Shown here: positions 1 through 38,450 of the stretch, piece after piece | How the letters are laid out: the number at the start of each line of letters is the position of its first letter | Position numbering within the stretch: position 1 is the first letter of the stretch | Source of the DNA: a virus | IMG/VR virus record: IMGVR_UViG_3300042507_001950 | Location: 1-38,450 of that record | Length of the DNA: 38,450 nt | Reading direction: 5' to 3' (one strand) | Position numbers and translations under genes: made by a program | The notes under the pieces: generated by a model | The model's database searches: none | Seen by the model: the letters and a program-made list of their open reading frames with translations, nothing else | What the model was told of the DNA's origin: nothing

Positions 1-68
1 TTACAATTAAGCATAAACTCATCACGAAACTCTTGAACACGAAATGGTAAACAGACTACATATTTCAT
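1..68 (-). CDS. Partial CDS, N-terminus only, unknown
   Basis: Only the first 22 residues lie in the window (start MKYVVCLPFRVQEF). The ATG shares an ATGA overlap with the stop of the upstream epimerase, which supports this start and translational coupling. The beginning (beta strand, then Arg/Glu-rich helix) would fit a family 2 type glycosyltransferase, and the context is sugar metabolism, but too little is present to name it. Confidence 0.55.
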   Translation of the reverse strand, partial: MKYVVCLPFRVQEFRDEFMLNC

Positions 69-949
69 TTCTGCAACCATTTCATTAGTGATACTTTAGG
101 TATCCATCCAGTTAAATCTTTAAACTTAGAATTAGATGCAAGAGTTTCTTGCACTTCCCCAATTCTTGACGGGATAAACTTAACATCATTTGAAATCATA
201 TTAGCAATATCAATTATAGAATAGTTACTTCCATACCCAATGTTATATACTTCACCAAAGCCATGACTTACTTCAGATGCAAGTATGTTTGCTTCTACCA
301 CATCAGATATGTGGGTAAAGTCTCTACGTTGAGATCCATCACCAACCACTGTTAGTGGCTTACCTTCTTCGTGTTGTTTTAAAAATAGTCCTATTACTGG
401 TGCATACTGACCTTTAAGTGGTTGTCTATCTCCATAAACATTAAAATATCTAAGAGATATAGTCTCAAGTCCATAAAGATTATAATAGACTCTTGCAAGG
501 TTTTCACCAAATACTTTTGCAGTGGAGTATGGAGTTAGTGGGTCAGATGCTTGTGTCTCAATGTTTGGAAGAATTGCTTTCTTTCCATATGCAGATGATG
601 TGCTTGAATAAATAAATCTTTTTACTTTATTAATTCTTGCAAGTTCAATAACATTTGCAGTACCTACAGCGTTTGATTCAATAGACTTTCTTGGATTTAA
701 TATTGCAGGCTGTATTCTTGCATCTGATGCAACGTGAAATACATAGTCAATCCCATTAAATAAATGTGCAATTTTTTCATAATCACATATGTCATATTTG
801 TAATTATTTGCTTTTGGATTCCAATAAAACTGTTCATGACATTCTGCTGACTCATTGTCTATACAGATAACTTTGTGACCAAGTTCTATTAGTTTATCAA
901 CAAGGTTTGAACCAATAAATCCAGCACCACCTGTGACTAAACAGTTCAT
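65..949 (-). CDS. NAD-dependent sugar epimerase/dehydratase (SDR)
   Basis: 294 aa. Extended short-chain dehydrogenase of the UDP-glucose 4-epimerase/dehydratase type, acting on nucleotide sugars in the cytoplasm. Visible: N-terminal Rossmann motif GGAGFIG (residues 7-13), the SSTSSAYG serine region, the catalytic Y-x3-K pair in PYSTAK, and the RRDFTHISDV substrate-domain motif. Start chosen at MNCLVTGG because its ATG overlaps the stop of the preceding gene by 4 nt; an upstream in-frame ATG would add 11 residues inside that gene. Probably makes an activated sugar used by the adjacent glycosyltransferase. Exact substrate cannot be read from sequence. Confidence 0.9.
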   Translation of the reverse strand: MNCLVTGGAGFIGSNLVDKLIELGHKVICIDNESAECHEQFYWNPKANNYKYDICDYEKIAHLFNGIDYVFHVASDARIQPAILNPRKSIESNAVGTANVIELARINKVKRFIYSSTSSAYGKKAILPNIETQASDPLTPYSTAKVFGENLARVYYNLYGLETISLRYFNVYGDRQPLKGQYAPVIGLFLKQHEEGKPLTVVGDGSQRRDFTHISDVVEANILASEVSHGFGEVYNIGYGSNYSIIDIANMISNDVKFIPSRIGEVQETLASNSKFKDLTGWIPKVSLMKWLQK

Positions 950-1902
950 TTGATTCCAAGTTCTTCTAGAATTGCAGTCCATCTATGAACATATGTATGT
1001 TCTTTTTTTGTACGATTGTGTCCGTTTAACCTAATTCTTTCTCTTACTAAAGAGTTTTCAAGATACTGATCTATCTTATTTGTTAAATCACTAAAGTTTC
1101 CATGCTTATAAAATACAACTTCATCAGGCATAAAGTATTCATCTAAGCCCTTAATTTCTGGGTAGATAGTAAAGCCTCCACGACCAGTAGACTCAAACAA
1201 TCTATCACTAGTGTAATAAGGATATTCAAAACCTATGTTAAGGCTATCTCCAACCGCAATCTTGCTTTTAGCATAGATACGGTTTAATTCATCGCCACGA
1301 ACAGTTCCAGTATCGCCATCCCCACCAACGTGAAGGAATCTTTTACCATATGTCTTTCTTAAGAAATCAATTAGTTCTGGACGATACTTGTATTCGTGGT
1401 GATATCTTTTGCTGCCAACAAAAATAACATCGTACTCAAAGTTTTGTGTGTCATAATCTGGGTGGATATAGCATTCTTTATCGTATACCCCTGCAGGCAT
1501 AAAATGGCCTTTAACCGATGTATTTTCATTAAACCAATCAGCCATGAGTTTATCTACAGTAAAGAAGTGACCAATAGTTCTATAGAAACTATCATGCTTT
1601 AAATCTTGCTGACGATCTAATCCAAACCATAAGTCTAGATGGTATGTCATTGTAGGAATACCAGCAGCATTTAATTGTTTAAGTACATCATCCATTGTAA
1701 TGTTACCAACGGTTTCCCAGCCATGTGTGTGTACCCAGATAAATAGATCAGATGCTGATGCTTTTTCTAGGATAGTTTGTGTCTTGGCCTTGCGCTCCTG
1801 CAATTTTGTCACGGTATGGCCTAAAGACTCTAGACTACTAGCATGATGATTCTCACTACTATAAGAGACTTCAAAGTTACCAAGAAAAACTATATTAGCC
1901 AA
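946..1902 (-). CDS. CgeB-like glycosyltransferase family 1 protein
   Basis: 318 aa. Resembles CgeB/DUF3880-type glycosyltransferases (GT-B fold): N-terminal Rossmann-like start with FLGNF, a central YDVIFVGSKRYHHEYK strand, and the C-terminal nucleotide-sugar binding region around SKIAVGDSLNI, TSDRLFESTGRGGF and GLDEYF. Start is a TTG preceded by AAAGGGG; no in-frame ATG gives the same N-terminus. The gene overlaps the epimerase by 4 nt, so both sit in one operon with the partial gene at the window edge. Likely adds a sugar to a virion protein or a host surface glycan (inference). Confidence 0.8.
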   Translation of the reverse strand: MANIVFLGNFEVSYSSENHHASSLESLGHTVTKLQERKAKTQTILEKASASDLFIWVHTHGWETVGNITMDDVLKQLNAAGIPTMTYHLDLWFGLDRQQDLKHDSFYRTIGHFFTVDKLMADWFNENTSVKGHFMPAGVYDKECYIHPDYDTQNFEYDVIFVGSKRYHHEYKYRPELIDFLRKTYGKRFLHVGGDGDTGTVRGDELNRIYAKSKIAVGDSLNIGFEYPYYTSDRLFESTGRGGFTIYPEIKGLDEYFMPDEVVFYKHGNFSDLTNKIDQYLENSLVRERIRLNGHNRTKKEHTYVHRWTAILEELGIK

Positions 1903-1924
1903 GACTACCCCTTTGTTTTATCTA

Positions 1925-2269
1925 TTATAGCATCAGTCCGTGCTGACGCTTCCATGTTCTTGTAGAGTGACAATTTGAACAGACAAGTTCACACTTCTCT
2001 ATTTCTTTTAAAATACTACTTAAACTGGATGTATGAATAATTGAAGAAACTTTATCAATCTTTTTTGATGAATCCATATGGTCAAAATGCATAATATAGT
2101 ATGGATAGAAAATATTACAATCTTTACACGGAGAAGACTCTTTTATTTCTCTAACTATGTTTTTACGTTTTTCTTTGCTATTTAAAGATCTTGAATATGT
2201 TAATTCTTTATTTTTTTTATACCAAGCACTCTGCGCTGCTTTTTGTTTTTCTGGATCTTTATATGGCAT
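1925..2269 (-). CDS. HNH homing-type endonuclease, small
   Basis: 114 aa. Free-standing HNH-like nuclease: first zinc pair CKDC (about residues 48-51), the MHFDHMD strand as the H-N-H equivalent, and a second pair in CELVCSNCHSTRTW near the C-terminus. N-terminus is basic and helical. The ATG lies exactly 6 nt after a perfect TATAAT, with no ribosome binding site, so the mRNA is predicted leaderless. Sits between a sugar operon and tRNA genes, a usual place for mobile HNH genes in phages. Confidence 0.85.
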   Translation of the reverse strand: MPYKDPEKQKAAQSAWYKKNKELTYSRSLNSKEKRKNIVREIKESSPCKDCNIFYPYYIMHFDHMDSSKKIDKVSSIIHTSSLSSILKEIEKCELVCSNCHSTRTWKRQHGLML

Positions 2270-2275
2270 AGTTTA

Positions 2276-2281
2276 ATTATA
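2276..2281 (-). promoter_or_regulatory. -10 box of leaderless promoter
   Basis: TATAAT on the minus strand, followed by 6 nt and then the ATG of the HNH gene at 2269. A start at the A of ATG is predicted. Confidence 0.6.
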
Positions 2282-2302
2282 TCATATAGATTTGAACCGA
2301 AG

Positions 2303-2378
2303 TCCCTAAGACAGGGATTGAACCTGCATGTATCCGTTAGCCTTCCAAGCGGGTAGAAACCGCAGGGCATACTTAGGG
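2303..2378 (-). tRNA. tRNA-like gene with abnormal core, isotype uncertain
   Basis: The ends are canonical: 7-bp acceptor CCCTAAG/CTTAGGG and a 5-bp T stem with loop TTCAATC. The middle does not fold as a normal tRNA. One reading gives anticodon GGA (Ser) in loop TTGGAAG but with only two stem pairs. Another gives a good GCGG/CCGC stem with loop TTTCTAC (anticodon TCT, Arg), but leaves no room for a D-arm and makes a 21-nt variable region. Lies 1 nt downstream of tRNA-Ile. It may be functional, degenerate or a tRNA mimic. Confidence 0.5.
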
Positions 2379-2379
2379 G

Positions 2380-2452
2380 TAGAGCGGGTGAGGGTTGAAC
2401 TCACGATCTTCAGCATATAAGGCTGATGCCTTTACCACTTGGCTACCGCTCC
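2380..2452 (-). tRNA. tRNA-Ile (anticodon UAU)
   Basis: 73 nt, no encoded CCA. Acceptor GGAGCGG/CCGCTCT (one G-U), D-arm GCC...GGC, anticodon stem TCAGC/GCTGA with loop CTTATAT giving anticodon TAT, T-arm GTGAG/CTCAC with loop TTCAACC. It decodes AUA, a codon favoured by an AT-rich phage and rare in many actinobacteria. Its 5' end overlaps the last codons of the endonuclease VII-like gene. Confidence 0.9.
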
Positions 2453-2805
2453 GAACTTAAATAAATAATTGCTCTTTCTAACCTATCAACATTGTCTTGG
2501 AATACACCAAGACCACGATTACAGTTATGGCATATATGACCTCTAAAACTATTAGTGATATGGTCATGATCTACTACCCAGATACTAGCATTTCCTCCAG
2601 TACCCTTGAGTTCTTGTTCACTCTTTAAACAGATAGGGCATATGTGGTCTTCTTCTGGATAGCCCCAAACCTTCCTTAATTCTAGCCTTTGCTTTGCCAA
2701 TTTGGAAGCACAAGACCTACACTCTGGCCTTAAATATTTCCCACCAGAAGATGGAGAAAACTGGGACTTATCTAAGTTAAGCCCACATTTGCTACAAACC
2801 TTAAT
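2443..2805 (-). CDS. Recombination endonuclease VII-like protein
   Basis: 120 aa if translated from an ATT that directly abuts the stop of the upstream microprotein. Two halves are visible: a zinc ribbon (VCSKC at residues 3-7 and CRSC at 29-32), and the endonuclease VII core with CPIC (56-59), VVDHDH (77-82), RGHICHNCNRGLG (88-100) and LERAIIYL. Family members resolve branched DNA. The first standard in-frame start is TTG at 2700, which would remove the zinc ribbon. The reading frame is open to the TAA just before ATT, so either ATT is used, translation is coupled, or the N-terminus is lost. Confidence 0.75.
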   Translation of the reverse strand: MKVCSKCGLNLDKSQFSPSSGGKYLRPECRSCASKLAKQRLELRKVWGYPEEDHICPICLKSEQELKGTGGNASIWVVDHDHITNSFRGHICHNCNRGLGVFQDNVDRLERAIIYLSSER

Positions 2806-2889
2806 TTACTTAACCTTATAAGTCATAACAAAATAACATGCTACATACCCAGCAATAAATGCAGGGATCAAAACTAAAGCATTAATCAT
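2806..2889 (-). CDS. 27-aa single-TM micropeptide
   Basis: MINALVLIPAFIAGYVACYF followed by VMTYKVK. One hydrophobic helix and a basic tail, N-out/C-in by charge. Ribosome binding site GAGGAAGAAG lies in the end of the upstream gene, whose stop overlaps this start. Function unknown. Confidence 0.6.
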   Translation of the reverse strand: MINALVLIPAFIAGYVACYFVMTYKVK

Positions 2890-2983
2890 CTTCTTCCTCA
2901 AATTCTCTCAGGGCATTGTTATTATCATTACAATAATTACAATCACCGAACTCTAACTTATTTCCGCAATAATTACAAAACAT
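2882..2983 (-). CDS. 33-aa zinc-ribbon microprotein
   Basis: Starts MFCNYCGNKLEFGDCNYCND, so two CxxC knuckles, followed by an acidic tail ending EEEDD. Strong ribosome binding site AAGGAGAGGT. Its last codons overlap the next gene. Probably a structural zinc site in a small adaptor protein; role unknown. Confidence 0.65.
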   Translation of the reverse strand: MFCNYCGNKLEFGDCNYCNDNNNALREFEEEDD

Positions 2984-3051
2984 ACCTCTCCTTATATACC
3001 TATTCTATCAGGTTTCAGGCGGTATTGCAAGCATTGTCCTCTCATAAAATA

Positions 3052-3060
3052 TGATATAAT
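3052..3060 (+). promoter_or_regulatory. Extended -10 promoter (TGATATAAT)
   Basis: TGATATAAT precedes the virion gene at 3094 by a leader of about 30 nt carrying TAGGAGG. No convincing -35. Same nonamer as in front of several other plus-strand structural genes. Confidence 0.6.
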
Positions 3061-3093
3061 CATCTTACAAGACTACTTAGGAGGTAGGAATTA

Positions 3094-3396
3094 ATGGCTA
3101 CACTAACTAAAGCGCTGGCTCGTGCAGCAGCAGCAACATCAAGTGCGACACTATACACAGTGCCGTCATCAACAACAACAGTTGTAAGCAACATTGTTGT
3201 AACAAACTCAGCAGCATCTGCTGCAACATTTACAATTACTTTGGATGGCGTTGACCTATTCAAGACAGTTGCACTAGCGGCTAACTCAACAGCAATGTTT
3301 GATCTAAAGCAGGTTCTTGCAACAACTAAGGTTATTGCTGGTTTTGCATCAGCAACTACCGTTCAATTCCACATCAGTGGCGTAGAGATTTCGTAA
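3094..3396 (+). CDS. Small virion (decoration or tail) protein
   Basis: 100 aa, rich in Ala, Thr and Val, predicted all-beta. Contains STTTVVSNIVVTN, an FTITLDGV strand and a C-terminal FHISGVEIS, a pattern seen in small structural proteins of marine and freshwater phages. Strong ribosome binding site TAGGAGG 9 nt upstream. Followed at once by a terminator, so it is a single-gene transcript, as expected for a protein needed in many copies. The annotation as decoration or tail protein is inference. Confidence 0.7.
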   Translation: MATLTKALARAAAATSSATLYTVPSSTTTVVSNIVVTNSAASAATFTITLDGVDLFKTVALAANSTAMFDLKQVLATTKVIAGFASATTVQFHISGVEIS

Positions 3397-3410
3397 TCTT
3401 GTTGGAGGGT

Positions 3411-3430
3411 CCTCTAGAAAAATCTAGAGG
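3411..3430 (+). terminator. Hairpin terminator
   Basis: Perfect 8-bp stem CCTCTAGA/TCTAGAGG with AAAA loop, starting 15 bp after the stop of the gene at 3094. The tail is only moderately T-rich, but position and stem strength support termination. Confidence 0.7.
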
Positions 3431-3498
3431 GCTCTTCATTAAGATTGTTTAACTAATTAAAAGGAGATCTAAATCTGCATGTATGGTAAACTTATAAC

Positions 3499-3705
3499 AT
3501 GTGTGCATTTTGCAGGGGAACGTTAACCCCAATAGTATATTCTAGAGTAGTAGATGATGTACTACTTGGTATGCATAAAAATGGTCAAATAATCTTATCA
3601 GGACCAGCAGAAAGATATGCTGACCACCCTAGATCATACTGTAGAAGATGTCAAGAGCCAAGTACTATTGAAGTACCGCTTGATAATGCTATGGTTTTAG
3701 ATTAA
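3499..3705 (+). CDS. Zinc-ribbon protein, unknown
   Basis: 68 aa. CAFC at residues 2-5 and CRRC at about 48-51 could bind one zinc. No close ribosome binding site; an AAGGAG 30 nt upstream serves a 15-codon ORF starting at 3479 that overlaps this start, so translation might be coupled. Function unknown. Confidence 0.6.
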   Translation: MCAFCRGTLTPIVYSRVVDDVLLGMHKNGQIILSGPAERYADHPRSYCRRCQEPSTIEVPLDNAMVLD

Positions 3706-3792
3706 TTTTTATACACCTGCCCTTTTAAAATAATAAATCACCCTTAAATTTACCTTATAAAGTGTAGGTTTCTATTAAAGTAATTATATATG

Positions 3793-3801
3793 TGATATAA
3801 T
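3793..3801 (+). promoter_or_regulatory. Extended -10 promoter (TGATATAAT)
   Basis: Same nonamer as at 3052, followed by a leader of about 38 nt with AAAAGGAG before the tail-fibre start at 3846. Confidence 0.6.
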
Positions 3802-3845
3802 ATTCCTGTAGACAAAACTACACACTTATAAAAGGAGTGATGCAT

Positions 3846-5075
3846 ATGGCAAGACGTGATTTCCCAGAGGTGCCTGGATATTTAACACCAACAATAGGAT
3901 CAACACAAGTAGCCTCTGGTGCCACGGTATCAACAATCGCAGGACTTACATTATCTAATCCATCATTATATACTGCATCTACTAACGAAGCAAGTGCCTC
4001 AAGTAGCACTGCAGACTTTGCCACAGGCAAAGTTCCTGGTGGTCTTGGAGTACGTACCGTAGGTGGAGTAAAAAGATATTTTATACCCAGCCAATACCTT
4101 TCAAACCCTGATTTTCTTTATTCTGTACCAATTGGTTCTACTTTAAGTCTTCTTCTTCTTCCTTGTACTGGCGGAGTTTGCGGTTTTTATAACCAAGGTG
4201 TAACAACAACTGGTGTTTATGATGGAAACTCTTTTGCTATAAGCGGTGATCCAAGTGATGATACTTTTTCAACAGCATCAAATGCCTCTCTTACTATTTA
4301 TATTGGTTATAGTGGAACACAAGCAGCAGTGACTGTTCCTTCTGTTAATTTAAGGGATTTAGATAAAGACACTCCAGGATCACTTTACCAATTGATAAAA
4401 ACCAAAAAAATAGTTTTAGAAAAATTTGAGGGAAACCCACTTGCCAAAAATGAAACAGTAGCAACTACTTGGACAGTACCAGCAGGAGTTTATAGCATAG
4501 ATGCTACATTAATCGGTGGCGGAGGACCCCCTGGAGACACATCAGCATCAGCAGCGACGCAAAATGGAAGTTCAAATACCAACAACAGTTATGGAAATAG
4601 TGCGGGGGCAAATACTACAATTATTTATAATGGAGTAACATATACTGCACTCGGTGGAACAAAAGGACGTACGGCTACTGCTTCTGAAACATTACCAACA
4701 AATGGAATATATACGATAGACGGCTACGGCAGCAGCAGCGGCTCAAGTAGTTCAACTAGTTTTGGACTTGTTGGAAATAAAAGACCAGGAAGAGGAAGCA
4801 TAGGAATGAAGGCATCCGCTTATGCCAGTACTAATGTTACTGTTGCTATTAACGGAACTAATAGATTATTTGAATCAAAAGTAACTGCATATGCTAATGG
4901 TGAAAATGGAAATGATGGAGACATTCAGCACTTTACAATTCCTGTTATCCCTGGCACTACTGTAGCATTATCAGTAGGTCAAAACGGTGGAGAATCATTT
5001 CCTGGAGAAGATGCCAATCTGGCAGGTTTTGCATCTTCAAATCCAGGAGCAATTTACATTCGGTATGTAAGATAG
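3846..5075 (+). CDS. Tail-fibre-like protein with Gly-rich C-terminal domain
   Basis: 409 aa. Start MARRDFPE chosen because AAGGAG is 9 nt upstream; an in-frame GTG 9 nt earlier is less likely. The N-terminus has GSTQVASGATVSTIAGL, nearly the same as the C-terminal end of the fibre encoded at 36155. Residues 205-409 form a glycine-rich domain starting TWTVPAGVYSIDATLIGGGG and ending GAIYIRYVR, typical of adhesin tips of phage fibres. Probably contacts the host surface. Two small genes follow in the same transcript. Confidence 0.8.
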   Translation: MARRDFPEVPGYLTPTIGSTQVASGATVSTIAGLTLSNPSLYTASTNEASASSSTADFATGKVPGGLGVRTVGGVKRYFIPSQYLSNPDFLYSVPIGSTLSLLLLPCTGGVCGFYNQGVTTTGVYDGNSFAISGDPSDDTFSTASNASLTIYIGYSGTQAAVTVPSVNLRDLDKDTPGSLYQLIKTKKIVLEKFEGNPLAKNETVATTWTVPAGVYSIDATLIGGGGPPGDTSASAATQNGSSNTNNSYGNSAGANTTIIYNGVTYTALGGTKGRTATASETLPTNGIYTIDGYGSSSGSSSSTSFGLVGNKRPGRGSIGMKASAYASTNVTVAINGTNRLFESKVTAYANGENGNDGDIQHFTIPVIPGTTVALSVGQNGGESFPGEDANLAGFASSNPGAIYIRYVR

Positions 5076-5085
5076 GGAGAAAACA

Positions 5086-5274
5086 ATGACATACACATAT
5101 AATATAGAAAATAAAGATGAAAGATATTCAGTAGAAATTAAATACTCTCACTCTCACGGAGAAGAAAAGCATGGAAGATTTTTTAATACTGAGGCAGAAG
5201 CAGAGACTTGGGCTACAACCTCAATACAGGCTATGCAAGACAATAACAATGTATTTGTAAACGTGGAAGGGTAA
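5086..5274 (+). CDS. Small phage protein, unknown
   Basis: 62 aa, begins MTYTYNIENKDERYSVEIKY. Alternating beta pattern, His-rich centre (SHSHGEEKHG) and a helix FNTEAEAETWATTSIQAM. GGGAGAAAAC precedes the ATG. Lies 10 nt after the fibre gene, so co-transcribed. It could be a fibre chaperone or accessory protein (inference). Confidence 0.7.
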   Translation: MTYTYNIENKDERYSVEIKYSHSHGEEKHGRFFNTEAEAETWATTSIQAMQDNNNVFVNVEG

Positions 5275-5277
5275 AAA

Positions 5278-5517
5278 ATGTCAGAAGAAAGAATAACATA
5301 TAGAATTGAAGCATTAGAGGATAATACAATTCTTGCATTTGCTCCAGACTCAGATGTGCCATCTATGACCTTTCCTGCTTGGCCATCTGGTGATCCTTGG
5401 CTAGATGCAGATGAAGGAAAATTGTGGGCAGAAAGAATAATTAATCAAGGATTACAGGTACCACAAGCACCGTATGGAATTGATAATTCAAGCGAAGAAA
5501 GACTTCCACTTCTCTAA
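5278..5517 (+). CDS. Small phage protein, possibly fibre-associated
   Basis: 79 aa, acidic. Contains a PSMTFPAWPSGDPWLDADEGKLWAE segment, Pro/Trp rich, reminiscent of fibre-assembly or tail-associated accessory proteins. GGAAGGG in the end of the previous gene is the ribosome binding site. Last gene before the terminator at 5554. Confidence 0.65.
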   Translation: MSEERITYRIEALEDNTILAFAPDSDVPSMTFPAWPSGDPWLDADEGKLWAERIINQGLQVPQAPYGIDNSSEERLPLL

Positions 5518-5553
5518 TAAGACGATTTGCAACAACCAATAATAACTTAAAGT

Positions 5554-5585
5554 GCTATACCTATATAAGGTATAGCCTTTTTGTT
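5554..5585 (+). terminator. Rho-independent terminator
   Basis: 8-bp stem GCTATACC/GGTATAGC, loop TATATAA, followed by CTTTTTG. Ends the 3846-5517 operon and separates it from the convergent minus-strand operon. Confidence 0.85.
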
Positions 5586-5590
5586 TTAGA

Positions 5591-5719
5591 TTAATTTTTA
5601 TCTGGTATTTCATCAAACCTACGATACCCTTTTCTAACTAATACCTTCGCTATTTGAAATGTAGCAAGTAGATATCCAAATAAACTTCCCCATAAAAGTA
5701 ATAATATATTATCTATCAT
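5591..5719 (-). CDS. 42-aa membrane microprotein
   Basis: One TM helix near the N-terminus (NILLLLWGSLFGYLLATF), then a basic cytoplasmic tail KVLVRKGYRRFDE. Its ATG overlaps the preceding stop by 4 nt. It is the promoter-distal gene of a long minus-strand operon. Function unknown. Confidence 0.6.
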   Translation of the reverse strand: MIDNILLLLWGSLFGYLLATFQIAKVLVRKGYRRFDEIPDKN

Positions 5720-5826
5720 TGTCTATGTCGTTTCTTATTACCCAACTTAGACTTAACCTCAGCCTTAGCCTGATTTACAATTGCGTTCGTAATGTCTTCA
5801 ACGTTAAATTCTTCCTCAGTATCCAT
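5716..5826 (-). CDS. 36-aa charged microprotein
   Basis: Begins MDTEEEFNVEDITNAIV and ends with a basic tail (KKRHRQ). The first seven residues match the start of the next upstream gene, so the two are probably tandem duplicates. TAATG overlap upstream and ATGA overlap downstream. Confidence 0.55.
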   Translation of the reverse strand: MDTEEEFNVEDITNAIVNQAKAEVKSKLGNKKRHRQ

Positions 5827-5924
5827 TAGTCAATCCTATCTAAATCTTCAAGACTATTAATACCATAAAGATTAACCATTTCTTCAACAGTAAACTCTAG
5901 GTCAAACTCTTCTTCAGTATCCAT
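5826..5924 (-). CDS. 32-aa acidic microprotein
   Basis: Begins MDTEEEFDLEFTVEEMVNLY. Shares its MDTEEEF start, also at DNA level, with its downstream neighbour. Overlaps the upstream gene by 11 nt and the downstream one by 1 nt. Function unknown. Confidence 0.55.
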   Translation of the reverse strand: MDTEEEFDLEFTVEEMVNLYGINSLEDLDRID

Positions 5925-6123
5925 TTAAGCACTCATTTCTTGTATGATAGAGTCTAATCTTTGTCATAATTTTGCGGGATGGAGCAAAAAGATCTTCCTT
6001 ACAAGTTAAACACTTATAAGACCATTCTCCAGTAAAGAAATCATGTACATAACCTTTGGCATTAGCATATTTCTTGGCTAAAAAGGTTTGAAATGGATCA
6101 GGAATCTCTAGTGACTGGATCAA
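5914..6123 (-). CDS. Zinc-finger-like small protein
   Basis: 69 aa. C-terminal half has a C-x2-C ... H-x4-C pattern (KCLTCKEDLFAPS, then YHTRNEC). A related pattern occurs in the 34-aa gene at 6262. Could be a nucleic-acid binding or host-interaction module; no family recognised. Confidence 0.65.
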   Translation of the reverse strand: MIQSLEIPDPFQTFLAKKYANAKGYVHDFFTGEWSYKCLTCKEDLFAPSRKIMTKIRLYHTRNECLNGY

Positions 6124-6265
6124 GTCTATCCCAATGTCCCATTTGATTTCCTACAAAAACGTTTCCAGTTTCTTTATCTATGAGAAGATATTTTTCTGGC
6201 GATCTAGTTCTAACTGTAAGTTTTATTGGTTCTTCTAATTCCTCAAAGTTTTTTGCTTCTCTCAT
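6098..6265 (-). CDS. 55-aa hypothetical protein
   Basis: Starts MREAKNFEELEEPIKLTVRT. Contains a beta-hairpin-like stretch KYLLIDKETGNVFVGNQ and MGHWDRLDPV, looking like a compact beta domain. Overlaps neighbours on both sides (4 nt with the upstream gene, 26 nt with the downstream gene). Confidence 0.6.
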   Translation of the reverse strand: MREAKNFEELEEPIKLTVRTRSPEKYLLIDKETGNVFVGNQMGHWDRLDPVTRDS

Positions 6266-6366
6266 TGATGTTCCTTTCTGTGTCTAAATAAACTTTTATT
6301 TGCCATGATGCCCCAACTCACTTCCCATTGTTTTTTACAATTTAAGCATATAAATTTTCTGCTCAT
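6262..6366 (-). CDS. 34-aa C2H2-like zinc microprotein
   Basis: MSRKFICLNCKKQWEVSWG followed by a helix ending FRHRKEHQ. Two Cys 3 apart and two His about 4 apart make a classic small zinc finger. ATGA overlaps at both ends. Possible DNA- or RNA-binding protein. Confidence 0.65.
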   Translation of the reverse strand: MSRKFICLNCKKQWEVSWGIMANKSLFRHRKEHQ

Positions 6367-7007
6367 ATTGTGAGAACACTAGATTTTAAGTGACCTAGTT
6401 TTATTCTAGAGTCTGCATATATAGTATAACCTAAGTCTTTTAGTTTATTAAAGAACAAAATATCTTCACCTATCAAACCTTTACCATATTGCAACGATTC
6501 AAATTGTTCTATTTCAAACCATGGAAATTTAAGTTTATTCAATGCATTAAATGAAACTGATAAAAATCCTAAACCACCTGAGTGTATTTCAAAGATTGTA
6601 TTTTTATTTTCTAAATCTTCCTTGGTAAGAAAAGTAATACCATCTTGAGTAATAGATACATGAGTCCTATCACTAAGTGGATAGATACCGCATATAACAT
6701 CCTTATCTGATTCTAAAAGAATTTTCATATCATTTGGTGTCCAGATAATATCGCTATCTATAAAGACAATTTTGCTACATTCAAACTTACCAGCAAAAAT
6801 ATCACGAATTTCTTCATCGTAGTCTGGGAGCCCAAGAGGGCTATACCCTAGTAAATCATTTCTAATCTCTGTAATGATAGGACTATATCCAAACCTTGCT
6901 ACAGATTTAATATTATTTTTATTAAGCATATTGATTGTTGCAGTCCAAGAACTTAAAAACTCTGGACTAAAACTGTTCCCTGGTATTAAAAATACAATAT
7001 CAGTCAT
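6363..7007 (-). CDS. Glycosyltransferase-like phage protein
   Basis: 214 aa. Start MTDIVFLIPGNSF; a longer in-frame ATG would lie inside the upstream gene. GT-A-like features: first strand IVFLIPGN, the acidic metal-binding motif FIDSDIIW (DSD) near residue 100, and HSGGLGFLSVSFNAL plus GEDILFFNKLKDLGY, as in phage family 2 type transferases. It could modify a virion or host glycan. Overlaps the upstream gene by 8 nt. Confidence 0.75.
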   Translation of the reverse strand: MTDIVFLIPGNSFSPEFLSSWTATINMLNKNNIKSVARFGYSPIITEIRNDLLGYSPLGLPDYDEEIRDIFAGKFECSKIVFIDSDIIWTPNDMKILLESDKDVICGIYPLSDRTHVSITQDGITFLTKEDLENKNTIFEIHSGGLGFLSVSFNALNKLKFPWFEIEQFESLQYGKGLIGEDILFFNKLKDLGYTIYADSRIKLGHLKSSVLTI

Positions 7008-7317
7008 TTGTTTTATCCCAATAGGCTTTACCAAAAGCATCATAGTCATCCCAGCCTTCATCTGACATATCTATTCTCATTTGATCTATCTCGTTCTTCC
7101 ATTTATCAATATCTACTTGATAGTATGTGCCCCACCATTCGTAAGGTTTGTTAAGCAGTACCCACATTTTTGCGTGGTATTTATAACGAAACCCTAAGTT
7201 ACTATCTAATTCCTCATCTAAGTCAATAGCCTTAACAAGGTGATTACCAGCATATTCCCCACAGAAATTTCCTATCCATCTTAATGGAAGGATCTTAGTC
7301 TTTTGATGCTTTATCAT
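7000..7317 (-). CDS. Hypothetical phage protein
   Basis: 105 aa from MIKHQKTK, chosen because longer starts would run into the overlapping 36-aa gene and GGGGAAAAG sits just upstream; MERKFGEK at 7341 is possible. Trp/Tyr-rich (MWVLLNKPYEWWGTYYQVDIDKW), acidic C-terminus. The HAKMWVLLNKPYEWWGTYYQ region is seen in other actinophage proteins of unknown role. Confidence 0.6.
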   Translation of the reverse strand: MIKHQKTKILPLRWIGNFCGEYAGNHLVKAIDLDEELDSNLGFRYKYHAKMWVLLNKPYEWWGTYYQVDIDKWKNEIDQMRIDMSDEGWDDYDAFGKAYWDKTND

Positions 7318-7405
7318 CTTTTCCCCAAACTTTCTTTCCATTTTTCCATACAGGCCAATAGCCAAGACTACGCCAGTCCATTTGAGTTATCTTAGGCTCT
7401 TTCAT
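7295..7405 (-). CDS. 36-aa microprotein, unknown
   Basis: MKEPKITQMDWRSLGYWPVW then a Lys-rich tail. Ribosome binding site GATAGGAG 4 nt before ATG. Overlaps both neighbours in other frames. Trp-rich core suggests a real folded or partner-binding peptide; function unknown. Confidence 0.55.
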   Translation of the reverse strand: MKEPKITQMDWRSLGYWPVWKNGKKVWGKDDKASKD

Positions 7406-7493
7406 CCATACTCCTATCCCAAATTACAAAACACTTACTACATTGTATCCCGTTTTGTTTCATATACCAACTATGGCTACACTTTTTTACCAT
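7392..7493 (-). CDS. 33-aa zinc-ribbon microprotein
   Basis: MVKKCSHSWYMKQNGIQCSKCF and an acidic tail. C-x-H plus CSKC gives a zinc site. Overlaps the upstream 38-aa ORF by 17 nt and the downstream gene by 14 nt. Confidence 0.55.
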   Translation of the reverse strand: MVKKCSHSWYMKQNGIQCSKCFVIWDRSMDERA

Positions 7494-7593
7494 AGGCACA
7501 CCATATTCTACCGTCTGTCATTGTTTGATGTGTTTCCCAAAACAAAAGATCTTTGTGTGACATTTCACACTTTATACACTCGTTCTTATTCAA
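7477..7593 (-). CDS. 38-aa Cys-rich microprotein (TTG start)
   Basis: LNKNECIKCEMSHKDLLFWE and so on, with CxxC, His and a later Cys. TTG start lies within the stop region of the upstream gene, so translation would be coupled. Start codon is uncertain; ATG inside the ORF would lose the CxxC. Confidence 0.45.
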   Translation of the reverse strand: MNKNECIKCEMSHKDLLFWETHQTMTDGRIWCAYGKKV

Positions 7594-7753
7594 AGTCAAT
7601 CTGACTTTCAAATATACTATTGTCTCCTCTTGCTACCTTTGCAGCAAGCATACGCATACCTAATCCATTTAGTTGGGCATTATCTTCACCAAGCGGTATG
7701 GCCTCAATAGCCCTAGCAATTTCTTCTCTTAATAACATATCATCTAAACTCAT
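7586..7753 (-). CDS. 55-aa helical small protein
   Basis: MSLDDMLLREEIARAIEAIP and NGLGMRMLAAKVARGDNSIF: two amphipathic helices. Start chosen by the 4-nt overlap with the HAD gene. Similar short proteins are found next to phage nucleotide-metabolism genes; no function known. Confidence 0.65.
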   Translation of the reverse strand: MSLDDMLLREEIARAIEAIPLGEDNAQLNGLGMRMLAAKVARGDNSIFESQIDFE

Positions 7754-8196
7754 TTTACTCCGTCCCAAGTTCCTATCTTTGTTGTAGGAATCTCATTGTC
7801 TTCCCACAATCTTATCACATTTGGGTTGTCATCTACTGCATGTGTAACATCCCATAGTTGACTAATCTTATCAAGCATATCTTTCTTTGCCTCATAGTCT
7901 GGTCTGTTGTCATCATCTGCTCTCATAAACAAGCCATGTGATCTAATGTTGTTCTTTGCAAGCCACATGGATGTAAGCCCACGGTACTTTTCTTTGCGGG
8001 ATGTAACAACTAGAATAGAGTGTCCGTCACTGACAGAATTATTAAGCATTTCTAGTACATTTATATTTGGCAGGGCATCAATAGAAGCCTTATGAAAGGC
8101 ATCGTAATCCCTATCAGAGCCACGAACAAGGTACAAATAGGGATCTACATTGGCAAGGGTACCGTCTACGTCGTAAATGTGTGCTGTTGGTTTCAT
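7750..8196 (-). CDS. HAD-family phosphatase, PNK 3'-phosphatase-like
   Basis: 148 aa. All HAD motifs are visible: motif I DVDGT (residues 9-13), motif II VVTSRKEKYRG, the motif III Lys in EAKKDML, motif IV AVDDNPNVI. Closest in style to phage polynucleotide kinase phosphatase domains, which remove 3' phosphates from nucleic acid ends, but no kinase domain is present. First gene of the minus operon, transcribed from a near-consensus leaderless promoter. Confidence 0.85.
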   Translation of the reverse strand: MKPTAHIYDVDGTLANVDPYLYLVRGSDRDYDAFHKASIDALPNINVLEMLNNSVSDGHSILVVTSRKEKYRGLTSMWLAKNNIRSHGLFMRADDDNRPDYEAKKDMLDKISQLWDVTHAVDDNPNVIRLWEDNEIPTTKIGTWDGVK

Positions 8197-8202
8197 ATAT
8201 CA

Positions 8203-8231
8203 ATTATACAGTTCGGCGAAAAGTATGTCAA
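8203..8231 (-). promoter_or_regulatory. Consensus sigma-70 promoter, leaderless
   Basis: Perfect TTGACA (8226-8231), 17-bp spacer, perfect TATAAT (8203-8208), then 6 nt and ATG. One of the best promoters in the window; the A of ATG should be the first transcribed base. Confidence 0.85.
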
Positions 8232-8278
8232 GTTCGGCGCAAAAATAGAGTAACAAACCTTCCAATGAGTCTAACGAC

Positions 8279-8851
8279 TCACTCTTGGTTAACAGACTTC
8301 AACTTGCTCAAATAGTATTTATACTCTGAGACTAATCTAGATTTCTTACTGGAGTTACATTTCCTACAAAGGGGTTGTAGGTTTCCAATTGAATGGTTTC
8401 CCGACCTGGATATGGGAATAATATGATCCATCGTAATCTTTTCTGTAGCCCCGCAAAAGGCACAGTGAGAGTCATAGAGACGTTTGTACTCTTTATCTAA
8501 TATCTTATAACTCTTGGCTTCTTTTGCTATCTTACGTTTAATATGAGAGTTGGCTACATGAAGGGTAAATCTTTCACGGTTTGCCTGATTCCAAGCCTTA
8601 GCAGTTGCTACACGCTTTGCACTATTTTCTTGACGATAAATAGCCTTCTTAGTCATATAGGCTTGGTCTTGCTTTTGTTGCACCCAACGCTCTTTATTTT
8701 TCTTTTGCCATTGCTTTTTATACTTCTCTGGATTAGCCTTTGCCCACGCCTTAGCATACTCTTTATCACATGACTTACATTGTGACTTACCCTTATAAAA
8801 ATCTGTGGCAAGGCAGGTCTTTTGACATTTTCTGCAAACCCTTGTATCCAT
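8279..8851 (-). CDS. HNH endonuclease with N-terminal zinc ribbon
   Basis: 190 aa. N-terminus MDTRVCRKCQKTC with a second pair CKSC forms a zinc ribbon, followed by a long basic helical linker (AKANPEKYKKQWQKKNKERW). The catalytic HNH fold is C-terminal: CAFCGATEKITMDHIIPISR, then GNHSIGNLQPLCRKCNSSKK. Free-standing homing endonuclease type. Has its own leaderless promoter, so it is an independent transcription unit. Confidence 0.9.
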   Translation of the reverse strand: MDTRVCRKCQKTCLATDFYKGKSQCKSCDKEYAKAWAKANPEKYKKQWQKKNKERWVQQKQDQAYMTKKAIYRQENSAKRVATAKAWNQANRERFTLHVANSHIKRKIAKEAKSYKILDKEYKRLYDSHCAFCGATEKITMDHIIPISRSGNHSIGNLQPLCRKCNSSKKSRLVSEYKYYLSKLKSVNQE

Positions 8852-8857
8852 ATACCA

Positions 8858-8886
8858 AGTGTAGCAATTTTGGCAGGGTATGTCAA
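8858..8886 (-). promoter_or_regulatory. Leaderless promoter for HNH gene
   Basis: Perfect TTGACA (8881-8886) overlapping the previous stop codon, 17-bp spacer, TACACT (8858-8863), 6 nt, ATG. Confidence 0.8.
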
Positions 8887-9047
8887 GAATGCTCTTTACA
8901 CACAGGCATAGGTATATTCTCTACAGGGCTAAAGGAATATCTAGGTTTGGAACATATATAGCATAGGCTCCAGAGTTCTTTATTATTTAATCTTACTTTA
9001 TTAAAATATTTTTGTTGCAAATCCTGTTTTTCCTTTTTGGATAGCAT
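8883..9047 (-). CDS. 54-aa zinc-binding small protein
   Basis: Start MLSKKEKQDLQQKYFNK; the longer ATG 12 codons upstream would overlap the promoter. Contains CYICSKPR and a C-terminal CKEHS, so a C2/CH zinc site. Leaderless: TATACT, 6 nt, ATG. Divergent from the GIY-YIG gene. Confidence 0.65.
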   Translation of the reverse strand: MLSKKEKQDLQQKYFNKVRLNNKELWSLCYICSKPRYSFSPVENIPMPVCKEHS

Positions 9048-9074
9048 AGCCTTAGTATAGCCTATAATAAGGGC
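9048..9074. promoter_or_regulatory. Back-to-back divergent leaderless promoters
   Basis: Only 27 bp separate two divergent ATGs. Minus: TATACT at 9054-9059. Plus: TATAAT at 9063-9068. Each -10 ends exactly 6 nt before its ATG, and the two boxes are 3 bp apart, so polymerase can occupy only one at a time. Confidence 0.7.
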
Positions 9075-9395
9075 ATGGAGCAAGCAATATTATACCTACT
9101 ATACAGCCCAGAGCATAAGGCTATTAAGATAGGCATATCAGATATCTCAGGTAAAAGGTTTGCAAGCCACAGGACCAAGGGTTGGATCTTAATTAAGTAT
9201 TGGCATTTTTTTGAACGGTATAGGGCAAAAGAAGTAGAAACTATAGTACTAAGAACACTAAGGGATAGATACGGACACTATCTAACTAAAGAACAAATGC
9301 CTCATGGGGGATATACGGAGACATTTGATGCAAATAAAGTAACCAGGAGGATGTTGATCCGTATGGTCAATAAGGCAATAAAGGAGTGTTCGTAA
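9075..9395 (+). CDS. GIY-YIG / T5orf172-like nuclease
   Basis: 106 aa. Starts MEQAILYLLYSPEHKAIKIG, with KIGIS and a downstream FASHRTKGW basic strand, a helix with VETIVLRTLRD, and the terminal QMPHGGYTETF motif typical of T5orf172-type GIY-YIG domains. Probably a homing or mobile nuclease. It is the only plus-strand gene inside the minus block, which supports independent insertion. Leaderless start. Confidence 0.8.
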   Translation: MEQAILYLLYSPEHKAIKIGISDISGKRFASHRTKGWILIKYWHFFERYRAKEVETIVLRTLRDRYGHYLTKEQMPHGGYTETFDANKVTRRMLIRMVNKAIKECS

Positions 9396-9412
9396 TACTT
9401 ATATACCCTGGT

Positions 9413-9499
9413 TTATCCACCCATACGGATTTGTTGTAGATAAGCCATGTAGTTTAAGAATATAAACAGACCTAACATGATGATTAAAAAAGGTTTCAT
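9413..9499 (-). CDS. 28-aa single-TM micropeptide
   Basis: MKPFLIIMLGLFIFLNYMAY then LQQIRMGG. One TM helix. ATGA overlap with the upstream zinc-ribbon gene. Its stop codon lies inside a near-DnaA box TTATCCACC. Confidence 0.6.
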   Translation of the reverse strand: MKPFLIIMLGLFIFLNYMAYLQQIRMGG

Positions 9500-9618
9500 T
9501 TAAAGTCTTCCTCAAGGTTTACTGGTTGGATATCATCATCCATAGCCCCACAGACAGTACATGTTACCTGACCATCAAGGTCTAGTTCATAGTTACAACC
9601 ATATTTTGTACATGTCAT
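9496..9618 (-). CDS. 40-aa zinc-ribbon microprotein
   Basis: MTCTKYGCNYELDLDGQVTC then TVCGAMDDD. Two Cys pairs form a compact zinc ribbon, acidic C-terminus. The start lies 6 nt after TATCCT, matching the leaderless pattern weakly. Confidence 0.65.
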   Translation of the reverse strand: MTCTKYGCNYELDLDGQVTCTVCGAMDDDIQPVNLEEDFK

Positions 9619-9638
9619 ACATATAGGATATCACATAG

Positions 9639-9702
9639 TTATCCACATGTCAATACCGTGAAAATGTTAGTTATCCACAGGTTTATCCACAAGTTATCCA
9701 CA
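9639..9702 (+). other. Cluster of four perfect DnaA boxes
   Basis: TTATCCACA, the DnaA-box consensus, occurs at 9639-9647, 9671-9679, 9683-9691 and 9694-9702, all in the same orientation. The last three are 12 and 11 bp apart, about one helical turn, suited to cooperative DnaA binding. Confidence 0.8.
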
Positions 9703-10374
9703 ATTAAATGTTACTGATATTTTTTAGATTTATCCCAAAGTGGAGGAAAGTGGAGGATAGTGGTTTATGGAGCACTTTTATAGATGGCGTTCGTAATGTC
9801 GCACAGCGCCAAACCTCCTACCACAAAACCTCCACATTGTCAAACCTTCAAACCTTTATAGCGGATTATACTCCCAAACCTCACATTTGTCAAGTATATT
9901 TGATAACAATTTGATAACAAACCCCTATAAAAAACCTCTCAAAATGTGAGAAAAATGTAGAAAAACCTCTATAAAAATATATAAAGGTTTGATAAAATAT
10001 CTAAAATCCAGGGAAAAATATATGTCCTTCGTAATGTCTTTTATACTATAGGGTTTGGTATATCTTTTGATCCCCCGCTGCAGAATGTTTGATAGTATTA
10101 TGAATCATTGCAGGGCGGGGGATAAATAAAGAGAGTTCGTAATACCCCTATAGGAATAACAAACCATACATTCTGGTTTTTGGATATAGAGGTTTGACAG
10201 ATATGAGTTTATATGATATAAGGTTTGACAAACAAGGTTTGATATGCTAGAATCCTGGGAAATTTATATGTCGTTCGTAATCTTTTTTATTGGGATAAAG
10301 GTTTGTCGAAACCCTGCGAATTTTTTTAGAGGGTTCGTAATAAGGTTTGGTGTGTAAAAGGTTTTTCGAAAATC
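9703..10374. other. Gene-free AT-rich region with iterons, candidate replication origin
   Basis: No convincing gene on either strand. CAAACCT occurs four times between 9810 and 9881; its complement AGGTTTG occurs six times between 9985 and 10349 (9985, 10190, 10221, 10235, 10299, 10343). The heptamer thus flips strand near 9980. TTCGTAAT recurs at 9790, 10028, 10136, 10274 and 10334. With the adjoining DnaA boxes and cruciform this has the layout of a replication origin; copy spacing is irregular. Confidence 0.65.
10070..10123. repeat. Large GC-rich inverted repeat (cruciform)
   Basis: Arms ATCCCCCGCTGCAGAATG (10070-10087) and CATTGCAGGGCGGGGGAT (10106-10123) pair along most of their length with small bulges, loop 18 nt. 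Unusually GC-rich inside AT-rich DNA. Could be an origin cruciform or a bidirectional terminator. Confidence 0.7.
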
Positions 10375-10653
10375 TCAGTCTTCAGCAGCAGCAATTTCCA
10401 AAACTTCATCCAGGGTCATGCCTTCAATGATATCGTCTTCAGTTAGTTTAATAGATTCAAGAAACATTTCAAATGTGTCAGCAATGTATCTGCGACCATC
10501 ATCTGAAACCTCAACAACCAAACCCTGTGATGTTAGATATGCCAATGGCAATCCTAGATCGTTGTATTCTATAAAGGCTCTGAAGTCTTTTTCTTCTTTG
10601 TAGCCTTCATACAACTGCCCCAGGATTACGCACTGTGTTACAAAGTCTGTCAC
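10375..10653 (-). CDS. Hypothetical acidic phage protein (GTG start)
   Basis: 92 aa. GTG start within a GTGA overlap with the upstream stop. Contains AFIEYNDLGLPLAYLTSQGLVVEVSDDGRRYI, which resembles a winged-helix-like small domain, and an acidic helical tail. Commonly found in actinophages as an uncharacterised protein. Confidence 0.65.
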   Translation of the reverse strand: MTDFVTQCVILGQLYEGYKEEKDFRAFIEYNDLGLPLAYLTSQGLVVEVSDDGRRYIADTFEMFLESIKLTEDDIIEGMTLDEVLEIAAAED

Positions 10654-10925
10654 TTAACTTCCTGTGCCTTAAAAAAATCTAGAGGAGTGTCATACATAAC
10701 CTCTGGGTCAAGGTCACGCATGTCGCATAGTGTACGCCATGCAAACTCTAACTGTGACTTACCCATTTCTGTAGGCTCTGCCCAACCACCATTAACAAAA
10801 ACAGCAAATGTTAAACCATCTTCAAGGTCAATCCAAAAGTCTGAGGGTAAGTACTCAACTGCTTCTAGGTCTAAAGCATCTAAGTTAATCTGCGTTAGAA
10901 TGTCTGCTATCTTGTTATAGTCCAT
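10650..10925 (-). CDS. Hypothetical phage protein
   Basis: 91 aa, acidic. Central beta strands DGLTFAVFVNGGWAEPTEMG. Overlaps the upstream gene by 11 nt and the downstream one by 4 nt. No family recognised. Confidence 0.65.
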   Translation of the reverse strand: MDYNKIADILTQINLDALDLEAVEYLPSDFWIDLEDGLTFAVFVNGGWAEPTEMGKSQLEFAWRTLCDMRDLDPEVMYDTPLDFFKAQEVK

Positions 10926-11142
10926 GTCTCCACCGTTCCATTTGTAGTTTAGGGTCTAGAATACCTTCTTTTTCATACTCGGCACTTTCAATTATAGCAA
11001 TTAAACGAGTGTATGTCAAGTGTGGCAATACCCTTGCAAGCATTATGCCTGTCTGTTCAAGGTCTAGATTTAAGTCCTCAATAATAGGTTTAATCCTCAT
11101 AGCAACACGCTCTTCTGGCGTGATACCTCTGCTAATTCTCAA
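10915..11142 (-). CDS. Hypothetical phage protein (TTG start)
   Basis: 75 aa: MRISRGITPEERVAMRIKPI, then helices. TTG start preceded by AAGGGGGACGC. Helical, mixed charge; could bind nucleic acid but no motif seen. First gene of the operon driven by the promoter at 11161. Confidence 0.6.
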   Translation of the reverse strand: MRISRGITPEERVAMRIKPIIEDLNLDLEQTGIMLARVLPHLTYTRLIAIIESAEYEKEGILDPKLQMERWRHGL

Positions 11143-11160
11143 AGCGTCCCCCTTCTATCC

Positions 11161-11189
11161 ATTATACCAAAAGTATAGGGGGAGGGCAA
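11161..11189 (-). promoter_or_regulatory. Sigma-70-like promoter
   Basis: TTGCCC (11184-11189), 17-bp spacer, TATAAT (11161-11166), about 12 nt leader with an SD before the TTG at 11142. The -35 lies inside the terminator hairpin of the upstream operon. Confidence 0.65.
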
Positions 11190-11242
11190 CCCACCACAGA
11201 TGCCCTCCACCCTTTGGCATAGTCTGACCCTAGATCTATGCC
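11181..11242 (-). terminator. Tandem hairpins at operon end
   Basis: Two perfect stems: GGAGGGCA/TGCCCTCC (11181-11208) and GGCATAG/CTATGCC (11216-11242). They follow the stop of the gene at 11256 in the minus direction. No clean U-tract, so one or both may act in mRNA stability rather than termination. Confidence 0.55.
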
Positions 11243-11255
11243 TGCTCATTGTAAA

Positions 11256-11612
11256 CTAAACTAATGCTGGCAGATAGGCATTAATAAATAACTGCCAGTC
11301 AACCTGTAGGTCCTTGCCTGCTTCATAGATAGTTTCTTTAGCAATATCAATAACGACGGTGGTCTCGCCTAGTTCAAAGTTGGTACCCTTGATAGCATAA
11401 ATACCAAACCCTGTCTCTTCTAGCACGGAGTCTTGAATAAGATAACTAATCATCATACGGGTAAAGTAAGCATAGTCTTTCCACCTAGGCTTTGAATGCT
11501 GCAGGGCCATTGCTAGGTCCCGCTGCCATTCGGTCTCACCCCAGTGGCTATAGAGTACTACGTGAGCCTCATCCTCAACGTCTTTAAATACAAAATTAAT
11601 ACGGGCTCCCAT
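11256..11612 (-). CDS. Hypothetical phage protein
   Basis: 118 aa from MGARINFVFKD, chosen by the TAATG overlap with the upstream stop. Alpha/beta: DEAHVVLYSHWGETEWQRDL and TRMMISYLIQDSVLEETGFGIY. The pattern is familiar from actinophage hypothetical proteins; function unknown. Confidence 0.7.
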   Translation of the reverse strand: MGARINFVFKDVEDEAHVVLYSHWGETEWQRDLAMALQHSKPRWKDYAYFTRMMISYLIQDSVLEETGFGIYAIKGTNFELGETTVVIDIAKETIYEAGKDLQVDWQLFINAYLPALV

Positions 11613-11758
11613 TACTCTTCTTCCTTCCAAGATACAATTGATAGTTGGTTTAATATTTCATTGACAAGGTCTGCTTCATTATCTGATTCAGCCTCGTATC
11701 TAAATGTCATGTAATCACCTGTGGGTTCAAAGATGATTTCTACTTTATATTCGTTCAT
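11612..11758 (-). CDS. 48-aa hypothetical protein
   Basis: MNEYKVEIIFEPTGDYMTFR, then an acidic helix ending WKEEE. A beta-hairpin plus helix. ATGA overlap with the upstream gene. Confidence 0.65.
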   Translation of the reverse strand: MNEYKVEIIFEPTGDYMTFRYEAESDNEADLVNEILNQLSIVSWKEEE

Positions 11759-12120
11759 AGGTCTATTCCTTCGCAGTCGTGGGTTTCATCTTCTTCAATT
11801 GTATCACCGCAGAAATCACATGTCAAGTCTGGCTCTCCTACCATGATTTGAATAATAGTATTATCAGGCACGGGCTTCTCACTAAGGAAATAGCCAATGC
11901 GATTAACAAATCCCCAGCCGCTCCATATATATGTACCGCCGTCGTCTCCGTCGCCATACATCCAGATGCGATTTTGTGGCTGGGACTTAATGAACTCTAC
12001 CTCATCACCATAGGTCTCATACATCAAACCATCAAAGGAGGCATCTATGTCATATGAGTTAAGTATAAACTTAAACTGCTCATCTGCTTCTTCAAAGGTC
12101 ATTTCAATAAGTTTATCCAT
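11755..12120 (-). CDS. Hypothetical phage protein with C-terminal zinc site
   Basis: 121 aa, acidic. Mid-section MYGDGDDGGTYIWSGWGFVN is strongly patterned; C-terminus CDFCGDTIEEDETHDCEG offers a CxxC...HxC zinc site. Overlaps the upstream gene by 8 nt. Unknown role, conserved-looking. Confidence 0.7.
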   Translation of the reverse strand: MDKLIEMTFEEADEQFKFILNSYDIDASFDGLMYETYGDEVEFIKSQPQNRIWMYGDGDDGGTYIWSGWGFVNRIGYFLSEKPVPDNTIIQIMVGEPDLTCDFCGDTIEEDETHDCEGIDL

Positions 12121-12391
12121 TGGCCTTGGTCCTATCTGCTATAGCAAATGCTAGTTCGTAAGTTAGTTGATATACAGTTGAGTAAGCGTCTAGCATACCC
12201 TCCCAATATTTGCGTTCCATAGATTGCATAGCGTCAGAGTAGTCGTCATCTTCTTCAATCTGTTTGGCTTCTAAGTATTCAGTCTCAGCCTCTAGCATTA
12301 GGCTCTTAAGTTCACCGTGTAGGATATCAGTTCCTGATACTCCCATATTAATTAGTTTCTGTAGTCTTGGGTCTAGTTGTAAGTTATTCAT
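12113..12391 (-). CDS. Hypothetical helical phage protein
   Basis: 92 aa, almost all helix and acidic: LKSLMLEAETEYLEAKQIEE and AYSTVYQLTYELAFAIADRT. Probably a helical bundle or coiled coil. TAATG overlap upstream. A TTGTCA-N11-TATGAT match ends 6 nt before its ATG, inside the upstream ORF. Confidence 0.65.
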   Translation of the reverse strand: MNNLQLDPRLQKLINMGVSGTDILHGELKSLMLEAETEYLEAKQIEEDDDYSDAMQSMERKYWEGMLDAYSTVYQLTYELAFAIADRTKANG

Positions 12392-12555
12392 TACTCTATC
12401 ATACCCTCTGCCACTGACAAAAGGTGGTCTATACAGACAATGGCTCCAGTTATATAATTATATGAAGCATCATTGCTTGGCAAATCTTCAAGTTTATCTC
12501 TATCCTGAATTAAAGATATCCTATGAATCTTCATATACTCAATAAACTGGGTCAT
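12391..12555 (-). CDS. 54-aa helical small protein
   Basis: MTQFIEYMKIHRISLIQDRD, then a second helix AIVCIDHLLSVAEGMIE. Too short for common annotation thresholds but TAATG-linked on both sides, so likely real. Confidence 0.6.
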   Translation of the reverse strand: MTQFIEYMKIHRISLIQDRDKLEDLPSNDASYNYITGAIVCIDHLLSVAEGMIE

Positions 12556-12725
12556 TATCTATCCTTTCGTAAAGAGGTTTCTCGCAGGGCAGGGTCAAAG
12601 ATTTCGCAGTAGCAGACATGGCATAGCATAAACTCATCAGCCTCATCAACATTAAGTTTATTTTTACATACTGTGCAGTCGTATTCAGTAAAGGTGGCAA
12701 ATCGGGTGTAAATTACATTGGTCAT
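12555..12725 (-). CDS. 56-aa zinc-binding small protein
   Basis: CTVCKNKLNVDEADEFMLCH then VCYC: a four-to-six Cys zinc ribbon. TATAAT lies 7 nt upstream of the ATG, close to the leaderless pattern. Downstream TAATG linkage. Confidence 0.6.
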   Translation of the reverse strand: MTNVIYTRFATFTEYDCTVCKNKLNVDEADEFMLCHVCYCEIFDPALRETSLRKDR

Positions 12726-12729
12726 AATA

Positions 12730-12945
12730 CTAATTATAGGGGTTTGAGTTGATTTTTACAAGCCCAGCAGGTGTGACCTTCGTCACAGGCTCCATGACTG
12801 GTCCTGCTCCTGGTCCCTGTGATAATAAGATAACTATACCTAATCCCCCGCAAATGCAGGCGGGATCTAAAACCTTATCAGCACAAGCAGTAATCTCTAT
12901 AAGAGCATCACAATCAGTACATAGATAATCATACTTAGTCCACAT
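12730..12945 (-). CDS. FmdB-like zinc-ribbon protein
   Basis: 71 aa. TKYDYLCTDCDALIEI followed by CICGG resembles the FmdB/CxxC regulatory zinc ribbon; then a Gly/Pro-rich linker and VTKVTPAGLVK. GGAGTTAATAA precedes the ATG. Possible regulator of phage or host transcription; evidence is fold-level only. Confidence 0.65.
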   Translation of the reverse strand: MWTKYDYLCTDCDALIEITACADKVLDPACICGGLGIVILLSQGPGAGPVMEPVTKVTPAGLVKINSNPYN

Positions 12946-13078
12946 TTATTAACTCCAAGCACTCAGCACAGGTAAACCCGTCAGGTAAGGCAACCTTATC
13001 AACCTTATCCCCTTCTCCCCCGTCCCAGCAGGGTACACAAACAACACAATCATCTAAGTAAACACCAATAGTACTCAT
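12935..13078 (-). CDS. 47-aa Cys-rich microprotein
   Basis: MSTIGVYLDDCVVCVPCWDG and later CAEC. Four Cys in CxxCxxC plus CxxC spacing. TAATG overlap with the upstream gene and 11-nt overlap downstream. Confidence 0.6.
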   Translation of the reverse strand: MSTIGVYLDDCVVCVPCWDGGEGDKVDKVALPDGFTCAECLELINVD

Positions 13079-13236
13079 TAGTCAAAGTACCCTTCTGCCC
13101 ATAGCCCTGACAAGAAGTCTGAGGCTTGTGTAAGGTTTCTATGTAGCCAAGGGTCATCGTCAGGATTCACGGTAGTTAAAGCAGAATCAATAGCAAGAAC
13201 CATGTTATCTAAATCATCTCTCTCATAGCCTAACAT
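13078..13236 (-). CDS. 52-aa hypothetical protein
   Basis: MLGYERDDLDNMVLAIDSAL, then PWLHRNLTQASDFLSGLWAE. Two amphipathic helices, acidic. Overlaps the upstream gene by 7 nt. Confidence 0.6.
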   Translation of the reverse strand: MLGYERDDLDNMVLAIDSALTTVNPDDDPWLHRNLTQASDFLSGLWAEGYFD

Positions 13237-13397
13237 AGTCCACCCCCATATTCATACATTAAATCCATAGCCATATGTAATTTACAATCACATTCTCCAC
13301 CATTCATGTTATCCATGAAATCAAAATGAGAAAAGTTCTCATCATATATTTTTTGCATTAGTTCGTCTACTGTATAAGGTTTGTGTGTGGTAGTCAT
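13230..13397 (-). CDS. 55-aa hypothetical protein
   Basis: MTTTHKPYTVDELMQKIYDE, then a CDCKLHMAMD metal-site-like stretch. Leaderless start, 6 nt after TATAAT. First gene of the 10.4-13.4 kb small-gene block; several downstream genes are coupled to it. Confidence 0.65.
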   Translation of the reverse strand: MTTTHKPYTVDELMQKIYDENFSHFDFMDNMNGGECDCKLHMAMDLMYEYGGGLC

Positions 13398-13403
13398 ATA
13401 TCA

Positions 13404-13432
13404 ATTATAGCCGAAATCGTGGAAAAATACAA
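13404..13432 (-). promoter_or_regulatory. Leaderless promoter with upstream Crp-like half match
   Basis: TTGTAT (13427-13432), 17-bp spacer, TATAAT (13404-13409), 6 nt, ATG. A one-mismatch Crp palindrome TGTGT-N6-TCACA is centred at 13460.5, about 63 bp upstream of the predicted start, a class I position. Confidence 0.7.
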
Positions 13433-13486
13433 ATCCTTACGTAATCGTAAAGTGTGTTTAATATCACATTGTCGAAAAATTTCTTG

Positions 13487-13560
13487 CGATCCGTACGGGA
13501 CTTGAACCCGTGACCTCCACCGTGACAGGGTGGCGAACTAACCAACTATTCTAACGGACC
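13487..13560 (-). tRNA. tRNA-Asp (anticodon GUC)
   Basis: 74 nt. Acceptor GGTCCGT/ACGGATC with discriminator G (an Asp identity base), anticodon stem CCACC/GGTGG with loop CTGTCAC, T-arm ACGGG/CCCGT with loop TTCAAGT. All four arms fold. Lies just after a 24-nt hairpin element and the DUF932 gene, so probably cut from the same transcript. Confidence 0.95.
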
Positions 13561-13564
13561 GTGT

Positions 13565-13588
13565 GAGCAGTTTTAATTCTTACTCAGG
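13565..13588 (-). repeat. 24-nt 3' hairpin element, copy 1
   Basis: Minus strand CCTGAG-TAAG-N6-AACTGCTC, 11 nt after the stop of the DUF932 gene. Stem GAGYA/TGCTC has one mismatch here. Immediately followed by tRNA-Asp. Confidence 0.7.
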
Positions 13589-13599
13589 AATTTTTTTAG

Positions 13600-14616
13600 T
13601 TATGCAATCTGCAAAGTGCTTTGCACAATTTTTAGCAAACGATTTTTTTCTGCGTTGATAGCAGGGTCAAAACCACTTGCAGATGCAAGGATAGATTCGT
13701 TAGAACCACCACGAGCAGAACGGTACCAATCAAGGCGTTCAGTTAGTGCATTGAAAGCACCCCAAGCATTACCAGCAATCATGCCGTTAAACTCGCCTGT
13801 GTAGATGTCATTGATAACATCAACCTTGTTTTCCCATTTCTTGAAAGCACCCTTAGAATCTTTTTCTGGCTTAGGGTATGCAGCAAGAATGATGTCGTTA
13901 AATTGCTTAGCATTAACTTCTGTTTCAATCATTGCTTTTGCCATAAGGTCAAAAGAATCCATGTACTTATGAGCAAGACCAAGAGTCTCACGAGCAACGG
14001 CAACCTTACCAGAAGCGGTCTGAGTGTGGCGAATCTTGAAAGATTGCTTGACACCATTCTTTTTCTTAGTAGTGTTTAGTGCAAGGTTAAGAGTGTTAGC
14101 GCACACAACACGAACAGGTGTGATGCTTGCTTGAATAGCGATTGAGCCGTCATGTGATGTGTTGATAAGTAAATAAGTCTTTACCTTATCTGCAACACCG
14201 TTAGGGTCTAGGATTGTTTCACGCTCTAGTGCTAACGCACCGAATACGACACGACCACCCTTGATTGAGCCAGCAGTTTCCCAACGACCTCCGCCGTCTA
14301 GAATGTTATCACCGAATGAGAATAAATCTTCATTCTGCATAACATGGTAACGCTCACCAACGACACCAAGAATGTCTGTCTGAGAGTTGTCAGTAGGATT
14401 GGTACGCAATACATACTGATAGTTTTTATCGCTTGTTAAATGTGATGGGGTTTCCAAATCTTCCAGACGAACATTCCAATTATTTAGATTGGCAGCAGCA
14501 AGCATTTCGCTTGTTGTTTTTTCTTCTGTAAATACGGTACCCAATCCATGCCAAGCAGGTTCACGAAATGATGCAAATGATGCAACGCCATTTTGTGATT
14601 CTAGTTCATGTGCCAT
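13600..14616 (-). CDS. DUF932 / phage-plasmid TIGR03299-like protein
   Basis: 338 aa from MAHELESQNG, with AAAAAGGAG 8 nt upstream; the longer ORF would include promoter DNA. N-terminal ASFREPAWHGLGTVF and the middle INTSHDGSIAIQASITPVRVVCANTLNLAL are typical of DUF932, found on many phages and plasmids; role unknown, often linked with DNA replication or transfer. It has its own TTGTCAG promoter and its own 3' hairpin. Confidence 0.9.
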   Translation of the reverse strand: MAHELESQNGVASFASFREPAWHGLGTVFTEEKTTSEMLAAANLNNWNVRLEDLETPSHLTSDKNYQYVLRTNPTDNSQTDILGVVGERYHVMQNEDLFSFGDNILDGGGRWETAGSIKGGRVVFGALALERETILDPNGVADKVKTYLLINTSHDGSIAIQASITPVRVVCANTLNLALNTTKKKNGVKQSFKIRHTQTASGKVAVARETLGLAHKYMDSFDLMAKAMIETEVNAKQFNDIILAAYPKPEKDSKGAFKKWENKVDVINDIYTGEFNGMIAGNAWGAFNALTERLDWYRSARGGSNESILASASGFDPAINAEKNRLLKIVQSTLQIA

Positions 14617-14647
14617 GAGTTTTCTCCTTTTTGTTGTTGTTAATTTA

Positions 14648-14670
14648 AGTATACACGGACGGTCTGACAA
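14648..14670 (-). promoter_or_regulatory. TTGTCAG-type promoter a
   Basis: TTGTCA (14665-14670), exactly 11 bp, TATACT (14648-14653). No -35 at the usual spacing. A one-mismatch Crp-like site TGTGA-N6-ACACA at 14717-14732 is centred about 83 bp upstream of the predicted start. Confidence 0.75.
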
Positions 14671-14793
14671 ATGCAAATCGGTATAGTTAAACATAGGGCA
14701 ATTCGGACATTTTTCTTGTGATCTTAAACACATGCTCGTAACTTGACATTGACTGGTCAGCCGTGTCGAAAAATTTTTCAAGGGAATTGCAGG

Positions 14794-14817
14794 GAGCAGT
14801 TTTTAAACATGCTCAGG
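14794..14817 (-). repeat. 24-nt 3' hairpin element, copy 2
   Basis: CCTGAG-CATG-N6-AACTGCTC on the minus strand, 18 nt after the stop of the gene at 14836. Perfect GAGCA/TGCTC stem. An AAATTTTTCGAC motif follows further downstream. Confidence 0.8.
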
Positions 14818-14835
14818 TTTATTAGTAGCCCCCTA

Positions 14836-15252
14836 CTAAATATCTATTCTGTCAACACTGGATGACAAATAAGTTACCTCTTCACCATATGAGACTGAAT
14901 CAAAATCAATGTCATGAATTGCATTCTGTGCAGATTCCTCATCACGAGCATTAACTGTAATTGAATATTGAACGGTTACCTCTAGTTCAAATTCTTTTGA
15001 TAATTCAAAACCACAGATGTCTGCAATTTCTTGTGCAGTGCTTTCATCAATGGTACCGTTTTCCATTGTTTCCAAGGTCCACTCTTGCATTTCATTACGC
15101 ATACGGGAGCGCTCTGCAGCCTCGCCGTATGAGCGCTGAGTTACTTCTTGAATGTGCTTTTCTAATTGCTCAATGCGTGTTTTGTTTTGTACTAGTTGTG
15201 ACTCAAGAAACTCTCGTGTCATGTAGTGATTGTCTATTACTGGTTGGTCCAT
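14836..15252 (-). CDS. Hypothetical phage protein with coiled coil
   Basis: 138 aa. Residues 10-60 form a coiled coil (LESQLVQNKTRIEQLEKHIQEV); C-terminal half is alpha/beta with LEVTVQYSITVNARDEESAQNAI. Ribosome binding site AGAGGG. Single-gene unit with TTGTCAG promoter and 24-nt hairpin. Function unknown. Confidence 0.75.
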   Translation of the reverse strand: MDQPVIDNHYMTREFLESQLVQNKTRIEQLEKHIQEVTQRSYGEAAERSRMRNEMQEWTLETMENGTIDESTAQEIADICGFELSKEFELEVTVQYSITVNARDEESAQNAIHDIDFDSVSYGEEVTYLSSSVDRIDI

Positions 15253-15284
15253 GGGGGCCCTCTTTCTGTTAGTTGTTTAATTTA

Positions 15285-15307
15285 ATTGTACTAGATACCG
15301 CTGACAA
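15285..15307 (-). promoter_or_regulatory. TTGTCAG-type promoter b
   Basis: TTGTCA (15302-15307), 11 bp, TACAAT (15285-15290), about 26 nt leader. No Crp-like site found near it. Confidence 0.7.
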
Positions 15308-15369
15308 ATTTAGTCCTACTACCCCAGGGGATCTTGCTAACCATAGCGTGAAACGCAGGGGTAGAAGGT

Positions 15370-15393
15370 GAGCAGTTTAGCCACATACTCAGG
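15370..15393 (-). repeat. 24-nt 3' hairpin element, copy 3
   Basis: CCTGAG-TATG-N6-AACTGCTC on the minus strand, 15 nt after the stop of the gene at 15409. No U-tract follows, so simple Rho-independent termination is doubtful. Confidence 0.8.
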
Positions 15394-15408
15394 TGGTTTA
15401 TTATCTAA

Positions 15409-15831
15409 TTAGAGATAACGAGCAACCGCATTGTATGTAGAAGTATTAACTACTTCCTCATCTGTCATCTTGAGAATACGAATAGCGTTCTCAATTTCTT
15501 GCTTCTGCTCTAAGTAGTTATGACGACCCATCTGCTCAAAGTCACGCTCAGGCTCTTTTGGCAGTTCTGCCTGTGTAACTGTTAGGTCAAAGTCAATGTT
15601 CAGGGTGTTGTTCCATGAACGATAGTTGGTACGGAAGTTTTCTGCCTTCTTGATGTTAGAAACGGCATAAGCAGTAATTTCCTTCTGCCACTTTTCCATA
15701 GCCTTCTTGTATTTTGCTTCATTTGTTTCTTGATTAGCGTAGTTAGTTTCTAATTCAGCAAGGCGTGTCTCTAGTGCCTTGATTACTTTTACTGTTGCGA
15801 TTTTAACTGAGATTGCTTTTCCTCTTGCCAT
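15409..15831 (-). CDS. Hypothetical phage protein, helical
   Basis: 140 aa, long helices: IKALETRLAELETNYANQ and KAMEKWQKEITAYAVSN. Basic N-terminus. AAAAGAGAAAAC upstream is the ribosome binding site. No TTGTCAG match upstream; TAACAAT may be its -10, or it is read through from the 15917 gene. Confidence 0.75.
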   Translation of the reverse strand: MARGKAISVKIATVKVIKALETRLAELETNYANQETNEAKYKKAMEKWQKEITAYAVSNIKKAENFRTNYRSWNNTLNIDFDLTVTQAELPKEPERDFEQMGRHNYLEQKQEIENAIRILKMTDEEVVNTSTYNAVARYL

Positions 15832-15877
15832 CTGTTTTCTCTTTTCTTTGGTGGTTTAATTGTTAGGGGGTTTGGTT

Positions 15878-15901
15878 GAGCAGTTTGTATTCATGCTCAG
15901 G
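15878..15901 (-). repeat. 24-nt 3' hairpin element, copy 4
   Basis: CCTGAG-CATG-N6-AACTGCTC, 15 nt after the stop of the gene at 15917. Followed by AACCAAAC, no U-tract. Confidence 0.8.
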
Positions 15902-15916
15902 AATAAAGTAATTAGA

Positions 15917-16081
15917 TTACTTAGCCGTCCAAGTTGTGTATCGGTGTGAGCCATTGACATCTAACTTTACACGAACATTACCATTTGGTTGTGGGTTAAT
16001 CTCTACGATTGTTCCTGTGACCTTTGACTTCTGTGTTGTGTATGTATCGCCTACCTTGTAGGTTGCTGTTGCTACTGACAT
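15917..16081 (-). CDS. 54-aa SH3/KOW-like small protein
   Basis: MSVATATYKVGDTYTTQKSK, then VTGTIVEINPQPNGNVRVKL. Short beta barrel pattern (GDxY...GTIVEI...VRVKLD). Start chosen by AAAAGGAG 9 nt upstream. Might bind RNA or protein; unproven. Confidence 0.7.
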   Translation of the reverse strand: MSVATATYKVGDTYTTQKSKVTGTIVEINPQPNGNVRVKLDVNGSHRYTTWTAK

Positions 16082-16122
16082 TGTGTTTCTCCTTTTGTTT
16101 AGTGTGTTTTGCTTATGTATTA

Positions 16123-16145
16123 AGTGTAACATTTCCTACTGACAT
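16123..16145 (-). promoter_or_regulatory. TTGTCAG-type promoter c
   Basis: ATGTCA (16140-16145), 11 bp ending TGT, TACACT (16123-16128). A perfect Crp palindrome is centred about 84 bp upstream of the predicted start. Confidence 0.75.
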
Positions 16146-16192
16146 TATCAACATTTTTCTGAGATTTCTCACTATTTGAGACGCTCAGGGGG

Positions 16193-16208
16193 TGTGAGTT
16201 GAGTCACA
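16193..16208. promoter_or_regulatory. Crp/GlxR-type site (TGTGA-N6-TCACA)
   Basis: Perfect palindrome, spacer GTTGAG, in the gap upstream of promoter c. An adjoining GAGACGCTCA motif also occurs near the site at 18669. Confidence 0.75.
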
Positions 16209-16224
16209 TTAGACAGATTGAGGG

Positions 16225-16290
16225 TTATTGTCCACCTGCCACGATTAGCATGATTAGTAACCCTATTACTGTTGCTATTACCATTTCCAT
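16225..16290 (-). CDS. 21-aa single-TM micropeptide
   Basis: MEMVIATVIGLLIMLIVAGG ending in Gln. Entirely a TM helix. GAGG upstream lies in the end of the GP88-like gene, whose stop is 7 nt before this start, so translation is coupled. Very short but matches similar peptides elsewhere in the window. Confidence 0.5.
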   Translation of the reverse strand: MEMVIATVIGLLIMLIVAGGQ

Positions 16291-16296
16291 TTTTCC

Positions 16297-17019
16297 TCAT
16301 TTCTTTGTTGCTGAGAATACTATGTCGCTCTTAGAGTATACACACAATGAGCAAGAAACGCAAGCCGAACCATTTGTTGAGATAAGTGGAATAGCCTTTT
16401 TATTCTCAGGACACTTAGCCCCTACCTTGCCTATCATTTCTTTCATGTCTGCTTGTCCTATTAGAAAGTTTTTAGCAAGGTATGCTAATTTAATTCCATG
16501 ATCTTTTTTAAGTTCAACACCTGTATCTTTATTCTCGCTATCTGTTGAATAGTATAAAGATAGATTATCAATACCCTTCAACATTAGGGCGGCAGATTTT
16601 ACACGGGTATAAACCCAGAATTGAATATCAGGATTATTAAGGATGACATGCTTCCATGCGAATGTATAAGTATCGTTAAAGAAATCGCCGTCCCAGTGAA
16701 TACGAAATAGCATAGGCGCTTCACGCTTTACACAATCTGCCTTGAAATCTTTTATCATATCTTCAAGCAATGCTTCAATGGTATCGTGATCAGCGTCCTT
16801 AACTAATTCCCAATTGTGCAATAAGTTTTTCTTTACTGTTGGGAATACTTTTTCAAGTTTCCCAGCATAACAAACACTCTCGCATACGCTAGTCGCTCCA
16901 GGACATGAATAAGCCTTTCCTGCGGGTAATCCGAAAGTGTTAGCGATACTTGCTTGTTTTCCATTTGGTGTAACTGCATTTGCTACTTTCCTATCTTTGC
17001 TTCTTAGTAGTTTAGTCAT
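16297..17019 (-). CDS. GP88-like protein with iron-sulfur-like cysteines
   Basis: 240 aa from MTKLLRSKDRKVANAV; a longer ORF would overlap the upstream gene. N-terminal SCPGATSVCESVCYAGKLEK has C-x6-C-x3-C, and the C-terminus has KCPENKK and CVSCSLC, as in the mycobacteriophage gene-88 family. The middle (FRIHWDGDFFNDTYTFAWKHVI, IQFWVYTRV) looks like a TIM-barrel-like enzyme core. The Cys layout suggests a metal or Fe-S cluster, but no reaction is established. Promoter d or the leaderless promoter at 17171 would drive it. Confidence 0.75.
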   Translation of the reverse strand: MTKLLRSKDRKVANAVTPNGKQASIANTFGLPAGKAYSCPGATSVCESVCYAGKLEKVFPTVKKNLLHNWELVKDADHDTIEALLEDMIKDFKADCVKREAPMLFRIHWDGDFFNDTYTFAWKHVILNNPDIQFWVYTRVKSAALMLKGIDNLSLYYSTDSENKDTGVELKKDHGIKLAYLAKNFLIGQADMKEMIGKVGAKCPENKKAIPLISTNGSACVSCSLCVYSKSDIVFSATKK

Positions 17020-17024
17020 GGTGG

Positions 17025-17165
17025 CTACTCTCTTTCTTTCTTTAATTCTAACATAAGGGACTGACATTTTTTTCTATCGTATTTTTTCTTATTGGGTACG
17101 GCAGAGGCAGCGTTAGACCTACGTAATTCCATAAGCCTACGTAATTCCTCTTTGGTTTTCTTCAT
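17025..17165 (-). CDS. 46-aa very basic microprotein
   Basis: MKKTKEELRRLMELRRSNAA then KKKYDRKK and a helix LMLELKKERE. A repeated ELRRLMELRR pattern. Encoded from a TTGACA-N17-TAAGAT promoter with ATG 5 nt after the -10. Possible nucleic-acid-binding peptide. It overlaps promoter d, so either the promoter is internal or one of the two calls is wrong. Confidence 0.55.
   Translation of the reverse strand: MKKTKEELRRLMELRRSNAASAVPNKKKYDRKKCQSLMLELKKERE
17045..17067 (-). promoter_or_regulatory. TTGTCAG-type promoter d (intragenic)
   Basis: ATGTCA (17062-17067), 11 bp ending TGT, TAGAAT (17045-17050), then an AAAGAAAGAGAG leader before the GP88-like start. Lies inside the 46-aa ORF. Confidence 0.6.
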
Positions 17166-17170
17166 ACTTA

Positions 17171-17199
17171 ATCTTAGCAGAACCCTGCAAAAATGTCAA
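17171..17199 (-). promoter_or_regulatory. Consensus-like promoter, near leaderless
   Basis: TTGACA (17194-17199), 17 bp, TAAGAT (17171-17176), 5 nt, ATG of the 46-aa gene. Confidence 0.7.
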
Positions 17200-17227
17200 A
17201 TCTTACGTAAACACGACACGCCCGACT

Positions 17228-17270
17228 GCGTTCGAAAATTTTGTGCGGGGAAGCACACAAAATCTTTTTT
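17228..17270 (-). terminator. Rho-independent terminator
   Basis: Minus strand: ATTTTGTGTGC, loop, GCACAAAAT, then TTTTCGAAC. Just 3' of the gene at 17273. Symmetric enough to act in both directions (AATCTTTTTTAG on the plus side). Confidence 0.75.
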
Positions 17271-17272
17271 AG

Positions 17273-17515
17273 TTAATCAGCATCCTCAGTAAAAACATAC
17301 AACGGAATTAAATCAGTGTAAGCATACTGAGTAACTTCCTTTTCACCAAATTCGTTTTCGGTTTGGATGTCATAGTTATCTCCTGTTGAATCACTTTCAA
17401 TAAAAATAACTTCAACAATGTCCTCACCGATCTTGATTAAATCACCAAGCATAACCTGGTCTGGTGTTAAGTTATCAGCGTGTAGTAATTCCATAGAATT
17501 CATTGTAACAGTCAT
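17273..17515 (-). CDS. Hypothetical phage protein, SH3-like
   Basis: 80 aa from MTVTMNSMELLHADNL. VMLGDLIKIGEDIVEVIFIE and a following YDIQTENEFGEKE read as a small beta-barrel (LGDxIxxGxxxxEV). Acidic. Coupled closely to the 21-aa membrane peptide upstream. Confidence 0.7.
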   Translation of the reverse strand: MTVTMNSMELLHADNLTPDQVMLGDLIKIGEDIVEVIFIESDSTGDNYDIQTENEFGEKEVTQYAYTDLIPLYVFTEDAD

Positions 17516-17516
17516 T

Positions 17517-17582
17517 TTAACGAGCCCCCGCAATCATTAGTAGGAATAAAAAACAACCTGCAACAAATAAGAATTCCAACAT
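17517..17582 (-). CDS. 21-aa single-TM micropeptide
   Basis: MLEFLFVAGCFLFLLMIAGA then Arg. TAATG overlap with the preceding gene. Same length and style as the peptides at 16225 and 19985. Confidence 0.5.
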   Translation of the reverse strand: MLEFLFVAGCFLFLLMIAGAR

Positions 17583-17905
17583 TATTCAAGCCCCAATCCT
17601 AATTCATAGCCTGCATCTTCATTGTAGTAGTCCTCTTCATCTTGTGGCAACCAAAAGTCCAAGTGGTGTTGTTCAATGATAGCCCAAGCGGGTGCAGTGG
17701 TCTTGCCTTTATAGAATACGCCTTCAGGCATTTCAATCTGACGCATAGCATCTAATTCACGAGCCGCATCTAGCGCTTCAATGCAAGGCTTAACCATGCT
17801 TAGTGGAACGGGTGGATAGTGATTACCTTGTAAGTGATAACCAATAGCCTGTTCAAGTGATAGGTCTAAGTTTGTTGCTAATTCAATTCCTGTCATGCTT
17901 CCCAT
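17582..17905 (-). CDS. Conserved actinophage hypothetical protein
   Basis: 107 aa. The segment QAIGYHLQGNHYPPVPLSMV is a recognisable motif in many actinophage proteins of unknown role. C-terminus acidic and Tyr-rich (DEEDYYNEDAGYELGLGLE). TAATG overlaps with both neighbours fix the start at MGSMTG. Confidence 0.75.
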   Translation of the reverse strand: MGSMTGIELATNLDLSLEQAIGYHLQGNHYPPVPLSMVKPCIEALDAARELDAMRQIEMPEGVFYKGKTTAPAWAIIEQHHLDFWLPQDEEDYYNEDAGYELGLGLE

Positions 17906-18123
17906 TATCGTGTTGTTACCTTTCCCATGCGGTCAATTATTTTTGTATGCATTTTGCCTGACGGCTCTGATAAATTAATTGTTGTGTATTCGTTAGCAAA
18001 TCCGACATCAACAAATCGTTGGTATGCTTCCACGGCAGTTAAAGCGTCTGAGTAACGACCAACCCAATTAGGCTTAGTGCCTGAGTCATAGGTTACTGTT
18101 ATTGAGTATAGGTATTCGTTCAT
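17905..18123 (-). CDS. Hypothetical phage protein
   Basis: 72 aa: MNEYLYSITVTYDSGTKPNW, then helix ALTAVEAYQRFVDVGFA and a final beta hairpin. Ferredoxin-like alpha/beta order. TAATG linked both sides. Confidence 0.7.
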   Translation of the reverse strand: MNEYLYSITVTYDSGTKPNWVGRYSDALTAVEAYQRFVDVGFANEYTTINLSEPSGKMHTKIIDRMGKVTTR

Positions 18124-18299
18124 TATGCATTCTCCAATGTGTATTCGTTTAATTCATTACTAGCGTACCATTCGCAATACTCATTCTCAAGTGTCATGCC
18201 CTTAACGCACTCACAAAATTCTGAGTCAAATTCTTCATGACCATTACCAAAAAAGAGGACACCCTCATCATAGCAATCATAGCAATCCCAATTATTCAT
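18123..18299 (-). CDS. 58-aa Cys-rich acidic protein
   Basis: MNNWDCYDCYDEGVLFFGNG, then HEEFDSEFCECVKG and EYCEWYAS. CxxC, CxC plus His suggest a zinc site. Linked by TAATG to the next gene. Confidence 0.65.
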   Translation of the reverse strand: MNNWDCYDCYDEGVLFFGNGHEEFDSEFCECVKGMTLENEYCEWYASNELNEYTLENA

Positions 18300-18302
18300 T
18301 TA

Positions 18303-18512
18303 TTAGTCTCCAATCTTTACTGCAAGTATGCGGTATGTATCTTTTAAGTTAAGTGGTGCTGAGTAGTGAGGGCGAACCTGAACACGATAAGACTCGCAAC
18401 CTGCATACCATACATCAGATTTTTCTGCATCAATGATTTCTCCCGTAAGTGTGCGGGACTTATAAGTTTTTCCTACAAGTAGGTTTTCTATTGTATAGAC
18501 ATTTGCTGACAT
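18303..18512 (-). CDS. Hypothetical phage protein
   Basis: 69 aa, beta-rich: MSANVYTIENLLVGKTYKSR, TLTGEIIDAEKSD. AAAGAAAGAGG is the ribosome binding site. First gene of the operon from promoter e. Confidence 0.7.
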   Translation of the reverse strand: MSANVYTIENLLVGKTYKSRTLTGEIIDAEKSDVWYAGCESYRVQVRPHYSAPLNLKDTYRILAVKIGD

Positions 18513-18544
18513 TTGCCAACCTCTTTCTTTTTGTTATTAAATCT

Positions 18545-18567
18545 ATCCTACCATTAGGGTCTGACAA
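18545..18567 (-). promoter_or_regulatory. TTGTCAG-type promoter e
   Basis: TTGTCA (18562-18567), 11 bp ending TGG, TAGGAT (18545-18550). Leader carries AAAGAAAGAGG. Confidence 0.75.
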
Positions 18568-18668
18568 ATCTTTGTTATTTATTTTTTCTTACTATGTAAG
18601 TCTAGCCTATTAGACAAAAAATCTCAAGTTACTTATGAGTAATCTTAAATAGTGAGACGCTCAACCTA

Positions 18669-18684
18669 TGTGATAAACCTCACA
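18669..18684. promoter_or_regulatory. Crp/GlxR-type site (TGTGA-N6-TCACA)
   Basis: Perfect palindrome, spacer TAAACC. About 138 bp upstream of the predicted start of promoter e, further than the other sites. A GAGACGCTCA motif is adjacent. Confidence 0.7.
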
Positions 18685-18696
18685 AAAAGTTTGACC

Positions 18697-18726
18697 TGTG
18701 GATAACTTGGTCTGACCTGTGGATAA
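18697..18726 (-). other. Two perfect DnaA boxes
   Basis: TGTGGATAA at 18697-18705 and 18718-18726, i.e. TTATCCACA on the minus strand, 21 bp apart (two helical turns). Between operons. Confidence 0.65.
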
Positions 18727-18745
18727 CGGCGGGTCGAAAAATTTT

Positions 18746-18769
18746 GAGCAGTTTGAAATCATGCTCAGG
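18746..18769 (-). repeat. 24-nt 3' hairpin element, copy 5
   Basis: CCTGAG-CATG-N6-AACTGCTC, 8 nt after the stop of the gene at 18778, followed by AAAATTTTTCGAC, so this copy could be a true terminator. Confidence 0.8.
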
Positions 18770-18777
18770 ATTTTGTT

Positions 18778-18930
18778 TTACTTTTTAAGTCGCTCAGTTC
18801 GCAAAGCAATTTGCAATCTGCGAATTTCTTTATGTTGCTCAGCGTTTTGTTTCCAAAATGCAATCATCATTCCAACAGATCCAGCAAGTGCAATTACAAT
18901 TGCGATAAGTGTTCCAGTGTCTAAAATCAT
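18778..18930 (-). CDS. 50-aa membrane protein with cytoplasmic helix
   Basis: One TM helix (LIAIVIALAGSVGMMIAFW), then a charged amphipathic helix KEIRRLQIALRTERLKK. ATGA overlap with the upstream gene. Layout resembles small phage membrane proteins such as holin-associated or superinfection factors; no evidence for either. Confidence 0.65.
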   Translation of the reverse strand: MILDTGTLIAIVIALAGSVGMMIAFWKQNAEQHKEIRRLQIALRTERLKK

Positions 18931-19112
18931 GATTTCACCTCAACACCATCAACACAAGCATCATAGAATTTATTTTCATCAAATCTAGGATTGTCAGAAG
19001 CAAACCATTCGCTAAATTCAAAAACTAATTGGTCAAAATCATTTGAGTCAATGTCATCAACGAATTTGTTTAGAATTTTTGCAGTTTCTACATAGTCTTT
19101 ACGAGTCATCAT
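18927..19112 (-). CDS. Hypothetical acidic phage protein
   Basis: 61 aa: YVETAKILNKFVDDIDSNDF and LVFEFSEWFASDNPRFDENK. Helical, with an actinophage-like pattern. Start could be the first or second Met of MM. Confidence 0.7.
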   Translation of the reverse strand: MMTRKDYVETAKILNKFVDDIDSNDFDQLVFEFSEWFASDNPRFDENKFYDACVDGVEVKS

Positions 19113-19265
19113 TTAGTAAGTCTCCACTTTCTCTACATCTGCGACATTATCTAAACGCCATGTATTGTTTACAATTTCAATAACTTTTTCAAATGAGTGG
19201 GCTTCATACGCAGGGTATGAGACCTCACCATTTACATTACGCACTGAAAGTTTTACGCCATTCAT
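19113..19265 (-). CDS. 50-aa hypothetical protein
   Basis: MNGVKLSVRNVNGEVSYPAY, then an amphipathic helix SFEKVIEIVNNTWRLD. TAATG overlap upstream; 1-2 nt spacing downstream. Confidence 0.65.
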   Translation of the reverse strand: MNGVKLSVRNVNGEVSYPAYEAHSFEKVIEIVNNTWRLDNVADVEKVETY

Positions 19266-19471
19266 TAGTCTGCCACCTTTAGAATTGCATAAGAGCCACC
19301 TTCATTTATGTGGTCCAAGATTGGTTGAAGTTTAGAACCGATTAGGTCCTTGAGCATTGACTCAAGCATTGCGATTTGCATTTCTTTTTCTAGTGCAAGA
19401 AGTTGCATTCCTACTGGATGAGTCTCGTCTACCTCTGTGACGAACTTTAGATTGTGTTCAATTTTTACCAT
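19265..19471 (-). CDS. Hypothetical helical phage protein
   Basis: 68 aa from MVKIEHNLKFVTEVDE; a long in-frame extension overlaps the upstream gene and is not credible. Mostly one or two amphipathic helices (LLALEKEMQIAMLESMLKDL). Start has GGAAAAC upstream. Confidence 0.65.
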   Translation of the reverse strand: MVKIEHNLKFVTEVDETHPVGMQLLALEKEMQIAMLESMLKDLIGSKLQPILDHINEGGSYAILKVAD

Positions 19472-19490
19472 GTTTAGTTTTCCTATTCTT

Positions 19491-19688
19491 TTAGTTTGAG
19501 TTAGTAAGTGTACGAGTGCCACGAAGTGTGCCACTAATTCCAAGAGAGTCGCAAGCGACTTTAACAGATACGCCAACAGGCAAAGTGTTAGGGTATTGTG
19601 ATACGAATTGAGCAACCTGACCTCGTGATGAGAAGTTGATTTTTTTGGTAGAACCTGAAAAGGTTTCTAGTGTTATAGTGTAAGTCAT
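19491..19688 (-). CDS. Hypothetical small beta protein
   Basis: 65 aa: MTYTITLETFSGSTKKINFS, then RGQVAQFVSQYP. Beta-rich, basic. AAAGAAAGGAAG is the ribosome binding site. First gene after promoter f. Confidence 0.7.
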   Translation of the reverse strand: MTYTITLETFSGSTKKINFSSRGQVAQFVSQYPNTLPVGVSVKVACDSLGISGTLRGTRTLTNSN

Positions 19689-19721
19689 TGAGTGACTTCC
19701 TTTCTTTAAGTTGATAAGACT

Positions 19722-19744
19722 ATCCTATCACGGGGGGCTGACAA
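19722..19744 (-). promoter_or_regulatory. TTGTCAG-type promoter f
   Basis: TTGTCA (19739-19744), 11 bp ending TGA, TAGGAT (19722-19727). A perfect Crp palindrome is centred about 64 bp upstream of the predicted start. Confidence 0.8.
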
Positions 19745-19771
19745 ATTGGGGCACTTATTCGCTAGGCTCAC

Positions 19772-19787
19772 TGTGATACTGGTCACA
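19772..19787. promoter_or_regulatory. Crp/GlxR-type site (TGTGA-N6-TCACA)
   Basis: Perfect palindrome, spacer TACTGG, at a class I-like position for promoter f. Flanked by two GCTAGGCTCA repeats. Confidence 0.8.
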
Positions 19788-19913
19788 TTTATTTGCTAGG
19801 CTCATTGCCTTGTCTGTCCTTATTTAATTGTTATACTAGAAGTATAGCAAGGAAATGTCAAAAAGTCAAATCCTGACACGGCGTGTCGCATGTGAGTTAC
19901 ACCACATCTACCC

Positions 19914-19934
19914 TGTGGATAAGCCTGTGGATAA
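19914..19934 (-). other. Two perfect DnaA boxes
   Basis: TGTGGATAA at 19914-19922 and 19926-19934, 12 bp apart. In the inter-operon gap next to a terminator hairpin. Confidence 0.65.
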
Positions 19935-19945
19935 CTTTTGTCGAA

Positions 19946-19971
19946 AATTTTTCAGGGGATCAATCCTGAAA
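19946..19971 (-). terminator. Terminator hairpin
   Basis: Stem TTTTTCAGG/CCTGAAAAA (one arm each side of GGATCAAT), with T-runs on both sides and the TTTTCGAC tail on the minus strand. Ends the operon whose last gene is at 19985. Confidence 0.7.
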
Positions 19972-19984
19972 AACTTTTTATTTA

Positions 19985-20050
19985 TTATGCTCCGTTATGA
20001 ATCCAAACTACAAGAGCAAAGCAAGTCATTGCGATTAGAATAACCAACAA
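19985..20050 (-). CDS. 21-aa single-TM micropeptide (TTG start)
   Basis: LLVILIAMTCFALVVWIHNG then Ala, first residue read as Met. GAGGAG 7 nt upstream inside the previous gene. Third 21-aa TM peptide in the region. Confidence 0.45.
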   Translation of the reverse strand: MLVILIAMTCFALVVWIHNGA

Positions 20051-20051
20051 T

Positions 20052-20141
20052 TTATTTCTCCTCAATTTCATTTAGTAAATCCCAAAGTATTGGTTCTAAT
20101 TCTTTAGATACCAAATCTAATTTTTCTTGAAGTGTTTTCAT
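20052..20141 (-). CDS. 29-aa acidic helical peptide
   Basis: MKTLQEKLDLVSKELEPILW then DLLNEIEEK. Single amphipathic helix. TAATG overlap upstream. Confidence 0.5.
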   Translation of the reverse strand: MKTLQEKLDLVSKELEPILWDLLNEIEEK

Positions 20142-20278
20142 TATGCAATCTCCAATTCGTTATAGTCAATAACCTGAAAGTCATGTCTTTCTAGTGGCAT
20201 AGCCTTTAGCCATGATAGTGCAGACTCAAAGTCCTCAGCCTCAATAGTAACCATTAGGTCAAAGTTAAATAGTGTCAT
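20141..20278 (-). CDS. 45-aa hypothetical protein
   Basis: MTLFNFDLMVTIEAEDFESA, LSWLKAMPLERHDFQVIDYN. Beta-alpha-beta pattern. TAATG overlaps on both sides. Confidence 0.6.
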   Translation of the reverse strand: MTLFNFDLMVTIEAEDFESALSWLKAMPLERHDFQVIDYNELEIA

Positions 20279-20442
20279 TACTTTACCTCCTTGTATAAAA
20301 AGTCCCAAGCCTTACGGCATAACACAATTGATTTGCAATTGTCACAACAGATAACCCCATGAGGGTTAAGGTCTAGGTCATAGACATCTACGCTGGCAGA
20401 TGTCGCCCCACATACTGAGGGGAGATTAACAAAGGTACTCAT
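20278..20442 (-). CDS. 54-aa Cys-containing protein
   Basis: Contains GVICCDNCKSIVLCRKAWDF (Cys pairs) after a Thr/Ser/Val-rich N-terminus. Ribosome binding for the next gene (AAGGAGG) lies in its last codons. Zinc binding likely. Confidence 0.6.
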   Translation of the reverse strand: MSTFVNLPSVCGATSASVDVYDLDLNPHGVICCDNCKSIVLCRKAWDFLYKEVK

Positions 20443-20630
20443 CTTGTAAGTCCTTCCTTTCCATAAGTGTTAATAAAATCAGGGAGAGCCATTACGCCCT
20501 TGTAGTCTTTACATCTAGGGCAAAATCTATTCCACCCGTCAAATAGTGTTATGCAGAAAGCGCAGATGTTATCCATAGCGCATAAGCCTTGCTCATCTAT
20601 AAATTGCATAGTGTCAAAAGTTTTATTCAT
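20439..20630 (-). CDS. Zinc-ribbon small protein
   Basis: 63 aa. Two knuckles: NICAFCITLFDGWN and FCPRCKDYKG. Classic four-Cys ribbon. ATGA overlaps at both ends. Confidence 0.7.
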   Translation of the reverse strand: MNKTFDTMQFIDEQGLCAMDNICAFCITLFDGWNRFCPRCKDYKGVMALPDFINTYGKEGLTR

Positions 20631-20803
20631 TTAGATACATACCAATCTGTCCATGCAGGAAATTGCTCAGGGTCACTATCATAGTAGTAACGCTCAATGT
20701 TGCTATCGCAAATCATGCATAGTGTGAATTGCTCATCTCCAATTTCTGAGATAGCAGAAACAAGAGGCTCATGCCACTTGCATAGTGTGTTTAGTGTAGT
20801 CAT
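20627..20803 (-). CDS. 58-aa zinc-binding small protein
   Basis: LCKWHEPL, then TLCMICDSNIERYYYDSDPE. C-x2-H plus CxxC site. AAAGGTAGG upstream. First gene of the minus operon fired from the divergent control region. Confidence 0.7.
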   Translation of the reverse strand: MTTLNTLCKWHEPLVSAISEIGDEQFTLCMICDSNIERYYYDSDPEQFPAWTDWYVSK

Positions 20804-20859
20804 TTTGACCTACCTTTCTTTAGCGGATTTCTTTACCGCTTGTGTTTCTTTATACTGTA

Positions 20860-20882
20860 ATTGTAGCATGGGGGTCTGACAA
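20860..20882 (-). promoter_or_regulatory. TTGTCAG-type promoter g
   Basis: TTGTCA (20877-20882), 11 bp ending TGC, TACAAT (20860-20865). Two Crp-type sites lie about 70 and 86 bp upstream of the predicted start. Confidence 0.8.
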
Positions 20883-20915
20883 ATCGCAAGTCCAAAATGG
20901 TATCAAAACGGACAT

Positions 20916-20947
20916 TGTGAGGCGTATCACATGAGACATAGGTCACA
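20916..20947. promoter_or_regulatory. Tandem Crp/GlxR-type sites
   Basis: Perfect TGTGA-GGCGTA-TCACA (20916-20931) directly abutting TGAGA-CATAGG-TCACA (20932-20947, one mismatch). Centres are 16 bp apart. Shared control region of promoters g and h. Confidence 0.8.
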
Positions 20948-21019
20948 TTTGAATGGTCAAAGATAAAAATGACCATTTTCTACGGCGTGTCGCCTTGACA
21001 AAATCGGGTCGAAAAAAAG

Positions 21020-21028
21020 TTATCCACA
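21020..21028 (+). other. DnaA box
   Basis: Perfect TTATCCACA, followed by a degenerate TGTGTATAA on the other strand. Sits between divergent promoters g and h. Confidence 0.55.
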
Positions 21029-21047
21029 GCCCCCTGTGTATAACCTA

Positions 21048-21063
21048 TGTGACGGACATCACA
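21048..21063. promoter_or_regulatory. Crp/GlxR-type site (TGTGA-N6-TCACA)
   Basis: Perfect palindrome, spacer CGGACA, centred about 74 bp upstream of the predicted start of plus-strand promoter h. Confidence 0.8.
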
Positions 21064-21100
21064 AAAATACTTTGCAGACACGCCCGAAAAACAGGCTAAT

Positions 21101-21123
21101 TTGTCAGTGGTAGGTGCTAAAAT
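21101..21123 (+). promoter_or_regulatory. TTGTCAG-type promoter h
   Basis: TTGTCA (21101-21106), 11 bp ending TGC, TAAAAT (21118-21123), leader with AAAGAAAGG. The only plus-strand copy; same geometry as the minus copies, which argues against chance. Confidence 0.8.
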
Positions 21124-21159
21124 ACTATGTATAAAGATTAACAAAGAAAGGTGTTCCCA

Positions 21160-21306
21160 ATGAATACACTAGAAAGACTAAGAGCAGAACAACAGGCTCG
21201 TTACGCTATTGAGCGTGAAAAGAATAAGGCTAAGATTGAGGCTATGTTTGCTAGTCACTCTCGCCCACTAAACAATGCCCACCTATTAGAAAAAGAGGAA
21301 AACTAA
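21160..21306 (+). CDS. 48-aa charged helical protein
   Basis: MNTLERLRAEQQARYAIERE, KNKAKIEAMFASHSR. Long amphipathic helix rich in Arg, Lys, Glu. GAAAGGTG upstream. First of four overlapping genes. Confidence 0.65.
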   Translation: MNTLERLRAEQQARYAIEREKNKAKIEAMFASHSRPLNNAHLLEKEEN

Positions 21307-21419
21307 TGAACCCATTTACAATGTTTATTGATTGGATTGAGGACTATCCAGAAGCAGGTATGATTTGCGCTATTGCAACAGTTATTGCTTGCACTATCGC
21401 AGGAATTGTTTGGGGGTGA
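21306..21419 (+). CDS. 37-aa membrane microprotein
   Basis: MNPFTMFIDWIEDYPEAGMI, then TM helix CAIATVIACTIAGIVWG. TAATG overlap with the previous gene. Confidence 0.6.
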   Translation: MNPFTMFIDWIEDYPEAGMICAIATVIACTIAGIVWG

Positions 21420-21423
21420 ATAA

Positions 21424-21585
21424 ATGAAAACCAATTTTGAGATTACACAAGAGATTAACACTCTTGCTAAAAAACACTATGGTGAGCAAGACCTTGCCTA
21501 TGTATGGGGTTGCGCTCAAGCGTTGCTTTCAGTAAGTCAATTAGATTTGATTCTAGGAATACTAAAAGAAAAGGAAACTAACTAA
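21424..21585 (+). CDS. 53-aa hypothetical protein
   Basis: MKTNFEITQEINTLAKKHYG, EQDLAYVWGCAQALLSVSQL. Helical. Spaced 4 nt from the previous stop. Confidence 0.6.
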   Translation: MKTNFEITQEINTLAKKHYGEQDLAYVWGCAQALLSVSQLDLILGILKEKETN

Positions 21586-21683
21586 TGAACGCTATGTACG
21601 CACACACCTGCGAGTTTTGCGGTGATACGGGTATCATCATTTTCTCTGAAAAAGAGACACGCATAGACCCTTGCAAATGTTAG
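21585..21683 (+). CDS. 32-aa zinc-ribbon microprotein
   Basis: MNAMYAHTCEFCGDTGIIIF, later CKC at the very end. CEFCGDTG is like a DnaJ-type or ribbon knuckle. TAATG overlap. Confidence 0.6.
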   Translation: MNAMYAHTCEFCGDTGIIIFSEKETRIDPCKC

Positions 21684-21696
21684 AATAAATCGGTGG

Positions 21697-21757
21697 CACT
21701 AGTGTTAGAATTATTGACGGCACTAGTGCTAAGATCTTTGCACCCACCACACTAGTG
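21697..21757. repeat. Three CACTAGTG palindromes
   Basis: CACTAGTG at 21697-21704, 21721-21728 and 21750-21757; the third extends to CACACTAGTGTG. Spacing 24 and 29 bp. Located after the last gene of the plus operon. Candidate operator or terminator-related element. Confidence 0.55.
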
Positions 21758-21887
21758 TGCTCACTAATTAAATTATTTATTCTACACAAAAGTATGTATC
21801 ATACACTTATAAAAAATATTCAGATTTTGGCCAAACCCCATTTATAAAATTTTTCAGATTTTGCACGGTATATGATAGAATATTCCT

Positions 21888-22028
21888 ATGGCCATACTAG
21901 ATAACGTAGATAACAATACATATCCATTATTTGAGACAGAATCATCTTCTCTGGCTATAAAGGTTTTTTCAGAAACCTGTTGCAATGGATGTTCTTGCAA
22001 ATCTGAATCAGATCACAAACCAGAATAA
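21888..22028 (+). CDS. 46-aa Cys-rich small protein
   Basis: MAILDNVDNNTYPLFETESS, then TCCNGCSCKSESDHK. Four Cys in CC-x2-C-x-C. Leaderless: TGATAGAAT, 6 nt, ATG. Two near-identical TTCAGATTTTG sequences lie upstream (about 21819 and 21854). Confidence 0.55.
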   Translation: MAILDNVDNNTYPLFETESSSLAIKVFSETCCNGCSCKSESDHKPE

Positions 22029-22082
22029 AGGTTTTATACTATAACTTTTTGTTATATATAAAAATTCAACGGTATATAAAAC

Positions 22083-22283
22083 CTACCACTTACCCACTGG
22101 GCATTTAGCATTAGCAAGCATAGACTTAGCAGCCATAAAGCAACCACACTTCTTGCATGTTTGGGTCTTTGGTCTAAAGAAATCACAGCCTTTACATATT
22201 TCTAATCTATGTGCTGCAACTTCTTCTGGCGATCTAGGAGATCCATCAAATAGGTTCCATGGACGAACATCTTTTTCTGACAT
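22083..22283 (-). CDS. Zinc-ribbon protein, DUF6171-like
   Basis: 66 aa from MSEKDVRPWNLF. HRLEICKGCDFFRPKTQTC, KKCGCFMAAKSMLANAKCPV then GKW. Same motif order as the protein at 27457, so the two are paralogues. Leaderless: TATAAT, 6 nt, ATG. Function unknown; the conserved CPxGKW end is distinctive. Confidence 0.75.
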   Translation of the reverse strand: MSEKDVRPWNLFDGSPRSPEEVAAHRLEICKGCDFFRPKTQTCKKCGCFMAAKSMLANAKCPVGKW

Positions 22284-22380
22284 ATATCTATTATAGCCTA
22301 TGTGGATATATAATTCCAGTGTTGACATTGTTAGGCATTATATGCCATATGTTGTCAGGGGGAGGTTTGTATACTCTATT

Positions 22381-22406
22381 TTCGGCTTAATTCGATTCCC
22401 GCCGAA
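22381..22406 (+). repeat. Inverted repeat TTCGGC/GCCGAA
   Basis: 6-bp arms around TTAATTCGATTCCC, upstream of the 22440 gene. The loop resembles a tRNA T-loop but no acceptor pairing exists. May be a terminator for upstream transcription. Confidence 0.4.
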
Positions 22407-22439
22407 TTTGAAATAAAAATAATGTATAATAGTGTTATT

Positions 22440-22727
22440 ATGACAGCAACTGACTGGGCTCAATTTATTCTCGCTTTGCTTTCAATTGGCGCAATTATAG
22501 TTGGTGCGATTCGCTGGTATATAAAAGTTCAAATCAAGCCAATTGCCGAAGCAATAGAAGATATCCGTGCCGAAACTAAAACCAACGGCGGAACCTCCAT
22601 GCGTGATGAGATTAAGTTCATTAAACTTGAACAAGAAAATGCTAGAGAAAAGCGTAAGGCAACTAGTGATAAACTTGATCATATGTACGATATTCTTTTA
22701 GAGTATGTTTCTAAGAATTCTAAATAA
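22440..22727 (+). CDS. Holin-like membrane protein
   Basis: 95 aa from MTATDWAQFILALLSI; TATAAT 9 nt upstream makes the mRNA nearly leaderless. N-terminal TM helix (about residues 8-27), then a charged coiled coil (LEQENAREKRKATSDKLDHM). Matches actinophage small membrane proteins often proposed as holins; the lysozyme gene is far away at 31436, so the role is uncertain. Confidence 0.65.
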   Translation: MTATDWAQFILALLSIGAIIVGAIRWYIKVQIKPIAEAIEDIRAETKTNGGTSMRDEIKFIKLEQENAREKRKATSDKLDHMYDILLEYVSKNSK

Positions 22728-22936
22728 CTACTATATATAATATATAAGATATCTTTTAAAAACTTAACTATAGTATATTCTTTCTTATATATATTTAAGT
22801 ATACACCAAAAGTTCTTTGTTTTAACCTTTAATACCCTGGCTGATTATAACTCTTTGATAACAATTTAGAATATAACTTTTTGTTACCATATATATAACG
22901 TTTTGTTATATTTCTATGTGTACTGGTATAAATTAA
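22728..22936. repeat. AT-rich gap with ATAAC-TTTTT-GTTAT repeats
   Basis: No gene seen. Contains ATAACTTTTTGTTAC (22873-22887) and ATAACGTTTTGTTAT (22895-22909); a third copy is at 22041-22055. Each can form a small hairpin with a T-rich loop. Confidence 0.5.
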
Positions 22937-22945
22937 TGTTATAAT
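22937..22945 (+). promoter_or_regulatory. Extended -10 promoter (TGTTATAAT)
   Basis: TGT-TATAAT, pointing into the hairpin RNA at 22953. No gene starts directly after it. Confidence 0.55.
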
Positions 22946-22952
22946 GTGAAGG

Positions 22953-23000
22953 CTGGCACCCTAAGTTCTACCCCCACCCCACTGCGCTTAGGGTGTCCAG
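22953..23000 (+). ncRNA. Candidate structured small RNA or leader
   Basis: Long stem CTGGCACCCTAAG (22953-22965) against CTTAGGGTGTCCAG (22987-23000), loop of 21 nt with CCCCCACCCC. Lies between two extended -10 promoters, so it would be the 5' end of one transcript. The C-rich loop could pair with ribosome binding sites (inference). Confidence 0.5.
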
Positions 23001-23010
23001 TTATGAATTA

Positions 23011-23019
23011 TGGTATAAT
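23011..23019 (+). promoter_or_regulatory. Extended -10 promoter (TGGTATAAT)
   Basis: Ends 8 nt before the ATG at 23028, so a very short or absent leader. Confidence 0.6.
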
Positions 23020-23027
23020 CTAATATT

Positions 23028-23444
23028 ATGTGCTCTCCTTCAATTGAAAAACTTGGTGCAACACCAGCCAACATCCAGTGGACTGTAGTCCGTGGAGACA
23101 CAGCAACGCTTAGAGTAGATTTTCTTGAAGATGATGAAGTTACAGCATACGATACAGGTGGATGGACATTTTCTGCTTCAGCCTATGATCCAGCAGGAGA
23201 TTTTATAGATGAATTAGTTGTTGAGTCATATGACGATGGAACAGTTTTTATTATTGCTAGTCAAGATATAACCGCTAACTGGGGTATTTCTAAGTATAAG
23301 CCTATTGTTGCAGAGTTAAGGTTTGACCTTACCGCCACAATTCCTGGAGATGGAGTTTCTGGCGGAGGAGGAGATCTTGAAACAGTATGGACTCCAGTCA
23401 TTGGAACAATCTGTGTTCTTGGAGATGTAAGTGGCACACTATGA
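23028..23444 (+). CDS. Baseplate BppU-like Ig-domain virion protein (paralogue 1)
   Basis: 138 aa. N-terminal NIQWTVVRGDTATLRVDFLEDD is the family signature (W-x3-RGDT-x5-F), followed by beta strands and a C-terminal WTPVIGTICVLGDVSGTL. The fold resembles the N-terminal domain of phage baseplate upper proteins. Two paralogues occur at 24293 and 32655. Likely a tail component. Confidence 0.75.
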   Translation: MCSPSIEKLGATPANIQWTVVRGDTATLRVDFLEDDEVTAYDTGGWTFSASAYDPAGDFIDELVVESYDDGTVFIIASQDITANWGISKYKPIVAELRFDLTATIPGDGVSGGGGDLETVWTPVIGTICVLGDVSGTL

Positions 23445-23521
23445 TTGTTAAAGTAACTTCAAATAAAGTAAACCTTCCACCTGCAATTAAAGTTGGAACA
23501 AAGATTTATAAAGTAAAGTAA
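23441..23521 (+). CDS. 26-aa microprotein
   Basis: MIVKVTSNKVNLPPAIKVGT then KIYKVK. ATGA overlap with the upstream stop. Basic, beta-hairpin-like. Could be a short structural peptide. Confidence 0.5.
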   Translation: MIVKVTSNKVNLPPAIKVGTKIYKVK

Positions 23522-23530
23522 AATATATCC

Positions 23531-24268
23531 ATGGCAACTAGCATGGAACCACCTCAACCTTTAAAGAAAAAAAAATATTTAGACGCAGTTAAATCTTCTA
23601 CTCCTCAAGAATTAGATAAACAATATATTGCAGTTCCTGGACTCCAAGGAGAAACTGGATTAACAGGTCCTAAAGGAGATAAGGGCGACAAGGGTGATAT
23701 AGGACCTCAAGGCCCAAAGGGTGATCAGGGTAAGACGGGTCCGCAAGGAGAGCGTGGAGAACCTGGTAGAGGCTCAGAAGGATATGATTCTGCTTCTGGA
23801 CAATATCCAGGTTGGGTGTATTATAAAAATGGATCAAATAAGATTACACTTCTTGGACCACAAAGGGGAGATGACGGATGGGTATCTATCAACTTTAGTC
23901 CAGACGTTGAATTATCAAATAAAGATTATATTATGAAGAATAGTCCAGAACTTTGGATATCAGATTCTGGGATGTTTAATTTTAAATCATTAAAACTAGG
24001 AGCCAAAGTTGATATAAGATATGACTTTACAATAACCACTGAGTCAAACTATACAGAGTTGTGGCTTAGAACATTTAATGAAAAATATTCAAACTCTCCA
24101 ACCTCATATGTGGCAAACCTTAAGTACCAGTATTCTTACGATATGTCATTTGTTCAAACGGTATATATTGATGACCAAAGAATTAAAGGATATGGAGCAA
24201 AACCACAGGCAAGAACAGATTCAGAAAGTAGCCTATGGCTAAAAGGGATCTATATATCAGTCTGTTAA
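23531..24268 (+). CDS. Collagen-like tail protein
   Basis: 245 aa. Residues about 37-84 are uninterrupted Gly-X-Y triplets (GLQGETGLTGPKGDKGDKGD and on), able to form a trimeric collagen helix, flanked by a basic N-terminal region and a C-terminal beta domain (YDFTITTESNYTELWLRTF). Such stalks occur in phage fibres. ATG preceded by only weak SD; probably co-translated with the 26-aa gene. Pro and Lys in the triplets would be candidate modification sites. Confidence 0.85.
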   Translation: MATSMEPPQPLKKKKYLDAVKSSTPQELDKQYIAVPGLQGETGLTGPKGDKGDKGDIGPQGPKGDQGKTGPQGERGEPGRGSEGYDSASGQYPGWVYYKNGSNKITLLGPQRGDDGWVSINFSPDVELSNKDYIMKNSPELWISDSGMFNFKSLKLGAKVDIRYDFTITTESNYTELWLRTFNEKYSNSPTSYVANLKYQYSYDMSFVQTVYIDDQRIKGYGAKPQARTDSESSLWLKGIYISVC

Positions 24269-24277
24269 TGGTATAAT
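24269..24277 (+). promoter_or_regulatory. Extended -10 promoter (TGGTATAAT)
   Basis: Just before the ORF at 24293; leader carries AGGAGG. Confidence 0.55.
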
Positions 24278-24292
24278 AAAGTAGGAGGAATA

Positions 24293-24649
24293 ATGGCATT
24301 TCCAGGCACATATAATTTTAGTTACTACCGTGGTGACACGTATCAATTTATCATCCGTCCCAAAAATGCAAATGGCACAACCTTTGCACTAGATGCTTAT
24401 ACCGCAGTATTTACAATAGCAAACAGACGTGGTAGCACTGGAACACAAATTGCAGCAACAGCAACAGTAGATACAGCAAACGACATTGTTACCTGCACAA
24501 TTACTCCTACTCAAGGAAGACAACTAGTTGCTGGAACATCATATGTCTATGACGTTCAAATTACAGATGTAGCGCCAAACCCAGATGTTATTTTTACTTT
24601 ACTTACTGGATCAATTACTGTAACAGATGATATTACTGGTGCCGTTTAA
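24293..24649 (+). CDS. BppU-like Ig-domain virion protein (paralogue 2)
   Basis: 118 aa. YNFSYYRGDTYQFIIRPKNA matches the signature of the 23028 protein, then ...FTIANRRGSTGTQI and a C-terminal FTLLTGSITVTDDITGAV. AGGAGGAATA is the ribosome binding site. TAATG overlap with the next gene. Confidence 0.75.
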   Translation: MAFPGTYNFSYYRGDTYQFIIRPKNANGTTFALDAYTAVFTIANRRGSTGTQIAATATVDTANDIVTCTITPTQGRQLVAGTSYVYDVQITDVAPNPDVIFTLLTGSITVTDDITGAV

Positions 24650-25212
24650 TGACAAACGTAGTATTATCTACAGACGACTTAACTGTTCTATCTGGACCAG
24701 AAGCAATTGAACTTTTAGTTGATATCGGACCTACAGGAACTCGTGGCAGTAAATTTTTTGTTGGGTTAGGAAATCCAAACCTAGATGAAAACTTAGACCC
24801 AATATTAAATGACATATATGTTAATTCATCTCCTGGAGCAGACTATGGATATTTATATCAATATGTTTCAGAGCCTGGTGGAGATACCTGGATAGAGGTT
24901 TTAAATATCAATCCAGCAATATATTCAAAAATACACACAGTTACTTTTGTTTCAGGAACAAGTGCAATTTCTGGTAGTGGATCTATAGTTATTCCAATAA
25001 CAGACATCACATCGGTAACTGGACTAGCAGCAGATAACTTTAGCATCCAGCATTCAGTTGTAAATTCAAACCCATTAGCATCATCTTTATCTTCCGTATT
25101 AGTATCTGGAACCGACTTAGTAATAAATCTTGAGGCATCAGAATATGATGGATCTTGGGGTCCACTTGATGCAGAAACATCCGTTCATCTATTTGTTTCG
25201 GTTGTGATATAA
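24649..25212 (+). CDS. Tail or virion protein
   Basis: 187 aa. Short collagen-like stretch in LLVDIGPTGTRGSKFFVGLG at residues 24-43, then a beta-rich domain (VTFVSGTSAISGSGSIVIPI). Fits the fibre locus. TAATG-linked with the Ig-domain gene, suggesting a joint complex. Confidence 0.7.
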   Translation: MTNVVLSTDDLTVLSGPEAIELLVDIGPTGTRGSKFFVGLGNPNLDENLDPILNDIYVNSSPGADYGYLYQYVSEPGGDTWIEVLNINPAIYSKIHTVTFVSGTSAISGSGSIVIPITDITSVTGLAADNFSIQHSVVNSNPLASSLSSVLVSGTDLVINLEASEYDGSWGPLDAETSVHLFVSVVI

Positions 25213-25213
25213 T
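25205..25213 (+). promoter_or_regulatory. Extended -10 promoter (TGATATAAT)
   Basis: Overlaps the stop of the previous gene; GAGGTGA SD before ATG 25231. Confidence 0.55.
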
Positions 25214-25230
25214 GAATGAGGTGAAATGAC

Positions 25231-25815
25231 ATGGCATCTGAATCTATAGGAGCAATTTATCCCACGGAGATCCCTGGGTATGCAGACAATGCTGACATTC
25301 AAGCAGCATTTAGACTATACCATTATGGGTCTACAGCATATAACACTGCAAATTCAAATACCGCAGAACTTGTAAACCCATCAATTGCCTACACACTAAA
25401 TAATTTACAAACACAAATAACAACTTTAATATCTCCAAGAGAAAAAGCAGCAATATCAGCAACGGCTGCTACTGGAACTGTGCATCTTAATGTTGTTACG
25501 GCATCTGTTCATATTTATACAATCAACTCAACAGCAAACTACGTATTAAATGTTCGTGGAAATGCATCAACTACTTTAAACTCATTAATGGCAGTTGGAG
25601 AATCTATTACAGTAACTTTTGAGCATCCAAATGGTGGAACAGCATATTATCCAAGTTCATATACAATTGATGGCAATGCCGTTACTCCAAAATGGCTGGG
25701 TGGAACAGCCCCTACAGGTGGAAATACTAACTCAACAGATGTGTATATGATCCAGATTAGAAAAACTGCTTCTGCTACCTTTACATGTCTGGCATCTCAA
25801 TCTAAGTTTGCTTAG
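25231..25815 (+). CDS. Tail-fibre-like protein
   Basis: 194 aa. N-terminal GAIYPTEIPGYADNADIQAA is a typical actinophage fibre start; then PSIAYTLNNLQTQITTLISP (trimer-like helix) and a beta domain ending FTCLASQSKFA. No catalytic motif. Confidence 0.7.
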   Translation: MASESIGAIYPTEIPGYADNADIQAAFRLYHYGSTAYNTANSNTAELVNPSIAYTLNNLQTQITTLISPREKAAISATAATGTVHLNVVTASVHIYTINSTANYVLNVRGNASTTLNSLMAVGESITVTFEHPNGGTAYYPSSYTIDGNAVTPKWLGGTAPTGGNTNSTDVYMIQIRKTASATFTCLASQSKFA

Positions 25816-25823
25816 GGGTTATC

Positions 25824-26987
25824 GTGCCACTATTTCGTAATCCCAGCGCAATTGGTATATTCTTAAATTTATTAACAACACCTGCTCCAACTACTACTAC
25901 AGCAGCACCTACTACTACTACAGCAGCACCTACTACTACAACCGCTGCACCTACAACTACAACCGCTGCAGCAACAACTACTACGGCTGCTCCAACTACA
26001 ACAACTACTTCTGCTCCAACCACAACTACAGCAGCCCCAGCAACAACAACTACTTCAGCACCGACCACTACTACAGCAGCAACAACTACAACTGCTGCAA
26101 CAACTACAACTGCTGCAACTACTACTACAGCAGCACCTGTTACACGTTATTATGGATATTGTGCATTAAATGGCACTCCAGTTGGACCAATAGCAACAAC
26201 AGCAACTTGTGAGGAAGCATACGCTGCTCAAGAAAATGCAAATGGATATCCTCCTATAGGATGGGTTTGTGGACTTACTACTCAAAGTGGAACTCCAAAT
26301 TGCACACCTGCAACTACAACCACTGCAGCAACTACAACCACTGCAGCACCAGTAACAACCTATTGGTATACAGGATGTTGTTCTGGAACACAAGTAACTG
26401 GAACAAGTACTGTTGGATTCTCTCAAGCACTTACTGCAATGAATAACCAGTGTGGAACAACTGTTACTAACCAACAAAGCGGAGTATACTCTGGTACTTC
26501 TAATGTTCCAACAATTACTTGTACTACTGTTGCAACTACAACAACTGCAGCAACTACTACAACGGCGACACCATCTAGATATCGTGCTTCATTCTGTGGA
26601 GATGGAGCCGCTCAGCAATGGACAAGTACTATATCTTGTGCTGACGCACAGGCACAAGCAGGAGCAAACTTTGATGTTATTACCAACTGGAATTGTCAAT
26701 TTGGTACAACTTTCCCAGCAGCACCAACATGTACTGGAACTACTGCAGCAGGAACTACGACCACTGCAGCAGCAGGAACTACGACCACTGCAGCAGCAGG
26801 AACTACGACTACGGGAGCAGCAACGACTACAACTACTGAGGCCCCAACCTCTGGATCAACCTGTACATCATTTGACGTTAGCCGTGGATGTTGTTCTAGT
26901 ACTGGATGCAGTGATGGTTGCGGTTCAGGCTCTGTATGCTCACCTGCTCCAGTTAGTCGTTGTTTAAACCCAGAAGAGTGCGGATAA
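25824..26987 (+). CDS. Mucin-like Thr-rich protein with Cys modules
   Basis: 387 aa, GTG start with GGGTTATC upstream. About residues 18-105 are TTTTAAP/TTTTSAP repeats. Three Cys-containing modules of 55-60 aa follow (RYYGYCALNG..., TYWYTGCCSG..., RYRASFCGDG...), joined by further TTTTAA linkers, and a C-terminal Cys-rich knot (RGCCSSTGCSDGCGSGSVCS). Linker composition is that of O-glycosylated stalks. Probably a virion surface protein; function is inference. Confidence 0.75.
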   Translation: MPLFRNPSAIGIFLNLLTTPAPTTTTAAPTTTTAAPTTTTAAPTTTTAAATTTTAAPTTTTTSAPTTTTAAPATTTTSAPTTTTAATTTTAATTTTAATTTTAAPVTRYYGYCALNGTPVGPIATTATCEEAYAAQENANGYPPIGWVCGLTTQSGTPNCTPATTTTAATTTTAAPVTTYWYTGCCSGTQVTGTSTVGFSQALTAMNNQCGTTVTNQQSGVYSGTSNVPTITCTTVATTTTAATTTTATPSRYRASFCGDGAAQQWTSTISCADAQAQAGANFDVITNWNCQFGTTFPAAPTCTGTTAAGTTTTAAAGTTTTAAAGTTTTGAATTTTTEAPTSGSTCTSFDVSRGCCSSTGCSDGCGSGSVCSPAPVSRCLNPEECG

Positions 26988-26998
26988 AAGGAGTATAA

Positions 26999-27427
26999 AT
27001 GTTAACAGATTTAAATATTGTATTTACTAGAGGAAATGACGGTATTAATGGATTTCCTCTTGTATGGGTTATAGATCAGCAATGCTTATATGATATTCCA
27101 GTATGGGAAGAGTATGTTGATATGTTTACTTCCAGCGATGAAGTTTTAGACGTATCAGAAGAATATCCAAGCCATAATGGAATTACCGTTCGTTTTATAA
27201 AGAATAATCAAACAATAAACGACTTGCAAACTAGCGAATATTTTGGTAGTATTTTATTAAGTCAGCCAACAGTGCTTGATTTAGGAGATTTTGCATACGG
27301 AAGGTATGTTGTTTCTCCAAACGCTTTATTTGATGGTGAAAAGTTTATAATTACGGATAGAGATATGTCTGAACTTATTCCATGGCATCCAGGTCATCCG
27401 AGAGCATCTGAAAACGATCAGGCATAA
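26999..27427 (+). CDS. Hypothetical phage protein
   Basis: 142 aa: MLTDLNIVFTRGNDGINGFP, acidic, beta-rich. AAAGGAGTATAA is the ribosome binding site. Lies between the mucin-like gene and the radical SAM operon; could be a sugar- or fibre-related protein but no motif is recognised. Confidence 0.65.
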   Translation: MLTDLNIVFTRGNDGINGFPLVWVIDQQCLYDIPVWEEYVDMFTSSDEVLDVSEEYPSHNGITVRFIKNNQTINDLQTSEYFGSILLSQPTVLDLGDFAYGRYVVSPNALFDGEKFIITDRDMSELIPWHPGHPRASENDQA

Positions 27428-27456
27428 TTAAGATATAATTTATAAAAGGGGGATAT

Positions 27457-27687
27457 ATGTCAAAATCAAGATGGGAACAGTACAAAGAAAAAAATGGGGT
27501 TACTCCATTAGACTTGCTTAACCCAATGACAAAAAATGCATCTGAAGAATTAGCAGATAGTAGACTTGCAACATGCAAGGCCTGTCCAGAACTAATCAAA
27601 TTAACCACACAATGTAAAAAGTGCGGATGCATTATGAGTATAAAAACAAAACTAGAAGCAGCAAAGTGTCCAATAGGTAAGTGGTAG
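27457..27687 (+). CDS. Zinc-ribbon protein, DUF6171-like (paralogue)
   Basis: 76 aa. RLATCKACPELIKLTTQC, KKCGCIMSIKTKLEAAKCPI then GKW, the same order as at 22083. AAAGGGGG upstream and a TATAAT before it. Starts the modification run, so this family may pair with the radical SAM gene. Confidence 0.75.
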   Translation: MSKSRWEQYKEKNGVTPLDLLNPMTKNASEELADSRLATCKACPELIKLTTQCKKCGCIMSIKTKLEAAKCPIGKW

Positions 27688-27688
27688 T

Positions 27689-28693
27689 ATGAAGTACCAG
27701 TATAAGATATCTATGGCACAAATAGATCCAAATGGTCTTTGCAATGTTGGGTGCTGGTTTTGTCCAGTTAGATATGCTGAAAATCCTTTAGCACAAAGAA
27801 CAAACATGCCAATAGATGTATTTGAAAGTATTATTAATCAGTTAATGGCAGGCAAGGGAACCTTTGTTTCTGATAACTTTGATTTTATTTATACCGCACA
27901 TTATAACGAAGTGTTACTATATAAACACTTTCCAGAGATGCTAGAGGTTCTAAGAAAGAACAAAATAAGAACCATTGTATTGACTAATGGAACACCTCTG
28001 ACAAAAGCAAGAACTGACCTTATTAGAGAATATCAAGATGTTGTTCATGGAATTTGTTTTAATATACCAGCATCAGAACCAGAAGAATGGGCAAAAGCAA
28101 CTGGTAAGCCTGTAAAGATGTTTGACAAGTTAATGGAACAAGTAACATATGCAGTAGAGCAATTACCAGATATGGTAGCAAGCAAGGCTATGTCAATTCA
28201 GGTAAACGGTATTAATAAAAATTCCCTTGTTGAATATGGTGGATGGATTCAAACACTTAAAGATGCTCCAGAAATGGACATGGATCCTAATACTGGTACC
28301 CTTGCAAGAATGAAAAATGGCTGGGTTGATAAATTCCCAGGACTTCAAGTTTATGAAATGCCATACCTTGTTGATAGAAATGGTCACTTGGACACTCATC
28401 AAATTATTACAAATAAAAGTGCTATTGAGAGTAAAGAAAAAAGAGGCAAGGAAAGAGTAATTGGCTGCGGTAATGGAATAGAAGTTGGTGGAAGGCCAAA
28501 TGGATGGCTACACGTTGCTGCTAATGGAGACACGTTTATCTGTTGCAATGATTACGACTTTGAAACGGTATTTGGTAATATCAATGAAAAACCAATTAGC
28601 GATATCTGGATGAGTATTGAGCACAAGAGCATGACTGTTAAATCCTTTGAAAGTTTTTGCAGAACATGCGTACATGCAATTTGGGGAGACTAA
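27689..28693 (+). CDS. Radical SAM protein with C-terminal Cys (SPASM-like)
   Basis: 334 aa. CNVGCWFC at residues 18-25 is the canonical C-x3-C-x2-C site for a [4Fe-4S] cluster and S-adenosylmethionine. The C-terminus has CGNG, FICCNDYDF and CRTC, as in SPASM auxiliary-cluster proteins such as peptide and sugar modifiers. Starts 1 nt after the zinc-ribbon stop and overlaps the next gene by TAATG, so it belongs to the same operon. Substrate unknown; peptide or sugar modification of a virion protein is plausible. Confidence 0.85.
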   Translation: MKYQYKISMAQIDPNGLCNVGCWFCPVRYAENPLAQRTNMPIDVFESIINQLMAGKGTFVSDNFDFIYTAHYNEVLLYKHFPEMLEVLRKNKIRTIVLTNGTPLTKARTDLIREYQDVVHGICFNIPASEPEEWAKATGKPVKMFDKLMEQVTYAVEQLPDMVASKAMSIQVNGINKNSLVEYGGWIQTLKDAPEMDMDPNTGTLARMKNGWVDKFPGLQVYEMPYLVDRNGHLDTHQIITNKSAIESKEKRGKERVIGCGNGIEVGGRPNGWLHVAANGDTFICCNDYDFETVFGNINEKPISDIWMSIEHKSMTVKSFESFCRTCVHAIWGD

Positions 28694-29610
28694 TGGCTAG
28701 TATATTTGTACAGATAGCAGCATATAGAGACTCGGAAGTAAGCCCTACAATTCTAGATGCAATCAAGCAGTCTTCTGGAAACCACAAAATTAATTTTGGT
28801 GTTCATACAGTTTATGTTGATGAGTCAGAGATTAATGTTCCAGATTTGCCTAATGTAAAACATGCAGAAAGCAAAGCGCCAGATAATATTGGACTTGGAA
28901 TGGGTAGAGCCCTTGCTCATCAATTTTATGATGGAGAAGACTACTATCTACAATGTGATTCGCACTCAAGGTTTGTTGACAACTGGGATGAAATTGTAAT
29001 AAACTCAGTTTTAAACTATCAAATTCAAGGAATTGAAAAACCATTACTAACAATGTATCCAGCAAACTACTGGTATCCATCATTAAATTCAAAGTTTGTA
29101 GAAAAAGATTTAATTTCTTCACATAGTCTTAGCAATATACAGTTTAATGAAAAACCAGAACAGTTCAAAGCAATAAGAATTCCATCACAGACATCAACTC
29201 CAGTTGAAGATAATAATCAATTTGTAAAGTCTGTTTCTGGAGGATCTATATTTACAGTAAAAGGTTTTTTACCATTTAACACAGACATAGCCTTTTATGG
29301 AGAAGAGATTTGGTTAGCAGCAAGAGCCTATACTTATGGCTATGACATAGTTGTTCCAGATCAACAATACATGTATCATCTATACTACAATCATAATACT
29401 AATGTAGAAATAAATAAAAGAAAACTACTTTGGCAAGACTTTCCTGATGAGTTTGATAAGTTAGACAAAGTTTCTAGAGCACTTATTTATAAAACATTAA
29501 CAGAAGGTACAGTAGGAGAATATCTACTTGGAACAAAAAGAACTTTAGCAGAATATGGAACATTTGCAGGTCTTGATTTTATAAATGGAGAAGTTCTTGA
29601 AAACTGCTAA
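28693..29610 (+). CDS. GlcNAc-transferase-like glycosyltransferase
   Basis: 305 aa from MASIFVQIAAYRDSE, fixed by the TAATG overlap. The first strand IFVQIAAYRDSEVSPTILDA and the middle YYLQCDSHSRFVDNWDEI (DSH motif for Mn binding) are typical of the GlcNAc family related to Skp1 prolyl-OH GlcNAc-transferase. Later GGSIFTVKGFLPFNTDIAFYGEEIWLAARAYT resembles the acceptor/metal region. It probably attaches GlcNAc or a similar sugar to protein. The collagen-like and mucin-like neighbours are natural substrates (inference). Confidence 0.85.
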   Translation: MASIFVQIAAYRDSEVSPTILDAIKQSSGNHKINFGVHTVYVDESEINVPDLPNVKHAESKAPDNIGLGMGRALAHQFYDGEDYYLQCDSHSRFVDNWDEIVINSVLNYQIQGIEKPLLTMYPANYWYPSLNSKFVEKDLISSHSLSNIQFNEKPEQFKAIRIPSQTSTPVEDNNQFVKSVSGGSIFTVKGFLPFNTDIAFYGEEIWLAARAYTYGYDIVVPDQQYMYHLYYNHNTNVEINKRKLLWQDFPDEFDKLDKVSRALIYKTLTEGTVGEYLLGTKRTLAEYGTFAGLDFINGEVLENC

Positions 29611-30397
29611 TATTATTTTGACTGGATCTTTGGGTTATGTTGGTACAGCAACAAAAGAACTTTTAATAAAAGATGGATATACTGTTATAGAGTTTGATAA
29701 AAAAAATGGAGATGATGTAAGAAACATTTTTAAATTGTTTTATGTATCTTTAAAAAAACCAAAAGCAATTATTCATTTATCTGCTAAAAAGTCTATTCCT
29801 GAATCTATAAAAAATCCTATGTCTTATTATTTAAATAACTTATTATCAAGTTTTTTTGTAGGCATTGTTTCAAGGGTTTTAAATATTCCAGTTGTATTTG
29901 CCTCTTCAGCAGCAGTCTATAATAGAACAAACCCTTATGCTAAATCTAAACTAATTGAAGAAAAACTATTAAAGTTTTTATGCAAAAGATTAGCAATTTT
30001 AAGATACTTTAATCTTGTTGGAAAAACTAAAACTGTTCGTGATAAAAACGGTACTAATATATTTTCAATAATTAGCAATAACCCTAATATAAAGATAAAT
30101 AATCCAGACTCAAAAAGAGACTATGTTCATATTTCAGATATAGCAAAAGCAAATCTTTTAGCCATGGAATATATACAAAATAATAATTTTTTAATTACAG
30201 ATATATTTACTGGAGAACAAAAGACAATGCTTGATATTGTAGAAGAATATAAAAAGAATGGATCTAACATTTCTTACAATATATTGAGTTTGCCAGATGC
30301 AACTGTTCTTCCAAGCATAGACAATAGAATCAGTATTCAGTGGAGTCCAAGCATTAGTTTTTCAGAGTCAGTAAGGTCTGAAATAGAAAATCAATAG
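29585..30397 (+). CDS. NAD-dependent sugar epimerase, short
   Basis: 270 aa. Rossmann motif GSLGYVG, catalytic-type Y-x3-K in NPYAKSK, SSAAVYN and KRDYVHISDIAKAN. Shorter than GalE (about 338 aa) and with a compact C-terminus, so partial substrate domain. Overlaps the glycosyltransferase by 26 nt; could start at TTG 29597. Probably makes the sugar donor. Very AT-rich compared with neighbours, suggesting separate acquisition. Confidence 0.8.
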   Translation: MEKFLKTANIILTGSLGYVGTATKELLIKDGYTVIEFDKKNGDDVRNIFKLFYVSLKKPKAIIHLSAKKSIPESIKNPMSYYLNNLLSSFFVGIVSRVLNIPVVFASSAAVYNRTNPYAKSKLIEEKLLKFLCKRLAILRYFNLVGKTKTVRDKNGTNIFSIISNNPNIKINNPDSKRDYVHISDIAKANLLAMEYIQNNNFLITDIFTGEQKTMLDIVEEYKKNGSNISYNILSLPDATVLPSIDNRISIQWSPSISFSESVRSEIENQ

Positions 30398-30398
30398 T

Positions 30399-31361
30399 CT
30401 ATTCTTTATTAAAACTATATTTAACTAAAAGTCCTTCTCCCCAATAAGGGTTTAGAGGTACTGGCTCAGAATATATATCGTGGTTATTAAAAAATTCAGA
30501 CTTATTATTAATATAACTTAGTTTAGATATATAGGTATTTAGTGCATAGTCTGCAGAACTCATACCGTCTCTATGTTCTAAGTTTAAGTATGCTCCCCAC
30601 TTTGCTTGAAATTTTGAATATATATCGTCATGATGATATTGGTGCATATGATATACATCTGTCCAAGGGGTTTCCCAATTAGATCCAGAATCTATTTTAT
30701 TTGTTACCACAACTTCGGGGTATAAAGAAGAAAGAACTATCTCCATAGCATACATAGAACAAACTCCAGATGTATTTCCAATGTAACCCCTAAACAAAGA
30801 ATCTCCTCCCCATTCGCCATCAGATTCTAGTCCGTAGTACATCTTTTCTTCTAGTTCATCAGAAAGTTTCATAATATTGATTATGTCTTGTGTAGGACCA
30901 ATAATGGTTGAATGCATATCTTCAATTCTTTTATATTCTGGATATCCAAATTGAACTGCAGCAGTTTTTAGTGATTCTATAGAACCTGGAGTAGCACTAT
31001 AATATCCTCTTCCAACATATATCTTGTTAGTAGAAAATGGAAAGTGATTCATCATAGGAGTTAAAAATACATCTGTGTCTGTCTTACAAATATAGTCATA
31101 TTCTTCTAGTGGCCCAGGCAAGTCATATGGGAAAACCATAGACCTAGCAAATTTATAGTCTTTATAAAATTGCTTATCTGGAACGGTATAGGGAATAATC
31201 TTAACATTCATATGACGATCTAACTTATCAACAATATCTGGGTGGGCATATAGCACAAAGGTAAATCTAGAATCAAGCCCACGACCACTATAGGTCATTA
31301 GGTTGCACTCATCTACAAACTTGTCTTTATTGTCAACATAGGCAGTTATTGCTATTTTCAT
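30399..31361 (-). CDS. Glycosyltransferase-like phage protein (DUF7164-like)
   Basis: 320 aa from MKIAITAYVDNKDKF. TDTDVF in KTDTDVFLTP is a DxD-like motif and EWGGDSLFRGYI follows; pattern of phage GT-A-like proteins. Leaderless: TATAAT, 6 nt, ATG. Convergent with the epimerase, 1-2 bp between stops. Enzymatic identity is inference. Confidence 0.7.
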   Translation of the reverse strand: MKIAITAYVDNKDKFVDECNLMTYSGRGLDSRFTFVLYAHPDIVDKLDRHMNVKIIPYTVPDKQFYKDYKFARSMVFPYDLPGPLEEYDYICKTDTDVFLTPMMNHFPFSTNKIYVGRGYYSATPGSIESLKTAAVQFGYPEYKRIEDMHSTIIGPTQDIINIMKLSDELEEKMYYGLESDGEWGGDSLFRGYIGNTSGVCSMYAMEIVLSSLYPEVVVTNKIDSGSNWETPWTDVYHMHQYHHDDIYSKFQAKWGAYLNLEHRDGMSSADYALNTYISKLSYINNKSEFFNNHDIYSEPVPLNPYWGEGLLVKYSFNKE

Positions 31362-31381
31362 ACCTTGATTATACAGGTAAT

Positions 31382-31418
31382 AAAATAAAAACCCCCAAAG
31401 GATATTTTCCAATGAGGG
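31382..31418 (-). terminator. Rho-independent terminator of lysin gene
   Basis: Minus-strand stem CCCTCATTGGA/TCCTTTGGGGG (9 of 11 pairs), then TTTTTATTTT. Follows the lysozyme stop. Confidence 0.75.
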
Positions 31419-31435
31419 TATTTTATTTATATAAA

Positions 31436-31981
31436 CTATTTAGGAAATTTATTCATCCACATTCTAGTTTTTGGTGTTATGCCTTTCCAAGAAGACCAAT
31501 CTTCTCCACCCCTAGACATGTAGTATGCAATCTCAGCATTTTTGACGGGATTGAATAATTCAGCGTTAGAGTCAAGATCAAACTTATCTCGTCTATCTGG
31601 ACCCAAGTTGTCAATCATATTAATTTGAAACATCCCATAGGATGAGTCCCCAGTCTTATGGTTGCCATTAAATGCAAATGGACGACCATTAGATTCTTTC
31701 TTGGCTATAGCCCAAGCCACTACTAGATCATTACCTTTAAACCCAACAAGGGAAAGAAGGTCTTTCAATTCAACATCTGTAAGATGTGTTTTGTTTTCAT
31801 AACTTTCTAACATTTTTGCTTTAGAAACAACAAAAGCCACCTTGTGGGTGGCAGCAGGTTCTTCAGCCTGTTTAATTAGTAAATTATTTTCCGTACTTGA
31901 TGCATTAGCAAAGTTGCTAAATGGTGCAACAACCCCTACCAATGCTAGGATTCCAATCCAAGCCTTCAAATCTCTTCTCAT
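31436..31981 (-). CDS. Secreted lysozyme/transglycosylase-like protein
   Basis: 181 aa. Signal peptide or signal anchor MRRDLKAWIGILALVGVVAP with small residues near position 28. Catalytic Glu in AKKESNGRPFAFNGN, followed by GDSSYGMFQINM and PVKNAEIAYYMSRGGEDWSSW, as in soluble lytic transglycosylase and Rpf-like lysozyme folds. Degrades peptidoglycan; likely the phage endolysin or a tail-linked entry enzyme. AGGAGG ribosome binding site. Transcription starts at the promoter of 32033 and passes an attenuator hairpin. Confidence 0.85.
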   Translation of the reverse strand: MRRDLKAWIGILALVGVVAPFSNFANASSTENNLLIKQAEEPAATHKVAFVVSKAKMLESYENKTHLTDVELKDLLSLVGFKGNDLVVAWAIAKKESNGRPFAFNGNHKTGDSSYGMFQINMIDNLGPDRRDKFDLDSNAELFNPVKNAEIAYYMSRGGEDWSSWKGITPKTRMWMNKFPK

Positions 31982-32001
31982 AATAAAAACCTCCTAGAGA
32001 C

Positions 32002-32024
32002 TAAAAATGCTACTTGTTAGTAGC
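32002..32024 (-). terminator. Leader hairpin, candidate attenuator
   Basis: Stem GCTACT/AGTAGC, loop AACA, then ATTTTTAG, lying between the promoter and the lysin SD. It may reduce early transcription of the lysin. Confidence 0.6.
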
Positions 32025-32032
32025 ATGTATTA

Positions 32033-32062
32033 ATTATAACATCAATTTGCCTTCAAAGTCAA
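32033..32062 (-). promoter_or_regulatory. Promoter of lysin
   Basis: TTGACT (32057-32062), 18 bp, TATAAT (32033-32038) on the minus strand, about 50 nt leader. Confidence 0.65.
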
Positions 32063-32108
32063 ACTTTTGGTAACATTTCTATAACTTTTTAATTATTTGT
32101 GCGGGAAG

Positions 32109-32117
32109 TGGTATAAT
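32109..32117 (+). promoter_or_regulatory. Extended -10 promoter (TGGTATAAT)
   Basis: 10 nt before ATG 32128; no SD, so nearly leaderless. Confidence 0.55.
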
Positions 32118-32127
32118 AATAAGTATT

Positions 32128-32655
32128 ATGGCTACTGGTGCAACGACTAATTATGATCTTCCTTATCCCGTTTTAAGTGACCCTGTAAATGTCCACGGAG
32201 ACATTCAATCACTTGCTGAGCGCATAGAAGACGTTATTTTAAATATTGGACTTCCTTTTATTTCTTTAGAAGTAAGAAATAACTCTGGAGTATCAATTGA
32301 TAAAGGAACTCCAGTATATATTTCTGGGTATTTAACAAAACCAACAATTGCAAAATCTGATTCAGATGACTTAACAACTTTTCCAGTTATAGGAATAACA
32401 CAGTCAGCAATTACTAATGGGTCCGATGGAGTAATAATTGTCTCTGGTATATTTGAAGATGTTAACACTTCTTCATATACCGCTGGAGATATCTTATATG
32501 TTGCAAACGGTGGAGGACTTACAGATACTATTCCAACAGGTGGGTCAGGGGCGGTAGCAGTAGTTGCTAAGTCAAATGCATCAACTGGAGTACTTGTAGT
32601 TGGACAACCAAAAGGCAATGGAACGTGGGGATCAATGAAAGCAGGTTTGGCATAA
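32128..32655 (+). CDS. Tail-fibre-like protein
   Basis: 175 aa. N-terminal NYDLPYPVLSDPVNVHGDIQ is a repeatedly seen actinophage fibre motif; then a helix (LAERIEDVILNI) and a beta sandwich (SGVSIDKGTPVYIS, GDILYVANGGGLT), ending WGSMKAGLA. TAATG with the next gene. Confidence 0.75.
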   Translation: MATGATTNYDLPYPVLSDPVNVHGDIQSLAERIEDVILNIGLPFISLEVRNNSGVSIDKGTPVYISGYLTKPTIAKSDSDDLTTFPVIGITQSAITNGSDGVIIVSGIFEDVNTSSYTAGDILYVANGGGLTDTIPTGGSGAVAVVAKSNASTGVLVVGQPKGNGTWGSMKAGLA

Positions 32656-33068
32656 TGGCAACTTTAAGAGGTCAAGGAGCATCTACATACGACATTGGTG
32701 AAAAACCACCATTTGTTAATTGGACTATCGTAAAAGGAGATACAGCATCATTTAAGATCTACCTAACAGATGATGCAAGACAGCCTTTGACTATTTCTGA
32801 TTGGACAATAGAGGCAGAGTTTAAGAGACCAACCACAGTCGTTGATCCTCAAATAATTACGGATACTGCAACATTAATTTTTACAATTAACCCAGCACAA
32901 GACCTAGAAGATGAAGACGGAGAGTTTAAGGTTAACCTAACTGCAGCACAAACAGCACAACTAAGAACAGATGATATTTTTGATATTGAATTACGTCTTC
33001 CACAAGATACCCTTGTATGGACAGTTGCTCAAGGCAAGATAACTCTTCTTGAAGATGTTACAAATTAA
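32655..33068 (+). CDS. BppU-like Ig-domain virion protein (paralogue 3)
   Basis: 137 aa from MATLRGQGAST. FVNWTIVKGDTASFKIYLTD matches the family signature (KGDT here), then a beta sandwich and VAQGKITLLEDVTN. TAATG overlaps at both ends. Third paralogue. Confidence 0.75.
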   Translation: MATLRGQGASTYDIGEKPPFVNWTIVKGDTASFKIYLTDDARQPLTISDWTIEAEFKRPTTVVDPQIITDTATLIFTINPAQDLEDEDGEFKVNLTAAQTAQLRTDDIFDIELRLPQDTLVWTVAQGKITLLEDVTN

Positions 33069-33289
33069 TGGCAAGCGTTACAATAAAAGACAATACTCCT
33101 GTTTTTACAAGAGTTATTAAAACTGTTTCTTTTCCAAATGTAGAAATTGTTGACACAAAGCGTGGGGTAAGCATAAACTCAGTACTACCATTTAGAATAA
33201 GGTTCACAGCAATACAAATACCCAGCAGTATTGGAAATGTTCCAGCAATTCCTTTGCAGGTTATTGGTTTCTCTAACTATATACTTTGA
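33068..33289 (+). CDS. Small tail protein
   Basis: 73 aa: MASVTIKDNTPVFTRVIKTV, then beta strands. Ends just before the leaderless promoter of the next gene. Confidence 0.65.
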   Translation: MASVTIKDNTPVFTRVIKTVSFPNVEIVDTKRGVSINSVLPFRIRFTAIQIPSSIGNVPAIPLQVIGFSNYIL

Positions 33290-33295
33290 AATATA

Positions 33296-33304
33296 TGATA
33301 TAAT
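33296..33304 (+). promoter_or_regulatory. Extended -10, leaderless (TGATATAAT)
   Basis: Ends exactly 6 nt before ATG 33311. Confidence 0.65.
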
Positions 33305-33310
33305 TCAGGC

Positions 33311-33751
33311 ATGGCTAAAATATCATTATCAAGCGTAAAGGCCCTGTTTCAGACAGGTGATAGACCAACTGAAGCAAACTATGTTGATTTAATTGATACA
33401 TTATCAGCACAAGCAACAGATCTTGGTACTGCGGGTAACAATGAAGTAACAATTACTGGCATTGAGAATAGCACAATCTTTGATAATTTTACTGCCTCAG
33501 AATGGAGATCCGTTAAATACGTGGTCTCATTAAAAAAGAGTACTGGAAACAGATACTATACAACAGAGTTAACCATAGTCCCTGACAATACAGATGTAAA
33601 CGTTAGCGAATATGGAACAGTAGACAATGATGGGAATATTGGCACCGTTAGCGTCTCTAGGGCAGGAGATACAGTTTCACTAACTGTAGTTCCAGTGGTG
33701 GGTCAGACCCCGATTACCTTACGCTACATGCGTACTGGTTTAAAGGCTTAA
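33311..33751 (+). CDS. Fibre protein with shared C-terminal domain
   Basis: 146 aa. MAKISLSSVKALFQTGDRPT, then a beta domain (WRSVKYVVSLKKSTGNRYYT, SEYGTVDNDGNIGTVSVSR) shared with the end of the 33767 protein. Probably tail-tip or fibre-assembly protein. Confidence 0.7.
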   Translation: MAKISLSSVKALFQTGDRPTEANYVDLIDTLSAQATDLGTAGNNEVTITGIENSTIFDNFTASEWRSVKYVVSLKKSTGNRYYTTELTIVPDNTDVNVSEYGTVDNDGNIGTVSVSRAGDTVSLTVVPVVGQTPITLRYMRTGLKA

Positions 33752-33766
33752 CCAAGGAGATAAAAA

Positions 33767-35635
33767 ATGGCAACAGTAACAAAAGATTTTAGAGTAAAAG
33801 CGGGACTGGTAGTTGAGGGATCAACAGCGACCGTTAATGGAAAGAATATTGTCACAGCAGGTGTCGTTGACGCTAAAGGTGATTTGATTGTTGGTAGTGC
33901 AGATGATGCAGTAGCACGTCTTGGCATTGGAAGCAACGGACAGGTCCTCACAGCAAATTCAGGGGCAACATATGGAGTTGAATGGTCAGCCCCAGCAGCA
34001 GTTGGTGTATTTGGTTCAAGTATTGAATTTGAAGGTGCAACAGCAGATGGTTTTGAAACTACACTTGCAGTAACAGACCCAACTGCAGATCGTACAATTA
34101 CACTTCCAGATGCAACTGGTACAGTAGCACTTACTTCAGATGTCACAACACACGCAAACCTAACTGAAGCACATGGCGCAACAGGCGCTGTAGTTGGTAC
34201 AACTAACACACAAACACTAACTAACAAAACTTTAACATCACCAAAGATTAATGAAGATGTTGCGCTTACTGCAACTGCTACAGAACTTAACTTAATAGAT
34301 GGTTCAGTAGCGGGAACTGTTGTAAATAGCAAAGCAGTAGTTTATGGTTCAGCAGGAGAAGTAAATGCTACAACATTACAAATTGCTGGTACATCAATTA
34401 CGGCAACTGCTGCAGAACTTAACTATGTTGACGGTGTAACTTCAGCAATCCAAACTCAGTTAGATGCTAAGGCTTCATCTTCAGACCTTACAACTCACGG
34501 CAACCTTACAGAAGCACACGGTGCAACTGGTGCAGTAGTTGGAACAACAAATACACAGACTCTTACTAACAAGACTCTTACAAGTCCAACACTTACAACT
34601 CCAGCACTTGGTGTTGCTACTGCTGACTCTATCAATGGTACAACTATTCCAAATACAAAGACTCTTGTTGTAACAACAGATAAGTTAAACGTACTTGCAG
34701 CAACATCTTCATCAGAACTTGCTGGAATTATTTCAGACGAGACTGGTACTGGAGCACTTGTTTTTGCTAATACACCAACACTTGTAACACCAAATATTGG
34801 TGCAGCAACTGGAACATCTTTGGTTCTTTCAGGGGACCTAACAGTTAATGGTACAACAACTACAATTAACTCAACAGAAATCACAATTGATGACAAGAAC
34901 CTTGTTCTTGGTGCAGTAGCAACTCCAACAGATGCAGGTGCAGACGGTGGTGGTCTTACTCTTAAGGGTGCTACAGACAAGACTTTTAACTGGATAGATG
35001 CAACTGATTCATGGACATCTTCTGAGCACATGAATCTTGCTTCTGGCAAGGTATTAAAGATTGCTGGAACTGAAGTTCTATCAGCAACACAGTACACTGG
35101 AAATGCTGCAACAGTAACAAATGGTATTACTACAGCAAGCAAGATTTCAGCACTGGCTGCAACATCTTCTTCAGAACTTGCAGGAGTTATCTCAGATGAA
35201 ACAGGAACTGGTGCTCTAGTATTTGCTAACACACCAACTCTTGTTACTCCAGAAATCGGAGCAGCAACTGGTACAACTCTTGTTCTATCTGGTGCACTAA
35301 CAGCAACAGCAATCACACTTGATAATTCATCAGTAGGATCTGCAACAGCAACTGCTGGAACTTCAGCAACTACAATTGATACATTCTCAGCAACAACATA
35401 TACTGCTGCTAAGTATATTGTTCAAATGAAAAAGGGTGCTGATATTGAAGTAATTGAAGTTCTTGTTGCAGTTACTGGAGAAAATGTTTATCTAACAGAG
35501 TATGCCAACGTACAAAGCAACGCAGAACTTGGAACAACAAATGCTGTTTATTCAGCAGGAAATGTTCTTCTACAAGTAACTGCAGCAGCAGCAGACACTG
35601 CTGTTAAGATCCATAGAACCTATATCGAAGCATAA
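33767..35635 (+). CDS. Long tail-fibre protein with internal repeats
   Basis: 622 aa. N-terminal TKDFRVKAGLVVEGSTATVN, then repeated modules: NLTEAHGATGAVVGTTNTQT (twice) and AATSSSELAGIISDETGTGA (twice), alternating with short beta segments. C-terminus is the SATTYTAAKYIVQMKKGADI domain. Repeats also match parts of the 36155 gene. AAGGAG upstream. Probably a trimeric fibre shaft. Confidence 0.85.
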   Translation: MATVTKDFRVKAGLVVEGSTATVNGKNIVTAGVVDAKGDLIVGSADDAVARLGIGSNGQVLTANSGATYGVEWSAPAAVGVFGSSIEFEGATADGFETTLAVTDPTADRTITLPDATGTVALTSDVTTHANLTEAHGATGAVVGTTNTQTLTNKTLTSPKINEDVALTATATELNLIDGSVAGTVVNSKAVVYGSAGEVNATTLQIAGTSITATAAELNYVDGVTSAIQTQLDAKASSSDLTTHGNLTEAHGATGAVVGTTNTQTLTNKTLTSPTLTTPALGVATADSINGTTIPNTKTLVVTTDKLNVLAATSSSELAGIISDETGTGALVFANTPTLVTPNIGAATGTSLVLSGDLTVNGTTTTINSTEITIDDKNLVLGAVATPTDAGADGGGLTLKGATDKTFNWIDATDSWTSSEHMNLASGKVLKIAGTEVLSATQYTGNAATVTNGITTASKISALAATSSSELAGVISDETGTGALVFANTPTLVTPEIGAATGTTLVLSGALTATAITLDNSSVGSATATAGTSATTIDTFSATTYTAAKYIVQMKKGADIEVIEVLVAVTGENVYLTEYANVQSNAELGTTNAVYSAGNVLLQVTAAAADTAVKIHRTYIEA

Positions 35636-35654
35636 TTAGTGACGGGAGTCAACT

Positions 35655-36116
35655 GTGGCAACAACTAATAGAGACTTTAAAGTAAAGCATGGGCTATCCG
35701 TAGCCGAAGGCGGTACTTTTGGATCACCTGTCACAGTTGGCACCCCAACTGAAAATACACACGCAGCAACAAAACTTTATGTAGATTCAAAGCCAGTTTT
35801 TGTTCCTACACAATCAACAGAGCCAACAACTCCAGTAGATGGTCAGTTGTGGTTTGATACAAATACAAAGCATTTGTCTATATATTCAGAAGATTTTGAA
35901 GAGTGGGTAATGATTGCTACCTTTGAAGATACCGCAAACCTAAGAGAGCACATCCACGATACTTCAATTGGTGGAAATGGCCTTATTGCAAGTATCTATC
36001 AAGATGCTGGATATTATGATGCAATATTTTCTTCATCTCAAGATGCTGGATATTATGACCTAAATGAATGGGCCATGGAATGGAATGGCGGAATTGCAAT
36101 AGATAATTTTAATTAA
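35655..36116 (+). CDS. Fibre-associated protein (GTG start)
   Basis: 153 aa. TTNRDFKVKHGLSVAEGGTF resembles the N-terminus of the 33767 protein (KDFRVKAGL). PTTPVDGQLWFDTNTKHLSI is a recurring fibre motif. C-terminus has a short duplication IYQDAGYYD/SSQDAGYYD. GGGAG upstream of GTG. Confidence 0.7.
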   Translation: MATTNRDFKVKHGLSVAEGGTFGSPVTVGTPTENTHAATKLYVDSKPVFVPTQSTEPTTPVDGQLWFDTNTKHLSIYSEDFEEWVMIATFEDTANLREHIHDTSIGGNGLIASIYQDAGYYDAIFSSSQDAGYYDLNEWAMEWNGGIAIDNFN

Positions 36117-36121
36117 TTATC

Positions 36122-36130
36122 TGTTATAAT
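36122..36130 (+). promoter_or_regulatory. Extended -10 promoter (TGTTATAAT)
   Basis: Leader AAAGGAG before ATG 36155. Confidence 0.55.
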
Positions 36131-36154
36131 ATAACTACTAAAGGAGTAACATAA

Positions 36155-37540
36155 ATGGCAACAAGAATGCAACAGCGCAGAGGTACTGCAGCACAGTGGA
36201 CATCTACTAACGCTGGAGCAGGGCCAGTACTCAATGCTGGAGAAATTGGCTGGGAGTCAGATACCAATAAGTTTAAGATTGGCGATGGCGTAAATAACTG
36301 GTCAACTCTAGACTATTTTATTGATGGTAACTCAACAGCAAATCCTGCCTTTGGTTCAAGCATTACTTTTGAAGGTGCTACAGCAAATGACTTTGAAACT
36401 ACAGTTGCCGTAACAGATCCAACTGCTGACAGAACAATTACTTTACCTGATGCAACAGGAACAGTGGTTTTGGCTGACGGCAGTGGAAATATTACAGTTT
36501 CAGGAAACTTAACTGTAAGTGGCACAACCACTACTATTAACAGCACAACAATTAATGCTACAACAGGAATTGTTTTTGAAGGTGCAACAGCAAACGATTT
36601 TGAAACAACTTTAACAGTAACAGATCCCACAGCCGACAGAACTATTACATTCCCTGATGATGGTGGAACAGTTCAACTTAGAGTTACAGATGTTTCAGAT
36701 ACAGAAATTGGCTACCTAAATGGAGTTACTTCTGCTATTCAAACACAGATGGATGCTAAGGCACCACTTGCTTCACCAACATTTACAGGTACTGTAACAC
36801 TTCCTGCAAACACAATCTCGCAATCAATGATGGCTGATGATTCAGTTGGAACAAATGAAATTGGTGGACTTGCAGTTACTACTGCAAAGATTGCAGACTT
36901 AAATGTAACAGAAGGAAAACTTGCAGATGGAGCAGTTACAAACGCAAAGGTTTCTGCATCAGCAGCAATTGCTCAATCTAAAATTGATGGTCTTACAACA
37001 GATCTTGCTGCCAAGGCTCCTCTTGCAGGACCAGCGCTTACTGGAGATGCAACAGCAGTTAACTTAACAATATCTGGAAACTTGACAGTAAATGGAACAA
37101 CAACAAACCTTAACTCAACCAATCTAGTTGTTGAAGATAAGAACATTATTCTTGCAGATGTTGAAACACCTACAGATACAACTGCAGATGGTGGCGGTAT
37201 TACACTAAAGGGCACAACAGATAAGACATTTAACTGGGTAGATTCTACAGATGCTTGGACTTCATCAGAACATATTAACCTTGCTTCAGGTAAGACATTA
37301 AAGTACAACGGAACTGATCTAGTTGCTGCACAGTCTGGTAACTCAGGTAAGTACCTAACAACAGATGGAACTTCAACTTCTTGGGGTACTGTAACAGGAT
37401 ACTCTGCACCGACACTTGGTTCAACATCAATTGCATCTGGCGCAACAGTAACTACAATCGAAGGTCTAACTGATATTGTACTTAATGGTCCAGGAAGCGT
37501 AACAGATGAACTAACACTACTACTAATGGGTGCACTCTAA
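36155..37540 (+). CDS. Tail-fibre protein with Mtd_N-type head domain
   Basis: 461 aa. Residues 1-55 (RMQQRRGTAAQWTSTN, LNAGEIGWESDTNKFKIGDG) match the N-terminal domain of major-tropism-determinant-like fibres. Then FEGATANDFETTLTVTDPTA modules, shared with the 33767 gene, a KTLTS-like shaft, and the GSTSIASGATVTTIEGL motif seen at the N-terminus of the 3846 protein. Probably a receptor-binding fibre. Confidence 0.8.
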   Translation: MATRMQQRRGTAAQWTSTNAGAGPVLNAGEIGWESDTNKFKIGDGVNNWSTLDYFIDGNSTANPAFGSSITFEGATANDFETTVAVTDPTADRTITLPDATGTVVLADGSGNITVSGNLTVSGTTTTINSTTINATTGIVFEGATANDFETTLTVTDPTADRTITFPDDGGTVQLRVTDVSDTEIGYLNGVTSAIQTQMDAKAPLASPTFTGTVTLPANTISQSMMADDSVGTNEIGGLAVTTAKIADLNVTEGKLADGAVTNAKVSASAAIAQSKIDGLTTDLAAKAPLAGPALTGDATAVNLTISGNLTVNGTTTNLNSTNLVVEDKNIILADVETPTDTTADGGGITLKGTTDKTFNWVDSTDAWTSSEHINLASGKTLKYNGTDLVAAQSGNSGKYLTTDGTSTSWGTVTGYSAPTLGSTSIASGATVTTIEGLTDIVLNGPGSVTDELTLLLMGAL

Positions 37541-37582
37541 TTAATTAGAAGTACTCAACCTTAACTTTATAGTTAAAGAATT

Positions 37583-37612
37583 AAAACTCCGCATAAAGTG
37601 GAGTTTTTTTCT
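37583..37612 (+). terminator. Rho-independent terminator
   Basis: AAAACTCC/GGAGTTTT stem, 9-nt loop, then a T run. Closes the fibre operon. Confidence 0.85.
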
Positions 37613-37623
37613 TTGTAAATTTG

Positions 37624-37632
37624 TGATATACT
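37624..37632 (+). promoter_or_regulatory. Extended -10 promoter (TGATATACT)
   Basis: TGA-TATACT, about 50-nt leader with AAAGG before ATG 37691. Confidence 0.55.
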
Positions 37633-37690
37633 TAACACTACTTTGGAAAACTCAAAGTACTCATCTAAATTTGCTTAGAAAGGTAAATAA

Positions 37691-38450
37691 ATGTCAGAAG
37701 TTTTTTCGTTTCGTCTATCAGAAGAATTTGTAAATAAATATAATAATACTCCAGCGCCATTTGGATTCTCAGATGCTGGGTCTAACTCATTAGGAGAGAT
37801 TACATTTATTCGTACATATTCTCGTGTTAAAGAAGACGGCACAAAAGAACGTTGGCATGAGGTATGTCGTCGTGTTATTGAAGGTATGTATTCAGTACAA
37901 AAAAATCATGCAAAAGATAATCGTCTACCGTGGAATGATAACAAAGCACAGAAGTCTGCACAAGAAGCATTCCAAAGAATGTTTGAATTAAAGTGGACAC
38001 CACCAGGTCGTGGGCTTTGGGCATTTGGAACTCCTATGACTATGGAGAAGCGCAACTCTGCTTCCCTTCAAAACTGTGCAATGGTTTCAACTCGTGACAT
38101 TGATCGTAATGATCCAGGTGCATTATTTGCCTGGGTAATGGATGCATTAATGTTGGGTATTGGAGTTGGATTTGATACCCTTGGCCAAGACAAGCAGATG
38201 TCTATTTATGCACCCACAGAGCCAGCAATAGTTTATGAAATCCCAGATACCCGTGAGGGCTGGGTTGAATCTGTTCGGTATTTAATAAATTCATATCTTC
38301 GTCAAAACCAGTCTATTCAAGAGTTTACCTATGACCTTATCCGTCCCCTAGGAGCACCCATTAAAGGCTTTGGAGGGGTTGCCAGCGGTCCAGCACCACT
38401 TATTGATCTCCATACACGTATTAGAAATGTAATTGGCTCTAGAGCGGGGG
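37691..38450 (+). CDS. nrdJ: Class II (B12-dependent) ribonucleotide reductase, partial
   Basis: First 253 residues only; runs off the window. WTPPGRGLWAFGTP and SASLQNCAMVSTRDID are typical of adenosylcobalamin-dependent ribonucleoside-triphosphate reductase; DALMLGIGVGFDT follows. Converts NTPs to dNTPs without oxygen or a metal-tyrosyl radical partner, suited to phage DNA synthesis in oligotrophic hosts. AAAGG SD. No B12 riboswitch fits in the short 5' leader. Confidence 0.9.
   Translation, partial: MSEVFSFRLSEEFVNKYNNTPAPFGFSDAGSNSLGEITFIRTYSRVKEDGTKERWHEVCRRVIEGMYSVQKNHAKDNRLPWNDNKAQKSAQEAFQRMFELKWTPPGRGLWAFGTPMTMEKRNSASLQNCAMVSTRDIDRNDPGALFAWVMDALMLGIGVGFDTLGQDKQMSIYAPTEPAIVYEIPDTREGWVESVRYLINSYLRQNQSIQEFTYDLIRPLGAPIKGFGGVASGPAPLIDLHTRIRNVIGSRAG

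Follow-up and report, generated by a model that had tools for sequence, protein, structure and literature searches.

Iteron origins such as P1 oriR and those of RK2 and F carry DnaA boxes at one edge, an AT-rich stretch, repeats on the same strand and promoter-overlapping sites that serve autoregulation. At ori-lambda, which is activated by pR, a promoter runs through or beside the origin, direct repeats are provided for the phage initiator, and DnaA sites lie near the origin promoter (PMC3985674). The basal unwinding system of B. subtilis oriC combines DnaA-boxes 6/7 with DnaA-trios behind a short spacer, and published search rules for such bacterial unwinding modules ask for a box pair at most 3 bp apart, a gap of about 4 bp and at least three NAN on one strand (PMC8287927). 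RNA-based origins have been described for extrachromosomal prophages of temperate mycobacteriophages with parABS (PMC7157519). In Stanwilliamsviridae, non-coding regions with DnaA boxes and a largely same-strand TCGTAA array are found (Samisti12 122,612-123,946; BillNye ~119,170-119,790), for which the records carry no origin annotation. A literature search of partial coverage returned no described origin for large actinobacterial phages with DnaE-type polymerases, no DnaA-trio on a phage and no description of the region reported here.

The stretch of DNA analysed (the window) is the 38,450-bp IMG/VR virus record IMGVR_UViG_3300042507_001950. Close relatives were assembled as circles of 105,008 bp (G001), 105,751 bp (G008) and 111,771 bp (G004) with end overlaps of 99-127 bp, and the window is therefore taken as a fragment of a phage of ~105-112 kb. 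The best isolate relatives of the DUF932 protein (48-52% amino acid identity) and of the DnaE polymerase (~55%) are Streptomyces phages of Stanwilliamsviridae. By sequence comparison, the window belongs to a large, mostly uncultured freshwater lineage that is distant kin (a sister lineage) of Stanwilliamsviridae, not a demonstrated member. Its host is probably a low-GC freshwater actinobacterium, judging from kinship and composition; a genome-wide pattern scan for a host or for oriC mimicry gave matches in seven unrelated bacteria and no host, and was discarded. A single cluster in G001 contains a weak helix-turn-helix match, a DnaB-type helicase, a DnaG-type primase, SSB, a PHP/DnaE polymerase, RecA and a RuvC-like resolvase, and the annotation of BillNye has the same gene order in its replication cluster. 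By similarity, a DnaE polymerase, a DnaB-like helicase, a DnaG-type primase and SSB are encoded by the phage lineage itself.

The region under study, roughly 750 bp long (9639 to 10374), had been put forward in a preliminary description as a candidate replication origin, an assignment now supported by its conservation and by the combination of DnaA boxes and TCGTAA repeats in 12/12 Stanwilliamsviridae isolates. We read it as a DnaA-assisted, transcription-activated phage replication origin, a candidate resting on comparative evidence, with a probability of roughly 0.75. Elements, their order, spacing and orientation, cluster number per circular genome, conservation and heptamer-promoter overlap were all computed here, and expected counts were taken from dinucleotide-shuffled sequence. 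Loci of relatives were collected with DUF932 and the neighbouring endonuclease VII as queries (105 loci) and counted where at least 5.5 kb lay downstream (n = 61). At least five AGGTTTG heptamers within 800 bp together with at least two DnaA boxes were found in 54/61 loci, 3.1-5.2 kb from DUF932 in nearly all of the 54; the reversed-sequence control with the same heptamer count gave 0 loci. For a set independent of the motifs to be counted, contigs were picked solely by TTATCCACA-N2/3-TTATCCACA-N8-TTACTGAT. All 80 dereplicated regions of this set had at least two TCGTAAT, 72 had an inward promoter and 56 had at least five exact heptamers. The order is fixed: DnaA box pair, AT-rich block, GTGGAG repeats, a promoter (P-left) firing into the block, and the TTCGTAAT array. 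In each of the three circular genomes (G001, G004, G008), a single heptamer/TTCGTAAT cluster was found. Not described earlier were the pair of divergent sigma-70 promoters, the GGGAAA half of the repeats, the GTGGAG repeats and a 40-aa ORF.

The four perfect DnaA boxes of the preliminary description (TTATCCACA, exact matches on the plus strand) are located at 9639..9647 (box 1), 9671..9679 (box 2), 9683..9691 (box 3) and 9694..9702 (box 4). They exceed chance, since TTATNCACA occurs 10 times in the window versus 3.1 expected, and 0/100 shuffles reach 10. Boxes 3 and 4 form a conserved adjacent pair, spaced by 2 bp in the window and by 2-3 bp in relatives, and thus within the 3 bp of the published rules; a box pair followed by TTACTG was present in 68/78 located regions. 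Among relatives, hardly any variation is seen in the pair and in the TTACTGAT/AT-rich element, and their flanks cannot be aligned. Absence of the boxes from relatives had been named beforehand as an argument against an origin; conservation was found. It is highly improbable that the site is a DnaA trap, which would titrate host DnaA and slow host replication: clustered high-affinity boxes would suit such a trap, but only 2-5 boxes per genome are present at the site, and their fixed register with the AT-rich element and the promoter is not needed for trapping.

Behind the pair lies the AT-rich presumptive unwinding element ATTAA-ATG-TTA-CTG-ATA-TTT-TTT-AGATTTATCC (9703..9735, plus strand), which was compared in 49 dereplicated relatives and in which TTACTGAT is nearly invariant. 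In the window, its trinucleotides ATG-TTA-CTG-ATA-TTT-TTT (9708-9725) are six consecutive NTN, or NAN on the complement, and the T at every third position (9709, 9712, 9715, 9718, 9721 and 9724) matches the DnaA-trio on the complementary strand. Of the 49 relatives, 94-100% have T at positions 7, 10, 13, 16 and 19 counted from the box, and 73% at positions 22 and 25. The longest NTN run has a mean of 6.4 versus 3.5 in shuffles (shuffle maximum 4.0), with a shuffle that ignores kinship. Box pair, short gap and at least three NAN on the proper strand are all as in the published unwinding-module rules (PMC8287927), and the middle-T register is shared by CACCTACTACTATTACTACTATGA, published for Clostridioides (PMC7561715). 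As in B. subtilis oriC (PMC8287927), two boxes at most 3 bp apart are followed by a short spacer, and trinucleotides with a conserved middle base stand on the same side of the boxes. Unlike oriC, the module lies in a phage genome, its spacer is AT-rich (GC-rich in oriC), its trinucleotides are degenerate (ATG TTA CTG ATA TTT TTT), some relatives drop the boxes yet keep the rest, and dnaA and dnaN are not among the neighbours. Ten-bp repeats, GTGGAGGAAA-GTGGAGGATA-GTGG, follow at 9740..9763 (plus strand). They are present in most relatives, whose regions have the GTGGAG ten-bp repeats among their most strongly enriched words, and are a putative protein site.

Five loci from at least two lineages (L046, L050, L051, L081 and, separately, L078) are without perfect DnaA boxes and have kept the heptamer cluster, and thus provide a natural experiment on DnaA dependence. 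In the four of these loci that were read (L046, L051, L078 and L081), the TTACTGAT/AT-rich element, the GTGGAG repeats and TCGTAAT are intact despite the missing boxes; in L078, GGTTTGATAGGGTTTGATAGG stands in place of the box pair. Because these loci keep the AT-rich element and the downstream motifs, DnaA may be dispensable, and the element, which DnaA-trios alone do not explain, would have a role beyond DnaA. In L037, five DnaA boxes are kept and the heptamer has degenerated.

Five TTCGTAAT copies had been noted and were recovered on the plus strand, with one more at 9389. Copy 1 (9790..9797) is without a GGGAAA half. The next three belong to bipartite repeats, GGGAAAAATATATGTCCTTCGTAAT (10011..10035, TTCGTAAT at 10028), GGGATAAATAAAGAGAGTTCGTAAT (10119..10143, TTCGTAAT at 10136) and GGGAAATTTATATGTCGTTCGTAAT (10257..10281, TTCGTAAT at 10274), and copy 5 is at 10334..10341. 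The whole window contains nine copies versus 1.0 expected, every one on the plus strand. The complete repeat measures about 25 bp, with GGGAAAA upstream of TTCGTAAT at a start-to-start distance of 17-18 bp. In relatives, the array consists of 2-6 same-strand TCGTAAT copies, with a mode of 4; the majority of copies are preceded at 17-18 bp by GGGAAA, and across the 80 dereplicated regions TCGTAAT is oriented 337 times on the plus and 0 times on the minus strand. To the left of the region, an ORF at 9075-9395 (plus strand) with weak T5orf172 (GIY-YIG-like) similarity also ends in TTCGTAAT.

Two other readings of the motif were rejected. A genome-wide polar (KOPS-like) role of TCGTAA was dismissed, since beyond the cluster three genomes have only a weak strand bias (29:11, 30:16 and 35:19), which can reflect the direction of coding. 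TTCGTAA was also considered as a promoter half, and no conserved -10 or -35 context was found around it.

Several direct repeats of ~17-25 bp in the same orientation are a mark of iteron origins, and the region shares with P1 oriR, RK2 and F the box edge, the AT-rich stretch, the same-strand repeats and the promoter-overlapping sites. It differs from them in that no rep gene adjoins and the repeats are widely and irregularly spaced. The search for a phage initiator proposed earlier returned no initiator family adjoining the region and hence no initiator (Rep/O-like) gene linked to the repeats; a weak HTH_17 match lies in the helicase/primase cluster of G001, where the helix-turn-helix protein is encoded at 22,455-22,994 (phrog_9440).

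For comparison with isolates, the corresponding sites of Stanwilliamsviridae were inspected. DNA similarity of the region to isolate phages was absent beyond the DnaA boxes. In 12/12 isolates, a DnaA-box site is accompanied within ~1 kb by a [TA]TCGTAA array whose copies are entirely or almost entirely on the same strand, and in Samistivirus a GGGAAA half stands at the same distance (GGGAAAAATAAGGAGCCTTCGTAA). The array lies to the right of the DnaA boxes in Boydwoodruffvirinae, as in the window, and to the left in Loccivirinae. In contrast to the window, the Streptomyces phage regions read contain no AGGTTTG array and no evident DnaA-trio. The motif is not restricted to origins across the family, since GAGATTTT-N-TTCGTAA and GTGAGATTTT-N-TTCGTAA are dispersed in BillNye (NC_042105), mostly just upstream of genes. 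Examples of the latter are found at 67226, 92140, 102176, 105455 and 113399, and resemble sequences associated with gene starts in cluster K mycobacteriophages. As a natural experiment, two satellites of related helpers were inspected, MiniFlayer and MulchRoom, which rely on these helpers and have no recognisable replication genes (PMC10690885); neither contains a DnaA-box plus TCGTAA array, which speaks against the origin reading.

In Samisti12 (NC_042012), the boxes are at 122,951-122,995, the terminal repeat starts at 123,045 and the array spans 123,257-123,711. Here, and apparently in Yaboi (118726-119478), a physical genome end lies between boxes and array, and origin-like region and terminus coincide. 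This leaves room for a packaging role, in which the site would be a genome terminus recognised and cut by terminase: the 10.7-kb terminal repeat of Samisti12 begins ~50 bp away from the boxes and takes in the TCGTAA array close to its start, and in Yaboi this array appears both near base 230 and at about 119,050. Such proximity is not general, since the terminal repeat of BillNye starts 5.4 kb from its DnaA/TCGTAA region. DnaA boxes and strong promoters would also be unexpected at a packaging cut, and terminal repeats of the freshwater phages collapse in assembly, so that their assemblies do not place the ends. A packaging site is accordingly considered very unlikely, and the candidate origin remains the preferred reading.

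Two predicted sigma-70 promoters diverge within the region. P-left (TTGACA-17-TATAAT, 12/12; 9865..9893, minus strand) points leftward through the unwinding element and the DnaA boxes and has an AGGTTTG in its spacer; P-right (TTGACA-17-TAGAAT, 11/12; 10225..10253, plus strand) is directed rightward, away from P-left. The predicted transcription starts of P-left and P-right are near 9858 and 10260. In 48/49 relatives, an inward promoter with at least 11/12 matches points at the AT-rich element (chance mean 0.3), from a distance of 138-202 bp in all but one, and an equivalent of P-right of at least 11/12 was found in 20/49 versus 0.7 expected. A promoter into or past the origin, as in transcription-activated origins of the ori-lambda type, is thus present in 48/49 relatives. 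The region further shares with ori-lambda (PMC3985674) direct repeats for a presumptive phage initiator and DnaA sites near the origin promoter. It differs in that it is not inside an initiator gene, its bipartite 25-mer is spread over ~550 bp, its DnaA box pair is strong and its promoters carry the AGGTTTG operator. With the RNA-based mycobacteriophage origins (PMC7157519) it has in common a short non-coding region implicated in actinobacteriophage replication, for which transcription is predicted here; in contrast to these, no partition genes were seen nearby and the phage has its own polymerase.

The heptamers all stand where they had been placed before, four as CAAACCT followed by six as AGGTTTG. 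The minus-strand copies start at 9810, 9841, 9849 and 9875 (9810..9881), the last inside P-left. On the plus strand, the first is at 9985..9991; three start at 10190, 10221 and 10235 (10190..10241), the last two overlapping the -35 and spacer of P-right; and the final two start at 10299 and 10343 (10299..10349). Of the 31 copies in the window (6.7 expected), 10 fall into a stretch of 540 bp. GGTTTG or CAAACC overlaps 47/48 inward promoters, compared with 42% for windows drawn at random from the same regions, and AGGTTTG lies over the spacer or the -35 element. The heptamer therefore looks like a repressor operator and not like an origin centre. A bidirectional start had been read from its strand flip; this was not upheld, as the heptamer tracks the promoters and points outward on both sides because these diverge. 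AGGTTTG was also rejected as main iteron: it is the most variable of the motifs, changes strand and goes with the promoters, and the Streptomyces phage regions read contain no array of it. The GC-skew check proposed earlier was negative: cumulative skew and fourfold-site skew both follow gene strand only, with no turning point at the locus, and thus give no support to the origin reading and show no bidirectional origin in composition.

These features raise the alternative that the region is mainly a transcription control hub, where a repressor reading AGGTTTG and, in addition, DnaA would regulate the divergent promoters and replication would not begin. Promoters with overlapping operators are indeed the most regular features, many relatives have a gene for a small hydrophobic protein (MSPRHFA...) in the region behind a heptamer-bearing promoter, DnaA box 1 is inside a promoter, and other DnaA boxes lie beside CRP-type sites elsewhere in the window. 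However, neither promoter of the window lineage has a recognised conserved gene close behind, and a hub leaves the strict DnaA pair with the three-base periodicity of the TTACTGAT/AT-rich element and the 337:0 orientation of TCGTAAT unexplained. We consider this alternative unlikely, and an origin the better account.

The promoter that contains box 1 in its -35/-10 spacer (9653-9625, minus strand) belongs to a 40-aa ORF at 9496..9618 (minus strand), which, as read from the sequence, is zinc-ribbon-like with Cys pairs (MTCTKYGCNYELDLDGQVTCTVCGAMDDD...), is apparently leaderless and gave no family match. In many relatives, a protein of 70-90 aa (M..[PR]HFA..., in many with a hydrophobic centre, GMLYSIVTLKAFFP) is encoded on the minus strand inside the homologous region, in several cases behind heptamer-bearing promoters (e.g. 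L024, L025, L009 and L053); it is missing from the window lineage. The stretch had been described as free of genes, which holds: the sole ORF of at least 60 aa between 9396 and 10374 (9708-9914, 68 aa) overlaps the repeats and was therefore judged spurious. The GC-rich imperfect inverted repeat is likewise present (10067..10126, arms 10067-10094 / 10099-10126) as a hairpin at a conserved position. In about two thirds of relatives its stem type is conserved at a fixed place and its loop varies. It was rejected as a standard terminator because it has no T-run; a terminator scan was empty, and an Rfam search of the region gave no match at E<=1.

Further DnaA boxes mentioned in the preliminary description exist and occur as pairs (18697/18718, 19914/19926 and 21020/21035). 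Exact TGTGA-N6-TCACA sites (CRP/GlxR type) number six in the window versus 0.13 expected (12772, 16193, 18669, 19772, 20916 and 21048). Those at 18669 and 21048, and one with a single mismatch at 19891, are less than 80 bp from DnaA boxes, a pairing also seen in relatives. This suggests, from the sequence, early phage operons that are read by host cAMP-type and DnaA regulators.

From these elements we infer origin activity and the following course of initiation. Host DnaA would bind the adjacent boxes (9683-9702) and, with the DnaA-trio-like AT-rich strand (9708-9725), melt the AT-rich element. A phage protein, plausibly the helix-turn-helix protein of the helicase/primase/SSB/DnaE cluster, would bind the 25-bp bipartite repeats (GGGAAAA-N-TTCGTAAT) as iterons and recruit the phage DnaB-like helicase and primase. 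Transcription by P-left from inside the array into the melted element may give topological help or a leading-strand primer, comparable to pR in the case of ori-lambda. Initiation would be timed by a repressor or autoregulated initiator, which would recognise AGGTTTG and shut P-left and P-right.

The candidate combines, unusually, an unwinding module of bacterial type with phage iterons and with a repressible promoter directed at the site of melting. Whether a lytic-type phage carries the opening module of a bacterial oriC (box pair plus DnaA-trio) in this form, with box-less lineages that appear to have switched to phage-only opening with the same element, is a tentative proposal to which we give somewhat less than even odds. 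The candidate is compact and bounded and comes with natural variants, in which the DnaA boxes are lost, the heptamer is degenerated or the array is on the other side, and the origin reading is testable in culturable Stanwilliamsviridae on Streptomyces. With the motif, origins can be sought in contigs of many uncultured freshwater phages. If the reading is true, a phage with a nearly complete replisome would still lean on host DnaA.
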